NCBI GenBank assembly: GCA_013824485.1
Contig: PNNY01000002.1
Coordinates: 1-57,150 of the forward strand
Source of the DNA: Sideroxydans sp.
GTDB lineage: Bacteria; Pseudomonadota; Gammaproteobacteria; Burkholderiales; Gallionellaceae
Length of the DNA stretch: 57,150 nucleotides
Reading direction: 5' to 3'
Part shown: in pieces, positions 1-57,150 of the stretch
How positions within the stretch are numbered: the stretch's first letter is position 1
Layout: each line of letters opens with the position of its first letter
Program-made: the position numbers and the translations under genes
Notes under the pieces: generated by a model
Seen by the model: the letters and a program-made list of their open reading frames with translations, nothing else
What the model was told of the DNA's origin: nothing
Databases searched by the model: none

Positions 1-297
1 CTGCGCGATGATGCCGAACACGATGACGATGAACGCACCCGTCGGCCCGCCGATCTGCACGCGTGAGCCGCCGAGCGCGGAGATGATGAAGCCAGCGATG
101 ATGGCGGTGACGATACCTGCTTCGGGTTTCGCGCCGGAGGCGATGGCGAAAGCGATGGCGAGGGGGAGGGCTACCACGCCGACCGTGATGCCGGCCGTGA
201 CGTCGGTTGTGAAGCGAGACCGATCGTAGCCGTGGAGTGCGTCGATGAGACGTGGGCGGAAATACTTGGAGAACTTCGCCAGCAGAGAATTATTCAT
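1..297 (-). CDS. SulP family anion/sulfate permease, N-terminal part (truncated by window edge)
   Basis: Reverse-strand reading from ATG at 297: [91 protein letters not shown], typical SulP N-terminus. Confidence 0.9.
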
Positions 298-316
298 AGA
301 TGATGCTCAGTCACCG

Positions 317-1705
317 TTATGTCTTACGTTGTTCAAGTTGATGCGTGCAATCGAGTGCGGCGAGTTTGTAACACTCGGCCAGCGTCGGGTAATTGAACAC
401 ATTGCTGATGAGATCACGTACTGTGCCATTCAGATTCATCACCAGTTGTCCGATGTGCACCAACTCGCTGGCCTGTTCGCCAACGATGTGCACACCCAAT
501 AATTTTTCATTGCGCGCATCCACGATGAGTTTCAGCATTCCCTGCGCGTCGCCGATGATCTGTCCGCGCGCGCTGTCTTTGAAATAAGCGCGACCGATGA
601 TGTAAGGGATGTTCTCCTTCTGCACTTCTTTCTCTGTCTTGCCGACGTAGGAGATCTCGGGAATGGTGTAGACCGCCATCGGTAGATTCTCTGCGCTCAC
701 ATGCTGCTCACCGCCAAAGGCGTGCAGTACGGCAGTGCGGCCTTGCTCCATGCCGGTCGAGGCAAGTGCCGGGCGGCCAATCAGATCGCCGACGGCAAAG
801 ATGTGTGGCACATTGGTTTGGAAATGCGTGTTGACCGCGATCCAACCATCCTGTGCCGCGATGCCAGCGCGTTCCACATTCAAGCCGCCACTATTGGGTT
901 CTCTGCCTTGCGCGTAGAGCACGGCGTCAGTGCGTATCTGTTTTCCGCTTTCCAAAATTGTGAGCGTGCCGTTGCCTTCTTTGCGGATCTCCACCACACG
1001 TTCTTGCATGTGGAATTCAACGCCCATGCCAAGGAAACTTTCCGCCAGTACACCCACTACGTCCTCACTCAGATATTCCAACAGCTGCGCGTGGCTATCC
1101 ACCACGCAGACCTGCACGCCGAGTGCGGCGAAGATGGAGACGAATTCGCAAGCGATCACGCCGCCACCTACCACCAACAGACTGTCTGGCAAGTGACGCA
1201 GATTCAGGATGGAGGTGGAATCGAGGACGGTCTTCTTGTCGAAGGGGATGTTGCTAGGACGACGCGGGCGCGAGCCACTGGCGAGCAGGATGACTTCGGC
1301 GGAGAGCTTGCGCGTGTTACCGCTGGCATCCACGACTTGTAACGTATGTGCATCGACGAAGGAAGCTTCCCCCGGGATGAGTGCCACGCCATGGCGCAAC
1401 AAACGTTGCAAGATGACCGATTCCTGCTGCGCGATGACGCCTTCCTTGCGGCGTACCGCGTCGGCGAGCAGGCCGTGGCGACCACGACTGTCGGGTGCCA
1501 GCGCCTGCCGCATGCCGCCAGAGCGCGAGAGCAGATACGCCACTTCGCGCATCGCTTTGCTGGGGATGGTGCCGGTCTGTAGTCCAGTACCGCCTATCTT
1601 GGGTTTACGTTCGATGATGGCTGCACGCTTCCCCATCCGTGCCGCTTGCCACGCAGCATGTTGTCCGGCGGGGCCGGAGCCGATGATGAGGATGTCGTAG
1701 TCCAT
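317..1705 (-). CDS. sthA: Si-specific NAD(P)+ transhydrogenase (soluble)
   Basis: 462 aa; MDYDILIIGSGPAGQHAAWQAARMGKRAAIIERKPKIGGTGLQTGTIPSKAMREV; FAD/NAD-binding disulfide-reductase fold without the CxxxxC redox pair. Confidence 0.92.
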   Translation of the reverse strand: MDYDILIIGSGPAGQHAAWQAARMGKRAAIIERKPKIGGTGLQTGTIPSKAMREVAYLLSRSGGMRQALAPDSRGRHGLLADAVRRKEGVIAQQESVILQRLLRHGVALIPGEASFVDAHTLQVVDASGNTRKLSAEVILLASGSRPRRPSNIPFDKKTVLDSTSILNLRHLPDSLLVVGGGVIACEFVSIFAALGVQVCVVDSHAQLLEYLSEDVVGVLAESFLGMGVEFHMQERVVEIRKEGNGTLTILESGKQIRTDAVLYAQGREPNSGGLNVERAGIAAQDGWIAVNTHFQTNVPHIFAVGDLIGRPALASTGMEQGRTAVLHAFGGEQHVSAENLPMAVYTIPEISYVGKTEKEVQKENIPYIIGRAYFKDSARGQIIGDAQGMLKLIVDARNEKLLGVHIVGEQASELVHIGQLVMNLNGTVRDLISNVFNYPTLAECYKLAALDCTHQLEQRKT

Positions 1706-1732
1706 GTGCGTAGCCCGAATTGTGAGGTGCGA

Positions 1733-3781
1733 TTATTTGATACGCATGCCAGGTTGAGCGCCATCATCCGGCGACAGGACGAACAAACCTGGCGTCTCGC
1801 CCGAAGCAGCCAGCACCATCCCTTCGCTCATGCCGAACTTCATCTTGCGTGGTGCGAGATTCGCCACCATCACCGTCATGCGACCTTTCAGTTTCTCTGG
1901 GTCGTAAGCGGATTTGATGCCTGCGAAAACGGTGCGTGGATTCTCTTCGCCGATGTCCAGCGTCAGTTTCAACAATTTCTCTGCACCTTCCACATGCTCG
2001 GCATTGGCGATACGCGCCACACGCAGATCGATCTTGCTGAAGTCGTCGATGCTGATGGTCTCAGCGATAGGGGCGATGGCGGGTTTGGCGACAGCAGTGG
2101 TTTCGGTCATGGATTTCAAGCTTTCTTGGTTGGCGGCGATCATGCCTTCGATGAGTTTAGAGTCGAGGCGCGTCGCAAGATGTTGATAGGTGTTGATGGT
2201 GTGGCCGGAAGGCAGAGCTTGCCATGCGCCACTCCAAGTCAGCGGTGCGATGTTCAGGAAACTCTCTACCTGCACAGCCAATTCTGGCAACACGGGTTTG
2301 AGATATAGCGTCAGGTCGCGGAATAGGGTCATGGCGGTAGAACACACTTCGTGCAATTCCGCTTCCTTGCCTTCGAGTTTAGCCATCGCCCAAGGTTGCT
2401 TCTCCGCGATGTATTGGTTCGCCACATCAGCCAGTCGCATGATCTCGCGCAGTGCGCGTGCGTAGTCACGATCTTCGTAGCAACGGGCGACTTCGCCCTT
2501 GTCGAAAGTCGATTTGAATTCTGCTGTCGCACTAGCGTCTACGGCGCCGAGCTTGCCGTCGAACTTCTTGCTGATGAACCCCGCACAACGGCTGGCGATG
2601 TTGACGTACTTGCCAATCAAATCGCTGTTCACTTTCGCTACGAAATCCTCAAGATTCAAATCGAGGTCTTCCATTGAGCCATTCAGTTTCGCAGCGTAGT
2701 AGTAGCGCAGGTATTCTGTGTTCTTGATGTGGTCGATGTAGCTGCGCGCAGTGATGAAGGTGCCGCGCGACTTACTCATCTTTTCGCCGTTGACGGTGAG
2801 GAAGCCATGCGAGAACAGCTTGGTCGGCGTGCGGAAGCCCGCGTGTTGCAACATCGCGGGCCAGAACAGCGCGTGGAAGTAAAGGATGTCCTTGCCTATG
2901 AAATGGTACAGCTCGGCATCCGAGCCTTGTTTCCAGTAGTCATTGAAATCGATGCCACTCTTGTTGCAGAGTTGTTTGAAGCTGCCCATGTAACCGACAG
3001 GTGCATCTAGCCACACATAGAAATATTTTCCCGGCGCATCAGGGATCTCGAAGCCGAAGTAAGGTGCGTCACGCGAGATGTCCCAATCGGTCAGCTTGTT
3101 CTCACCTTCCGTGCCCAACCATTCTTGCATCTTGTTCGCGGCTTCATTTTGCAACGAACCGCTACGTGTCCATTCGCGCAAGAATTTCTGGCAGGAGTCG
3201 GCAGAGAGCTTGAAGAAGTAATGATCGGAATTGCGCAGTTCGGGTTTCGCGCCTGATACCGCAGAGAAGGGGGCGATGAGGTCGGTCGGTGCATACGCCG
3301 CGCCACACACTTCGCAGTTGTCGCCGTACTGGTCTTTGGCATGACACTTCGGGCATTCGCCCTTGATGAAGCGGTCCGGCAGAAACATGTTCTTGACGGG
3401 GTCGAAATACTGCTCGATGGAGCGCACCTCGATGAGATTCTCAGCCTTCAGTTTGCGGTAGATGCCTTGTGCGAATTCCTTAGTCTCGTTCGAGTTGGTC
3501 GAGCCGTAGTTGTCGAACGCCACATGGAAGGCGGCAAAATCGTCGTAGTGTTCTTGCCATACGCGGGCTATGAGTTGCTCGGGTGTGATGCCTTCGTTGT
3601 CAGCACGCAACATGATGGGCGTACCGTGGGTATCGTCGGCACATACGTAGTGGCAGGTGTTGCCGCGCATCTTTTGGAAGCGTACCCAGATGTCGGTCTG
3701 GATGTATTCAACGAGGTGGCCGAGGTGGATGCTGCCGTTGGCATAGGGTAAAGCTGAAGTAACGAGTATTTTGCGAGTCAT
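1733..3781 (-). CDS. metG: Methionyl-tRNA synthetase
   Basis: [30 protein letters not shown] (HLGH), KMSKSRGTF (KMSKS), C-terminal tRNA-binding domain; start trimmed from ORF-track 3862. Confidence 0.96.
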
Positions 3782-3882
3782 GTGGCGTGATTCCTTTAAC
3801 GAGGCGCGATTGTAGCAAAACCCACGCACCGCCGAGGAATTTGGGTAAAATCGCGCCCGCACAAACCCCTCAAGGAATCAGC

Positions 3883-4449
3883 ATGAGCATCAAGTCAGAC
3901 AAGTGGATACGCCGCATGTGCGAACAGCACGGCATGATCGAGCCGTTCGAGCCGAACCAAGTGAAGGAAGTGAACGGTCAGAAGATCGTTTCTTACGGCA
4001 CGTCGAGCTACGGCTACGACATCCGCTGCTCGCGCGAATTTAAGCTGTTCACCAACATCAACAGCACCATCGTCGATCCCAAGAACTTCGACCCGAGCTC
4101 CTTCGTGAACGTCGAGGCTGACTATTGCATCATCCCGCCCAATTCCTTCGCGTTGGCGCGTACCGTCGAATACTTCCGCATCCCGCGCAGTGTATTGACC
4201 GTGTGCTTGGGTAAATCCACCTACGCGCGCTGCGGCATCATCGTCAACGTCACCCCGTTCGAGCCCGAGTGGGAAGGCTATGTGACGTTGGAGTTCTCTA
4301 ACACCACACCGTTGCCCGCGAAGATCTATGCCAACGAAGGCGTGGCGCAGGTACTGTTCTTCGAGAGCGACGAAGTGTGCGAGACATCCTACAAAGACCG
4401 TGGTGGCAAGTATCAAGGCCAGGTCGGTGTCACCCTGCCCAAGATCTAA
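3883..4449 (+). CDS. dcd: dCTP deaminase
   Basis: [27 protein letters not shown]...[18 protein letters not shown]; start trimmed from 3787. Confidence 0.95.
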
Positions 4450-4671
4450 ATGCCTGACCGTAAGCAGATCATCTGGCGTTCTCCCACTGGCGATGTCATC
4501 GCTTGCGTGGAGAAGAACAAAGTCTTGCAAGAGAACCTCATCGAGATACGCCAAGTCTTCCAAGACGCTTTGGAAGATGCTGTGCTAATGGGGTGCGACG
4601 AGAAGCAGGTGCGCGCTGTGTTCATCGAGCTGATGAACAACCTTGAGAGTTCGTATCCACCACAGGAATGA
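4450..4671 (+). CDS. Small conserved hypothetical protein (73 aa), directly abutting dcd
   Basis: ATG immediately follows the dcd stop (TAAATG); MPDRKQIIWRSPTGDVIACVEKNKVLQENLIEI. Confidence 0.7.
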   Translation: MPDRKQIIWRSPTGDVIACVEKNKVLQENLIEIRQVFQDALEDAVLMGCDEKQVRAVFIELMNNLESSYPPQE

Positions 4672-4751
4672 TCATTCCTTGTAACAAACCACCGCTAGAC
4701 TGCGAAGATTCGCACCATTCTTAATTTGTAATATCCCTTAGGGAGCCGCAC

Positions 4752-4892
4752 ATGAAATTCAATTTTAGTTACGGCGTCACATTGACCTTCGGTCAATATG
4801 AGCCTGCACTGAAATCAAACTTCATCTGTGCTTCGTTGCAGAGTGCTATTGTTCAACTCAATGTTTCCTCTTTTTTTAGGATGCCGCTATGA
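4752..4892 (+). CDS. Putative 46-aa leader/uORF overlapping the decarboxylase start
   Basis: ATGAAATTCAATTTTAGT... = MKFNFSYGVTLTFGQYEPALKSNFICASLQSAIVQLNVSSFFRMPL*; stop TGA overlaps ATG of next gene (CTATGAAG); preceded by a GGGAG SD. Confidence 0.5.
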   Translation: MKFNFSYGVTLTFGQYEPALKSNFICASLQSAIVQLNVSSFFRMPL

Positions 4893-7135
4893 AGTTTAAT
4901 TTTCCCATCATCATCATCGACGAAGACTACCGCTCGGAGAATGCCAGTGGTCACGGCATCCGCGATCTGGCGGACGCGCTGGAGAAAGAAGGTATCGAGG
5001 TGGTCGGTATGACCAGCTACGGTGATCTGACTTCGTTCGCGCAACAACAGAGCCGCGCATCCGCTTTCGTTTTGTCCATCGACGATGAAGAGTTTGGTGC
5101 AGGAAGTGATGAAGAGACAGAGGTGGCATTGCGTACCTTGCGCGCTTTCGTGGAAGAGATCCGCTACAAGAACTCAGACATCCCCATTTATCTGTACGGT
5201 GAGACGCGCACTTCGCGCCACATCCCGAACGACATCCTGCGCGAACTGCATGGCTTCATCCACATGCATGAGGACACGCCTGAATTCGTGGCGCGTCACA
5301 TCATCCGTGAGGCCAAGTCCTACATGGATTCACTCGCGCCGCCTTTCTTCCGTGCGTTGGTGGATTACGCGCAAGACGGTTCGTATTCTTGGCACTGTCC
5401 TGGTCACTCAGGCGGCGTGGCGTTCCTGAAGTCGCCTGTCGGTCGTATGTTCCACCAGTTCTTCGGCGAGAACATGTTGCGTGCCGACGTGTGTAACGCG
5501 GTGGATGAGTTGGGGCAATTGCTCGACCACACGGGCCCTGTCGCTGCGTCCGAGCGCAACGCGGCGCGCATCTTCAATGCGGACCACCTGTACTTCGTCA
5601 CCAACGGTACGTCCACTTCGAACAAGATCGTGTGGCACTCAACCGTTGCGCCAGACGACATCGTGGTGGTCGATCGCAACTGTCACAAGTCCATCCTGCA
5701 CGCCATCATGATGACTGGCGCTGTCCCGGTCTTCTTGCGCCCCACACGCAATAATTTCGGCATCATCGGTCCTATCCCTTTGAGTGAATTCCAACCAGAA
5801 GAGATCCAGCGCAAGATCGACGCGAATCCCTTCATCAAAGACAAGTCACGCAAGCCGCGCGTGCTGACAATCACCCAAAGTACTTACGACGGCGTGTTGT
5901 ACAACGTAGAGACACTCAAGAACTTGCTCGACGGCAAGATCGATACCTTGCACTTCGATGAGGCATGGTTGCCGCATGCTGCCTTCCATGATTTTTACAA
6001 AGACATGCACGCTATAGGCAAAGACCGTCCTCGCGCTAAAGAGTCGATGATCTTCGCCACACAATCCACTCACAAATTGTTGGCTGGATTGTCGCAAGCG
6101 TCACAGATTTTGGTGCGTGACAGCGAGACGCGCAAACTCGACCGCGACTGCTTCAACGAAGCCTATCTGATGCACACGTCCACCTCGCCGCAATACGCCA
6201 TCATCGCCTCGTGCGACGTGGCTGCAGCGATGATGGAGCCGCCTGGCGGCACCGCGCTGGTGGAGGAAAGCATCGCAGAAGCACTCGATTTCCGCCGCGC
6301 CATGCGCAAGGTGGATGAGGAGTGGGGCGCAGATTGGTGGTTCAAGGTTTGGGGTCCTGACTACCTGTCGGAAGACGGGATGGCCGACCGCGAGGATTGG
6401 GTGTTACGTGCGGATGATCGTTGGCACGGCTTCGGCAATCTGGCCGAAGGTTTCAACATGCTCGATCCGATCAAGGCCACGGTCGTTACGCCCGGATTGG
6501 ACGTGGATGGCGACTTCGCCGACAGCGGCATCCCAGCCAGCATCGTCACCAAATATCTGTCCGAGCATGGCGTGGTGGTGGAGAAGTGCGGCCTGTATTC
6601 CTTCTTCATCATGTTCACCATCGGTATCACCAAGGGCCGTTGGAACAGCATGGTGACCGAGCTGCAACAGTTCAAGGACGACTACGACAAGAACCAGCCG
6701 CTGTGGCGTGTCCTGCCAGAGTTCATCGCCAAGAACCCTCGCTACGAGAAGATCGGCCTGAGGGACTTGTGCGACCAGATCCACGGCATCTACAAAGCTA
6801 ACGATGTGGCGAAGCTGACCACCGAGATGTATCTGTCCGACATGATCCCCGCGATGAAGCCATCTGATGCGTTCGCCAAGATGGCGCATGGCGAGATCGA
6901 GCGTGTCGCGATCGACGATCTGGAAGGACGCGTCACCGCTGTGCTGCTGACACCTTATCCGCCCGGTATTCCCTTGCTCATCCCAGGTGAACGCTTCAAC
7001 AAGACCATCATGGATTACCTCAAATTCGCGCGTGACTTCAACAAGAAGTTCCCCGGTTTCGAGACCGATATCCACGGACTGGTTGCTGAGAATCGCGATG
7101 GGCAACGTTTTTATTATGTGGACTGCGTGAAGTAA
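4889..7135 (+). CDS. Orn/Lys/Arg decarboxylase (PLP-dependent, fold III)
   Basis: 748 aa; MKFNFPIIIIDEDYRSENASGHGIRDLADALEKEG; ATQSTHKLLAGLSQASQI PLP-lysine motif. Confidence 0.93.
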   Translation: MKFNFPIIIIDEDYRSENASGHGIRDLADALEKEGIEVVGMTSYGDLTSFAQQQSRASAFVLSIDDEEFGAGSDEETEVALRTLRAFVEEIRYKNSDIPIYLYGETRTSRHIPNDILRELHGFIHMHEDTPEFVARHIIREAKSYMDSLAPPFFRALVDYAQDGSYSWHCPGHSGGVAFLKSPVGRMFHQFFGENMLRADVCNAVDELGQLLDHTGPVAASERNAARIFNADHLYFVTNGTSTSNKIVWHSTVAPDDIVVVDRNCHKSILHAIMMTGAVPVFLRPTRNNFGIIGPIPLSEFQPEEIQRKIDANPFIKDKSRKPRVLTITQSTYDGVLYNVETLKNLLDGKIDTLHFDEAWLPHAAFHDFYKDMHAIGKDRPRAKESMIFATQSTHKLLAGLSQASQILVRDSETRKLDRDCFNEAYLMHTSTSPQYAIIASCDVAAAMMEPPGGTALVEESIAEALDFRRAMRKVDEEWGADWWFKVWGPDYLSEDGMADREDWVLRADDRWHGFGNLAEGFNMLDPIKATVVTPGLDVDGDFADSGIPASIVTKYLSEHGVVVEKCGLYSFFIMFTIGITKGRWNSMVTELQQFKDDYDKNQPLWRVLPEFIAKNPRYEKIGLRDLCDQIHGIYKANDVAKLTTEMYLSDMIPAMKPSDAFAKMAHGEIERVAIDDLEGRVTAVLLTPYPPGIPLLIPGERFNKTIMDYLKFARDFNKKFPGFETDIHGLVAENRDGQRFYYVDCVK

Positions 7136-7163
7136 CGAGAGCAACTGTTTTGCGGAGGCTGAT

Positions 7164-8336
7164 GTGAAAGTGTCTCTCGTCATGTTGTTGGTGTTGTCAC
7201 TCTTGTTGTTCGTAGTGACACAAAATGCTTGGTGGTTCGTTGGTGCGTTCGCTTTGTTGTGGGCATGGCGATTCCTGTTTGGCACCTACATGCTGCGCGA
7301 GAAGGAGTTGCCACCTCCCATTGTGTTGCATCCACTGGGCATGCCGTCTGTGAGTGATGGGCGTGCAGGCTTTCGCAGTCTCCTCGGTCAAGTCGTAAAA
7401 CTCCGTCATGGGAAATATCCAGATGAGCGCACGGTCGAGCGCATCTTGCACGACCTTGGAGAAACACCTTCGTCGGCGCAACCCGCCGAACTATCGGCCG
7501 CACGTTCCGATCTCGTGGTCATCATCGTCTCTGGTGTGCTGTGGGAGTGTGTCTCTGATGTCGCCTTACCCTTCGGTGAAGGAAACTCAGTCGATATAAC
7601 AACGGAATACGACTACCTCAAGCCACGATATACGACCATCGAAGTCGTCCCCGTGCGCGGCATCGCCACCTCCGAACACAATGCGAAGATCGTTGAAGCG
7701 GCTATCCGAAAGCATGAAGATGCGGCCAATGTCATCATCGTCGCTTATTCCAAAGGTGTGCCGGACACGCTAGAAGCTTTGCGCCGCATGGGTGATGAGA
7801 CGCCTAAGAATCTACGAGCCTTGATCAGCGTGGCGGGTGTGGTGAGTGGCAGCCCCTTGGCGGATTGGCTCAATCGTTACAAGAAGCTCCTAGAGTTGTT
7901 GCCGACACCCAAAGCTTGTTCACACATCAACGAGAATTTCTTAAAGAGCATCAGCCGCGATCGATGTCTGCATTGGCTACAAAAGAATTGGAACACCTTG
8001 CCTCAGGGCATCCGTTATTACTCATTGGTCACCTTCACTTCGCCGCAAAGGATGCATTGGTTCCTTGGCTTTCTGTACGGCAAACTGGCGGAGGTAGAGC
8101 CGCGCAACGACAGCCACATGCTCATCCATGACCAGGTGTTGCCGGGTGCATCCTTGCTCGGTTACATCAAGAGTGATCATTGGGCGGTGGCACTGCCGTT
8201 CAATCGCTCCAAGCGCTCTATCTGGAATCGACTGCTGAGTCACAACAACGCTTTTCCACGTGAAGTATTGTTCGAAACGATATTGCGCTTTGTTGAAGAT
8301 GATTTGAAAAGTCGTGCAAGTGGGCATAGACAATGA
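7164..8336 (+). CDS. N-terminally membrane-anchored alpha/beta-hydrolase-like protein
   Basis: Two hydrophobic N-terminal stretches; VIIVAYSKGVPDTLEALRR nucleophile-elbow-like motif. Confidence 0.55.
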   Translation: MKVSLVMLLVLSLLLFVVTQNAWWFVGAFALLWAWRFLFGTYMLREKELPPPIVLHPLGMPSVSDGRAGFRSLLGQVVKLRHGKYPDERTVERILHDLGETPSSAQPAELSAARSDLVVIIVSGVLWECVSDVALPFGEGNSVDITTEYDYLKPRYTTIEVVPVRGIATSEHNAKIVEAAIRKHEDAANVIIVAYSKGVPDTLEALRRMGDETPKNLRALISVAGVVSGSPLADWLNRYKKLLELLPTPKACSHINENFLKSISRDRCLHWLQKNWNTLPQGIRYYSLVTFTSPQRMHWFLGFLYGKLAEVEPRNDSHMLIHDQVLPGASLLGYIKSDHWAVALPFNRSKRSIWNRLLSHNNAFPREVLFETILRFVEDDLKSRASGHRQ

Positions 8337-8752
8337 ATGACGAACACGAAAAACTACGTGTCGATAAATGGTTGTGGGCGGCGCGTTTTTACAAGACGCG
8401 CAGCATCGCTTCAGATGCCGTTGAGAGCGGCAAGGTCACGATGAATGAAGCGCGCATCAAACCTGCCAAAACCATTGGCGTAGGGGATAGATTGCTCGTT
8501 CGCCAAGGACAGATCTACTACGACGTGGAAGTATTGGGTCTTTCCAATAAGCGCGGCGGCGCTCCAGAAGCGCAGAAGCTCTATCGCGAAACGGACGAGA
8601 GCAAAGCACGCCGTGCTCAGATCGCTGAGCAGAACAAAGCACTTCCACTCCCCTCTTTCAAAGGTCGTCCCACCAAGCGGGATCGGCGCGATATCGAGAA
8701 GTTCGAGACGAAGACAAAAAACGCATCCAAAAGTCCTTGGGGCGATTTCTAA
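8333..8752 (+). CDS. hslR: S4-domain RNA-binding heat-shock protein 15 family
   Basis: LRVDKWLWAARFYKTRSIASDAVESGKVTMNEARIKPAKTIGVGDRLLVRQG; ATGA overlap with preceding ORF. Confidence 0.88.
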   Translation: MNDEHEKLRVDKWLWAARFYKTRSIASDAVESGKVTMNEARIKPAKTIGVGDRLLVRQGQIYYDVEVLGLSNKRGGAPEAQKLYRETDESKARRAQIAEQNKALPLPSFKGRPTKRDRRDIEKFETKTKNASKSPWGDF

Positions 8753-8755
8753 TAG

Positions 8756-9277
8756 ATGTCTGAACAGCCAACCAGCAAGTCACAACTAAGCAAATGGCGG
8801 CGCTACGCCATCAATGCGCTCGTCATCATCGTGGTGGTGACTGGCTTTCGTCTGTGGCAACAACGCGATATGGTGAGTGGTGTCGCACCGGTGTTGAAAG
8901 GCGTGACCCTTACTCAGCAGCTTTACGAACTGCCAGCGCATCCAGACAAGCCAACATTAGTTCACTTCTGGGCGACGTGGTGTGGCGTGTGCCGGGCTGA
9001 ACAAGGCAATATCGCCGCCATCGCGCACGACTATCCCAACACCATCACCGTTGCCATGAATAGTGGACTCACCAACGAAGTGACGCAGTACATGAAAGAG
9101 CAGGGCATCGCTTTTCCAACCGTGAATGATCCTGATGGCAGTATCTCCGAAGCGTGGGGTGTGCATGCCGTGCCTGCCAGCTTCATCATCGCGCCAGATG
9201 GGCAGATACAGTTCGTCGAAGTGGGTTACACCACCGAATTGGGATTGCGATTGAGATTGTGGTGGGCGGGTATTTGA
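8756..9277 (+). CDS. Membrane-anchored thioredoxin-like protein disulfide oxidoreductase (ScsD/TlpA-like)
   Basis: N-terminal TM; VHFWATWCGVCRAEQGNI (CGVC) and cis-Pro region VHAVPASFII. Confidence 0.85.
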   Translation: MSEQPTSKSQLSKWRRYAINALVIIVVVTGFRLWQQRDMVSGVAPVLKGVTLTQQLYELPAHPDKPTLVHFWATWCGVCRAEQGNIAAIAHDYPNTITVAMNSGLTNEVTQYMKEQGIAFPTVNDPDGSISEAWGVHAVPASFIIAPDGQIQFVEVGYTTELGLRLRLWWAGI

Positions 9278-9286
9278 GCGTGTATA

Positions 9287-10369
9287 TCAGAACAGCTCGA
9301 TATCGCTCGATTGGAAATGCTTAGCCGTTAATTTATTGGAGGCCACCAGTTCTTCGTAGCTCGCTAGTCCATTGCGACCATTTTGCTTAACGTAGTAGAG
9401 CGCTTCATCTGATCGATCGATCACATCGGGTGGGGTGTCGCTGGTGGTGAGCTGGCTGTAGCCGATACTGACTGTGACGCGCCCGACCTGGCTGAAGCTG
9501 TGGGTCTCGACGTTCTGCCGGAAACGGTCGAACACTTTTTTGATCGATTCGGCATCCGTGGGTTGTGTCACAACGACGAACTCTTCTCCACCGAAACGGA
9601 ATATCTGGTCTTGGAAGCGAAAGCTCTCGCGTATCAGGCGTGCGAACATGATCAATACCTCATCGCCGATCAGATGGCCGTAAGTATCGTTCACCGATTT
9701 GAAGTGGTCGATGTCCAACACAGCTAGCCAGTGGTGGGCATCCGGTTTGGGTTGGCGCCTATAGTTTCCATCAGTAGTAGAGGAAGTGACTCTCTCGTCG
9801 ATCGCGGCTTGAGTAAGGACTTCGTACAAGTGTTTGTCGAAGGTCTTGCGATTCGGCAATCTCGTCAGTGAGTCCGTCTCGCCGTAATCTAGCAAACCAA
9901 CGTGGTTAGAAAGATATTCGGTCAGTCCCGAGAGCACTTTGTACTGCTCAGGTGTCGGACGACTCTTGAAATTCATATCGACGATATAGAGTAATTGGTC
10001 GACTGGGCGTATCAGGAAGGCAGTTCGGAATCCATCAGCAGTTGAAAACTCGATGGTTGATAGATGCTGTTTCTGCCCTTGCTGTAGCAAAGGATCCGCA
10101 TCGATCTGGAATGAGTATTTGACATCGGGCAGGTAGGCGTTGCGAGAGAAGCGACCCTGCGCATCAATCCCAGCGCAAGAATAGAGCACCGTCTTTGCGC
10201 CATTTTCGAAGACGCGGTAGATCGACAAAGCGCGAGGGTTGAACAATGCTTCAACCGCATCTCTGATAGCGATGCAGAGATTGGTATGGTCGCGTTGACT
10301 CGACGTGTGGACGATGTGTTCGATCAGCTTTTGCATTTCAAGGCAGTCTCGATGGAAATACTCATTCAC
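9287..10369 (-). CDS. Diguanylate cyclase (GGDEF domain) with N-terminal sensory region
   Basis: FRFGGEEFVVV active-site motif; DSLTRLPNRKTFDKHL; DIDHFKSVNDTYGHLIGDEVL. Confidence 0.93.
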   Translation of the reverse strand: MNEYFHRDCLEMQKLIEHIVHTSSQRDHTNLCIAIRDAVEALFNPRALSIYRVFENGAKTVLYSCAGIDAQGRFSRNAYLPDVKYSFQIDADPLLQQGQKQHLSTIEFSTADGFRTAFLIRPVDQLLYIVDMNFKSRPTPEQYKVLSGLTEYLSNHVGLLDYGETDSLTRLPNRKTFDKHLYEVLTQAAIDERVTSSTTDGNYRRQPKPDAHHWLAVLDIDHFKSVNDTYGHLIGDEVLIMFARLIRESFRFQDQIFRFGGEEFVVVTQPTDAESIKKVFDRFRQNVETHSFSQVGRVTVSIGYSQLTTSDTPPDVIDRSDEALYYVKQNGRNGLASYEELVASNKLTAKHFQSSDIELF

Positions 10370-10583
10370 GATCCCAACAATTGGGGCGTCTCTTTGCGGG
10401 ATTATATACGCCGTCCTAATCGGAGTGTTCCAGTCGTGTTTGGGAACACGCTTGGTAACCTCCGCTTTATCCTTGAATTGAAAATTTCGAATTATGTTAA
10501 CGTCTATCTAACCACTATTTCTCGCTATTGTTGTGCGGGAGTTGGGTAAGGTGTAAATCGGTCAACAATCACTGGGAGTATCG

Positions 10584-10949
10584 ATCATCAAGCGCATCCT
10601 TATCGTCGATGATTATTCGAGCATACGTTCATTGATCAAGGTAGTCATCCATCAGCTTGGGAATAGCGAGGTCGTTGAGGCATCGGATGGTTTGGCCGCG
10701 CTCGCGAAGCTCAAGCAGCAATCATTCGATCTGGTGGTCACTGACTGGAACATGCCGAATATGTCCGGAATCGAGTTGCTTGCGGCTATTAGAGCAGATG
10801 AGGTTCTCAAAGCCATCCCCGTCATCTTGCTTACGGCAGAGACCACCAAAGAGAACATCAGTGAGGCGGTCAAACTCGGGGTCAACGGATATGTAGCTAA
10901 GCCCTTCACGCCCGAAAAGCTTCAATCTACATTGAGCGAGTGGATTTGA
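10584..10949 (+). CDS. Single-domain (CheY-like) response regulator; probable non-canonical start upstream of ORF-track start 10632
   Basis: Reading upstream in frame gives (I)IKRILIVDDYSSIRSLIKVVIHQ...DLVVTDWNMPNMSG...VILLTAE...GYVAKPFTPEKL; GGGAG at 10574-10578; no ATG/GTG/TTG between the stop at 10554 and TTG 10632. Confidence 0.8.
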   Translation: MIKRILIVDDYSSIRSLIKVVIHQLGNSEVVEASDGLAALAKLKQQSFDLVVTDWNMPNMSGIELLAAIRADEVLKAIPVILLTAETTKENISEAVKLGVNGYVAKPFTPEKLQSTLSEWI

Positions 10950-10991
10950 TTTCTTTGTGTCACAGCTAAGTGAGTGGTGGCACTTGCCGAG

Positions 10992-12935
10992 TTAGTTTCT
11001 TCGCTGGAATACCAGCGGCACGACAGTAGGTGGTGCTGATTTTAAGATGTGTTTCTTCATCTTCCCCATCACGTGCATCTCGCACGCTTTGCAGTCGAAT
11101 TCCAAACGCAATCTTTCATTGCCATTGATGAGTGTCATCGGTTCGGCGCGCACTTGGCCCTGTACGCCGATCACACCTTTCGCTTGCTTTGGGCATAGGC
11201 TCAAAGAGTAGCGGATGCAATGGCGCGTGATCATCAGCGATACATCGCCTTCTTCTTTGTGCGATTCGTACGCGGCGGCGATGAGTTGCACGCCGTGCTT
11301 CTTGTAAAAATCATTCGCTGCTTTGTTATAGACGTTGGCAAGGAAGGAGAGAGACTCTTCTGGATATTTCGCGGGTGGTTCGATCGCAGCTTTGCGTGGT
11401 AAGCATGTGTATGCCGCGAGGCGCGCAGCTTCAAGTTGTTCCACCGCATCGCGGCGCAGTTTGTTGGCGAGTGAACTGGGGATGAACCACGGTTGCTTCC
11501 AGTTGACAGTGAGTTCGTGCAACTCAAAATCGGTATTGCCGAAGCGTGCCAATTGCTCGCGCACGCCACTTTCCGCGTCGCTTTGGTTTTTCGCGGGTTG
11601 TTTGTCGAAGGCGGCAGTAGCTGTCGCGCTGATGCCGTCTTCATCTTGCAAAGTCAGTGCGAACCCTTCTGTAGTTTCGGAGAAAGTCGCGTACAAGCTG
11701 ATGCGGCGTTCGGCAGATTTTTTGTTGAGCGCTTGTTCCCATGCGTGGTCACGGTTGCGACTGATAACGATGTTGGGGCGCAGTCCTTGCAAGGTGTGCA
11801 TGGGTTCATTGGGGAACACGCGCCATACGTCACCTTTACGCTCCACCACGTTTGCTTGCAAGCCGATGACTTCGCGTTTGTATAGGTAGTTCAAGCCGTC
11901 GCTGTTTGCCAAGTCTTCGTTCGATTCCATCTCGAACCATTTGTCACCGACCTTGGTTACGCAACCCAACTCCAGTCCGACGAAGGTGGGGGTATCGAAC
12001 GCGCCGATGTCAGCCTTGCGCCCTTGCGAGAAGTAGTCCGTCGCACCGCGATGGAAGGTCTTGTCCGGATTCGGCGTGAACAGGAGTTTCGTCTTGCCGC
12101 TGGATGCGGCATGTAACTCGGGACGCTCGTTCAATATCGCGTCCAGCAATTGGCGATAGTGGCCGGTGATGTTCTTCACATAGGCTGCTTCTTTGTAACG
12201 GCCCTCTATCTTGAAGCTACGCACACCGGCATCAATGAGCGCACGCAAATTGTCGCTCTGGTTGTTGTCCTTCACCGACAACAGATGTTTCTCGAAGGCG
12301 ACAATCTGGCCTTTGTTGTCTTCCAGCGTGTAGGGCAGACGACAGGCTTGCGAGCAATCGCCGCGATTCGCGCTACGGCCCGTGTGCGCATGACTGATGT
12401 TGCACTGACCGGAATAGGCGACGCACAACGCACCGTGGATGAAGTGTTCGATGATGGTGTCGGCAGGCACGGCGGCGCGCACCTTGGCGATCTCTTGGAT
12501 GGTGAGCTCACGCGCCAGCACCAATTGTGAGAAGCCGACATCGGCCAGGAAGCGCGCTTTCTCTGGCGTGCGGATGTCGCATTGGGTCGAGGCGTGTAGA
12601 TCGATAGGTGGCAGGTCAAGCTGTAACAAACCCATGTCTTGCACGATGAGTGCATCCACCCCAGCGTCGTAGCAATCCCACGCCAGCTTGCGTGCCGACT
12701 CCAACTCGGCATCGTGCAAGATGGTGTTGACGGTGACGAATATCTTGGCGTGGAAGCGATGCGCGAATTCAACCAGTGAGGCGAGGTCTGCTATCGAGTT
12801 TCCCGCTTTTTCGCGTGCGCCAAAAGATGGCCCGCCGATATACACCGCATCCGCGCCATGCAAGATGGCCTCGCGGCCGATAGCGGCGGTTTTGGCGGGG
12901 GCGAGGAGTTCGAGAGTAGGGTTCAGTGGTGACAT
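10992..12935 (-). CDS. U32 family protein, RlhA-like (23S rRNA 5-hydroxycytidine synthase family)
   Basis: 647 aa; ELLAPAKTAAIGREAILHGADAVYIGGPSFGAR; SGQCNISHAHTGRSANRGDCSQACR; SFKIEGRYKEAAYV; C-terminal extension of the length expected for RlhA. Confidence 0.85.
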   Translation of the reverse strand: MSPLNPTLELLAPAKTAAIGREAILHGADAVYIGGPSFGAREKAGNSIADLASLVEFAHRFHAKIFVTVNTILHDAELESARKLAWDCYDAGVDALIVQDMGLLQLDLPPIDLHASTQCDIRTPEKARFLADVGFSQLVLARELTIQEIAKVRAAVPADTIIEHFIHGALCVAYSGQCNISHAHTGRSANRGDCSQACRLPYTLEDNKGQIVAFEKHLLSVKDNNQSDNLRALIDAGVRSFKIEGRYKEAAYVKNITGHYRQLLDAILNERPELHAASSGKTKLLFTPNPDKTFHRGATDYFSQGRKADIGAFDTPTFVGLELGCVTKVGDKWFEMESNEDLANSDGLNYLYKREVIGLQANVVERKGDVWRVFPNEPMHTLQGLRPNIVISRNRDHAWEQALNKKSAERRISLYATFSETTEGFALTLQDEDGISATATAAFDKQPAKNQSDAESGVREQLARFGNTDFELHELTVNWKQPWFIPSSLANKLRRDAVEQLEAARLAAYTCLPRKAAIEPPAKYPEESLSFLANVYNKAANDFYKKHGVQLIAAAYESHKEEGDVSLMITRHCIRYSLSLCPKQAKGVIGVQGQVRAEPMTLINGNERLRLEFDCKACEMHVMGKMKKHILKSAPPTVVPLVFQRRN

Positions 12936-12990
12936 GCGGCGGGATTATACAGAGGCGCAACAGGCGTTTCGCCTCTAAACGTATTGGATA

Positions 12991-13422
12991 TCAACGCCGG
13001 TGCGGACACTTAGCCTTGGTGCAATCGCCGTAGATCTGTAGCGAGTGATCGTGAATGGTGAAGCCGAGCTCGGCAGCGATCTTTTTCTGGCGCGATTCGA
13101 TGGCGCTGTCGTAGAACTCCTCGACGTGGCCGCATTGCATACAGACGATGTGGTCGTGATGGGTTCCTTCGTTCAACTCGAACACGGACTTGCCGCCTTC
13201 GAAGTTGTGCCGCACCAACAGACCTGCTTGTTCGAACTGGGTCAGCACGCGATACACGGTCGCTAGCCCAACGTTGTCTCCGCTATCTCGCAGCAGTTGA
13301 TAGACATCCTCTGCGCTCATGTGGCGTTCCTGCCCGTTTTTGAACAGATCCAGCACCTTGAGACGGGGCAGGGTGGATTTTAGGCCAGCGCTTTTCAGGT
13401 ATTCCGGTTCTAGCTCGTTCAT
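12991..13422 (-). CDS. fur: Ferric uptake regulator
   Basis: MNELEPEYLKSAGLKSTLPRLKVLDLF...HHDHIVCMQCGHVEEF; start trimmed from 13596. Confidence 0.93.
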   Translation of the reverse strand: MNELEPEYLKSAGLKSTLPRLKVLDLFKNGQERHMSAEDVYQLLRDSGDNVGLATVYRVLTQFEQAGLLVRHNFEGGKSVFELNEGTHHDHIVCMQCGHVEEFYDSAIESRQKKIAAELGFTIHDHSLQIYGDCTKAKCPHRR

Positions 13423-13481
13423 GAAAGTGTCCGTGGATGTATTTTTTTGCATCATGCCCAAAAGTGCTTGCCAATGCAAAC

Positions 13482-13500
13482 GAGAATAATTATCATTCGC
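13482..13500. promoter_or_regulatory. Fur box between fur and divergent secreted-protein gene
   Basis: GAGAATAATTATCATTCGC; reverse complement GCGAATGATAATTATTCTC matches 15/19 of the Fur consensus GATAATGATAATCATTATC (counted by hand). Confidence 0.8.
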
Positions 13501-13574
13501 GCCAATGGAAAAATGATCGGCACATAAGAATCGTTCCAAAAGCGAGTCATCTGAAACCAATTGAGGAGGGTGCT

Positions 13575-14318
13575 GTGAAAAAAGTAGTGCTAACAAATGT
13601 GTTCTTGGCGAGCCTTGTGTTGTCGCCCCTATGTATCGCTGGCCCTGCAGATTATTTATATACGCCGCACATCGAGCGCGGCGAGTTAGAACTGGATGTC
13701 AAATACGGAGTCGCCTCATCGAATGTGGGCGCGCACCCACAGGCGGCCAGCATCGGTCTGGGCTATGGTGTGACCGAATATTGGTTCACCGAGGGATATC
13801 TGAAGCAGAAGCACGCTGCAAGTGGAGATAGTACGTACCTCGAATGGGAGAACCGCTTCCTGTTGGTCGGTGGCGAAGGGGCGCCAGTCGATATCGGTTG
13901 GGTGACGGAATTAGAGGCGCCGCTTACAAGCGTTGCGCCGTGGGAGCTGCGAACAGGTCCGCTTTTTCAATCTACATTCGGAAAACTGCAATTGAATGGG
14001 AATGTCATCTTTGAGCGAGCATTCGGCGGGGCGGATGAAGACAGCGTGGGGCAAGTGACGAACATGGGATACCAATGGCAAGTGCGATACAGGGCGGGAG
14101 GGGCGTTCGATCTGGGTGCCCAAGGCGTTGGCGAGATGGGCAAGTGGGACCAATGGAGTAAGGCTGCTGATCAGAATCACCGCATGGGCCCTGCGCTTTA
14201 TGGCAAGTTGGCGCTGGGTGAGGGTGAGTCGATCAAATACAACGCGGCATGCTTAGTGGGAATGACTAACGCAGCACCTAAAGCGACGCTGCGTATGCAA
14301 ATGGAATATGAGTTCTGA
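13575..14318 (+). CDS. Secreted/outer-membrane protein (putative Fur-regulated)
   Basis: GTG start after GAGGAGGG; signal peptide VKKVVLTNVFLASLVLSPLCIA; C-terminus TLRMQMEYEF ending in F as in outer-membrane beta-barrels. Confidence 0.7.
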   Translation: MKKVVLTNVFLASLVLSPLCIAGPADYLYTPHIERGELELDVKYGVASSNVGAHPQAASIGLGYGVTEYWFTEGYLKQKHAASGDSTYLEWENRFLLVGGEGAPVDIGWVTELEAPLTSVAPWELRTGPLFQSTFGKLQLNGNVIFERAFGGADEDSVGQVTNMGYQWQVRYRAGGAFDLGAQGVGEMGKWDQWSKAADQNHRMGPALYGKLALGEGESIKYNAACLVGMTNAAPKATLRMQMEYEF

Positions 14319-14337
14319 GTGAGGTGTTGTAAAAAAA

Positions 14338-14363
14338 GAGGCCGACGTATTTGCGTCGGCCTC
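14338..14363 (-). terminator. Intrinsic terminator of the antiporter gene (possibly bidirectional)
   Basis: GAGGCCGACG-TATTTG-CGTCGGCCTC with A7 on the left (U7 on the minus transcript). Confidence 0.8.
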
Positions 14364-14385
14364 TGTCATGTTAAATCGCTCGAAG

Positions 14386-15462
14386 TTAGATCAATCCCAT
14401 AGACACCAGCGCGATGAAGGCGGCGAACAACACGAAGTGACTGATACCTTCGATGGCGTTCGTTTCGCCGTCATGCAGATTGTTCATCACCGTGAGGAAG
14501 GTCAGCAACAACATGCCGCCTTGTATCGGCGTGAGCGCCATGATGATGCGTTCGCCATTGAACAGCGCGATGGCCTCAATCACGGGGAGTGTCAGCAGTA
14601 CGGTGGCGAGTGAGGCGCCCAGCGCGATGTTGACCGTGGTCTGCATACGGTTGCTCTGTGCAGCACGCAACGCGGTGAGTATTTCGGGGCTGGCAGAGAT
14701 GAGCGCAACCAAAACGGCAGGGATCGATTTAGGCAGGCTGCTACCAGCCAACCCCGCATCTAGCAGCACCGACAATACTTCGGACAGCAGGCCGACCAAT
14801 ACGATGGCTCCGATCATGATGCCGACGTGAAGACTGTTCGGACTATGCGCCTCGTCATGCGCTTCCTCGTCGGTGGTGCTGGAGTATTCGAAGAAGGTGC
14901 GGTGTTCCACTGTCTGCAAGCGCAGGAAGCCAGCATACATAACGGCCATGATGCAGATGGAGAAGATGGAGTAGATGTGCCACTTATCATCGGGCACGAA
15001 ATCGGGCACGAACATGCCGACGCCGATGGCAACCAGCAACATAGCGACAAAGGAGTTGCCTGAATCCACGTTGTATTTAGAACTGCCATGCTTCAAACCA
15101 CCGACGATGGCAGCTAGACCCAAGATGCCGTTGATGTCGAACATCACGGCGGCGAATACCGTATCGCGCGCCAGCGTCGGGTTAGGTTCACCCATCAACA
15201 GCACCACCAAGATCACCACTTCGACCGATACGGCAGCGAGCGTCAAAATCAGTGTGCCGTAGGGCTCGCCAAAACGCACCGCCAATACCTCAGCGTGATG
15301 TGCGATGCGGAAAGCGACGCCGATGATGGCGGCCAAGATGACCAGCAGCAATCCCCACAAGGCCATGCCACCGTGTTCGACTGCACCGTGTTCAAGTGCG
15401 AAGCCAAGCCCCAAGATGATGAGGGCAATGGCGATGGGTAGTTCTGATTTCAGGTATTTCAT
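14386..15462 (-). CDS. Ca2+/H+ (ionic) antiporter, ChaA-like
   Basis: Multi-TM, 358 aa; GEPYGTLILTLAAVSVEVVILVVLL; SASPEILTALRAAQSNRMQTTVNIALGASLATVLLTLPVI. Confidence 0.87.
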   Translation of the reverse strand: MKYLKSELPIAIALIILGLGFALEHGAVEHGGMALWGLLLVILAAIIGVAFRIAHHAEVLAVRFGEPYGTLILTLAAVSVEVVILVVLLMGEPNPTLARDTVFAAVMFDINGILGLAAIVGGLKHGSSKYNVDSGNSFVAMLLVAIGVGMFVPDFVPDDKWHIYSIFSICIMAVMYAGFLRLQTVEHRTFFEYSSTTDEEAHDEAHSPNSLHVGIMIGAIVLVGLLSEVLSVLLDAGLAGSSLPKSIPAVLVALISASPEILTALRAAQSNRMQTTVNIALGASLATVLLTLPVIEAIALFNGERIIMALTPIQGGMLLLTFLTVMNNLHDGETNAIEGISHFVLFAAFIALVSMGLI

Positions 15463-15956
15463 GCTGACTCCTTGATACGTTGATACGTGACGAAATGATA
15501 GTGCAAAGGTTGTGGTGATTCTTGTGAGCGGACTTCACGTGCGATCTCTTGCCATGCTGATTTATCGAACGCAGGGAAGTGAGCATCACCTTCTACGTCC
15601 TGCTGTATCTCGGTGATGTAGAGCCTGTCGGCAAGGGCAAGTGATTGCGCATAGATGTCTGCGCCACCGACGATGAAAGTTTCTTCATCTTCTGAACACA
15701 AGTCAATTGCCTCTGCAAGCGAGTGCGCCATGAGGCAGCCTTCAATCATCAATTGCTTGTCGCGCGTGACGACCACCGTGGTGCGCCCCGGCAAAGTCTT
15801 GCCGATGGAGTCGAAGGTTTTACGCCCCATGATCATGTGATGCCCCATGGTCTGCGCTTTGAAATGCTTCAGGTCTTCAGGGCAACGCCAAGGTAGCGTG
15901 TTCTTGATGCCGATGGTGTGGTTGCGAGACATCGCAACAATGATTGAAACGCTCAT
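15459..15956 (-). CDS. folA: Dihydrofolate reductase
   Basis: [52 protein letters not shown]. Confidence 0.96.
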
Positions 15957-16747
15957 ATCGCGACCGGTGCCTTGATCGCAGGATGCGGGTCGTAACCTTC
16001 CAGTGTGAAATCCTCGAATTTGAATGCGAAGATGTCTTTCACTTCAGGATTGATCTTCATGGTCGGCAACTCGCGCGGCTCACGTGAAAGCTGTAGCGCA
16101 GTCTGTTCCATGTGATTGGAATAAAGATGCGCATCGCCAAAGGTGTGTACAAAATCACCTGCTTTCAGTCCGCACACTTGCGCCATCATCATGGTGAGCA
16201 AGGCATAGCTGGCGATGTTGAATGGCACGCCGAGGAAGATGTCCGCACTGCGTTGGTACAACTGACAGGACAATCTGCCATCTGCTACGTAGAACTGGAA
16301 GAAGGCGTGGCAGGGTGCCAGTGCCATCTTGTCCAACTCGCCTACGTTCCAAGCGGAGACGATGATGCGGCGCGAATCGGGATTGTTCTTGATCTGCTCG
16401 ACTGCCACTTTGATTTGATCTATTACACGGCCATCGATGGTCTCCCATGAGCGCCATTGTTTGCCATAAACGGGGCCAAGGTTGCCGTTCTCATCAGCCC
16501 ATTCGTCCCAGATGCTGACGCCGTTCTCTTTCAGATATTTCGTGTTGGTACTGCCCTGCAGGAACCACAGCAGTTCATGCACGATGGATTTGAGGTGGCA
16601 CTTCTTGGTGGTGACCAGCGGGAAACCTGCTTGCAGATCGAAACGCATCTGGTAGCCGAACACGCTGGTGGTGCCGGTTCCGGTGCGGTCGGATTTATAG
16701 GTCCCATTCGTTTGGACGTGACGCATCAAATCTAGGTATTGGTGCAT
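15953..16747 (-). CDS. thyA: Thymidylate synthase
   Basis: [53 protein letters not shown]; 4-nt overlap with folA. Confidence 0.97.
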
Positions 16748-16796
16748 GGTGTAGCCCTTATAATCGCGGCGTTCTGTGACTTAATTCGAGGATGCA

Positions 16797-18233
16797 ATGC
16801 TAGCACAACTGACCCTGATCCCCGCCCTACCCAAGAGCTTGACAGCCACGCATCTGTTAGTGCTGTTGCCCAAAGCGAAGGGCCTTGCAAAAGACACCCC
16901 CTACGGCGATCTGCTGGCTGCGACACTCAAGCGACGCGATATGAAGGTGGATGAGTTCGCCAAATCTTTTGTCACCGCGAATGCGGCGAACGGCGGCCTA
17001 GTGTCGTGGGCGATGCTGGATTTCGATAAGGACACATTCGCACTTCAGACCCAAGTGCGCAAAGCGATGCAGCCCTTATTGGAAGAACATCCCAAAGAAT
17101 TGAGCATCGCCGTATTTGGGGCGAATGCGCAGCACGCGGCAGAACTTGCTGTGTATGGCGCTTGGGTGAATGGTGCTTTGCTGCCCGTGAGTAAAAAGAA
17201 AGACGAACGCAAAGCGCTACAGAAGATCAGTTTGTACGGTTTTAACGACAAGAAAGTGTTCGAGGCACTCAAAGCGCAAGCCACGGGCAATCTGCTGTGT
17301 CGCGAGTTGACCGTGTTGCCACCTAACGAATTGACCCCGGGTGCATACCGTCTGCGCGTGAAGAAGTTGGCGCTAGAACACAAGTGGAAGCACGAAGAAT
17401 TCGACATGAAGGCGCTGCGCAAGATGGGCGCGGGGGCTTTTGTAGCCGTGGCGCAGGGCAGTCATGATGAGGATGCCGCCATCGTGCACCTCACTTACAA
17501 GCATCCCAAAGCCAAACAGACGGTGGCCTTGGTGGGCAAGGGCATCTGCTTCGACACGGGTGGCCATAATCTGAAGCCGTCGCGCTACATGCTCAATATG
17601 CACGAGGACATGAACGGCTCGGCCGTTTCTCTGGGCATCTTGCTTGCCGCATCTGAGCAGAAGCTCCCGGTGAACATCGACTGCTGGTTGGCATTGGCGC
17701 AGAACCACATCGGCCCTAAGGCCTACAAGCAGAACGACATCGTGAAAGCCTTGAATGGTACGCACATCGAAGTGATGCACACCGATGCCGAAGGACGCAT
17801 GGTTTTGGCAGATACCTTGACGCTGGCATCGCGTGCCAAACCTGATCTCATGATCGACTTCGCCACGCTCACTGGCAGCATGGCGATGGCATTGGGGGCG
17901 CGTTACAGCGGCGTGTTCGCGACATCAGACGCATTGGCGCAACGTGCGGTGACGACTGGTAAACAGGTGGGAGAGCGCCTGTGTGCTTTTCCGCATGATG
18001 AGGATTACGAGCCAGCGCTAGATTCCAAAGTGGCGGACATCAAGCAATGCACGCTGGATGGTGAAGCAGACCACATCTTGGCGACGCGATTCCTGAAGCG
18101 TTTCGTTGAGAAAGACACCCCGTGGCTACACGTGGACCTTTCAGCCAGTCGTTGTGAGGGAGGGTTGGGCGCGGTGGCGACCGAGGTGAATGGGTTTGGC
18201 GTAGCTTGGGGCTTGCGTATGCTTCAAGGGTGA
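16797..18233 (+). CDS. Leucyl aminopeptidase family (M17) protein
   Basis: VALVGKGICFDTGGHNLKPS; EVMHTDAEGRMVLADTL (NTDAEGRL-like). Confidence 0.9.
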   Translation: MLAQLTLIPALPKSLTATHLLVLLPKAKGLAKDTPYGDLLAATLKRRDMKVDEFAKSFVTANAANGGLVSWAMLDFDKDTFALQTQVRKAMQPLLEEHPKELSIAVFGANAQHAAELAVYGAWVNGALLPVSKKKDERKALQKISLYGFNDKKVFEALKAQATGNLLCRELTVLPPNELTPGAYRLRVKKLALEHKWKHEEFDMKALRKMGAGAFVAVAQGSHDEDAAIVHLTYKHPKAKQTVALVGKGICFDTGGHNLKPSRYMLNMHEDMNGSAVSLGILLAASEQKLPVNIDCWLALAQNHIGPKAYKQNDIVKALNGTHIEVMHTDAEGRMVLADTLTLASRAKPDLMIDFATLTGSMAMALGARYSGVFATSDALAQRAVTTGKQVGERLCAFPHDEDYEPALDSKVADIKQCTLDGEADHILATRFLKRFVEKDTPWLHVDLSASRCEGGLGAVATEVNGFGVAWGLRMLQG

Positions 18234-18359
18234 GTCTGTCAAGCGGGAAGAATATATAGGCCTTCGTGCTCATTGCTTTTGTTATAGCCGTTTTGCTACT
18301 ATCGAATCGCCGTTTGAAAAGGCACTTTGTAGTCCATCAACTCTCTAAGGGGGAATCAT

Positions 18360-18824
18360 ATGAAATCTGCAATGAAGAAAACGCTTTTGGCTTTGTCTTT
18401 GTCTGTTGCTGCTGCAGGTGCAAACGCTAGTGTCACTCAAGATGCTGCAGGTTGCGGTGTGGGTACGATGATATTCAAGGATAAAGTTGGTCTGGTTTAC
18501 AGTGCGTTGGCGGGTACGACCAACGGCTATCTGTCGGGCTCTGTTTCGATGACTTTGGGTATTTTGAATTGCCCAGAAGCATCTTCCATCAAGGGCAAGA
18601 TCGCTACCTTCATCGATTTCAACAAGCAACAGTTGGCTGTTGAGACTGCACAAGGTCAAGGCGAGCATTTGGCAGCATTGGTTGATATGTACGGCGTGAA
18701 GGAATCTGACCGTGCAGCTGCGACTAGCGCGCTGAAGGCTAACCAAGCGTCTATCTTCAGCGGTTCTACAACTGCTGAGATCCAAGCTGCTGTGACACAG
18801 ACTCTGCAAGCGTTCGTTTCCTAA
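18360..18824 (+). CDS. DUF3015 family secreted protein
   Basis: Signal peptide MKKTLLALSLSVAAAGANA; GCGVGTMIFKDK...SVSMTLGILNCPEASSIKGKIATFIDFNKQQLAVETAQGQGEHL. Confidence 0.8.
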   Translation: MKSAMKKTLLALSLSVAAAGANASVTQDAAGCGVGTMIFKDKVGLVYSALAGTTNGYLSGSVSMTLGILNCPEASSIKGKIATFIDFNKQQLAVETAQGQGEHLAALVDMYGVKESDRAAATSALKANQASIFSGSTTAEIQAAVTQTLQAFVS

Positions 18825-18840
18825 GTTAGCTTGTAGTATC

Positions 18841-18874
18841 AAAAAAAGCCGAGGCTAATCACCTCGGCTTTTTG
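18841..18874 (+). terminator. Intrinsic terminator after DUF3015 gene
   Basis: AAAAAGCCGAGG-CTAATCA-CCTCGGCTTTTTG. Confidence 0.88.
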
Positions 18875-18894
18875 TTGGGAAATCCAAACATCAA

Positions 18895-20835
18895 ATGCGA
18901 ATCCATGCTTTTATCTATAGAGTTTTGTTGGCGACAGCGTTGGGCTTGTTCGTTGGGATCAGTCACGCTCAAGAGGTGACTACACAACAGCAAGCGGACA
19001 TCGACACCATGTTGCGACTTGCTCAAAAGGCGCAGCTTGCTCAAAGTGCGGAATGGCACAAGATCAATCAATTCCATCCCACGCTCGGCGGGGTGAAAAG
19101 TCGCGTGGATGACACCAGCTATTTCTTGGCGGAAAACGGCAAGCGAGATCCGAATGCTGAATTAGAAGCGACCATCCGTGCTGCCTATGATGACGGTATG
19201 GCGGAACAGAGCAGGCAACCCAAATTGTGCCGTTGGATTGCGCGTTATCAATATCTCAATCGCAGCATGAAGGCGCTCGGCTTTGAATATCCTGCGCCTC
19301 GTTGCGAGGGCTTCGAGCGTTGGAAGTCAGGCATGGCGCGCGACAACGTCTCCATGATCTTCGCGTCCATCTATCTCAACAGTCCTGCCTCGATGTACGG
19401 ACACATCTTCATGCGCTTCGATAGCGCGAAAGCGGGCGAATTCAACCGGCTCGGCGATACCACAGTGGGTTACACAGTGAACAGCAATGGCGACTTCGGC
19501 CCCCTGTTCTTGGCACAAAGTTTGGCGGGTGGTTTCCCCGGCAACTTTGTCTCCGTACCCTATTTCATGAAAGTGCGCGAGTACGCAGATCTGGAAAATC
19601 GTGACCTGTGGGAATATCAGACGGACTTCACGCCAGAAGAGATCGACAAGATGCACGCCTTCATCTGGGAGCAGAGCTTCACCTATGTCGATTACTACTT
19701 CGCCGACGATAACTGCGCTCTGATCTTGCTGGCGACCTTGGAAGCGGGGCGGCCAGACTTGAATCTGATCGCTTCGGCGAAGCCTTGGTTAGCCCCTTTG
19801 GATACCGTCAAAGTGTTGCGCAATGCGGGTGTGGTGACCAAGAAGCGTTATCGTCCTTCTCAGTACAGCACGCTAATCTCCAACGTCGAGCGCGCACCAG
19901 AAAACGTGCGTGAGCAAGCGGTCGAGCTCGCCCACAGTATGAAGTTGCCAGAAGTGTTACCCGGTGCGAATGCGCAAGAGCAGGCACAACTGCTAGACCT
20001 TGCACTTGGCGTGTTGGAATATGAGCGCAACCAAAAGAATTCCGAGCAAGAGGCTGCGCCACTCAATCGATTCCAACTCAAGCTCGCCGGGGTGCGCAGT
20101 AAAGTTGATGCATCGGCTACCTACCAGCCTGCGCCCACGCCGCGCCAAAGCCCAGATGAAGGACACGATTCATTCCGCATCGGGATGTCATTGGGGCAAG
20201 TAGATGGAATGCAGTACGGTCAGCTCAACACACGCTTGGTCTATCACGACAGCCTAGATCCCAATGCAGGCTTCTCGCCGGGAGTGAGTTCCAAGATCGG
20301 TGATCTGTACCTGCGTTTCAATGACAAACAGATCCGTTTCGAGCGACTCGACCTGTTCGAAGTGTTCCTGCCATCTGTGCGTACCGCGTGGTATCGGCCT
20401 GTGACCATCAAGGCGAATATCTCTGTGCGGCGCGAAGTGCAACGCAACGATGCATTGGCACCCACTGTGTTCCGTATCGAGCTGGGAGCGGGTGAAGGCT
20501 ATCGCATCAGCGAGCACAGCCAGATGTACGTCATCGCCGACACCATCACACGACTACGAAGTGGCGCATCGAGCTTGGCGGCAGGCCCTGTCGCAGGGTG
20601 GATGTGGCAACCCGAAGCAAGATGGCGCGCAGAAGCGAGTGCGGGTGCTTTCTGGACTGTGGCCGGTGGTAAGCGCGATACAGGTGTCTATCGCGTGACG
20701 GCAGGTATCGCGTGGGATGTGTTCGACAGCCAGAACAACATCCGTCTCAATGCATCACGTCAAACTACAAGCAAGGGCGGTGATGCGCTGGATAGCTATT
20801 CCGACGTGCAGCTGGCTTACTTCCACTACTTCTGA
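18895..20835 (+). CDS. DUF4105 (Lnb-like N-terminal periplasmic domain) protein
   Basis: Signal peptide; SMIFASIYLNSPASMYGHIFMRFD; FADDNCALILLATLEAGRP (NC catalytic-like motif). Confidence 0.8.
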   Translation: MRIHAFIYRVLLATALGLFVGISHAQEVTTQQQADIDTMLRLAQKAQLAQSAEWHKINQFHPTLGGVKSRVDDTSYFLAENGKRDPNAELEATIRAAYDDGMAEQSRQPKLCRWIARYQYLNRSMKALGFEYPAPRCEGFERWKSGMARDNVSMIFASIYLNSPASMYGHIFMRFDSAKAGEFNRLGDTTVGYTVNSNGDFGPLFLAQSLAGGFPGNFVSVPYFMKVREYADLENRDLWEYQTDFTPEEIDKMHAFIWEQSFTYVDYYFADDNCALILLATLEAGRPDLNLIASAKPWLAPLDTVKVLRNAGVVTKKRYRPSQYSTLISNVERAPENVREQAVELAHSMKLPEVLPGANAQEQAQLLDLALGVLEYERNQKNSEQEAAPLNRFQLKLAGVRSKVDASATYQPAPTPRQSPDEGHDSFRIGMSLGQVDGMQYGQLNTRLVYHDSLDPNAGFSPGVSSKIGDLYLRFNDKQIRFERLDLFEVFLPSVRTAWYRPVTIKANISVRREVQRNDALAPTVFRIELGAGEGYRISEHSQMYVIADTITRLRSGASSLAAGPVAGWMWQPEARWRAEASAGAFWTVAGGKRDTGVYRVTAGIAWDVFDSQNNIRLNASRQTTSKGGDALDSYSDVQLAYFHYF

Positions 20836-21249
20836 TCAAACCGCTGCCGCGACTATCCAATAGCGCGCGAACTTACCTGCGGCCATGAACAGCGCGGCCT
20901 TCCACGGATTCAGACGCAACCAACCCGCTGCGATACACAGCGCATCACCAATGAATGGTAGCCAAGCGAACAACAATGCGGGCGTGCCGTAGTTGCGCAC
21001 CTTTTCCACGTGTTTGAGTTGTTGTGTCATCGGCAACATCCATCCCATCCCAAAAGATAACATCCCGCCTAGCGTGTTGCCGAGTGTGCCGATCAATAGC
21101 GCAGGCCAGAACAATTCAGGTTGCGCCTTCAGCGTGCCGATGAGCACCAGCTCCGAACCGCCCGGCAGCAAGGTCGCACCGAGCAGGCTGGAAAGGAACA
21201 AGCCCCACAGGCTGAGGTCGCTAGCGAAGAATTGAGAGAGGGATTCCAT
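20836..21249 (-). CDS. YqaA/DedA-like small membrane protein
   Basis: SLWGLFLSSLLGATLLPGGSELVLIGTLKAQPELFWPALLIGTLGNTLGGMLSFGMG. Confidence 0.82.
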   Translation of the reverse strand: MESLSQFFASDLSLWGLFLSSLLGATLLPGGSELVLIGTLKAQPELFWPALLIGTLGNTLGGMLSFGMGWMLPMTQQLKHVEKVRNYGTPALLFAWLPFIGDALCIAAGWLRLNPWKAALFMAAGKFARYWIVAAAV

Positions 21250-21257
21250 CTATTGAC

Positions 21258-21283
21258 GTCATTCCCGCGATAGCGGGAATGAC
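21258..21283. repeat. Dispersed palindromic repeat, copy A
   Basis: GTCATTCCCGC-GATA-GCGGGAATGAC, perfect 11-bp arms; shares its core with 27364-27388. Confidence 0.75.
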
Positions 21284-21289
21284 TAAAGC

Positions 21290-22054
21290 TTATTTATTGA
21301 GTAGTACGGAGAACACCTTCTTCGCCAGATCGCCTGTGGCTTGCATCGGATTCGCGCGGATCTCTTTTTCCTTTTCGGCGACCATCAAGAACAATCCATC
21401 CATCGCGTGGCTGGTGATGTAGTCCTCCAATGTCGCGTCGCTCTGTTTCACCAATCCTAGCGTCGCCCCTGCAGTCGCGAAGCGGTTGTAGGCTTGAGCG
21501 AGGGTGACCTTCTGCATGGAGTTCGCCACGATGGGTTTGAACTTGGCGGTCAGCGCAGCTTCTGTACTGCTACGGAAATATTGCGTCGCCGCATCTTCCT
21601 TGCCCATCAAGATGTTCTTGGCATCCGTCACCGTCATGTTCGCCACCGCATTCAGCAACAAGGCTTTGGCTTCCGGCACGGCGGCTTCGGCGGCACGGTT
21701 CATCGACGTGTTCAGTTCGTCAGCGTATTTACCCATCCCGTATTTGCGTAACTTAGCATCCGCTTCCATCAGATTCGCTGGCAAGGGAATCCGCACTTTG
21801 GGATTCGCCAAGAATCCATTTGTCTGCGCGAGCCCCGCTACTGAAGTTTCTGCCCCTTGCGACAATGCCTGCTTCAAGCTGCCGATCTGGTCTGCTACCG
21901 AGAATTGGTCGACACCGGTGAGCGGGGCGCTCTTCGATGTCGCCGCCCCCAAGATCTGGATTCCTTGGTTGATCTTATTTTGGTCGATTGAGCCACAAGC
22001 AGACAAGCTCAAGGCCAAAGCCGTGACGAGGGTGATATGCAGAGGTTTCATCAT
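21290..22054 (-). CDS. DUF4197 family lipoprotein
   Basis: LSLSACGS lipobox; [69 protein letters not shown]. Confidence 0.83.
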
Positions 22055-23811
22055 CTCTTCTTAGGTGGCAACAAGTCAGTGATCGTGCCTTCGGCCATCT
22101 CGGCGGCGAAGTTGAATGTCTCCGACAGAGTTGGATGCGGATGGATAGTGAGGCCGATGTCGTGCATGTCCGCGCCCATCTCCAAGGCCAGCACTGCTTC
22201 AGCGATCAGTTCGCCTGCGTTCACGCCGACGATGCCCGCCCCCAAGATGCGGCGCGATTTCGGATCGAGCAATACTTTGGTCATGCCTTCTTCGCGTGCG
22301 ATGGAAAGTGCGCGACCTGAAGCAGCCCAAGGGAATGCGCCCTTCTCGTATTCGATACCTTTGGCTTTCGCTTCGGTCTCGGTCAGGCCCATCCACGCCA
22401 CTTCGGGGTCGGTGTACGCAACGGATGGAATGGTGAGTGGTTCGAAGAAAGCCTTGTGTCCGGCGATGTTCTCTGCCGCCACTTTGCCTTCATGTACCGC
22501 CTTGTGTGCCAGCATCGGGTTGCCCACGATGTCGCCGATGGCGAAGATGTGCGGCACGTTGGTGCGCATCTGTTTATCCACAGGGATGAAGCCGCGCTCG
22601 TTGACCACCAGCCCAGCCGCTTCTGCATTGATGAGGCGACCGTTAGGGCTGCGACCCACTGCCATCAACACGCGGTCATACACTTGTGGTTCAGCAGGGG
22701 CTTGTTCGCCTTCGAAGGTGACCTTCAAGCCAGCCTTGGTCGCTTCGATCTTAGTGACCTTGGTCTTCAGCATGATGGCTTCGTAACGCTTGCCGATGCG
22801 GTTGTGCAATGGCTTGACCATGTCTTTGTCGGCGCCGGGCATCAGTTGGTCCATCAACTCGACCACGGAGATCTTGGAGCCGAGCGCGTCGTACACCGTC
22901 GCCATCTCCAAACCGATGATGCCGCCACCAATCACCAGCATGCGCTTAGGCACATCCTTCAATGCCAATGCGCCGGTGGAGTCGATGATGCGCTCATCGT
23001 CGTAAGGGAAGCCAGGGATACGTGCCACGCTAGAACCTGCTGCGACGATACAGTTGTCGAAGGTGACGATCTTCTTGCCTTCAGCCGTATCAACTTCAAG
23101 ACTGTTGGGCGAGGTGAACTTGGCAGTGCCGCGCACCACTTGCACCTTGCGTTGTTTTGCCAAGCCCGCGAGACCGCCAGTGAGCTTGCCGATGACGCTT
23201 TCTTTCCAAGTGCGAATCGCATCGATGTCGATTTTCGGTTTCGCGAAAGTCACACCGTGGTGCGATACCTCTTCTGCCTCGCTGATGACCTTGGAGACAT
23301 GCAGCAAAGCTTTGGAGGGTATGCACCCCACGTTCAGACACACACCACCCAACTTAGCGTGCTTCTCGATCAGTACGACTTGTTTTCCGAGGTCGGCCGC
23401 GCGGAACGCAGCAGTGTATCCACCGGGTCCAGCGCCCAGCACGACTACTTCAGCATGGAGATCGCCTTTGGCAACTGCGGCGGCGGGAGTAGGGGCGACC
23501 TGCGGTGCAGCAACGGGTGCAGGAGCAGCTTCTGGGGCAGATTTGCTTGCGGCTGGAGCGGCTACTTTGCCACTGGTTTCCAGCATCAAGATAACCGAGC
23601 CTTCACCTACTTTGTCGCCCAACTTCACTTTCAATTCCTTCACTACGCCAGCGGCGGGAGAGGGCACTTCCATCGTCGCTTTATCAGTCTCCAATGAGAT
23701 GAGCGCTTGCTCCTTCTCAATGGCGTCGCCCACTTTGACGCTGATCTCGATGACGGCGACGCCTTTGAATCCGCCGATGTCCGGTACTTTGATTTCGATA
23801 GTTTGGCTCAT
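22051..23811 (-). CDS. lpdA: Dihydrolipoyl dehydrogenase with N-terminal lipoyl domain
   Basis: [18 protein letters not shown] lipoyl motif; ...[19 protein letters not shown] disulfide motif; 586 aa. Confidence 0.95.
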
Positions 23812-23827
23812 GTTCTTCTCTTTCTTT

Positions 23828-25087
23828 TTAGACTCTGATTTGCCCGTTACCGAGCACGATGAATTTCTGTGACGTCAGCCCTTCTAGTCCGACTGGCCCG
23901 CGCGCATGGATCTTGTCGGTTGAGATGCCGATCTCTGCGCCCAAGCCATACTCAAAACCATCCGCGAAACGTGTGGAGGCATTCACCATCACGCTGGCGG
24001 AATCCACCTCACGCAGGAAGCGCATCGCCTTGGTGTAGTTCTCGGTGACGATGCTGTCCGTGTGTTGCGAGCTGTAAGTGTTGATGTGGTCTATGGCTTC
24101 ATCCAAATTCGCCACGATGCGCACACTCAAGATAGGCGCGAGATATTCAGTGTGCCAATCTTCTTCCGTCGCCGTTTTCATCTGCGCAACTAATTTTTGC
24201 GAAGCAGCATCACCGCGCAGCTCCACACCTTTCTTCATATAGATGGCGCACAGCTCAGGCAATACTTGGGATGCCACATTGGCATTCACCAGCAAGGTCT
24301 CCATCGCGTTGCACACGCCGTAACGGTGTGTCTTGGCGTTGTCGGCGATGCGGATGGCTTTCTTAAGATCAGCCTCGTCGTCGATGTAGACATGGCAGAT
24401 GCCGTCCAGATGTTTGATGACCGGCACCTTGGCTTCTTCCGAGATGCGCGCGATGAGGCCCTTGCCGCCGCGTGGCACGATCACATCCACATACTCTTTC
24501 ATGGTGATGAGCTCGCCCACCGCTGCGCGGTCAGTGGTGCTCACCACTTGCACGGCCGTCTCAGGCAGTCCAGCTTCGCGCAATCCTTGATGCACGCAAG
24601 CCGCGATGGCTTGGTTGGAATGTATGGCCTCCGAACCGCCGCGCAGGATGGCGGCGTTGCCTGATTTCAGGCACAGCCCTGCGGCATCCGCCGTCACGTT
24701 CGGGCGTGACTCGTAGATGATGCCGATGACGCCGAGGGGTACGCGCATCTTGCCGACTTGGATGCCAGAAGGGCGATATTTCATGTCGCTGATCTCGCCG
24801 ATTGGGTCGGCCAGTGCGGCGATCTGACGCAGACCTTCTGCCATGCCATTGACGGTCTTCTCGGTTAAAGTGAGGCGATCGACAGAAGCTTCGTCGAGTC
24901 CGCTGGCTTTCGCTGCAGCGACATCTTTCGCGTTCTCGGCAAGGAGTTTGTTGGTGTTGAGCAGGATGGCGGTCGCGATATTCTCCAGCGCGTGGTTCTT
25001 CGCGTTGGTGTCGGCTTGCGCCACGATGCGAGAAGCGGCACGTGCCTGCTGTCCCACCCCTTTCATGTATTGCTTGATGTCTTCCAT
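23828..25087 (-). CDS. proA: Gamma-glutamyl phosphate reductase
   Basis: [60 protein letters not shown]; start trimmed from 25117. Confidence 0.95.
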
Positions 25088-25168
25088 GATGTTCTCTGTA
25101 TTGCGAGTGGCGCGCATTTTAGCACCCCGCTTGCGCTAGAATGCGCGCCTCATTCGAAAGAGCATCGC

Positions 25169-25963
25169 ATGTCAGACATCCTCAAAAAGATATTGGCAGT
25201 GAAGGCGCAAGAAGTCGCCGCCGCGCTGTCCGCAAAATCCCTTCCTGCCATCCGTGCCGAGGCAGAACAAGCCGCGCCCCCCCGTGATTTCGTGGGGGCG
25301 ATACGCGGCAAGATCGCTGCGGGGAAATCGGCAGTCATCGCCGAGATCAAAAAAGCCAGCCCTAGCAAAGGGGTCATCCGCGAAGATTTCCGCCCAGCGG
25401 ACATTGCCCGGAGCTACGAGAAGCATGGTGCAGCGTGCTTGTCGGTATTGACCGACGAGCAATTCTTCCAAGGCAGTGCAGACTATCTGAAGCAAGCGCG
25501 TGCCGCCTGTGCTTTGCCCGTGTTGCGCAAAGACTTCATGGTCAACGAATATCAGATCTACCAAGCCCGCGCGATGGGGGCGGATGCCATCCTGCTCATT
25601 GCTTCCGCCTTGACCTTGAGCCAGATGACATCGTTCGAGCAGTTGGCGCACAAGCTGGGTATGGCGGTGTTGGTGGAAGTGCATGACGGTGCAGAGTTGG
25701 AAGTGGCGCTGAACCTCAAGACCCCTCTCATCGGTATCAATAACCGCAACCTTCGCACCTTCGAGGTCACCTTGCAGACCACGCTCGACCTCCTATCGCG
25801 CATCCCTGCCGATCGCATCGTCGTCACCGAGAGCGGCATCTTCTCCGCAGGCGATGTGAAGCTGATGCGCGACCATGAAGTCCACACCTTTCTCGTAGGC
25901 GAAGCTTTCATGCGTGCGGAAGAACCAGGTGTCGAATTGGCACACGTGTTTGGCTTGTTGTAA
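25169..25963 (+). CDS. trpC: Indole-3-glycerol phosphate synthase
   Basis: [60 protein letters not shown]; start trimmed from 24992. Confidence 0.96.
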
Positions 25964-26209
25964 ATTTGCTACAAAATTATTAAATAATTGATACAGGTCA
26001 ATTCCTAGGGGATTTGTTAGTGCAGAATCCGCACCGAACTCGCATCTTGGGTTTGTGGCGAATGCCACTGAAAGGCATGAGTAGTGGCTTTGTGACACTG
26101 TAAGCATGTCGTAAGTTGTGGGTAGTACGTTTGGTTGTGAGGCGGTTGAGGGGTCGAAGCAAACGTCTTCATGGCTAGAAAATAAATCTTAATTACTGAG
26201 GAGTTCTAC

Positions 26210-27298
26210 ATGCAAAAGAAAATCATCGCACTGGCTGTTGCTGCTGCTTTCTCCACTCCAGCTTTCGCTGACGTCGGCTTCTACGGCATCGTTGATGCTG
26301 CTGTTGCTTCCATCTCTGCTAGCGGTACAAAAAGCGACCTGATCGCATCTTCTGGCGCAGCCTCTACTTCTCGTTTGGGCGTGAAAGCTACTGAAGACTT
26401 GGGCAATGGTCTGACTGGGGTTGCTGTTGTTGAGTACGGTATCGACACCGAGAATTCCGATGGCTCAGTGACCGGCGCATCGCCAAACCAAGCCTCTGCA
26501 TTCTCAGCTCGTCAAAAGATGCTGGCTGTAGCGGGTGATTTTGGAACAGTTGCTTCTGGCTACCTACAAACGACTGGTTACGATTGGGAAGTCAAGTTTG
26601 ACCCAATCGCAGGATCTGGCTCTTCACCATTGCAAATCGTTAACGCGAAGAAGTTCTTGATCGGTACAGTTGCTGGTGCTGCCCGTGCGCAACGTGCTTT
26701 GGCTTATATCTCTCCGAACATCAACGGCCTGACTTTTGCTGCTAACTATTCCACAGCTTTGTCCGGTTTGGGCAATCTGGGTGTGGCAAGTGCCTCCACA
26801 GCCGATAAGAGCACAGCGTATTTGCTCTCTGCAACATACACGCTAGATGCTTTGACGGTCGGTGGTGTTTACGCTGGTTTGACTGGCGCGACATCTGCTA
26901 CGAACGTAAAAACTGCGGACCAAACAGAATTCGCTTTGGGCGCATCTTATGACCTGGGCGTTGCTAAAGTGATGGGTACTTACCAATCCAATAAGACGAC
27001 TGGCGTATCGGCTAACACTGCATTCTCGCTGTCTGGAGTATTGCCAGTTTCTACAGGCGCTTTTGCAGTTCTCTACGCATCTAACAAGCTGAATGTTGCC
27101 AATACCAGCGCAACTGCAATTACAGCGGGTTACCTGCACACCTTCACCAAGTCCACAACTGGCTATGTAGTATTCTCTAGTGTGACGAATGGTTCTGCAT
27201 CCAATGTGTACACCGTGTCTGGCAACGCGTTGTCTGGCGCAATCACAGCTGGGGGCAGCTCCAGCTTGTTCGGTGTTGGTCTGCGCAAGAAGTTCTAA
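26210..27298 (+). CDS. Gram-negative general porin (betaproteobacterial Porin_4 type)
   Basis: Signal MQKKIIALAVAAAFSTPAFADVGFYGIVDAAV; SRLGVKATEDLGNGLTGVAVVEYGI; C-terminal FGVGLRKKF. Confidence 0.92.
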   Translation: MQKKIIALAVAAAFSTPAFADVGFYGIVDAAVASISASGTKSDLIASSGAASTSRLGVKATEDLGNGLTGVAVVEYGIDTENSDGSVTGASPNQASAFSARQKMLAVAGDFGTVASGYLQTTGYDWEVKFDPIAGSGSSPLQIVNAKKFLIGTVAGAARAQRALAYISPNINGLTFAANYSTALSGLGNLGVASASTADKSTAYLLSATYTLDALTVGGVYAGLTGATSATNVKTADQTEFALGASYDLGVAKVMGTYQSNKTTGVSANTAFSLSGVLPVSTGAFAVLYASNKLNVANTSATAITAGYLHTFTKSTTGYVVFSSVTNGSASNVYTVSGNALSGAITAGGSSSLFGVGLRKKF

Positions 27299-27325
27299 TC
27301 TAGCCTAACCGTTAGTTTTAGAGTT

Positions 27326-27353
27326 AAACGGGCATCTTAGGATGCCCGTTTTT
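27326..27353 (+). terminator. Intrinsic terminator of porin gene
   Basis: AAACGGGCATC-TTAG-GATGCCCGTTTTTA. Confidence 0.9.
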
Positions 27354-27363
27354 ATTTGCAGGC

Positions 27364-27388
27364 CATTCCCGCGAAGGCGGGAATCCAG
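27364..27388. repeat. Dispersed palindromic repeat, copy B
   Basis: CATTCCCGC-GAAG-GCGGGAATCCAG; same core as 21258-21283. Confidence 0.7.
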
Positions 27389-27422
27389 TAATCTGTCGTC
27401 AGAATAAATAAGGGAGTACGTC

Positions 27423-28049
27423 ATGCCTAACCTAGACAGTTTCATCATCGAATTCGATAAAGGTCTGCGCACTTTGTTCGCCAAAGCGCCGACCGCGCGT
27501 CCCTATCCCGATGCCAACATCGAGGATGCCGTCATGACGGAGGCAGAGAAAAAGCACGCCGCTGCATTGATGCGCATCAACCATACAGGGGAGATCTGCG
27601 CGCAGGCGCTGTATCAAGGGCAGGCCCTGACGGCGAAAGACCCTGCGGTGGAGGCGAAGTTGAACCATGCGGCGTGGGAGGAGACAGAGCACTTGGCGTG
27701 GACCTCGCACCGTGTGTATGAGTTGGGTGGGCGCTTGAGCCTGCTCAATCCCTTCTGGTACACCAGTTCTTTGGCGATGGGTGCGTTAGCGGGTGCCTTG
27801 GGCGATAAGTGGAATCTGGGCTTCTTGGCCGAGACCGAGCGCCAAGTCGGCGCGCACTTGCAACACCATCTGGACACCTTGCCGCCACAAGACGCCAAGA
27901 GCCGCGCTGTGGCGCAGCAGATGTTCACTGATGAGGTGGGACATGCGGATATGGCGGTGGAGCTGGGTGCGGCTGAGTTGCCGTTACCAGTGAAGGTGGC
28001 GATGCGGGGGATGTCGCAGGTGATGACTAAAACCGTCTATTGGGTTTAA
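27423..28049 (+). CDS. coq7: Demethoxyubiquinone hydroxylase
   Basis: MRINHTGEICAQALYQGQALTAKDP; AAWEETEHLAWTSHRVYELGGR; DEVGHADMA di-iron motifs. Confidence 0.94.
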   Translation: MPNLDSFIIEFDKGLRTLFAKAPTARPYPDANIEDAVMTEAEKKHAAALMRINHTGEICAQALYQGQALTAKDPAVEAKLNHAAWEETEHLAWTSHRVYELGGRLSLLNPFWYTSSLAMGALAGALGDKWNLGFLAETERQVGAHLQHHLDTLPPQDAKSRAVAQQMFTDEVGHADMAVELGAAELPLPVKVAMRGMSQVMTKTVYWV

Positions 28050-28177
28050 CCAGCCTTAAGAAAATCAATAGTTCTAAACCAGACTAGGCGCACGAAGGAA
28101 ATCGCCGCGTCGCATACTGTGTCGTATGCAAGCAAGATTTACTGAGTGCAACGATGTATGGTGACGAAATATTGGTT

Positions 28178-28594
28178 TTATTCCTGCACCACCTCAAAGT
28201 CATGCGTCATTTCTGCCGTCGCTCCCAACATGATGGATGCCGAGCAGTATTTCTCAGCAGATAACTTCACCGCTTTCTCCACCGCTTCCGGTTTGATGTC
28301 TTTGCCCTTCACCACGAAGTGCATGTGTATCTTGGTGAACACCTTGGGATCGGTCTCGGCGCGTTCTGCGCTCATCTCTACGTAACAGTCCGACACGGCT
28401 TGGCGTGATTTCTTCAGGATCATCATCACATCAATGCTGCTACACCCACCCGCACCGAGTAACAACATCTCCATCGGGCGCGGACCGAGATTGCGCCCGC
28501 CGACTTCTGGTGAGGCATCCATCACGACGGCGTGGCCGCTTGCGCTCTCGCCGATAAAGGTCATGTCGTCTACCCATTTGATACGTGCTTTCAT
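28178..28594 (-). CDS. OsmC/YhfA family protein
   Basis: RPMEMLLLGAGGCSSIDVMMILKKSRQAVSDCYVEMSAERAE. Confidence 0.88.
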   Translation of the reverse strand: MKARIKWVDDMTFIGESASGHAVVMDASPEVGGRNLGPRPMEMLLLGAGGCSSIDVMMILKKSRQAVSDCYVEMSAERAETDPKVFTKIHMHFVVKGKDIKPEAVEKAVKLSAEKYCSASIMLGATAEMTHDFEVVQE

Positions 28595-28613
28595 TTAATT
28601 ACCTCGCGTGTTT

Positions 28614-29369
28614 TTAATACTTCGATTTTAACTGATACCACAGCATGCCAATCATCTCGTGGAAGTACCAGCGACTATCCACAAGCGCTTCTGCGCGTGG
28701 GATGAAGGTCAGCAGCGTCGTCTCATAGCGTGTGGTGTAGCCAGTCGGTGCAGGCACAACTTGGAAATCTGCGTCCTGGAAAGCATGGACGGAGCGCGGC
28801 ATGTGCCAAGCATGGGTGACGAGATAGATGCGCGTGATGCCCGCTTCTTTTAGGCCGAGAGCGCTCATGCGTGCGTTCTCCTGTGTGTTATCCGATTCGC
28901 CTTCGACCCATTTCACGGGAACGTTGAATTCTTTTTCGAGCACTTGGCGCATCTGCGCACCTTCAGAGATGCTGTTGCCACGCGGTTTGCCACCCGTTAC
29001 TAGGATGGGTTTGCCAGTTTCTCTGTGTAAATTTGCGGCAAAGCGCAGGCGTTCCAATGTCTGGTGGCTTACGGTGTCGCCGCCGTATTCGGGTGCGTGG
29101 AAATACGTTCCTCCACCCAGTACCACGATGGCATCAGCCAGCGGTTTTTGGGTGTCAGTGACGTAGGGTTCGCCTTCCAAGCTGTGCATCAGTGCATCGG
29201 CTACATAAGGTGTCGATAGTAGCCACAGCCCAGCGAGGGCGAGGGTGACGAGCAAGCGTGCGATGAACGGACGCTTGTGCCACAGCCATAAGCCGATACC
29301 CGCCACGACGAGCAGGTTGAGTGGTGGCAGCAAGAAAGCGCTGATGAGATTGGTGAGGAACCAGGACAT
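28614..29369 (-). CDS. YdcF/ElyC family (DUF218) membrane protein
   Basis: ADAIVVLGGGTYFHAPEYGGDTVSHQTLERLRFAANLHRETGKPILVTGGKPRG. Confidence 0.88.
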   Translation of the reverse strand: MSWFLTNLISAFLLPPLNLLVVAGIGLWLWHKRPFIARLLVTLALAGLWLLSTPYVADALMHSLEGEPYVTDTQKPLADAIVVLGGGTYFHAPEYGGDTVSHQTLERLRFAANLHRETGKPILVTGGKPRGNSISEGAQMRQVLEKEFNVPVKWVEGESDNTQENARMSALGLKEAGITRIYLVTHAWHMPRSVHAFQDADFQVVPAPTGYTTRYETTLLTFIPRAEALVDSRWYFHEMIGMLWYQLKSKY

Positions 29370-29441
29370 AGGTGTCTTTGATGAAAAGGTTGCGCATCAT
29401 AAGCTGGAAGAGGCCTTTCAAGCCATTTCGCGCGGCGTACA

Positions 29442-30605
29442 ATGCTAGGCATGAGTACGTCTGAAAAGATCCAATTAGGTTCGCGACATCGGTCATCTGG
29501 GCGGTATGCTCGGGCACTGGATACGACGCTGCCCTTTGCTGAATATGTGACGCAGACACGCGCCATGTTGACGCTCGCGCATCACGGTAAGCACGATTCG
29601 AAGCACATCGTTGATGGTAACGCTCCCTTCGAATCTCATCCCTCGTATGAGTTTCTGCAAGGAGAGGGTAAGACTTACAAGCGCGGCGTGTTGCTGGTGC
29701 ATGGCTTGACTGACTCTCCGTATCACATGCGACATCTGGCCGCATTTTTTCAGCGTAATGGTTTCCGAGTGATGGCGGTGTTGTTGCCGGGGCATGGCAC
29801 TCAACCCGGTGATTTGCTGGATGTGAGCTGGAAGGACTGGGCGAAGACGGTGGCGTATGGTGTGGAGCGACTTTCTGAAGAGGTCGAGGATGTTTATCTC
29901 GCAGGCTTCTCGGCGGGCGCAGCGTTGAGTGTGCATCACGCTTCCACCAATAAACGTGTGCGTGGTTTGTTCTTGTTCTCACCTGCATTCGAGATATCAC
30001 ACCGAGCCAAGTGGGCAGGCCTGCACAAGCTATACAGTTGGATGAGCCCATCTGCAGCGTGGGTGAATGTGATGCCTGATCACGACATCTATAAATATGA
30101 ATCTTTCTGCAAGAACGCTGCTGCTCAGATGTATGCGCTGACTAAGGCGCTTCCTAATGAGGATTTCTACATTCCTATCTTCACGGCGGCGAGTGCGGAT
30201 GATGCATCGGTTCATTCCAGCGCTACGCTTCGATTCTTAAAACAGGCAAAACACCATGCGAGTACCTTGGTGTGGTACTCGATCAAGAAGTTGGAACAGA
30301 GCAAAGTGGAATGGGTGGGCAGTGCCATCCCAGCTCAAAAGATATTGAGCAGTGCGCATACCGCCATTGTCATGTCACCTGAGGATGCGCACTATGGCGT
30401 GGCAGGAGAGTATAAGAATTGCTTGCATTACCTTGGGCGAGATGAAGAGCGGTTTGCCACCTGTGCTAGCAATGAACAATCTGTGTTTTTGGGTGAGGTG
30501 AATGAGAAGAACCTGCAAAATGGTTTGTTGCGGCGACTGACATTCAACCCTCATTACACGGTGATGGAAGCGTCAATGCAAAGATTCATCAAGGAGCTTG
30601 GCTGA
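29442..30605 (+). CDS. Alpha/beta hydrolase (carboxylesterase/lysophospholipase-like)
   Basis: GVLLVHGLTDSPYHMRHLAAFFQRNGFRVMAVLLPGHGTQPGDLL; VYLAGFSAGAALSVHHA (GxSxG); alternative ATG at 29451. Confidence 0.85.
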   Translation: MLGMSTSEKIQLGSRHRSSGRYARALDTTLPFAEYVTQTRAMLTLAHHGKHDSKHIVDGNAPFESHPSYEFLQGEGKTYKRGVLLVHGLTDSPYHMRHLAAFFQRNGFRVMAVLLPGHGTQPGDLLDVSWKDWAKTVAYGVERLSEEVEDVYLAGFSAGAALSVHHASTNKRVRGLFLFSPAFEISHRAKWAGLHKLYSWMSPSAAWVNVMPDHDIYKYESFCKNAAAQMYALTKALPNEDFYIPIFTAASADDASVHSSATLRFLKQAKHHASTLVWYSIKKLEQSKVEWVGSAIPAQKILSSAHTAIVMSPEDAHYGVAGEYKNCLHYLGRDEERFATCASNEQSVFLGEVNEKNLQNGLLRRLTFNPHYTVMEASMQRFIKELG

Positions 30606-31342
30606 TGCGGACACAGATATTCGCCCATCGCGGTGCGAACAAAGAGGCGGCGGAGAACACGCGCACTGCTTTTGATAAAGCCTTGCGTTATGCCATTGAT
30701 GGCATCGAGACCGACATCCAGCTCTCGCGGGATGAAGAGGCGGTGTTGTGGCATGACGATGATCTGGCGAAGCTCGGTTTGCCCGAAAAGCGCATCGATG
30801 ATCTGGATCACGCGCAGTTGCAGGCGATGAATTTTGCATCACACTTCGCAGGTGCCGACAAAGAAGGTGTGATATTGCTGGATGATTTCGTTGCTAGCTA
30901 CCGCGCGCGTTGCCGCCTGTTGTTGGAGATAAAGCGTTATCCGGGCGAGCCTGATGCGCGTCAGCACATCAAGGTGAGGGAGACTTTAGCGATCGTGGGG
31001 GTGCCTGATGCCGATCGGGTGCTCGCATCGTCATTCGATCTCGATAGTCTGCTTTACGCGCGTCATATCGCGCCGCAGTTCCCTTTGGTGTTCAACTTAG
31101 AGCCGGAGCACGACGCAGCTTTCGCGGCGCGTGCGTTAGACGAGCATGCTTTCTTGCATGGCCTGTGTGTGCATATCTCGACCTTGGATGAGGTGATGAT
31201 GAGTGTGGTGCGTGAGCGGGGAAAATCCATCGCGGTCTATACCTGCAATTCGGATGAGCAGATCGTCCGTGCGCTGACCTTGGGAGTGGATATCCTCATC
31301 AGCGACTATCCGCAGAAAGCATTGGGGATGAGAGATAGATGA
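30605..31342 (+). CDS. Glycerophosphodiester phosphodiesterase
   Basis: IFAHRGANKEAAENTRTAFDKALRYAIDGIETDIQLSRDEEAVLWHDDDL (HRG...ENT...E.D...H.D). Confidence 0.92.
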   Translation: MRTQIFAHRGANKEAAENTRTAFDKALRYAIDGIETDIQLSRDEEAVLWHDDDLAKLGLPEKRIDDLDHAQLQAMNFASHFAGADKEGVILLDDFVASYRARCRLLLEIKRYPGEPDARQHIKVRETLAIVGVPDADRVLASSFDLDSLLYARHIAPQFPLVFNLEPEHDAAFAARALDEHAFLHGLCVHISTLDEVMMSVVRERGKSIAVYTCNSDEQIVRALTLGVDILISDYPQKALGMRDR

Positions 31343-32898
31343 AGCGCGATTTTGCAGCGTTGGAGGGCGAGTTCGATCTGCTGGTCTGCGGCGGCGGTAT
31401 CTATGGTGCCTGGACGGCCTACGATGCGACCTTGCGCGGACTGAAGGTCGCACTCATCGATCAGGGCGATTGGGCGAGTGGCACTTCTTCCGCGTCGAGC
31501 AAGCTCATCCACGGCGGACTGCGCTATCTCGAGACCTACGATTTCAAGTTGGTGCGCAAAGCGCTGAAAGAGCGACGCATGCTGTTACGCGCGGCTCCGC
31601 ACCGAGTATGGTCCTTGCGGTTTGGTGTGCCTGTCTATAAAGATAGTCGCAATGGCATGCTGAAGATGAAGGCGGGCTTGATGCTGTACGACGCACTCGC
31701 GGGCTTTCCAGAAGCGCCGATGGCTCACCGCTGCTTCGATAAGCGAGGTTTCTCTGCGCAATTCCCTTTCCTTGATGATGCAAACCTTAAAGGTGGTTTC
31801 ACTTACGGTGATGCACAGACCGACGATGCGCGCTTGGTGCTAGAGCTGGTCTCGGGGGCGATGGCACACGGGGCGGTGTGTGTGAACTACACCAAGCTGA
31901 TGGAATGGCAAGAAGACAAAGGACGTGTTTGCGCAGTACTGGTGCATGACGAAGTCGGAGGCGAAACGAAACGCATGCATGCTAGGCAATATGTCGATGC
32001 GACTGGGCGTTGGGCGAGTAAAAGCGAAGCGGTGCGTCTGAGTAAAGGTGTGCACTTGGTGATGCCTGCGTTGCAAACCGACCAAGCCATCTTGCTCACT
32101 GCCAAGGAAGACGGGCGTGTGTTCTTCATCATCCCTTGGTATGGGCGTACGCTTCTTGGTACAACGGATACGGACTATCGCGGCGATGTAGATAAAGTGG
32201 TGGTTGAGGATGCGGATATCGACTATCTGTTGGAAGCCGCCAATCATTATTTCAAGACAGGATGGACGCAGAAGGATGTCATCGCGAGCTACGCGGGCTT
32301 GAGGGTGATGAAGCAGAGCGATGCGCAGCATCCCTCTTCTGCAAGTCGTGATTGGGAGTTGAGGACAGCGCCGAATCATGTTCATCACATCATCGGCGGC
32401 AAGCTCACCTCGGCGCGCGAGGATGCGAGTGAAGTCGTCGATGCGGTGTGCGCTCATCTGGGGGTGAATCGTCGTTGTACGACTCAAGATATACGTTTTC
32501 CGTGGAAGCCAGAACAGCCCTATGCGATCTGGTCGAAAGAGATGCTGGCGCGGGCGCAACGTTTGGGAATCGATGCGACGAGCGCTAAGACCTTGCTGCG
32601 CAGGCATGGTGCGCGTGTGGAAGAATTATTCAGCTTGGTTGAGGTAAAGCCGATGCTTGCCGAGCGAATCGTTCCAGATCTTCCGTTCATTTACGCTGAC
32701 TTGGTGTTCTGCGCGAGCAACGAGATGGTCTTCAGCCTGTCAGACCTCCTTAGAAATCGTTTGCCCTTAATTATCTTGGCCAAGTTGAGTGAAGAGGTGC
32801 TGGCTAGAATCCTGTCTATCTTGGTCGTAGAATCTGGATGGGATGGGGAAAATATGCTTCGAGACAGTGGGTTATGCACATCTGGCGAGCTGAAGTGA
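31339..32898 (+). CDS. Glycerol-3-phosphate dehydrogenase/oxidase (GlpD family)
   Basis: FDLLVCGGGIYGAWTAYDATLRGLKVALIDQGDWASGTSSASSKLIHGGLRYLE; IPWYGRTLLGTTDTDY; HHIIGGKLTSARE. Confidence 0.92.
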   Translation: MKRDFAALEGEFDLLVCGGGIYGAWTAYDATLRGLKVALIDQGDWASGTSSASSKLIHGGLRYLETYDFKLVRKALKERRMLLRAAPHRVWSLRFGVPVYKDSRNGMLKMKAGLMLYDALAGFPEAPMAHRCFDKRGFSAQFPFLDDANLKGGFTYGDAQTDDARLVLELVSGAMAHGAVCVNYTKLMEWQEDKGRVCAVLVHDEVGGETKRMHARQYVDATGRWASKSEAVRLSKGVHLVMPALQTDQAILLTAKEDGRVFFIIPWYGRTLLGTTDTDYRGDVDKVVVEDADIDYLLEAANHYFKTGWTQKDVIASYAGLRVMKQSDAQHPSSASRDWELRTAPNHVHHIIGGKLTSAREDASEVVDAVCAHLGVNRRCTTQDIRFPWKPEQPYAIWSKEMLARAQRLGIDATSAKTLLRRHGARVEELFSLVEVKPMLAERIVPDLPFIYADLVFCASNEMVFSLSDLLRNRLPLIILAKLSEEVLARILSILVVESGWDGENMLRDSGLCTSGELK

Positions 32899-32928
32899 GC
32901 TCGGCCCGATGGGTTGTGGAGTTTATGT

Positions 32929-32957
32929 TTGACAGGGGTTGGGGGCTGACATAGAAT
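32929..32957 (+). promoter_or_regulatory. Sigma-70 promoter of rplM-rpsI
   Basis: TTGACA, 17-nt spacer, TAGAAT. Confidence 0.75.
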
Positions 32958-33005
32958 GCGCGCCCTTCGCAGTCCGTTATTTATTTTTTAGTTTTAGGAA
33001 ATGCC

Positions 33006-33443
33006 ATGAAAACATTTTCCGCCAAGTCCCACGAAGTCCAGCACGATTGGATCCTCGTTGACGCAGCCGACAAAGTGCTGGGCCGTTTGGCCAGCCAGAT
33101 CGCTTACCGCTTGCGCGGCAAGCATAAAGCCATCTTCACGCCACACGTAGATACGGGTGATTTCGTCGTTGTCGTCAACGCCGACAAGGTTCGCGTGACT
33201 GGTAACAAGGCACAAGACAAAATGTATTACCGTCACACTGGTTATCCAGGCGGTATCTTCGAAACCAACTTCACCAAGTTGCAGCAACGTCACCCGCAAC
33301 GCGTTTTGCAAAAGGCCGTACGCGGCATGTTGCCAAAAGGCCCGTTGGGTTACGCGATGCTCGCTAAGCTGAAGGTGTACGGCGGTGCGACACACCCGCA
33401 CAGCGCGCAGCAACCAAAACCAACTGAACTGTTGAAAGCATAA
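33006..33443 (+). CDS. rplM: 50S ribosomal protein L13
   Basis: [41 protein letters not shown]. Confidence 0.97.
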
Positions 33444-33445
33444 TC

Positions 33446-33838
33446 ATGAGCACAACTTATAACTACGGAACTGGCCGCCGCAAGAGCGCGGTAGCACGTG
33501 TGTTCATCAAGCCTGGCAAAGGTGACATCACTGTCAACGACAAGCCATTAGATGTATTCTTCTCTCGCGAGACTGGCCGTATGGTCGTTCGTCAACCTTT
33601 GGAACTGACTGAGATGTCTGGCAAGTTCGACATCATGGTCAACGTGTCCGGCGGTGGTGAATCTGGTCAAGCGGGTGCTGTTCGTCACGGTATCACTCGT
33701 GCACTGATCGAATACGATGCGAGCTTGAAGCCAACATTGAGCCAAGCAGGTCTGGTTACACGTGATGCACGCGAAGTCGAACGTAAAAAAGTCGGTTTGC
33801 GCAAGGCGCGTCGCAGGAAACAATTCTCCAAGCGTTAA
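33446..33838 (+). CDS. rpsI: 30S ribosomal protein S9
   Basis: [20 protein letters not shown]...[18 protein letters not shown]. Confidence 0.98.
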
Positions 33839-33855
33839 GCTTGTGGGAAATTGGG

Positions 33856-33879
33856 AAAGCCGCCTTATGGCGGCTTTTT
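33856..33879 (+). terminator. Intrinsic terminator after rpsI
   Basis: AAAGCCGCC-TTAT-GGCGGCTTTTT. Confidence 0.88.
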
Positions 33880-33913
33880 CATTTATCATTCGGGCACTTA
33901 CAAGGAGTTCAAT

Positions 33914-34942
33914 GTGGTCAAGGTCGGCATCGTAGGCGGCACAGGTTATACCGGAGTCGAGTTGCTTCGCTTGTTGGCGGCACATCCGCAGGTGGAGTTG
34001 CGCGCGATCACTTCGCGTGCCGATGCTGGTATGCCCGTCAGCCAGATGTTCCCCAGCCTGCGTGGCCACGTCGATCTGAACTTCTCGCATCCTGACGAAG
34101 CGGGCTTAGATAAGTGTGATGTGGTTTTCTTCGCTACGCCCAACGGCATCGCGATGCAGCAGACGCGCGCCTTGCTAGACGCGGGTGTAAAGGTCATCGA
34201 CCTTGCTGCAGATTTCCGTATCAAAGACATCCCTGAGTGGGAAAAGTGGTACGGCATGACGCATGCCTGCCCAGACCTAGTGGCAGAAGCGATATATGGC
34301 TTGCCCGAGGTGAATCGCGCACAGATCAAAAACGCACGTCTGGTAGCGAACCCAGGTTGTTATCCAACAGCAGTTCAGCTCGGCTTCATTCCCTTGCTGG
34401 AAGCGGGTGTCATCGAAGAAGGTTCATTGATCGCCGATTCCAAATCGGGCGTGTCTGGTGCTGGGCGCAAGGCCGAGGTGCATTCCCTGTTCTCCGAAGC
34501 GTCGGACAATTTCAAGGCATACGGCGTCGCCGGTCACAGACATCTGCCCGAGATCAAGCAAGGCTTGGCGAATGTGTCGGGTCATCCCGTTGGTCTGACC
34601 TTTGTGCCTCACCTAACGCCACTGATTCGTGGCATCCACGCCACGCTGTACGGTCGCTTGAAAAAGGATGTGGATCTGCAAGCTTTGTACGAACAGCGCT
34701 ATGCCAAGGAAGCGTTCGTCGATGTGTTGCCAGCGGGAGGGATGCCGGAGACGCGTTCCGTGCGTGGCTCCAACATCTGCCGCATCGCTGTTCACAGACC
34801 ACAAGGCGGCGACACTGTGGTCGTGTTGTCGGTCATCGACAATCTGGTCAAAGGTGCAGCAGGTCAGGCAGTGCAAAATATGAACATCATGTTTGGACTG
34901 CCCGAAGCGGCAGGTATCGGCATGATTCCTTTGTTGCCGTAA
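33914..34942 (+). CDS. argC: N-acetyl-gamma-glutamyl-phosphate reductase
   Basis: GTG start; [47 protein letters not shown]. Confidence 0.96.
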
Positions 34943-34945
34943 AGC

Positions 34946-35689
34946 ATGATTCGCAACCTAAAGCGTCGGTTCAGCATCTCCGCACCGCGACTGTCGGTGC
35001 GTCCGCACGTGCCTTGGTATGTGCGTTGGGCGATCACGCTGCCTTTCTTCTTCTTGGCGGGTTTTCTGATCTGGTGGTCTTACGATGCCGGTATGGAGTT
35101 GGCGGGATTCCATCGAGGCAAGGCAGAGCAGGAGATTGCTGCGTTGCGTGATCGTGTCGCGACACTGGAGGCGGAGAATGCGAACCAAGCCAGCCTGCTT
35201 GCCGTGGGGGAGCGCCAAACTCAGATGCAACAAGCCTCTGCTGATGAAGTGCAGGAGCAATTCAAGGCGCTGAATGAGGAGAATCTGCGGCTGAAAGAAG
35301 ACCTTACTTTCTTTCAGAATCTCCCTCTTACCAGTGGGCGTGATGCCGATCTGTCCATCCATAGCCTGAAGTTGGAGGCGGGTAGCCTACCAGGTGAATA
35401 CCATTGCAGGATGTTGCTGGTTCAAGGGGTGCAGCGGCGAGGTGGCGTGTTCGATGGTGACCTGCAGATAGTGGTTAACGGAGAGCAGGACGGCCAAAAA
35501 GTGGTGTTACAATTCCCGCAGAAGACAGCGACAGAAGTGGCGGCACATCACTTGAACTTCAAATACTATCAACGCGTCGATCGTGTATTCAAATTGCCTG
35601 CCGAGTTGCATATCGATAGCGTAGAGATCAGGGTGTTCGAGAAGGGCATGCAAGAGCCCAAAGTCAAACAGACGGTCTTGCTTTCATAA
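34946..35689 (+). CDS. Inner-membrane coiled-coil protein of unknown function (DUF6776-like)
   Basis: Single TM followed by coiled coil (AEQEIAALRDRVATLEAENANQASLLAV); precedes bactofilin gene. Confidence 0.65.
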   Translation: MIRNLKRRFSISAPRLSVRPHVPWYVRWAITLPFFFLAGFLIWWSYDAGMELAGFHRGKAEQEIAALRDRVATLEAENANQASLLAVGERQTQMQQASADEVQEQFKALNEENLRLKEDLTFFQNLPLTSGRDADLSIHSLKLEAGSLPGEYHCRMLLVQGVQRRGGVFDGDLQIVVNGEQDGQKVVLQFPQKTATEVAAHHLNFKYYQRVDRVFKLPAELHIDSVEIRVFEKGMQEPKVKQTVLLS

Positions 35690-35701
35690 CGGAGATGTCC
35701 G

Positions 35702-36109
35702 ATGTTCAGTAAACACAGCAAACCGCAGAATCGTATCGACTCTTTGATCGGTCTAGGCACCAAGGTCAAAGGCGATGTCAGTTTCACGGGTGGACTTCGT
35801 GTCGATGGCGAGATCAGTGGCAATGTGATCGCGGACACTTCCAAAGCGAGTACACTGGTCTTGAGCGAGCACGCGCGCGTGGATGGCGAGATCCGTGTGA
35901 CACACCTCGTCGTCAATGGCATTGTCACTGGCCCTATCTTCGCTGCGGAATATCTGGAACTGCAGAGCAAAGCCAAGGTCACAGGGGATGTGAAGTACAA
36001 GACCCTAGAGATACAGTTGGGCGCGATCGTGGAAGGTAAGTTGGTTCACATCAATGAATCGTCAGAAAAAGTAGTGTCGCTCAAATTGAGCGGTACCGAA
36101 TCGAAATAG
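35702..36109 (+). CDS. Bactofilin (polymer-forming cytoskeletal protein)
   Basis: [61 protein letters not shown] beta-helix repeats. Confidence 0.93.
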
Positions 36110-36126
36110 TTAGTAAGGAGAAAATC

Positions 36127-36477
36127 ATGAATGCTGTGACTGAAATGCAAGATCCTCTGTTGTTCACCGACAACGCGGCCAATAAAGTGAAGCAACTGAT
36201 CGAAGAGGAAGGCAATGCCGACCTGAAGTTGCGCGTGTTCGTCAGCGGTGGCGGATGCTCTGGCTTCCAATATGGCTTCACCTTCGACGAAGTGGCTAAC
36301 GAAGACGACACCGTGATGAGCAAGAACGGCGTGCAGTTGTTGATCGATCCAATGAGCTTTCAGTATCTGGTGGGCGCAGAGATCGATTACACAGAAGGTT
36401 TGGAAGGTTCGCAGTTCGTCATCAAGAACCCGAATGCAACGACCACCTGCGGTTGCGGTTCTTCGTTCTCAGCGTGA
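36127..36477 (+). CDS. erpA: Iron-sulfur cluster insertion protein
   Basis: [23 protein letters not shown]...[16 protein letters not shown]. Confidence 0.95.
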
Positions 36478-36501
36478 TCGAATAAGAAGTTGCACAATGA
36501 G

Positions 36502-36526
36502 CGGGGCGCGCAAGCGCCCCGTTTTT
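36502..36526 (+). terminator. Intrinsic terminator after erpA
   Basis: CGGGGCGC-GCAA-GCGCCCCGTTTTT. Confidence 0.88.
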
Positions 36527-36528
36527 AT

Positions 36529-37629
36529 TTAAGCGGGATAAATTGCGCCCAATACGACGGGATGTTTGGCGCCAGTGACAGCGGGTAGATTGCTGGGGTG
36601 CAGAAGCATGGTTTGCTGCGCCAGCCACGCAAAGGCTATCGCTTCCATCCAGTCTGCATCGATACCGACGGAGTCCGACTTCTTGATCGTGCATTGCGGT
36701 AGGGCGTGTTGCAGATGCGACATGAGGCTGCTGTTGTGGGCGCCACCACCGCACACATAGACTTCTTTGGCGTTCGCACAGAAGCGGTTTACAGCACCTG
36801 CGATGCTGTCGCCGGTCAGGGCAAGCAACGTCGCCTGAACATCTTCTGGTTTCTCATTCCCGCTTAAGCTGTGTGCCAGCCAATCCATGTTGAATAGATC
36901 GCGCCCCGTGCTTTTCGGTGGCTTGGTGCTGAAGAAAGCTTCATCCAGTAGGCTTTGTAGTAACTCAGGGATGACGTTCCCCGTGGCCGCCCAAGCGCCA
37001 TCTTTGTCGTAGGATTTACCTAGATGTTTGGCGATCCATGCATCCATCAGTAGATTGCCGGGGCCGGTGTCGAAGCCAATCGTTGGTTTGCCGATGGGCA
37101 AGTCAGTCACGTTGGCGATGCCGCCGATGTTAAGGATGACGCGATGGATGTTGGGATGACGCAGCACCTTGTCGTGAAAGGCGGGCACCAGTGGTGCGCC
37201 TTGACCACCTGCTGCGATGTCGCGCGAGCGGAAGTCGCTCACCACATGGATGCCAGTCAGTTCGGCGAGCAGAGCGGCGTTGTTCAGTTGGATCGTATAG
37301 CCGTGTTCGGGGCGATGGCGGATAGTCTGACCATGGCAGCCGATGGCTTGGATTAGCGTTGCACCTACGCCAGCTTTTTTCAGAAGACGCTGCGTCGCAT
37401 CGGCATACTCACGCGCGAGTTGATTGGCGATGAGTTGCGCCTGATGTAGCTCGTTGTGTGTGGGTTGGTGCAGCGCCAGCACTGCATCCTTCAACGGTTG
37501 CGGATAAGGCTGATATTGGCTGGCGACGAGGCGGGGTTCAGCTTGCGATAGATCGACCAGTGCGGCATCGACACCGTCCAGGCTGGTGCCGGACATGATG
37601 CCGATGTAGAGGTCGGGTGCGGTGCTCAA
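36529..37629 (-). CDS. anmK: Anhydro-N-acetylmuramic acid kinase
   Basis: YIGIMSGTSLDGVDAALVDL; IGFDTGPGNLLMDAW. Confidence 0.95.
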   Translation of the reverse strand: MSTAPDLYIGIMSGTSLDGVDAALVDLSQAEPRLVASQYQPYPQPLKDAVLALHQPTHNELHQAQLIANQLAREYADATQRLLKKAGVGATLIQAIGCHGQTIRHRPEHGYTIQLNNAALLAELTGIHVVSDFRSRDIAAGGQGAPLVPAFHDKVLRHPNIHRVILNIGGIANVTDLPIGKPTIGFDTGPGNLLMDAWIAKHLGKSYDKDGAWAATGNVIPELLQSLLDEAFFSTKPPKSTGRDLFNMDWLAHSLSGNEKPEDVQATLLALTGDSIAGAVNRFCANAKEVYVCGGGAHNSSLMSHLQHALPQCTIKKSDSVGIDADWMEAIAFAWLAQQTMLLHPSNLPAVTGAKHPVVLGAIYPA

Positions 37630-37635
37630 CGCAAC

Positions 37636-38931
37636 TTAATCGAGTTTTGCGATGCGAGTGTTGCGAAGGAGAGACAGGCGAGTGTGAAGGTCGCGTGTGG
37701 ATTCAACGAACACCATCTTCTGCGCTTCGTTCACTGGCTTGCCATCAGGCAAAGCGACTTTCAATGGGTCGCGATGTACGCCCGCTTGTTTGAACTCATA
37801 GTGCAGGTGGGGGCCGCTAGTCATACCCGTCATGCCAACATAACCGATGACTTCACCTTGGCTCACACGTTGGCCTTTGTGAATGTTGCCGAAGCGGGAC
37901 AGGTGGCCATATACGGTTTCGTAACGGCCTTGGTGATTGATCATCACGACATTACCGTAACCGCCTTTTTTACCAACGAACTCAACCACGCCATCAGCCG
38001 TCACTTTCACTTTTGTGCCGATCGGCGACGCGTAGTCCACGCCTTTATGCGCGCGCCACTTGTTCAATACGGGGTGGAAGCGTGAGTTGGTGAAACCAGA
38101 ACTCACACGAGAGAACTCGATAGGTGAGCGCAAGAAAGCTTTGCGCATGCTCTTGCCGTCAGGAGAGTAGTAGTCGCCCGAGAAATTGGTGGTTTGGAAA
38201 TACACGGCACGGTAAGTGCGCCCTTGATTGACGAACTCGGCAGCCAAGATGCGGCCAGTACGTGCAGCTTCGCCGTTGATGTACGTCATCTCATAGATCA
38301 CACTGAATTTGTCGCCCTTGCGCAGATCGCGGTGGAAGTCGATATCGCCACCGAATATCTCAGCCAATTGGTTGGCAGCGGGATCAGGCAAACCAGCTTC
38401 ATCAGTTGCTGCGAACAAGCTGCTTTGGATCTCGCCGGTACGTACAAAGGTGCGCTGTTCTACCAAAGCCGGTTTCACATCGACCGTGAAGCTGTCGCCA
38501 CTCTTGGCAATGATGACTTGATTGCTCTCGTTATCCAGATAGCGCAGTGCCAGCAAAGCGCCTTCTGCGTTTGTCTCGGCTTGCACTTCCTTGCCTACGC
38601 TCAATTGGCGGAACGAAGCGGCAGGATTGTATTGACGCAGATATTCGCTGGCGGCTTCGTCTTCCACGTTAAGGCGGCGCAACAGTTCGACCACGGTGTC
38701 GCCACGTTGAACGCGCTCATTGCGCCAGAAAGTCGTCGTGGAGGGGGCAGCTTGTGCAGCGGTTGGGAGTGCGATCTCTTGAACGATGGTCTTTTGTGGC
38801 CCAGTCAGAACGTCAGACTGAGGCATGATGCCGAACGCGGTGACCACGCCCAGCAAGGGCAGAGTGGACAAGGTGACGAACCAGCGTAGCTTCAACTTGT
38901 GTGCGTTCAATAAAGAGTTTTGTTGTAACAT
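37636..38931 (-). CDS. M23-family murein peptidase with LysM/opacity-like domain (MepM-like)
   Basis: SSGFTNSRFHPVLNKWRAHKGVDYASPIGTKV; VYGHLSRFGNIHKGQRVSQGEVIGYVGMTGMTSGPHLHYEF. Confidence 0.93.
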   Translation of the reverse strand: MLQQNSLLNAHKLKLRWFVTLSTLPLLGVVTAFGIMPQSDVLTGPQKTIVQEIALPTAAQAAPSTTTFWRNERVQRGDTVVELLRRLNVEDEAASEYLRQYNPAASFRQLSVGKEVQAETNAEGALLALRYLDNESNQVIIAKSGDSFTVDVKPALVEQRTFVRTGEIQSSLFAATDEAGLPDPAANQLAEIFGGDIDFHRDLRKGDKFSVIYEMTYINGEAARTGRILAAEFVNQGRTYRAVYFQTTNFSGDYYSPDGKSMRKAFLRSPIEFSRVSSGFTNSRFHPVLNKWRAHKGVDYASPIGTKVKVTADGVVEFVGKKGGYGNVVMINHQGRYETVYGHLSRFGNIHKGQRVSQGEVIGYVGMTGMTSGPHLHYEFKQAGVHRDPLKVALPDGKPVNEAQKMVFVESTRDLHTRLSLLRNTRIAKLD

Positions 38932-39098
38932 TCGCGCCTCCCTAGGCGGTTAACTCGTGAGCTTCTGTCAGCTGGATATCGGCAGACTGGTTGCATCACT
39001 GAATCGGGAGCGGACTTTAACAGAAAGCGACACCCCCTCAAAACCCGTTCGGTCGATTGGCGCTGACCGACAAGCGGTTTTGATTGATAAAAATCATT

Positions 39099-40295
39099 AT
39101 GAATCAACAAGAAACCTTAGAAGTCATCAAGCGCGGCTCAGAAGAGCTCCTCATCGAGGCTGAACTCATCAAGAAATTGGAGCAGGGGCGCCCCTTGCGT
39201 ATTAAGGCAGGCTTCGACCCTACCGCGCCGGACCTGCACCTAGGCCACACCGTCCTTTTGAATAAGATGCGCCAGTTGCAGGACTTGGGTCACCACGCCC
39301 TGTTCCTTATCGGCGACTTCACCGGCATGATCGGCGACCCCACTGGCAAGAACGCCACACGCCCACCCTTGACGCGTGAGCAGGTGCTCGCCAATGCGCA
39401 GAGCTATAAAGAACAAGTATTCAAGGTGCTCGACCCGAACAAGACCGAAGTCGTGTTCAACTCCACTTGGATGGACAAGTTCAGCGCCGTCGACCTCATC
39501 CGCCTCGCTGCCACCCACACCGTGGCGCAGATGCTGGAGCGCGACGACTTCTCCAAGCGTTACAAGAACAGCCAGCCCATCGCCATCCACGAATTCGTCT
39601 ATCCGCTGGTACAGGGTTACGACTCCGTCGCGCTCAAGGCGGATATCGAGTTGGGTGGTACCGACCAGAAATTCAACCTATTGATGGGGCGTGAGCTGCA
39701 AAAACATCACGGCCAAGCACCGCAGTGCGTGCTCACCATGCCGTTGTTGGAAGGTCTGGATGGCGTGAACAAGATGTCCAAATCCTTGGGCAACTACATC
39801 GGCGTCACCGATACTCCGACCGAGATGTTCGGCAAATTGATGTCCGTGTCCGACGACCTCATGTGGCGCTACCTTGAACTACTTTCCTTTGAAAGCTTGG
39901 CGACCATCGCTAAGTGGAAACAAGACGTGACTGGCGGGCGTAACCCGCGCGACATCAAAGTCCTGCTCGGCCAAGAGATCGTTGCCCGCTTCCATAGCAA
40001 ACAAGCCGCCGTCGATGTGCTGGCTGAATTCGAAGCCCGCTTCCAAAAAGGCGTGCTACCAGACGACATGCCCGAGGTGACTTTGGCTAGCACGGATGGT
40101 CAGATCGGCATCGGTAATCTGCTCAAACAAGCTGGATTGGTGGCAAGTACCTCCGAGGCCATGCGTATGATCGATTCGGGTGCGGTCAAGCTGGATGGCG
40201 AGAAGATCAGCGATAAAGCCTTACAGATCAAGGCGGGAGCGGTCGTTGTGGCACAAGTGGGCAAGCGCAAATTCGGCCGAATCACGGTTCAGTAA
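39099..40295 (+). CDS. tyrS: Tyrosyl-tRNA synthetase
   Basis: [41 protein letters not shown]4 domain at C-terminus; start trimmed from 39084. Confidence 0.96.
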
Positions 40296-40302
40296 ATAGC
40301 GG

Positions 40303-40331
40303 TTGTGTATTGGGGCGTTGTTTTGTAGAAT
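40303..40331 (+). promoter_or_regulatory. Candidate sigma-70 promoter of rpsU
   Basis: TTGTGT, 17-nt spacer, TAGAAT. Confidence 0.5.
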
Positions 40332-40367
40332 CGCGCCCTCAAATTTTTGGTAGAAGGTAGTTTGTTC

Positions 40368-40580
40368 ATGACAACCGTACGTGTAAAAGAGAATGAGCCG
40401 TTCGAAGTAGCAATGCGTCGCTTCAAGCGTTCCGTAGAAAAGACTGGTCTGTTGACCGAGTTGCGCGCTCGTGAGTTCTACGAGAAGCCAACTGCAGAGC
40501 GCAAGCGCAAGCTGGCTGCTGCTGTTAAGCGTCACTACAAGCGTCTGCGCAGCCAAACACTGCCACCAAAGCTCTACTAA
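40368..40580 (+). CDS. rpsU: 30S ribosomal protein S21
   Basis: [55 protein letters not shown]. Confidence 0.97.
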
Positions 40581-40648
40581 TCTAGTATCTTGAGCAACGC
40601 CGCAATCCTCAGTGATTGCGGCGTTTGCTTTTGTGGTGAGGAGTAAGC

Positions 40649-41095
40649 ATGAGCCTGAAACAGCAGATTTCCGACGATATGAAAAATGCGATGCGCGCCA
40701 AAGAAACGGCACGCCTCGGCGCAATTCGTCTTTTGTTGGCCGCGATGAAGCAGCGCGAAGTCGATGAACGCATCGAACTGACCGATGCCGACGTGGTGAG
40801 CATCATCGAAAAGATGTTGAAGCAACGCCGCGACTCCATCAGCCAATACAAGACAGCCAATCGCCAAGACTTGGTCGATGTCGAAGAATTCGAAGTCTCC
40901 ATCTTGCAGACCTACATGCCGCAGCAATTGAGCGAAGCCGAGATCGTCTCCGCCATCGCAGAGGCGATTGCTTCCACTGGCGCAGCAGGCCCGCAAGACA
41001 TGGGCAAAGTGATGGGCGTGGTGAAAGCCAAGCTTGCTGGCCGCGCTGACATGGGCAAGGTGTCAGGCCTCATTAAAGCTCAGCTGACAAAATAG
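40649..41095 (+). CDS. GatB/YqeY domain protein
   Basis: MSLKQQISDDMKNAMRAKETARLGAIRLLLAAMKQREVDERIEL; GPQDMGKVMGVVKAKLAGRADMGKVSGLIKAQL. Confidence 0.93.
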   Translation: MSLKQQISDDMKNAMRAKETARLGAIRLLLAAMKQREVDERIELTDADVVSIIEKMLKQRRDSISQYKTANRQDLVDVEEFEVSILQTYMPQQLSEAEIVSAIAEAIASTGAAGPQDMGKVMGVVKAKLAGRADMGKVSGLIKAQLTK

Positions 41096-41102
41096 TTTTA
41101 AC

Positions 41103-41207
41103 ACCCGTTCGGGCTGAGTAGGGGCGTAGCCCCGTATCGAAGCCTGTTCTGAGCGTGTCGAAGTGGCTTCCCTCGATATGGCCTTCGGCCTACTCGGGAT
41201 GAACGGT
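41103..41207. repeat. Palindromic intergenic repeat (REP/MITE-like) between yqeY and dnaG
   Basis: Outer imperfect inverted repeat ACCCGTTCGGGCTGAGTAGG / CCTACTCGGGATGAACGGT, inner hairpins GGGGC-GTA-GCCCC and GGCC-TTC-GGCC. Confidence 0.65.
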
Positions 41208-41249
41208 TGGTTATATTTCCGAAGTTTCAATCGAAAGCGGGAGGGCGGG

Positions 41250-42974
41250 GTGATTCCAAAAAGTTTCATTCAGGATCTGCTCAATCGCCTCGACATCGTC
41301 GATGTCATTGATCGTTACGTCCCGCTCAAAAAAGCCGGCACCAACTTCGTCGCCTGCTGCCCGTTCCACACTGAAAAATCCCCGTCGTTCACTGTCAGCC
41401 AATCCAAACAGTTCTATCACTGCTTCGGGTGTGGCGCGCATGGCACCGCCATCGGCTTCGTCATGGAGCACACCGGCATGGGCTTCGTCGAAGCCATCGA
41501 AGACCTCGCCAAAGGTATCGGTCTCGCCGTGCCGCAAGAAGCCTCTAACATCACGCAAGTCAAAGTCGCGCCGGATCTTTACGATCTAATGCAATCTGCC
41601 ACGCGTTACTACCGCGATCAACTCAAAGTCACGCCGCGTGCTATCGAATACCTGAAGAAGCGTGGCTTGAGCGGTGAAGTCGCTGCGCGTTTCGGCATCG
41701 GCTATTCGCCCGACGATTGGCAGAACCTGCGCGCTGCGGTGTCGAATTACCAAGATGCCAGTCTCGTCGAGACGGGGCTGGTGATCGAAGGTGAGGGCGG
41801 CAAACGTTACGACCGTTTCCGTGATCGCATCATGTTCCCTATCGTCAACGTGAAGGGCCAGATCATCGGCTTCGGTGGACGGGTGCTAGACAAAGGCGAA
41901 CCCAAATATCTCAACTCGCCCGAGACTACTTTGTTCGAAAAAGGTCACGAACTCTACGGCCTGTATCAAGCGCAGAAAGCCATCCGCGCGCAGCAGCGCG
42001 TCATCGTGGTCGAAGGGTACATGGATGTAGTGGCCTTGGCGCAGAACGGCGTCGAGTATGCCGTCGCCACCTTGGGTACAGCGACCACACCGTTCCATGT
42101 GCAAAAGCTGCTGCGTCTATGTGAACAGATCGTGTTCTGTTTCGATGGTGACAAGCCCGGCCAAAAAGCCGCGTGGCGCGCGTTGGAGAACGCATTGCCG
42201 CAACTTCAAGACGGTAAACGCATCGGCTTCTTGTTCCTGCCAGAAGAGCATGACCCCGACACCTACATCCGCGAATATGGCCGCGATGCGTTCGAGCATG
42301 AAGTCGAGAACTCGCTGCCGCTTTCGGGCTACCTGTTGCGCGAACTGACCGCGGAAGTCGATCTACGCACACAGGAAGGCAAGAGTGCATTGCTCAAGAA
42401 CGCGCAACCGCTGCTCACCGCTATCACAGCACCGACCACGGCCTTGTTGTTGCGCAAAGAGATCGCCGCGCTGGCGGGGGTGACGCAAGCCGAGTTGGAA
42501 GCGCTGTGGTCCATCAAGCCAGTGGCCGCGCCGCATCGTGGTCCTGCTACGCCACCCAAAGCCAAGCGCGCCGCCCCTTCTGGCATGCGTACCTTGTTGC
42601 GTTGCCTCGTGATGAAGCCAGAACTGGCGCGCGAGTTGCCGAAAGACTGGCAAGGCGAGGGCGCGGAAGGGGCGGCCATCCATGCGCTAGTGGATTGGCT
42701 GAACGAATCGGCGGACGAACTTAGCGCCGCAGCCATGATCCAGCACTTCCAAGACACTATGCACAAGCAAGTGTTTGAGGCCGCTCAAGCAGATGTGATG
42801 CAGTGGGGTGAAGACTTCGATGTGGCCGCAGAATTCGCCGACACCTTACAAGGGCTGCGCAGAGCAGTGATCGACGCTGAGTTTGATGCGTTGAATGCGA
42901 AAGGCGGTCTTTCCAGCTTGAATAAAGACGAGCAGGCACGTTATTTGCAGTTGCTCCAACTCCGCAAAAAGTAG
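41250..42974 (+). CDS. dnaG: DNA primase
   Basis: GTG start after GGGAGGGCGGG; IPKSFIQDLLNRLDIVDVIDRYVPLKKAGTNFVACCPFHTEKSPSFTVSQSKQFYHCFGCG; VEGYMDVVAL toprim. Confidence 0.96.
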   Translation: MIPKSFIQDLLNRLDIVDVIDRYVPLKKAGTNFVACCPFHTEKSPSFTVSQSKQFYHCFGCGAHGTAIGFVMEHTGMGFVEAIEDLAKGIGLAVPQEASNITQVKVAPDLYDLMQSATRYYRDQLKVTPRAIEYLKKRGLSGEVAARFGIGYSPDDWQNLRAAVSNYQDASLVETGLVIEGEGGKRYDRFRDRIMFPIVNVKGQIIGFGGRVLDKGEPKYLNSPETTLFEKGHELYGLYQAQKAIRAQQRVIVVEGYMDVVALAQNGVEYAVATLGTATTPFHVQKLLRLCEQIVFCFDGDKPGQKAAWRALENALPQLQDGKRIGFLFLPEEHDPDTYIREYGRDAFEHEVENSLPLSGYLLRELTAEVDLRTQEGKSALLKNAQPLLTAITAPTTALLLRKEIAALAGVTQAELEALWSIKPVAAPHRGPATPPKAKRAAPSGMRTLLRCLVMKPELARELPKDWQGEGAEGAAIHALVDWLNESADELSAAAMIQHFQDTMHKQVFEAAQADVMQWGEDFDVAAEFADTLQGLRRAVIDAEFDALNAKGGLSSLNKDEQARYLQLLQLRKK

Positions 42975-43004
42975 CTAACCCTCGGAAAGATTTTAGGAAT
43001 CGGG

Positions 43005-43010
43005 TATAAT
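43005..43010 (+). promoter_or_regulatory. Candidate -10 element upstream of rpoD
   Basis: Perfect TATAAT; -35 not clear (TCGGAA at 17-nt spacing). Confidence 0.4.
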
Positions 43011-43084
43011 CCGCGACCCTTTTCGGCGGCCTTTCTTTTTTGGTCGCTTGATGCAAATACGAATCAACTTTGGAAATCCATAAA

Positions 43085-45199
43085 ATGGCGACTCCGAAAC
43101 AAACCAAAAAAACCGCTCCAGCAAAACCAGCCGTAGCGGCAACCAAAACAAGCAAAGCCAAAGCACCTGCCGCTAAAGCGACACCAGCAGCAAAAACGAC
43201 CAAAGTCGTTGCCGCCGTCGAAGCGCCAGTGAAGGTCGCACCCGCTCCCGCCAAAGCAGTGGTGAAACCAGTCGTCAAACAGACCGCAAAAGAAAAAGCC
43301 AAAGAGAAAGCTGATGCAGCTGCGGCCGTTGGTACAGCCGATCCCGCACAAGACATCGAAGCGCGCCGCACGCGCCTGAAGGAACTGCTGCTGCTAGGTA
43401 AAGAGCGCGGCTACCTGACTTACGCCGAGATCAACGACCATTTGCCAGAGATGCTCGAAGTCGAGCAAGTCGAAGGCGTCGTCAGCATGATCAATGGCAT
43501 GGGCATCACCGTATGTGACGTTGCACCTGAGTCCGATGGTTTGGGCTTGAACGAGACAGCACCCGCCGCAGCGGATGACGACGCAGCCGAAGAAGCCGAA
43601 GCCGCTATCTCCACCGTCGAATCCGAATTTGGCCGCACCACTGACCCAGTGCGTATGTACATGCGCGAGATGGGCGTGGTCAACCTGCTCACTCGTCAGG
43701 ACGAGATCGAGATCGCCAAGCGTATCGAAGACGGCTTGAAGCACATGATCATGGCGATCTCCGCCTGCCCAGCCACCATCGCTGAGATCTTGATGTTGGC
43801 CGACAAGGTGCGCACCGACCAGATCAAGATCGACGAAGTGATCGACGGTTTCGTAGATAGCGAAGACGAAGCGCAGATCGGTGATGACGACGAAGACGAA
43901 GACGCAGAAGAGCCAGAAGTCGAAGTGGCTGACGAAGAAGAAGACGAAGAAGCCACCGCTGCCGCTGCTGCTGCAAACTTGGCGCAACTGAAAGAAGACG
44001 CGCTGGTACGCTTCGATCTCATCGGCGACCTGTTCGCCAAGCTGGGCAAAGCCTACGAAAAGCACGGCTACCGCAGCAAGCAATACGACAAACTGCAAGA
44101 ACAGATCTCTACCGAGTTGATGCAATTCCGCTTCGCTGCTAAGCAAGTGGATGCCCTGTGCGACACCATGCGCGGCCTCGTAGAAGAAGTGCGTAGCTGC
44201 GAACGTACTATCCAAGATCTGTGCGTCACCAAATCGCACATGCCGCGCCCACACTTCATCAAAGTGTTCCCGCAGAACGAGCAGAACTTGAATTGGGTCA
44301 AGTATGAGATCGCCGCTAAGAAGCCATACAGCGACTTCTTGGTGCGCCATCAACATGCCATCGTCGATCAACAGAAGAAGATGTTCGCCCTACAACAACG
44401 CGTGGGCATCCCCATCCTCGATCTGAAAGACATCAACAAACAAATGACCAACGGCGAAGCGAAAGCCCGCCGTGCGAAGCGCGACATGATCGAGGCCAAC
44501 TTGCGTCTCGTCATCTCTATCGCCAAGAAATACACCAACCGTGGTTTGCAGTTCCTCGACCTCATCCAAGAAGGCAACATCGGCTTGATGAAGGCCGTGG
44601 ATAAATTCGAATACCGTCGCGGTTACAAATTCTCGACGTACGCGACATGGTGGATCCGTCAGGCCATCACACGCTCCATCGCCGACCAAGCGCGCACCAT
44701 CCGTATCCCAGTGCACATGATCGAGACCATCAACAAGATGAATCGTATCTCGCGCCAGATCTTGCAAGAGACCGGATTGGATGCAGATGCCGCCACCTTG
44801 GCTGTCAAGATGGAGATGCCGGAAGACAAGATCCGTAAGATCCTCAAGATCGCGAAAGAGCCCATCTCCATGGAAACACCCGTGGGTGACGACGACGACT
44901 CCCACTTGGGCGACTTCATCGAAGACGGCAACTCACTCGCACCGATCGAAGCGGCTGTTTACGACAGCTTGCGCAACGTCACCAAAGACATCTTGGATTC
45001 GCTCACCGCACGCGAAGCCAAAGTGCTGCGCATGCGTTTCGGCATCGAAATGAACACCGACCACACGCTGGAAGAAGTCGGCAAACAATTCGACGTCACA
45101 CGCGAACGTATCCGCCAGATCGAAGCCAAGGCACTGCGCAAACTGCGTCACCCTTCGCGCTCAGAGAAGCTCAAGAGCTTCCTCGACGGCGAGAGCTAA
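43085..45199 (+). CDS. rpoD: RNA polymerase primary sigma factor (sigma-70)
   Basis: [84 protein letters not shown]. Confidence 0.98.
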
Positions 45200-45206
45200 G
45201 CCTTAC

Positions 45207-45283
45207 GGGCCTTTAGCTCAGTTGGTTAGAGCAGAGGACTCATAATCCTTTGGTCCCCGGTTCAAGTCCGGGAGGGCCCACCA
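45207..45283 (+). tRNA. tRNA with CAU anticodon (probably tRNA-Ile2, lysidine type; Met cannot be excluded by eye)
   Basis: GGGCCTT TA GCTC...GAGC A GAGGA CTCATAA TCCTT TGGTC CCCGG TTCAAGT CCGGG AGGGCCC A CCA; full cloverleaf and encoded CCA. Confidence 0.93.
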
Positions 45284-45326
45284 AAAAACAAAGACTTAAG
45301 TGTAAAAACTTAAGTCTTTTGTTTTT
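45284..45326. terminator. Hairpin terminator downstream of tRNA
   Basis: GACTTAAGT-GTAAAA-ACTTAAGTC flanked by A-rich left and TTTTGTTTTT right. Confidence 0.8.
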
Positions 45327-45346
45327 ATCGAGTGTAAGCGCGCGAC

Positions 45347-45381
45347 GCATTTGGCACTGATTTGCGGTGCATTTGGCACTG
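45347..45381. repeat. Two direct copies of GCATTTGGCACTG next to the prophage/tRNA boundary
   Basis: 45347-45359 and 45369-45381, 22-nt period. Confidence 0.7.
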
Positions 45382-45456
45382 CTTAAGCTGCCGCGTCGCG
45401 TTAAAAGTAGCAAATCGGGGGCGATTTTAACAGGCTATCTAACCCCCTCCTGCCAC

Positions 45457-46248
45457 CTACCAGTTTCGTATCACCAACTCAGCCGCTTTACTCCCCTTGC
45501 CACCACCCACCGTGTAGCTGATCGGGAGGCTCTCCATTGGCAACCCAGCGAAGGCTTTCCGCATCGCTGGGATGTCGTTCACGCTGATCACCATCTTGCC
45601 CTTGATCGTTCTGGCCAGCTCGGCCATGCGGTCGTACTGATCGATGCCGAACTCTACGCCATATCCCTCTGTCTGCCAGTAGGGCGGGTCGCAGTAGAAC
45701 AGGGTGTGGGGACGGTCATACTTGGCGATACAGGCTTCCCAATCAAGATGCTCGATGAAGGTCTGAGATAGGCGCAGGTGAGCTTGGCTGATGTCTTCTT
45801 CCAACCGTAGCAGGTTGAGGCGCGGGCCACTGGTGGTTGCCGTGCCGAAGGTCTGACCGCTAACCTTGCCACCGAAGCTGTTCTTTTGCAGGTAGAAGAA
45901 GCGCGCTGCGCGCTGCACGTCGGTAAGCGTTTCTTCAGGCGTAACCTGCAACCACTTGTACATCTGGCGGCTGGTCAGCGCCCAACGGAACTGTCGCATG
46001 AATTCATCCATGTGGTGCTTCACTACCCGGTAGAGATTCACCAGCTCACCGTTCACATCGTTCAGCACTTCCACTTTAGCCTGCGGCTTCAGGAAGTACA
46101 ACGCCGCTGCACCGCAGAAGGGTTCGACGTAGCAGGTATGCGCTGGGAACATCGGAATGATGTGCTTGGCCAGCCTGCGTTTTCCGCCCACCCAAGGGAT
46201 GATCGGTGCGTGTTCCTGATTGTTAAAGAGCGTGGTCTTTCTGGTCAT
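45457..46248 (-). CDS. Phage DNA adenine methylase (D12 class N6-adenine MTase)
   Basis: PIIPWVGGKRRLAKHIIPMFPAHTCYVEPFCGAAALYF; HTLFYCDPPYWQTEGYG (DPPY). Confidence 0.95.
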   Translation of the reverse strand: MTRKTTLFNNQEHAPIIPWVGGKRRLAKHIIPMFPAHTCYVEPFCGAAALYFLKPQAKVEVLNDVNGELVNLYRVVKHHMDEFMRQFRWALTSRQMYKWLQVTPEETLTDVQRAARFFYLQKNSFGGKVSGQTFGTATTSGPRLNLLRLEEDISQAHLRLSQTFIEHLDWEACIAKYDRPHTLFYCDPPYWQTEGYGVEFGIDQYDRMAELARTIKGKMVISVNDIPAMRKAFAGLPMESLPISYTVGGGKGSKAAELVIRNW

Positions 46249-46405
46249 GGTGCGCTTCCTTTCGGATAGACGCTCCTTGGCGTTCTGGTTCGAGGTTCTT
46301 GACCTTCAGGTTCAATGTTCCGCAGCGCGGACACTTTATCTCTATCTGCACATAGTCGGCTTTTGCCAATAATTTGGTGCACTTACCGCATCTAACTGTT
46401 TCCAT
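46223..46405 (-). CDS. Com-like zinc-finger translational regulator
   Basis: METVRCGKCTKLLAKADYVQIEIKCPRCGTLNLKVKNLEPER (CxxC...CxxC); overlaps the start of dam by 26 nt; start trimmed from 46420. Confidence 0.85.
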   Translation of the reverse strand: METVRCGKCTKLLAKADYVQIEIKCPRCGTLNLKVKNLEPERQGASIRKEAHHDQKDHAL

Positions 46406-46592
46406 CAATCCCTGCCTCACGTGGTAGCCTCGGCACGCTGCTCGCGAGCAGTACGGTGCTTTGGCTAAACGCAGGCAACATCTGCGGGAGGTGGCCGTTA
46501 GAGTGTTCTAGCACTTTAACGGTCGCACCGTCTTTTATTTCAAACGATCTCTATCCACTCATCCCGGGATAACTATTTCTACCTCTTTATTC

Positions 46593-47309
46593 TTAAATTG
46601 GTATAGCTCGGGAACTTAAATACGAACTTGCTTCGGCATAAAAAGTGTTTATCTCGTCCGACGATAGGACGCGGTTCCAGTACGCAAACACAGCAACATC
46701 CTGCACTGATGCTGATGATGCAATTGATGTTCGATAGTTTATTGAACTGGTGAACTCTAAGCTTAGGCTATGCATTTTTGAAGACACGGATGCAGTTCGA
46801 GGACGGTACAATTTCGTTTCGAGTGCATTCTTGTTTGTCATCACATACATATCGAACCTATCAAGGTCTGTAACGATCCTCGGATATTTAGGGTCGGTTA
46901 AGACGCTAAGGTTAAATGACTCAAATCCAACGTATCCAGATGTAATTTGCGAAAAGTATTCTCCGGCGTATGGTGTCGTACTAAAACATGAAATAGGGGC
47001 GTTACCAGCGAATCCATTTAGTGCAGTCTTTGGTCTAAAAACAATAGCTATCGTTCTGTCCCCCGTTGGGTGCACACCAAAATCAAGATAATTGGCAGAG
47101 GTTGTTTCCATATATCCATCTGTAAATGTCGGCGTGCCATGCAAAACAGCAGGCATGGCTGAATTTGCTAAGTTATTTATTGCGAATGCAGCATCTCCCA
47201 TCATAGTAAAAAGATGAGTAAGCCCACCTTTGATAGTTGTGTTTAATCCAAGCTTGCCAAAAGAAATAGCCGAGAAATCATCGCCAGTCGATATTAAATG
47301 TAGTCCCAT
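46593..47309 (-). CDS. Prophage tail-tip accessory protein, paralogue 2 (LamG/ConA-like suspected)
   Basis: FGKLGLNTTIKGGLTHLF...RPRTASVSS...VFAYWNRVLSSDEINTFYAEA. Confidence 0.65.
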   Translation of the reverse strand: MGLHLISTGDDFSAISFGKLGLNTTIKGGLTHLFTMMGDAAFAINNLANSAMPAVLHGTPTFTDGYMETTSANYLDFGVHPTGDRTIAIVFRPKTALNGFAGNAPISCFSTTPYAGEYFSQITSGYVGFESFNLSVLTDPKYPRIVTDLDRFDMYVMTNKNALETKLYRPRTASVSSKMHSLSLEFTSSINYRTSIASSASVQDVAVFAYWNRVLSSDEINTFYAEASSYLSSRAIPI

Positions 47310-47320
47310 ATGTCCCCCGT

Positions 47321-48046
47321 TTATATGCTGTTATTTGGAAGCAAGTTTTTCATTTCAAGATAGAACGTATTTATTTCACCATCCGAAAGTACCCTATCCC
47401 AATGTGCGAATAAAACAATACCGTCCTCATATACAGAACTATTTAATGATATGGGTGTTGAAAATTTTGCTGGATTGGGAAGGCGGAATGAGTTGCCTGT
47501 TAGAGACTGCACAGTAACGCCAGTTCTTGGATGCGTTAGCTGCGCCTTGACCTGTTCGGTAGTTCTATATACAAGCATTTCATAGTTATTTAAGCCTAGG
47601 GTAATGATTGGGGTTGCTACATTTGATGCGTAGGTGTTAGTCCCAGGCACGAATACTGTGCCAACATATCTAGCCCCCCCCGCTGTAAACTCAATATATT
47701 CCCCACCGCTTGATGTTGGACTGCCTTGGAAACACCCAACCGGAAATGATACCCCTGTAGTACGCCCACACAGAATGACTGCGGCAACAGTGCGAGAAGG
47801 TGTGCTCGGTGATGACCCGAATGCAATCTTATTATTTAAGCCCACAACGGCATGGTTCCCCGTAAATATAGGGCCGCCTATAACTGCCCCATCAGACAAG
47901 CGTGTGGCCATATTCGACGTGCATACGGATGAAAGTCTCAAGTCATAAAGAGAATTTAGACCTGATGATATTGTTGTGAATAGACCCAGTGTTCCCACTT
48001 TCACGTTAGCAAAATCAACATTTTTAATTGTAGTAACGAAAGTCAT
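47321..48046 (-). CDS. Prophage tail-tip accessory protein, paralogue 1 (LamG/ConA-like suspected)
   Basis: VGTLGLFTTISSGLNSLY...HPRTGVTVQS...LFAHWDRVLSDGEINTFYLEM; start trimmed from 48064. Confidence 0.65.
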   Translation of the reverse strand: MTFVTTIKNVDFANVKVGTLGLFTTISSGLNSLYDLRLSSVCTSNMATRLSDGAVIGGPIFTGNHAVVGLNNKIAFGSSPSTPSRTVAAVILCGRTTGVSFPVGCFQGSPTSSGGEYIEFTAGGARYVGTVFVPGTNTYASNVATPIITLGLNNYEMLVYRTTEQVKAQLTHPRTGVTVQSLTGNSFRLPNPAKFSTPISLNSSVYEDGIVLFAHWDRVLSDGEINTFYLEMKNLLPNNSI

Positions 48047-48047
48047 A

Positions 48048-50081
48048 TCACACCCCCAACTCAAATATCAGGCACCAGTTGTCCATTCTCTTTATTTCTC
48101 CACCGCAATCAAATGTGATCGTGTTTCCCTGCTCATCTCTCAAATTACCTTTTCCAACAATACTATCCCCGGCCCATCCATATCGAAGCAATGCGCCCGC
48201 AGGTATATCAGCCTGAGCCGTTATCCGTACGCGCGTCGAATCCACTATCTCCACGTAAGTGATAGGCAACGCTGCTCCGGCAGAATCAACTAAAATAAAT
48301 CCGTAGTTTGTTACTAGGCCTACCTGTGATGTATCCCATACCAATTTTCCGCTTGGAACATTGAACTCAACCTCAAGCAGATTACCTTGGCGCACTGATC
48401 CTATTGGTTTTAGCGGTTTCCAATTTTCCTCGTTTATCACAATGCGCTTGTAAGCCAGACCATAGTACGCACCCAACCATCTAGAGCTTTTTGCAAGCAA
48501 ATGACCGCCCGCCCAATAGTCGAATACATACATTGCACAGGCTATATGAAAGAGGGGGTTTGTTTCGCTGGTTAAAAGTTGTGCCAAAGCAACACTGGGC
48601 CGGACAAGACCGCCACCATAATAAATATGCGATGCAGTCTGGTAGCTTATTACTTGTATATCTTTAGATTGCCCAGTAATTGCTTTGATGTCGGAATTTA
48701 TATCGGTGATAAGTTGGTCTAAGCGTGTCTTGTAAACAAACTCGCTCGTTCCCGATAGGTAGTCACTTTCCCCTTGCGTCCATGTGACGGCTTGCACAGC
48801 GTGCGTCTGGCCGGATGCAATCGCTAGACTGTGTCCGTATGTAGCTTGATCTAACATTCTAGTGAAATGTGCACCGCCTTTTGATAATTGCTGGACGGTA
48901 GTAGCACCCCATCCTGGGGTAGAAATTAATAACCTATATTGGTGGTCTGTATAAGCTTTCCCATCCTCATCCAATATGCGATTCTTAATCATATCCACGG
49001 TGCCAACCGACGGTGTTTCGCCCAATGTCCCGTTGTGTCCGGATGGAACGGGTGCATCTGACTCAACGGCAGGAACAAGACTTGCATACCAGTCGGCCGG
49101 AGTTAAACTCGCATAGTCGTACTGAGGTCTCATCCCCTTTGTGAACATCAAGCTATCATGGGATTGTGTGGTACTTATAGCAGGCACTGCCTGACCTACC
49201 GATAACGATTGCCCATACCCAAATATCTGATTGAGCGAATAGTCGTATTTCCTTGTGCCCGTACTTATAGATGGTGATGGCGATGAATTCGGCAGATTTA
49301 TCAAACCGAAATTTGCCACCAATCTCCCCTCATAATCCACGGCAAGAATCACATTTCCAGCCTCGTCCGCAACGGCCCATAGGTAATTGTCACCTGCGAA
49401 ATTACCAATTTTGTGCGTGCTGGATTGCATTTCACCTGTTTGTGAAACACCGAATTGACCTTCAATGTCTACCATTGATGTCTGCACTGCCCCCGTTTTT
49501 TTAACCTCTATAACTTTATTAAATGCGTCGTCTGTAACAACAAACACAGGATCGTCAATTACCTTTTTAATGAACGATAACGCCGCCGAACTTGGATATG
49601 TCGCGATCAGTGTTGACACGGTGCCAGCATTCACCCGACGATATTCATACGCAGCAACATTACCAGTGCCTTGCACTTTGAACGCAACACCATCAGCAAC
49701 GGCAGCACGACCCGTTGGTTCATCGACATACACACCCGCTTGAATGATTGCAGCGTCACGTGCAGCTTCTGATGCGGTCTTTGCTGCTACGGAGGCTGCA
49801 CGCGCCGCGTCCGAAGCTGTCGCACTCACATCCGCTGCCACTTCGCTTGCTCCAGCTGCCGTTTCGCTTAACGCTGCCGCCACTTCGCTCGCTCCAGCTG
49901 CCGTCTCACTTAACGCTGCTGCTGCCGCATTGGATGCAACCCCTGCAATCGTAGCTGCAACAGCTAGATCTAGTTTTACTGGGTTATCCAATTTGCTAAA
50001 ATTTTGGCGAATCTGTTCAGCCCAATTAAGCTCGCCATCTGCTGGTAAGTCCAACCCAAGCACAGGTGTTTTTGTTCCCAT
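48048..50081 (-). CDS. Tail fibre/spike with SGNH (sialate O-acetylesterase-like) esterase domain
   Basis: Phage-type N-terminus MGTKTPVLGLDLPADGELNWAEQIRQNFSKLDN; Ala-rich stalk; FGYGQSLSVGQ (GxS block) and AVTWTQGESDY (QGE block). Confidence 0.85.
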   Translation of the reverse strand: MGTKTPVLGLDLPADGELNWAEQIRQNFSKLDNPVKLDLAVAATIAGVASNAAAAALSETAAGASEVAAALSETAAGASEVAADVSATASDAARAASVAAKTASEAARDAAIIQAGVYVDEPTGRAAVADGVAFKVQGTGNVAAYEYRRVNAGTVSTLIATYPSSAALSFIKKVIDDPVFVVTDDAFNKVIEVKKTGAVQTSMVDIEGQFGVSQTGEMQSSTHKIGNFAGDNYLWAVADEAGNVILAVDYEGRLVANFGLINLPNSSPSPSISTGTRKYDYSLNQIFGYGQSLSVGQAVPAISTTQSHDSLMFTKGMRPQYDYASLTPADWYASLVPAVESDAPVPSGHNGTLGETPSVGTVDMIKNRILDEDGKAYTDHQYRLLISTPGWGATTVQQLSKGGAHFTRMLDQATYGHSLAIASGQTHAVQAVTWTQGESDYLSGTSEFVYKTRLDQLITDINSDIKAITGQSKDIQVISYQTASHIYYGGGLVRPSVALAQLLTSETNPLFHIACAMYVFDYWAGGHLLAKSSRWLGAYYGLAYKRIVINEENWKPLKPIGSVRQGNLLEVEFNVPSGKLVWDTSQVGLVTNYGFILVDSAGAALPITYVEIVDSTRVRITAQADIPAGALLRYGWAGDSIVGKGNLRDEQGNTITFDCGGEIKRMDNWCLIFELGV
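49840..49923. repeat. Tandem 42-bp repeat (2 copies) coding AALSETAAGASEVA in fibre stalk
   Basis: 49840-49881 and 49882-49923 nearly identical. Confidence 0.85.
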
Positions 50082-52484
50082 TTAAACCTCCATTAAAGTG
50101 ATTTTGTTCGACATGGCAGACCAGTCGAGAGACGACTGCACCACCATACATTTCAAGTCTTGCGGTTCTGATGCTGGGAGCTGTCCAGAGATCAATCTCA
50201 CTACATCACCCGCCTCGATGGCGAGCTTGCCGAACCATGCGTCGCAGCGGATCAAACGCCGGCCATCCTTCCACTTGGCCACATAGTTCGCACCGATATC
50301 AGCCAACTCAGCCTCGGCCAAGCCGAAGCGATCTTTGATCTCTTGAATCGATGTGATGCGGTAATCCTGCACACTTTGCTCATCAACGATGGCTTGCCCA
50401 CGGTTGTATTGCTCACTGCTTCCGCTCAAGGAGTAACCAGACAGCACCAGCACTTCGTTCTTCAGATCAGCAAAGCCGCGCCGCCATTCGACACCTTCTT
50501 TGATGTCGTGCTTGGTGAGCGTATCTACATAGGTACCCGCAGGGTCTGGATCGGCCAGCAGCGCCAAGCGTCCTTCGCGCATCACCCACTGCGCCTCCAA
50601 CAGCAAGGCAAGCTCATCCAGTAGCTCGCGCGCCTTCGCAGGCTGGTCGAATGTGCGGTCTGCCAGAATGGTGCGCGTCGGGCGAGCAGATTTAAGAATA
50701 TCGATGCTGTTCGCATCGATGTAGCGGTCGGCAAGATTGATACGGTTGGTCAATAGATCCAGCGCGATATCTGCAAGGTGCGTACCAGCCAGATACGTCA
50801 TCGGAATCCAAACGGATGGGTATGCAGCCCACCAAGCGGCATCGGTCACCGCATGGTTCAGGTTGGGGTTAGCGGTGAAGCTGCGATAAGCCTTATCACC
50901 AAAAACGACTAACTCACCGAGGTTATAGGTCGTCACCGCATCCCAGTCTGGATGCCGCACATTGGGTATAGAGGTATCGGCGATCTGAACAGGATCATGC
51001 AGGGTTAGAACGTATCGGCCAGCAGCATATGCGATGTCACGAATGATTCCGCTGTAGAACTTAATGGTCTCGTTGACACCATTGATACCAGCACGCACTA
51101 CCACGCGCACCCCGCGCAGTTTCATCCCGGCCAGCGAGATCACTTCAGGCTCAGGTGCCAGCTCCAGCGTCATTTCGCCCGTCATTGTGGTCTTTAACTT
51201 AGGGTCGAGCGATTGTGATGATGCAGACACCGAGTTGAGCGCACGGATGGCCAACACTTTTCGATTGCCACTGGCATCAGATACCGCACCGGAAATCGTG
51301 CCCACCACTAGCGGTGTACCGGAATACATCGCGGTCACATCAGCGAGCTGTGGACTTGAATCTCTGGCTACGTTTGGTGTGAGCGTAAAGACTGCCCGCA
51401 AAAACTGATATGCCGGAATAGACATACCGTCTGAATATGGTCCATCGATAAGCGTCCAATGCGCTGGTATAGTGGTCGACTCGGAAGCCACAGCGGATGA
51501 ATTTGTTGCATAAAGCGCGGTCAACACAATTCCGGTACCGAGTGGAACATTAGATGACCAGCCGAAAACACCATCGATAGCCGGAACTGTCCCCATATCT
51601 AGGTTGCGCACTACTGTTCCGGTTTCTGAATAGGCATATTCACCACCGAGCGCGATCACACCCAAGTTTTGGGTCGGTGAAAGTTTAACCAGCCAATCAT
51701 CACCAGCCTGATCCAGTCCGGTCACAGATACCACGCACCCGTAAGTTCTGTCAGGGTTATCCCAAGAGGTTAATAGCAGCGATGTATAGCCAGCAGCGGG
51801 AGTAACCGTCACGCGCAATGTATAAGTGCGTCCGCCAAAAAGATGTGCAGCCATCGCACCGCCGACGGTAATTTTAGAGAGCGCCGCACCTGCTGCCAGC
51901 GTAGTTGATACTGGATCACATACTGGCGTTCCGGTTTCAGGATCAATAATTGAGAAGGTAACTACGGCAGGTAGTGTGCCAGCAGCGTTACCAAGCCCAA
52001 CACAAAGGCTATGCACCATCTTTGTCGTTTTATTAACAAAAGTGAAGTCCCAGCTATCTGTGCGCGGTGGGTAGCTTATCTGGCTGCTTTTGAAATAATG
52101 GTGAACGACCTTATAGTCTGGTGTCCACGCAACACATTGTCCGAATATGCTAGCTTGGCACGTCCAAGTCAAAATCTTATCGTTGGTAAAACTGCCCACT
52201 ATCCGCGCAAGCCAATTCAGCGTGACCCCACCGACATAAGCACCGGAAGTATCCAGCGCCCGCGCTGTGCCTTCAGTCAGTAATAACGACTTCGTGGCGT
52301 TGTTGTAGCTGATATTCGCATCCTCACCGAGCGATACATCACCCAACCCACGCAGACGGTATTCAGTGGACAGCGAATCTTCTCCTTCTCGCATGTGGTA
52401 GATGTCGGCGAACATCACAGGCTCAATATGGGTGTCGATGCGGTTGATCTCGCGCGCCAATAGATAGGGCACGTTACGCATCAC
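50082..52484 (-). CDS. Phage tail hub / tip-attachment protein with embedded carbohydrate-binding-like module
   Basis: 800 aa between Dit-like and fibre genes; HPDWDAVTTYNLGELVVFGDKAYRSFTANPNLNHAVTDAAWWAAY resembles CBM5/12-type modules. Confidence 0.7.
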   Translation of the reverse strand: MMRNVPYLLAREINRIDTHIEPVMFADIYHMREGEDSLSTEYRLRGLGDVSLGEDANISYNNATKSLLLTEGTARALDTSGAYVGGVTLNWLARIVGSFTNDKILTWTCQASIFGQCVAWTPDYKVVHHYFKSSQISYPPRTDSWDFTFVNKTTKMVHSLCVGLGNAAGTLPAVVTFSIIDPETGTPVCDPVSTTLAAGAALSKITVGGAMAAHLFGGRTYTLRVTVTPAAGYTSLLLTSWDNPDRTYGCVVSVTGLDQAGDDWLVKLSPTQNLGVIALGGEYAYSETGTVVRNLDMGTVPAIDGVFGWSSNVPLGTGIVLTALYATNSSAVASESTTIPAHWTLIDGPYSDGMSIPAYQFLRAVFTLTPNVARDSSPQLADVTAMYSGTPLVVGTISGAVSDASGNRKVLAIRALNSVSASSQSLDPKLKTTMTGEMTLELAPEPEVISLAGMKLRGVRVVVRAGINGVNETIKFYSGIIRDIAYAAGRYVLTLHDPVQIADTSIPNVRHPDWDAVTTYNLGELVVFGDKAYRSFTANPNLNHAVTDAAWWAAYPSVWIPMTYLAGTHLADIALDLLTNRINLADRYIDANSIDILKSARPTRTILADRTFDQPAKARELLDELALLLEAQWVMREGRLALLADPDPAGTYVDTLTKHDIKEGVEWRRGFADLKNEVLVLSGYSLSGSSEQYNRGQAIVDEQSVQDYRITSIQEIKDRFGLAEAELADIGANYVAKWKDGRRLIRCDAWFGKLAIEAGDVVRLISGQLPASEPQDLKCMVVQSSLDWSAMSNKITLMEV

Positions 52485-53308
52485 ACTACCTCTTTCAGTT
52501 TTAACGCAAACGAACGGTGTTTTGCGCTCTTAATGGGAAATGGTGCAGTTTGCGCGACGTGCTTTACCAAGAACACCTTGGTGGGTTCGGTGTTGGGCAT
52601 CCACGCGAACCAGAATGGTTTACGCAGCTCTAACGCACCTTCTCGGAAGTCATCAATCAATGGCCAATCTGCCCGCTCAATCATGTCCCACGATGGGTCA
52701 AGTTCGATCCTGCGATAGCGCAAGCGTGAATATTCACGTCCAGACTCCGCCTCAAATGCTGCCGTGCCAACTACTTCTTGATAAGGGTCATAGTTCAAGT
52801 TCAACCAAGGCATGGCCAGCGGATTACCCACCCATAATTGAGGCAGTACCAGCGCGCCTACTACCCCAGAGAAGATCAGGCGTAACGTTGTGCAGGTGGG
52901 CATGAATCTAAGTAAACGGCTGGCAGGGGCTCCGGTAAGATCGTGCGTGATTGTCTCGGTGTAGTTACCACCGAAACGATATGCACCAAAAGGAACACTT
53001 CCGTAGGCGTAAGTACCAAATCCACATATGGATTCTGCTTCGAAAACTACTTGTGTAGCCCCAGCAATAAACCCCGCTGCATCATTGCGCGTAGAACCCA
53101 AAATCGCGCAACTGATAGGTGATGTTGGAATGATTTCGATGATCACTTGCCCAGCACCGTTTGGCGTGAAATAACATGGGCGCAATAGATCACCATCGTA
53201 TAGACAAGATATCGGCGTATCCACGCTGATTGTGCCTGCCACCACATTGGTGGTTGCGCCTTGTAGCAGGTTTTCCCAAGCGATGATGGGCTGGTCTAGG
53301 TCGGTCAT
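52481..53308 (-). CDS. Phage distal-tail (Dit-like) protein
   Basis: 275 aa between tape measure and hub; LWVGNPLAMPWLNLNYDPYQEV...WFAWMPNTEPTKVFLVKHV...SFALKLKEVV. Confidence 0.65.
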   Translation of the reverse strand: MTDLDQPIIAWENLLQGATTNVVAGTISVDTPISCLYDGDLLRPCYFTPNGAGQVIIEIIPTSPISCAILGSTRNDAAGFIAGATQVVFEAESICGFGTYAYGSVPFGAYRFGGNYTETITHDLTGAPASRLLRFMPTCTTLRLIFSGVVGALVLPQLWVGNPLAMPWLNLNYDPYQEVVGTAAFEAESGREYSRLRYRRIELDPSWDMIERADWPLIDDFREGALELRKPFWFAWMPNTEPTKVFLVKHVAQTAPFPIKSAKHRSFALKLKEVV

Positions 53309-56094
53309 ACCATCACCTGTACTACTTGGCCATTGCGGTTGAATGCTTGCTGGAGAACGGGCGCAAAGCTATCTGCGATCTTTCGGCGAGTCTCATCGGT
53401 GATGCTATTTGGCTCCAGTGCTTGTAGGGTGAACTCGATGGTCACGTTGGGCACAGCCGCAGCTTGAGATTGGGATGAGGCTCCGCCCGACATCGATACC
53501 GGGGATGCCGTATTCGGCATTTGGCTGGGGATACCACCCGCAGCACCAACGCTGGCAGCAGTTGAAGCGCCTCCGCCGAACTGAGCATTGTTGATTTGAG
53601 ACAGGATGGCGGCAGTTTCTGCCGTCGCGATGATAGCCATTGCGGCACCGCCGACAGGGCCACCCCATACGGAACCATTTTTATAGGCGTCCATGATCGC
53701 TTGACCACCACTAACAGCAGCATTCGATTTAGCCGCCAACTTATTAAGTTCGAACATTGCGCGCGACTTGGTGGCACCCACTTGAGTCATACGTTCCATC
53801 TGTGACGAAACCATACCGACCTGCTGATTCCAACTCATTGCATCAAACTGCTGCTTAGCAGTCATGTACTTTTGTGCGATCAGTAATTTGCGCTGCTCAT
53901 GCTGCTCAGTCAGCGCCTCCATGCGCTGGCCTTGCGTGATGGCGATCTGCTCGGTCATCTGGCCGCGCGCAGTCAGGGTCTCATTCTCGCGTGCCATCGC
54001 CTCGACCTGCATTTGGTATTTAGCTTCTTCCGATGCAATTGCGATCGCACGCTCAGCCTCGACACGTGTATCGCCTTGCAGGCGGGGATCAGCCAGTTGT
54101 ACTTCGGCTTTCACTGCCTCCAACCCCGCACGGTCGTTAGATAGCTTCTCATCCAGCTTGGCTTGCTCTTCCGCAACTTTTAGCAGCCCCTCGCGGGATT
54201 TCTTTTCGGCATCGATACTCTCGATCTGAGTCGCCGCCGCCTGAGCACTGGCAATCTGAGCAGTCGTCGCTCCATTCATAGCCAACTCGTAGACCTTGAT
54301 CTGCGCAGCAGATACACCCATCGACTCCATCTGCTTCTTGAATGCATCGCCCTCCAAACCATCGACGGCAGTTTGATTCTTGTTTTCAGTAGGCGTGGAC
54401 TTGTCTTTGTATTTGCCGTTGATCTTGGCCAAGCCGACACGGTATTCCTCGGCCACCTTCAACATCTCAGCTTGGCCCATGCGCTGTGCATCTACTTTCT
54501 TCAGGTATTCCGCATTCAGGTCGGCGATATCAGATTCGCGTTGCTGCGCTTTGGTCTGCGTCATCTTCGACCATGCGACACTGTCACCTTGGGCTTGCTT
54601 GGACTGGTTCTGCTCACGGATGGCAATCGTCTCGATGGCGGATTTCATCGCCCATGCGATATCGTCTTGCGCCTTGATCTGCGCAGTGCTGGCTCCGGTC
54701 GCTTTCAGGCGATCACGCTCGGCAATGGCTTCTTTGCGCTTGGTTTCGAGTACTTCTTTTTCCGCTAACCCCAATTCCATCGCGCTCTGGCGTGCCTTGG
54801 CCACTGCATCGACGGCTTGGTTAGCCGCATCCTTGGCAGAGTTACCCCAGTACGCCCAAGCCATCGCCCCTGCACCAAGCGCCAAGGTGATCGCCCCGAT
54901 TGGCCCGCCCACCAACGCCAACGCGCCACGAGCGATGCCTGTGCTGGCGGCTGATGCCGTTTGCGCAGCTGCCAAGCGCGTTGCGGCAGCGGCATGTGCC
55001 GTCTCGGCCACCGTCACTTGCGCGTGCGCTGTGCCCAGTGCATTGTTGGCACGGGCGGCAACCAACGCTGCGTTGGCTTGCGCCATATCTGCTTGTGCCA
55101 CTTCCAAGATCGCAATGCGCTCCGCCACCAACGCAGCCGACTTGGCACGCATTCCCGCCACTGCATCCATAGCCATCGTGCCCAGACGCAACGACCCATA
55201 AGCGGTCGCGGCCACGGTCACGCCAGTGAGTGCAGCAGCGACGGCGCGCGTATTTGAGATGACCGCATCCGTGCCATCGACGACGAACTGGATAGGAGTC
55301 TGCTGACCGATCTCTTGACGCAAAGCAGTGAAAGAGTTGCTCAGGCGATTGAGCGAGGCTTGCAGGCTATCGACTGGGCCATTGCCACCGCTCATCTGAT
55401 TGAGTGCGACGGCAAACTTAGGCAGGAAGTCTTCCGACATCAACTTGCCAGAGTTGAGCAGGTTGACGAACTCAGCGGTAGTCACGCCCAGTGCCTTAGC
55501 ACCTGCGGTCGTAGCGATAGGGAGTCGCTCACCGAGTTGTTGGCGGAATTCTTCAGCCGAGACCACACCCTTGCTCATCATCTGCGAGAGTGCAAGGAAC
55601 ACACCTTGATTCTGTTCGACGGTGAGGCTCATGCGAGCCGATACATTGCTGACCGACTCAAACACTGCACGGGCTTTTTCACCCTCTAGCGAGGTGCCAC
55701 GTGAGGCAGCGATGAAGCTGGCGTAGGCATCTGCGGTCGAGGTTATTTCCAGACCGAGCTTGTTCGACATCTGGCGAACGTACTCATATTCGGCAGCGGC
55801 GGCAGAGGCCGTCCCTGTCGCTACCGTCATCGTTGCGTTGAACTTATCCTGCGCAACTTGCGCATCGATCACGGCACGGCCAAAGCTGGCGATCTGAGTG
55901 ACCCCAAGGTACGCCACCGCATACTGGCCTACCGTCTTGATACCTTGTGAAAGTTTGTCAGCGCTGGCCGAGGCTTTGTCAGCTTCGTTTTTGATGCCAC
56001 TCAAACCATCTTGAGCGGCCTTAGCGTCAGCGACGACCGTTTGGCCGCCGCTGGCTTTAAGGATGATGCCGAATTCTACGTTGTTGCCGGACAT
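53305..56094 (-). CDS. Phage tail tape measure protein
   Basis: 929 aa; tape-measure N-terminal domain AVAYLGVTQIASFGRAVIDAQVAQDKFNATMTVATGTASAAAAEYEYVRQMSNKLGLEITSTADAYASFIAASRGTSLEG; long Ala/Gln helical core; C-terminal VTIEFTLQALEP. Confidence 0.95.
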   Translation of the reverse strand: MSGNNVEFGIILKASGGQTVVADAKAAQDGLSGIKNEADKASASADKLSQGIKTVGQYAVAYLGVTQIASFGRAVIDAQVAQDKFNATMTVATGTASAAAAEYEYVRQMSNKLGLEITSTADAYASFIAASRGTSLEGEKARAVFESVSNVSARMSLTVEQNQGVFLALSQMMSKGVVSAEEFRQQLGERLPIATTAGAKALGVTTAEFVNLLNSGKLMSEDFLPKFAVALNQMSGGNGPVDSLQASLNRLSNSFTALRQEIGQQTPIQFVVDGTDAVISNTRAVAAALTGVTVAATAYGSLRLGTMAMDAVAGMRAKSAALVAERIAILEVAQADMAQANAALVAARANNALGTAHAQVTVAETAHAAAATRLAAAQTASAASTGIARGALALVGGPIGAITLALGAGAMAWAYWGNSAKDAANQAVDAVAKARQSAMELGLAEKEVLETKRKEAIAERDRLKATGASTAQIKAQDDIAWAMKSAIETIAIREQNQSKQAQGDSVAWSKMTQTKAQQRESDIADLNAEYLKKVDAQRMGQAEMLKVAEEYRVGLAKINGKYKDKSTPTENKNQTAVDGLEGDAFKKQMESMGVSAAQIKVYELAMNGATTAQIASAQAAATQIESIDAEKKSREGLLKVAEEQAKLDEKLSNDRAGLEAVKAEVQLADPRLQGDTRVEAERAIAIASEEAKYQMQVEAMARENETLTARGQMTEQIAITQGQRMEALTEQHEQRKLLIAQKYMTAKQQFDAMSWNQQVGMVSSQMERMTQVGATKSRAMFELNKLAAKSNAAVSGGQAIMDAYKNGSVWGGPVGGAAMAIIATAETAAILSQINNAQFGGGASTAASVGAAGGIPSQMPNTASPVSMSGGASSQSQAAAVPNVTIEFTLQALEPNSITDETRRKIADSFAPVLQQAFNRNGQVVQVMV

Positions 56095-56096
56095 GA

Positions 56097-56468
56097 TCAG
56101 CCCTCTTGGTTGTACGCTTCGATTGCGGCTTCTTCCATCACCCGGATATCGTTAAACACCGACCTTGCATCTTTCAGTTTTAACCCCCACAACACCATTC
56201 GCACGCCTTGGTAATCCAACCCTGTATAGATCAACTTGGTTCCGACGATCTTCCAGCGCCACTGTGTGTTGCATTGCCTAAAGGCTGTGAAGCTTTCTAG
56301 ATTCTCCGGCCACAGCTCAAAGTCTTTCAGCGATCCATCTTCGCTATCGATATCTGATGCGCAGCAGCCGAATGCTTTGCGATCTGATTCGTCCTGCGCT
56401 TCCTGTTCTGGATTGGGGACGTGTTTGCCGCCTATTGCCCAGTGACGGGCGGCGGCTACAAGTTTTTT
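56097..56468 (-). CDS. DUF1799-like tail chaperone extension (T-part), expressed only by -1 frameshift
   Basis: Open frame without nearby start: KKLVAAARHWAIGGKHVPNPEQEAQDESDRKAFGCCASDIDSEDGSLKDFELWPENLESFTAFRQCNTQWRWKIVGTKLIYTGLDYQGVRMVLWGLKLKDARSVFNDIRVMEEAAIEAYNQEG*. Confidence 0.85.
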   Translation of the reverse strand, partial: KKLVAAARHWAIGGKHVPNPEQEAQDESDRKAFGCCASDIDSEDGSLKDFELWPENLESFTAFRQCNTQWRWKIVGTKLIYTGLDYQGVRMVLWGLKLKDARSVFNDIRVMEEAAIEAYNQEG

Positions 56469-56785
56469 AAGCGCGCACCACTCAGGCTTGAGTAGAACTC
56501 CAATACGATGCGACTAGGGACTGGCGCGATGTCTAGCAATTCATCAAACGCCTCTGCGCTGAATGCTTTCGCATTGCCATCTGCATCACCCACGGCATTC
56601 GCCCCCCAACCTGTAACCACTTCTCGCGCAAACTCTTTGTCGCTGAGCTTGCGTTTCTCCAACGCTTCGACTTCGGAGTTTTTGAGACGCTTGAAGATCA
56701 ACTCCAATTCACGCGGCTCACCTTCACCGGGTAGATGTGCGCTGACGGTATGTAGGTAGGTTGCGCTTGTCGCTAACTTGAACAT
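56456..56785 (-). CDS. Phage tail assembly chaperone (G-like, 109 aa)
   Basis: MFKLATSATYLHTVSAHLPGEGEPRELELIFKRLKNSEVEALEKRKLSDKEFAREVVTGWGANAVGDADG...SSLSGARLKNL; GGGAG SD; start trimmed from 56878. Confidence 0.85.
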   Translation of the reverse strand: MFKLATSATYLHTVSAHLPGEGEPRELELIFKRLKNSEVEALEKRKLSDKEFAREVVTGWGANAVGDADGNAKAFSAEAFDELLDIAPVPSRIVLEFYSSLSGARLKNL

Positions 56786-56876
56786 TTCAACTCCCAAAAG
56801 ATTGATCGGTCTGATGGGATGCAAGATACGCGCGCGCGCGAGGCGAGTTAAGACGGAAGCATTTCCGCTAGAAAGC

Positions 56877-56901
56877 AAAAGGGCGGCATTGCGCCGCCCT
56901 T
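56877..56901 (-). terminator. Hairpin terminator/attenuator between tail tube and tail chaperone genes
   Basis: Minus strand AAGGGCGGC-GCAAT-GCCGCCCTTTTGCTTTC. Confidence 0.6.
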
Positions 56902-56921
56902 CGTTTGACCTACTCTGGCGA

Positions 56922-57150
56922 TTAGTTGTAGACGATGCTGTAGTCTTGGAAGTCGAGATCGAGCTTCACGCCCTGTATCCCGCCCAAGTCAACATCACTG
57001 ATACCGATGATCTGTACGTTTGTTCCGGCAATACCTACTTTATTGCCAGCTACAGATCCGTGCGTGATGGTCACCGCGCCTAATGTCTCGCCAAGGATGA
57101 TGGCATCCCAATCTTTAGTAGCTTGGGATACTTCATCGATAGTGACACTG
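56922..57150 (-). CDS. Phage tail tube protein, C-terminal part (truncated by window edge)
   Basis: Reverse reading ...SVTIDEVSQATKDWDAIILGETLGAVTITHGSVAGNKVGIAGTNVQIIGISDVDLGGIQGVKLDLDFQDYSIVYN*. Confidence 0.7.
   Translation of the reverse strand, partial: SVTIDEVSQATKDWDAIILGETLGAVTITHGSVAGNKVGIAGTNVQIIGISDVDLGGIQGVKLDLDFQDYSIVYN

Follow-up and report, generated by a model that had tools for sequence, protein, structure and literature searches.

Only a few families of palindromic repeats are known that insert in frame into coding sequences, namely RPE, ERIC, Correia and YPAL, and a further group of short repeats, the REP elements, is mobilised by RAYT/Y1 transposases. In the case of the RPEs, hairpins of 105-146 bp have been found in frame in 19 reading frames of Rickettsia (PMC2229807). 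Insertions of a different kind, those of IS1549/IS1634, are flanked by direct repeats of 8-514 bp, for which no model is known (PMC2266710). With respect to short reading frames ahead of decarboxylase genes, expression of speF in Salmonella requires translation of the upstream ORF (uORF) orf34, and the system has regulatory arginine codons (PMC6386406).

In the stretch of Sideroxydans sp. DNA analysed here (57,150 nucleotides, referred to as the window), the gene of a 748-aa Orn/Lys/Arg decarboxylase, which by sequence is nearest to lysine/arginine decarboxylases (4889-7135, forward strand), is preceded on the same strand by a uORF of 46 codons (4752-4892), the ATG of which lies at 4752 and the TGA of which (4890-4892) overlaps the ATG of the decarboxylase (4889-4891) as ATGA. 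The uORF opens with a copy of the gene start (4738-4766, forward strand), consisting of the SD AGGGAG (4740-4745), the ATG and the codons for MKFNF, and the same arrangement recurs at the start of the enzyme itself (4876-4903, forward strand; TTAGGA.., ATG at 4889, MKFNF). Aligned with each other, the two copies, TTAGGGAGCCGCAC-ATGAAATTCAATTTT (4738-4766) and TTAGGATGCCGC-TATGAAGTTTAATTTT (4876-4903), reach a local score of 26, the maximum of 5000 shuffles being 23, and among the 55 long-ORF starts of the window this is the best self-match (runner-up 19). The flank duplication recognisable in the window amounts to 29 bp. It is the upstream copy that resembles the native start in relatives without the insert, where this start is the only one, and the downstream copy carries an SD of its own, which in the window is weaker than the upstream one. 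Coordinates and shuffle test thus agree with the sequence-only reading that had described the repeated start and the stop codon on the true ATG; its start position of 4752 is also correct, whereas the end given there, 4905, lies inside the CDS, as the uORF ends at 4892.

What had been passed over in that reading is the palindromic nature of the sequence between the two copies. Directly behind Phe5 and in the frame of the uORF lies a hairpin element of 54 nt (4763-4816, forward strand; model R1, 79.2 bits). The spacer that connects it to the CDS start (4817-4888, forward strand) is unconserved in sequence but retains the uORF frame, and it begins with AAACTTCAT (4817-4825, forward strand), which is antisense to ATGAAGTTT at the CDS start (4889-4897) and may be a start-sequestering partner. 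A search of the leader against Rfam gave no match at E<=5, and no intrinsic terminator was found in the decarboxylase leader. Further upstream, between dcd and the decarboxylase, there is a 73-aa ORF (4450-4671 of the window) that is recognisable in many relatives and had no match in a Pfam search.

This arrangement is probably, though by no means certainly, explained by an RPE/MITE-like insertion combined with a duplication of the gene start, in which the frame was kept and enzyme output became coupled to translation of the uORF. A short non-autonomous palindromic repeat would have entered the decarboxylase gene behind its fifth codon, and the 5' flank of the gene, comprising SD, ATG and MKFNF, would be present a second time downstream of the repeat. 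The old start would then open a uORF composed of MKFNF, the in-frame hairpin and the spacer, and the new start would begin an intact enzyme. Ribosomes would load at the strong upstream SD, translate hairpin and spacer, halt at the UGA and re-initiate at the overlapping AUG, by which enzyme output would be tied to uORF translation. Sensing of a ligand has no part in this proposal, and as the downstream start is equipped with a separate SD, coupling is not strictly needed.

The hairpin occurs as a dispersed repeat. Its 22 aligned copies form one common hairpin with 96.4% of the cells paired, and four pairs have changed on both sides, with columns 12-41 swapping A-U for G-C (11 versus 10 sequences). 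The element is 46-54 nt long; copies at unrelated sites have in common AGTTNCGAC, a variable inner stem, GTCTNCACTGAAACT and often a following NCGTTTT. Of 120 Gallionellaceae genomes, 92 contain the element according to a covariance model, which at E<=1e-7 also has matches in 27 of the genomes sampled from the order beyond this family; such a hairpin model may catch other hairpins, and weak matches were therefore checked by reading the sequence. The genome to which the window belongs has ten matches, one of which is merely the window copy read in antisense, and thus nine distinct loci. Tandem arrays exist as well, including an exact head-to-tail pair of 46 bp. No match to the exact pattern was obtained in IMG/VR, and hence there is no sign of viral carriage. 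The literature searched contained no description of such a repeat in Gallionella, Rfam was also without a match, and the family is seemingly an undescribed in-frame palindromic repeat, which these iron-oxidising bacteria, the Gallionellaceae, share with a part of the order around them.

Some related forms were seen alongside. The 46-bp form can be nested in a larger repeat of the type cacctctaaaaatccaaa..TTTT-element-gtcgcaatactgcgttgctcac.. (L184, L187, L188, L189, L191, L195, L196); this larger unit is possibly a longer MITE, or else the one from which the family descends. A sister form with the ends TTGTGG..CCGCAAGG occurs in tandem arrays with constant periods of 89, 123 and 84 nt (L081, L083, L084, L260, L263, L268). 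A RAYT/Y1 transposase was considered as the mobiliser and rejected, as there is no Y1 match in the genome of the window (90% complete), and at 12 Y1 loci in relatives no credible element was found.

At other genes, the element is found in two situations. In purL (three genomes) and uup it is inserted in frame with 54 nt, corresponding to 18 codons, between Phe codons (SSDITPASGHESSLKLRF and variants), and in uup a stretch of 78 aa spans 60 profile positions. In ksgA (L078, L266 and, in the genome of the window, L086) and in a fmt-like gene of other families (L282, L286), a second ATG and N-terminus lie behind the element. These in-frame copies and duplicated starts support the RPE-like origin of the insertion at the decarboxylase. 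The two start copies of the fmt-like gene in L286 are near-identical across about 50 bp, and the insertion event is therefore recent; at the L281 copy, which is located between pheS and pheT, the flank is repeated over about 35 bp. In both cases the hairpin is directly followed by bases in antisense orientation to the flank (12 nt in L286, 10 nt in L281), and in L286 these bases continue via TGCTGA into a direct copy of the UTR, a junction that looks like template switching. The insertion process might itself copy the 5' flank of its target, the hairpin first being extended by a short antisense stretch and SD, ATG and N-terminus then being copied directly, a mechanism that is rather doubtful; if true, the element would do no harm where it enters the start of an essential gene and would give rise to coupled uORFs time and again, representing a self-repairing mobile element. 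Since many copies have only a short flank duplication or none, a long duplication is not a fixed rule.

The ksgA start in the genome of the window (L086, contig C13, about 22675) reads MSGHKAKKQF, followed by the hairpin and then by an in-frame second MNHKAKKHFGQNFL, and because the N-terminus is repeated in frame around the hairpin, the true start of this gene is uncertain. In L266 (G108:C2, about 54240-54370), two elements separate three serial ksgA-like starts. In glyQ the element is present in frame at the N-terminus, in one to three copies (KPTF-GSDIT..HESSPK..KPTF-QQII; L087 of the genome of the window, L264 and L279).

At the decarboxylase, 22 of the 30 loci sampled first have a single start without insert, and eight, the window counted, carry the insert. 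A contig scan gave 17 loci, nearly all of them from Gallionellaceae or Nitrosomonadales; one of these, L054, has a different setting, with pheS and pheT on its two sides. Conservation of the leader in close relatives, on which the sequence-only reading had staked its proposal, is not found: insert and uORF are absent from the closest relatives (L002-L005), the proteins of which are 96-99% identical to that of the window, and the uORF recurs patchily in other species and genera. The 5' regions of the decarboxylase gene were read in 110 genomes, and on a gene tree of 98 genomes the presence of the insert, with remnants counted, needs 22 changes, and with intact carriers only, strongly supported branches still force at least 17. 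Leader identity and gene identity are barely correlated (r 0.13), and gain, loss and exchange are inseparable with these data. That the leader was born by duplication, as had been proposed, is supported by the finding that the duplicated starts at the decarboxylase flank copies of one hairpin element, and that in L153 the hairpin is lost and both starts are retained. The leaders of L133 and L157 consist of two stacked units, each with a hairpin; stacking at this start has occurred repeatedly, L055 and L154 being further cases.

A pattern as patchy as this, with at least those 17 forced changes and with the closest relatives lacking the insert, is also what would be left by a neutral insertion scar, in which the flank duplication kept the gene intact, the uORF has no role, and duplicates are met at gene starts for no other reason than that insertions elsewhere kill the gene. 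The second start with its own SD and the clean in-frame inserts in purL and uup, which look neutral, also fit such a scar, and it has to be regarded as a possible, if less probable, explanation. What it accounts for poorly is the constraint on frame and start codons. The uORF ends as ATGA on the CDS ATG in 15 of 30 carriers, compared to 3.3 expected from shuffled spacers in random phase, an estimate that ignores kinship, and for 19 of the 30 the distance from element to ATG is divisible by three (p 7e-4, likewise ignoring kinship), both in excess of chance. In codons 2-5, the differences between the upstream and downstream starts comprise 45 synonymous and 13 nonsynonymous bases, whereas free drift of the upstream copy would by our own reckoning give about 75% nonsynonymous differences, and the upstream start codons are thus conserved at the amino-acid level. 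Horizontal exchange was considered as the cause of these synonymous differences in view of the weak correlation of leader and gene identity; a by-eye comparison with insert-free sister genomes gave mixed results.

The codon-level conservation for which an alignment of relatives had been suggested applies to the duplicated start codons, but not to the hairpin codons, which differ from their consensus by 10 synonymous and 75 nonsynonymous changes and are thus kept as a structure and not as a peptide, nor to the spacer peptide past the element, which is unconserved. As the start codons are conserved and the peptide of hairpin and spacer is not, it is probably the translation of the uORF that matters and not a sensing peptide. 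In L055, two uORFs are chained via ATGA overlaps, and in L153 a 12-codon uORF of the coupled type persists after hairpin loss. Judged from these patterns in the sequences, the uORF is real and probably translated and coupled to the enzyme. Against the reading as a coupled insertion stand the early stops in the uORF of about 10 of the 30 carriers, and the closest relatives, which do without the insert.

An analogy to speFL-speF had been drawn from the sequence, and position and length indeed resemble the orf34-speF leader of Salmonella (PMC6386406). A dedicated leader of the orf34/speFL kind, with its nascent peptide or runs of codons responding to Arg, Lys, Orn or polyamines, is nevertheless very improbable, as there is no conserved peptide past the element and no amino-acid constraint inside it, its presence is patchy, and the same element lies ahead of unrelated genes. 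The best solved relative of this Orn/Lys/Arg decarboxylase by sequence is 6q6i (5e-244, residues 3-748), deposited as biodegradative arginine decarboxylase, and ornithine decarboxylases score far below lysine/arginine decarboxylases, so that the analogy to speF is weaker than had been held. In a translational attenuator, the CDS start would be masked by the antisense sequence behind the hairpin for as long as the uORF is not translated. Among the 30 carriers, 8 show a complementarity of at least 11 of 12 nt to their own CDS start and 2 to the upstream start, and own antisense/start pairs outscore swapped pairs (p 5e-5), but folding shows no general closure of the CDS start relative to shuffled spacers, R-type carriers have no antisense match, and the antisense could be a mere by-product of the way the insertion formed (compare L286 and L281); attenuation is therefore highly improbable and a lead only. 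Ribosome bypassing from the upstream to the downstream TTT, with the upstream MKFNF as the real N-terminus of the enzyme, would suit the matched TTT codons that flank the hairpin and the conserved upstream amino acids, but it is barely credible, since the downstream copy, with an SD and an ATG of its own, requires no bypass, and the gap length is highly variable.

The RPE/MITE-like insertion with duplicated start thus points to a repeatedly seen way in which the coding starts of essential genes can take up a tiny repeat without being destroyed, and such an entry leaves behind a probably translated and coupled upstream ORF. The element seemingly adds an undescribed family to RPE, ERIC, Correia and YPAL, and for annotation it has the consequence that in these bacteria the start of a gene may be duplicated or misplaced, as with ksgA, glyQ and the decarboxylase.

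Among the known systems, orf34-speF has in common with the window a short uORF ahead of a basic amino-acid decarboxylase, the translation of which may be needed; unlike there, the uORF of the window has no conserved sensing peptide, is born from a repeat and has its TGA on the ATG of an enzyme nearest to lysine/arginine decarboxylases, and orf34-speF is a similar layout and not a relative. With REP elements the repeat shares the short imperfect palindrome with bulge and mismatch and the occasional tandem arrangement, but no Y1 gene was found in its own genome, and it is located in coding frames. Some of its insertions may resemble those of IS1549/IS1634 in having long and variable direct repeats (about 50 bp in L286, about 35 bp in L281), whereas these are full transposons and the element is a geneless hairpin, many copies of which lack a long repeat. 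It comes closest to the RPEs and in-frame MITEs, which are likewise small dispersed palindromes with a stable hairpin and an open frame, inside conserved genes and intergenic: the element is dispersed at unrelated loci, is an imperfect palindrome that folds stably, and lies in frame in conserved genes. In contrast to the RPEs, it has only 46-54 nt, is hosted by Gallionellaceae and other families of the order, and is often associated with duplication of the gene start and with a coupled uORF, and the likeness is one of kind only.
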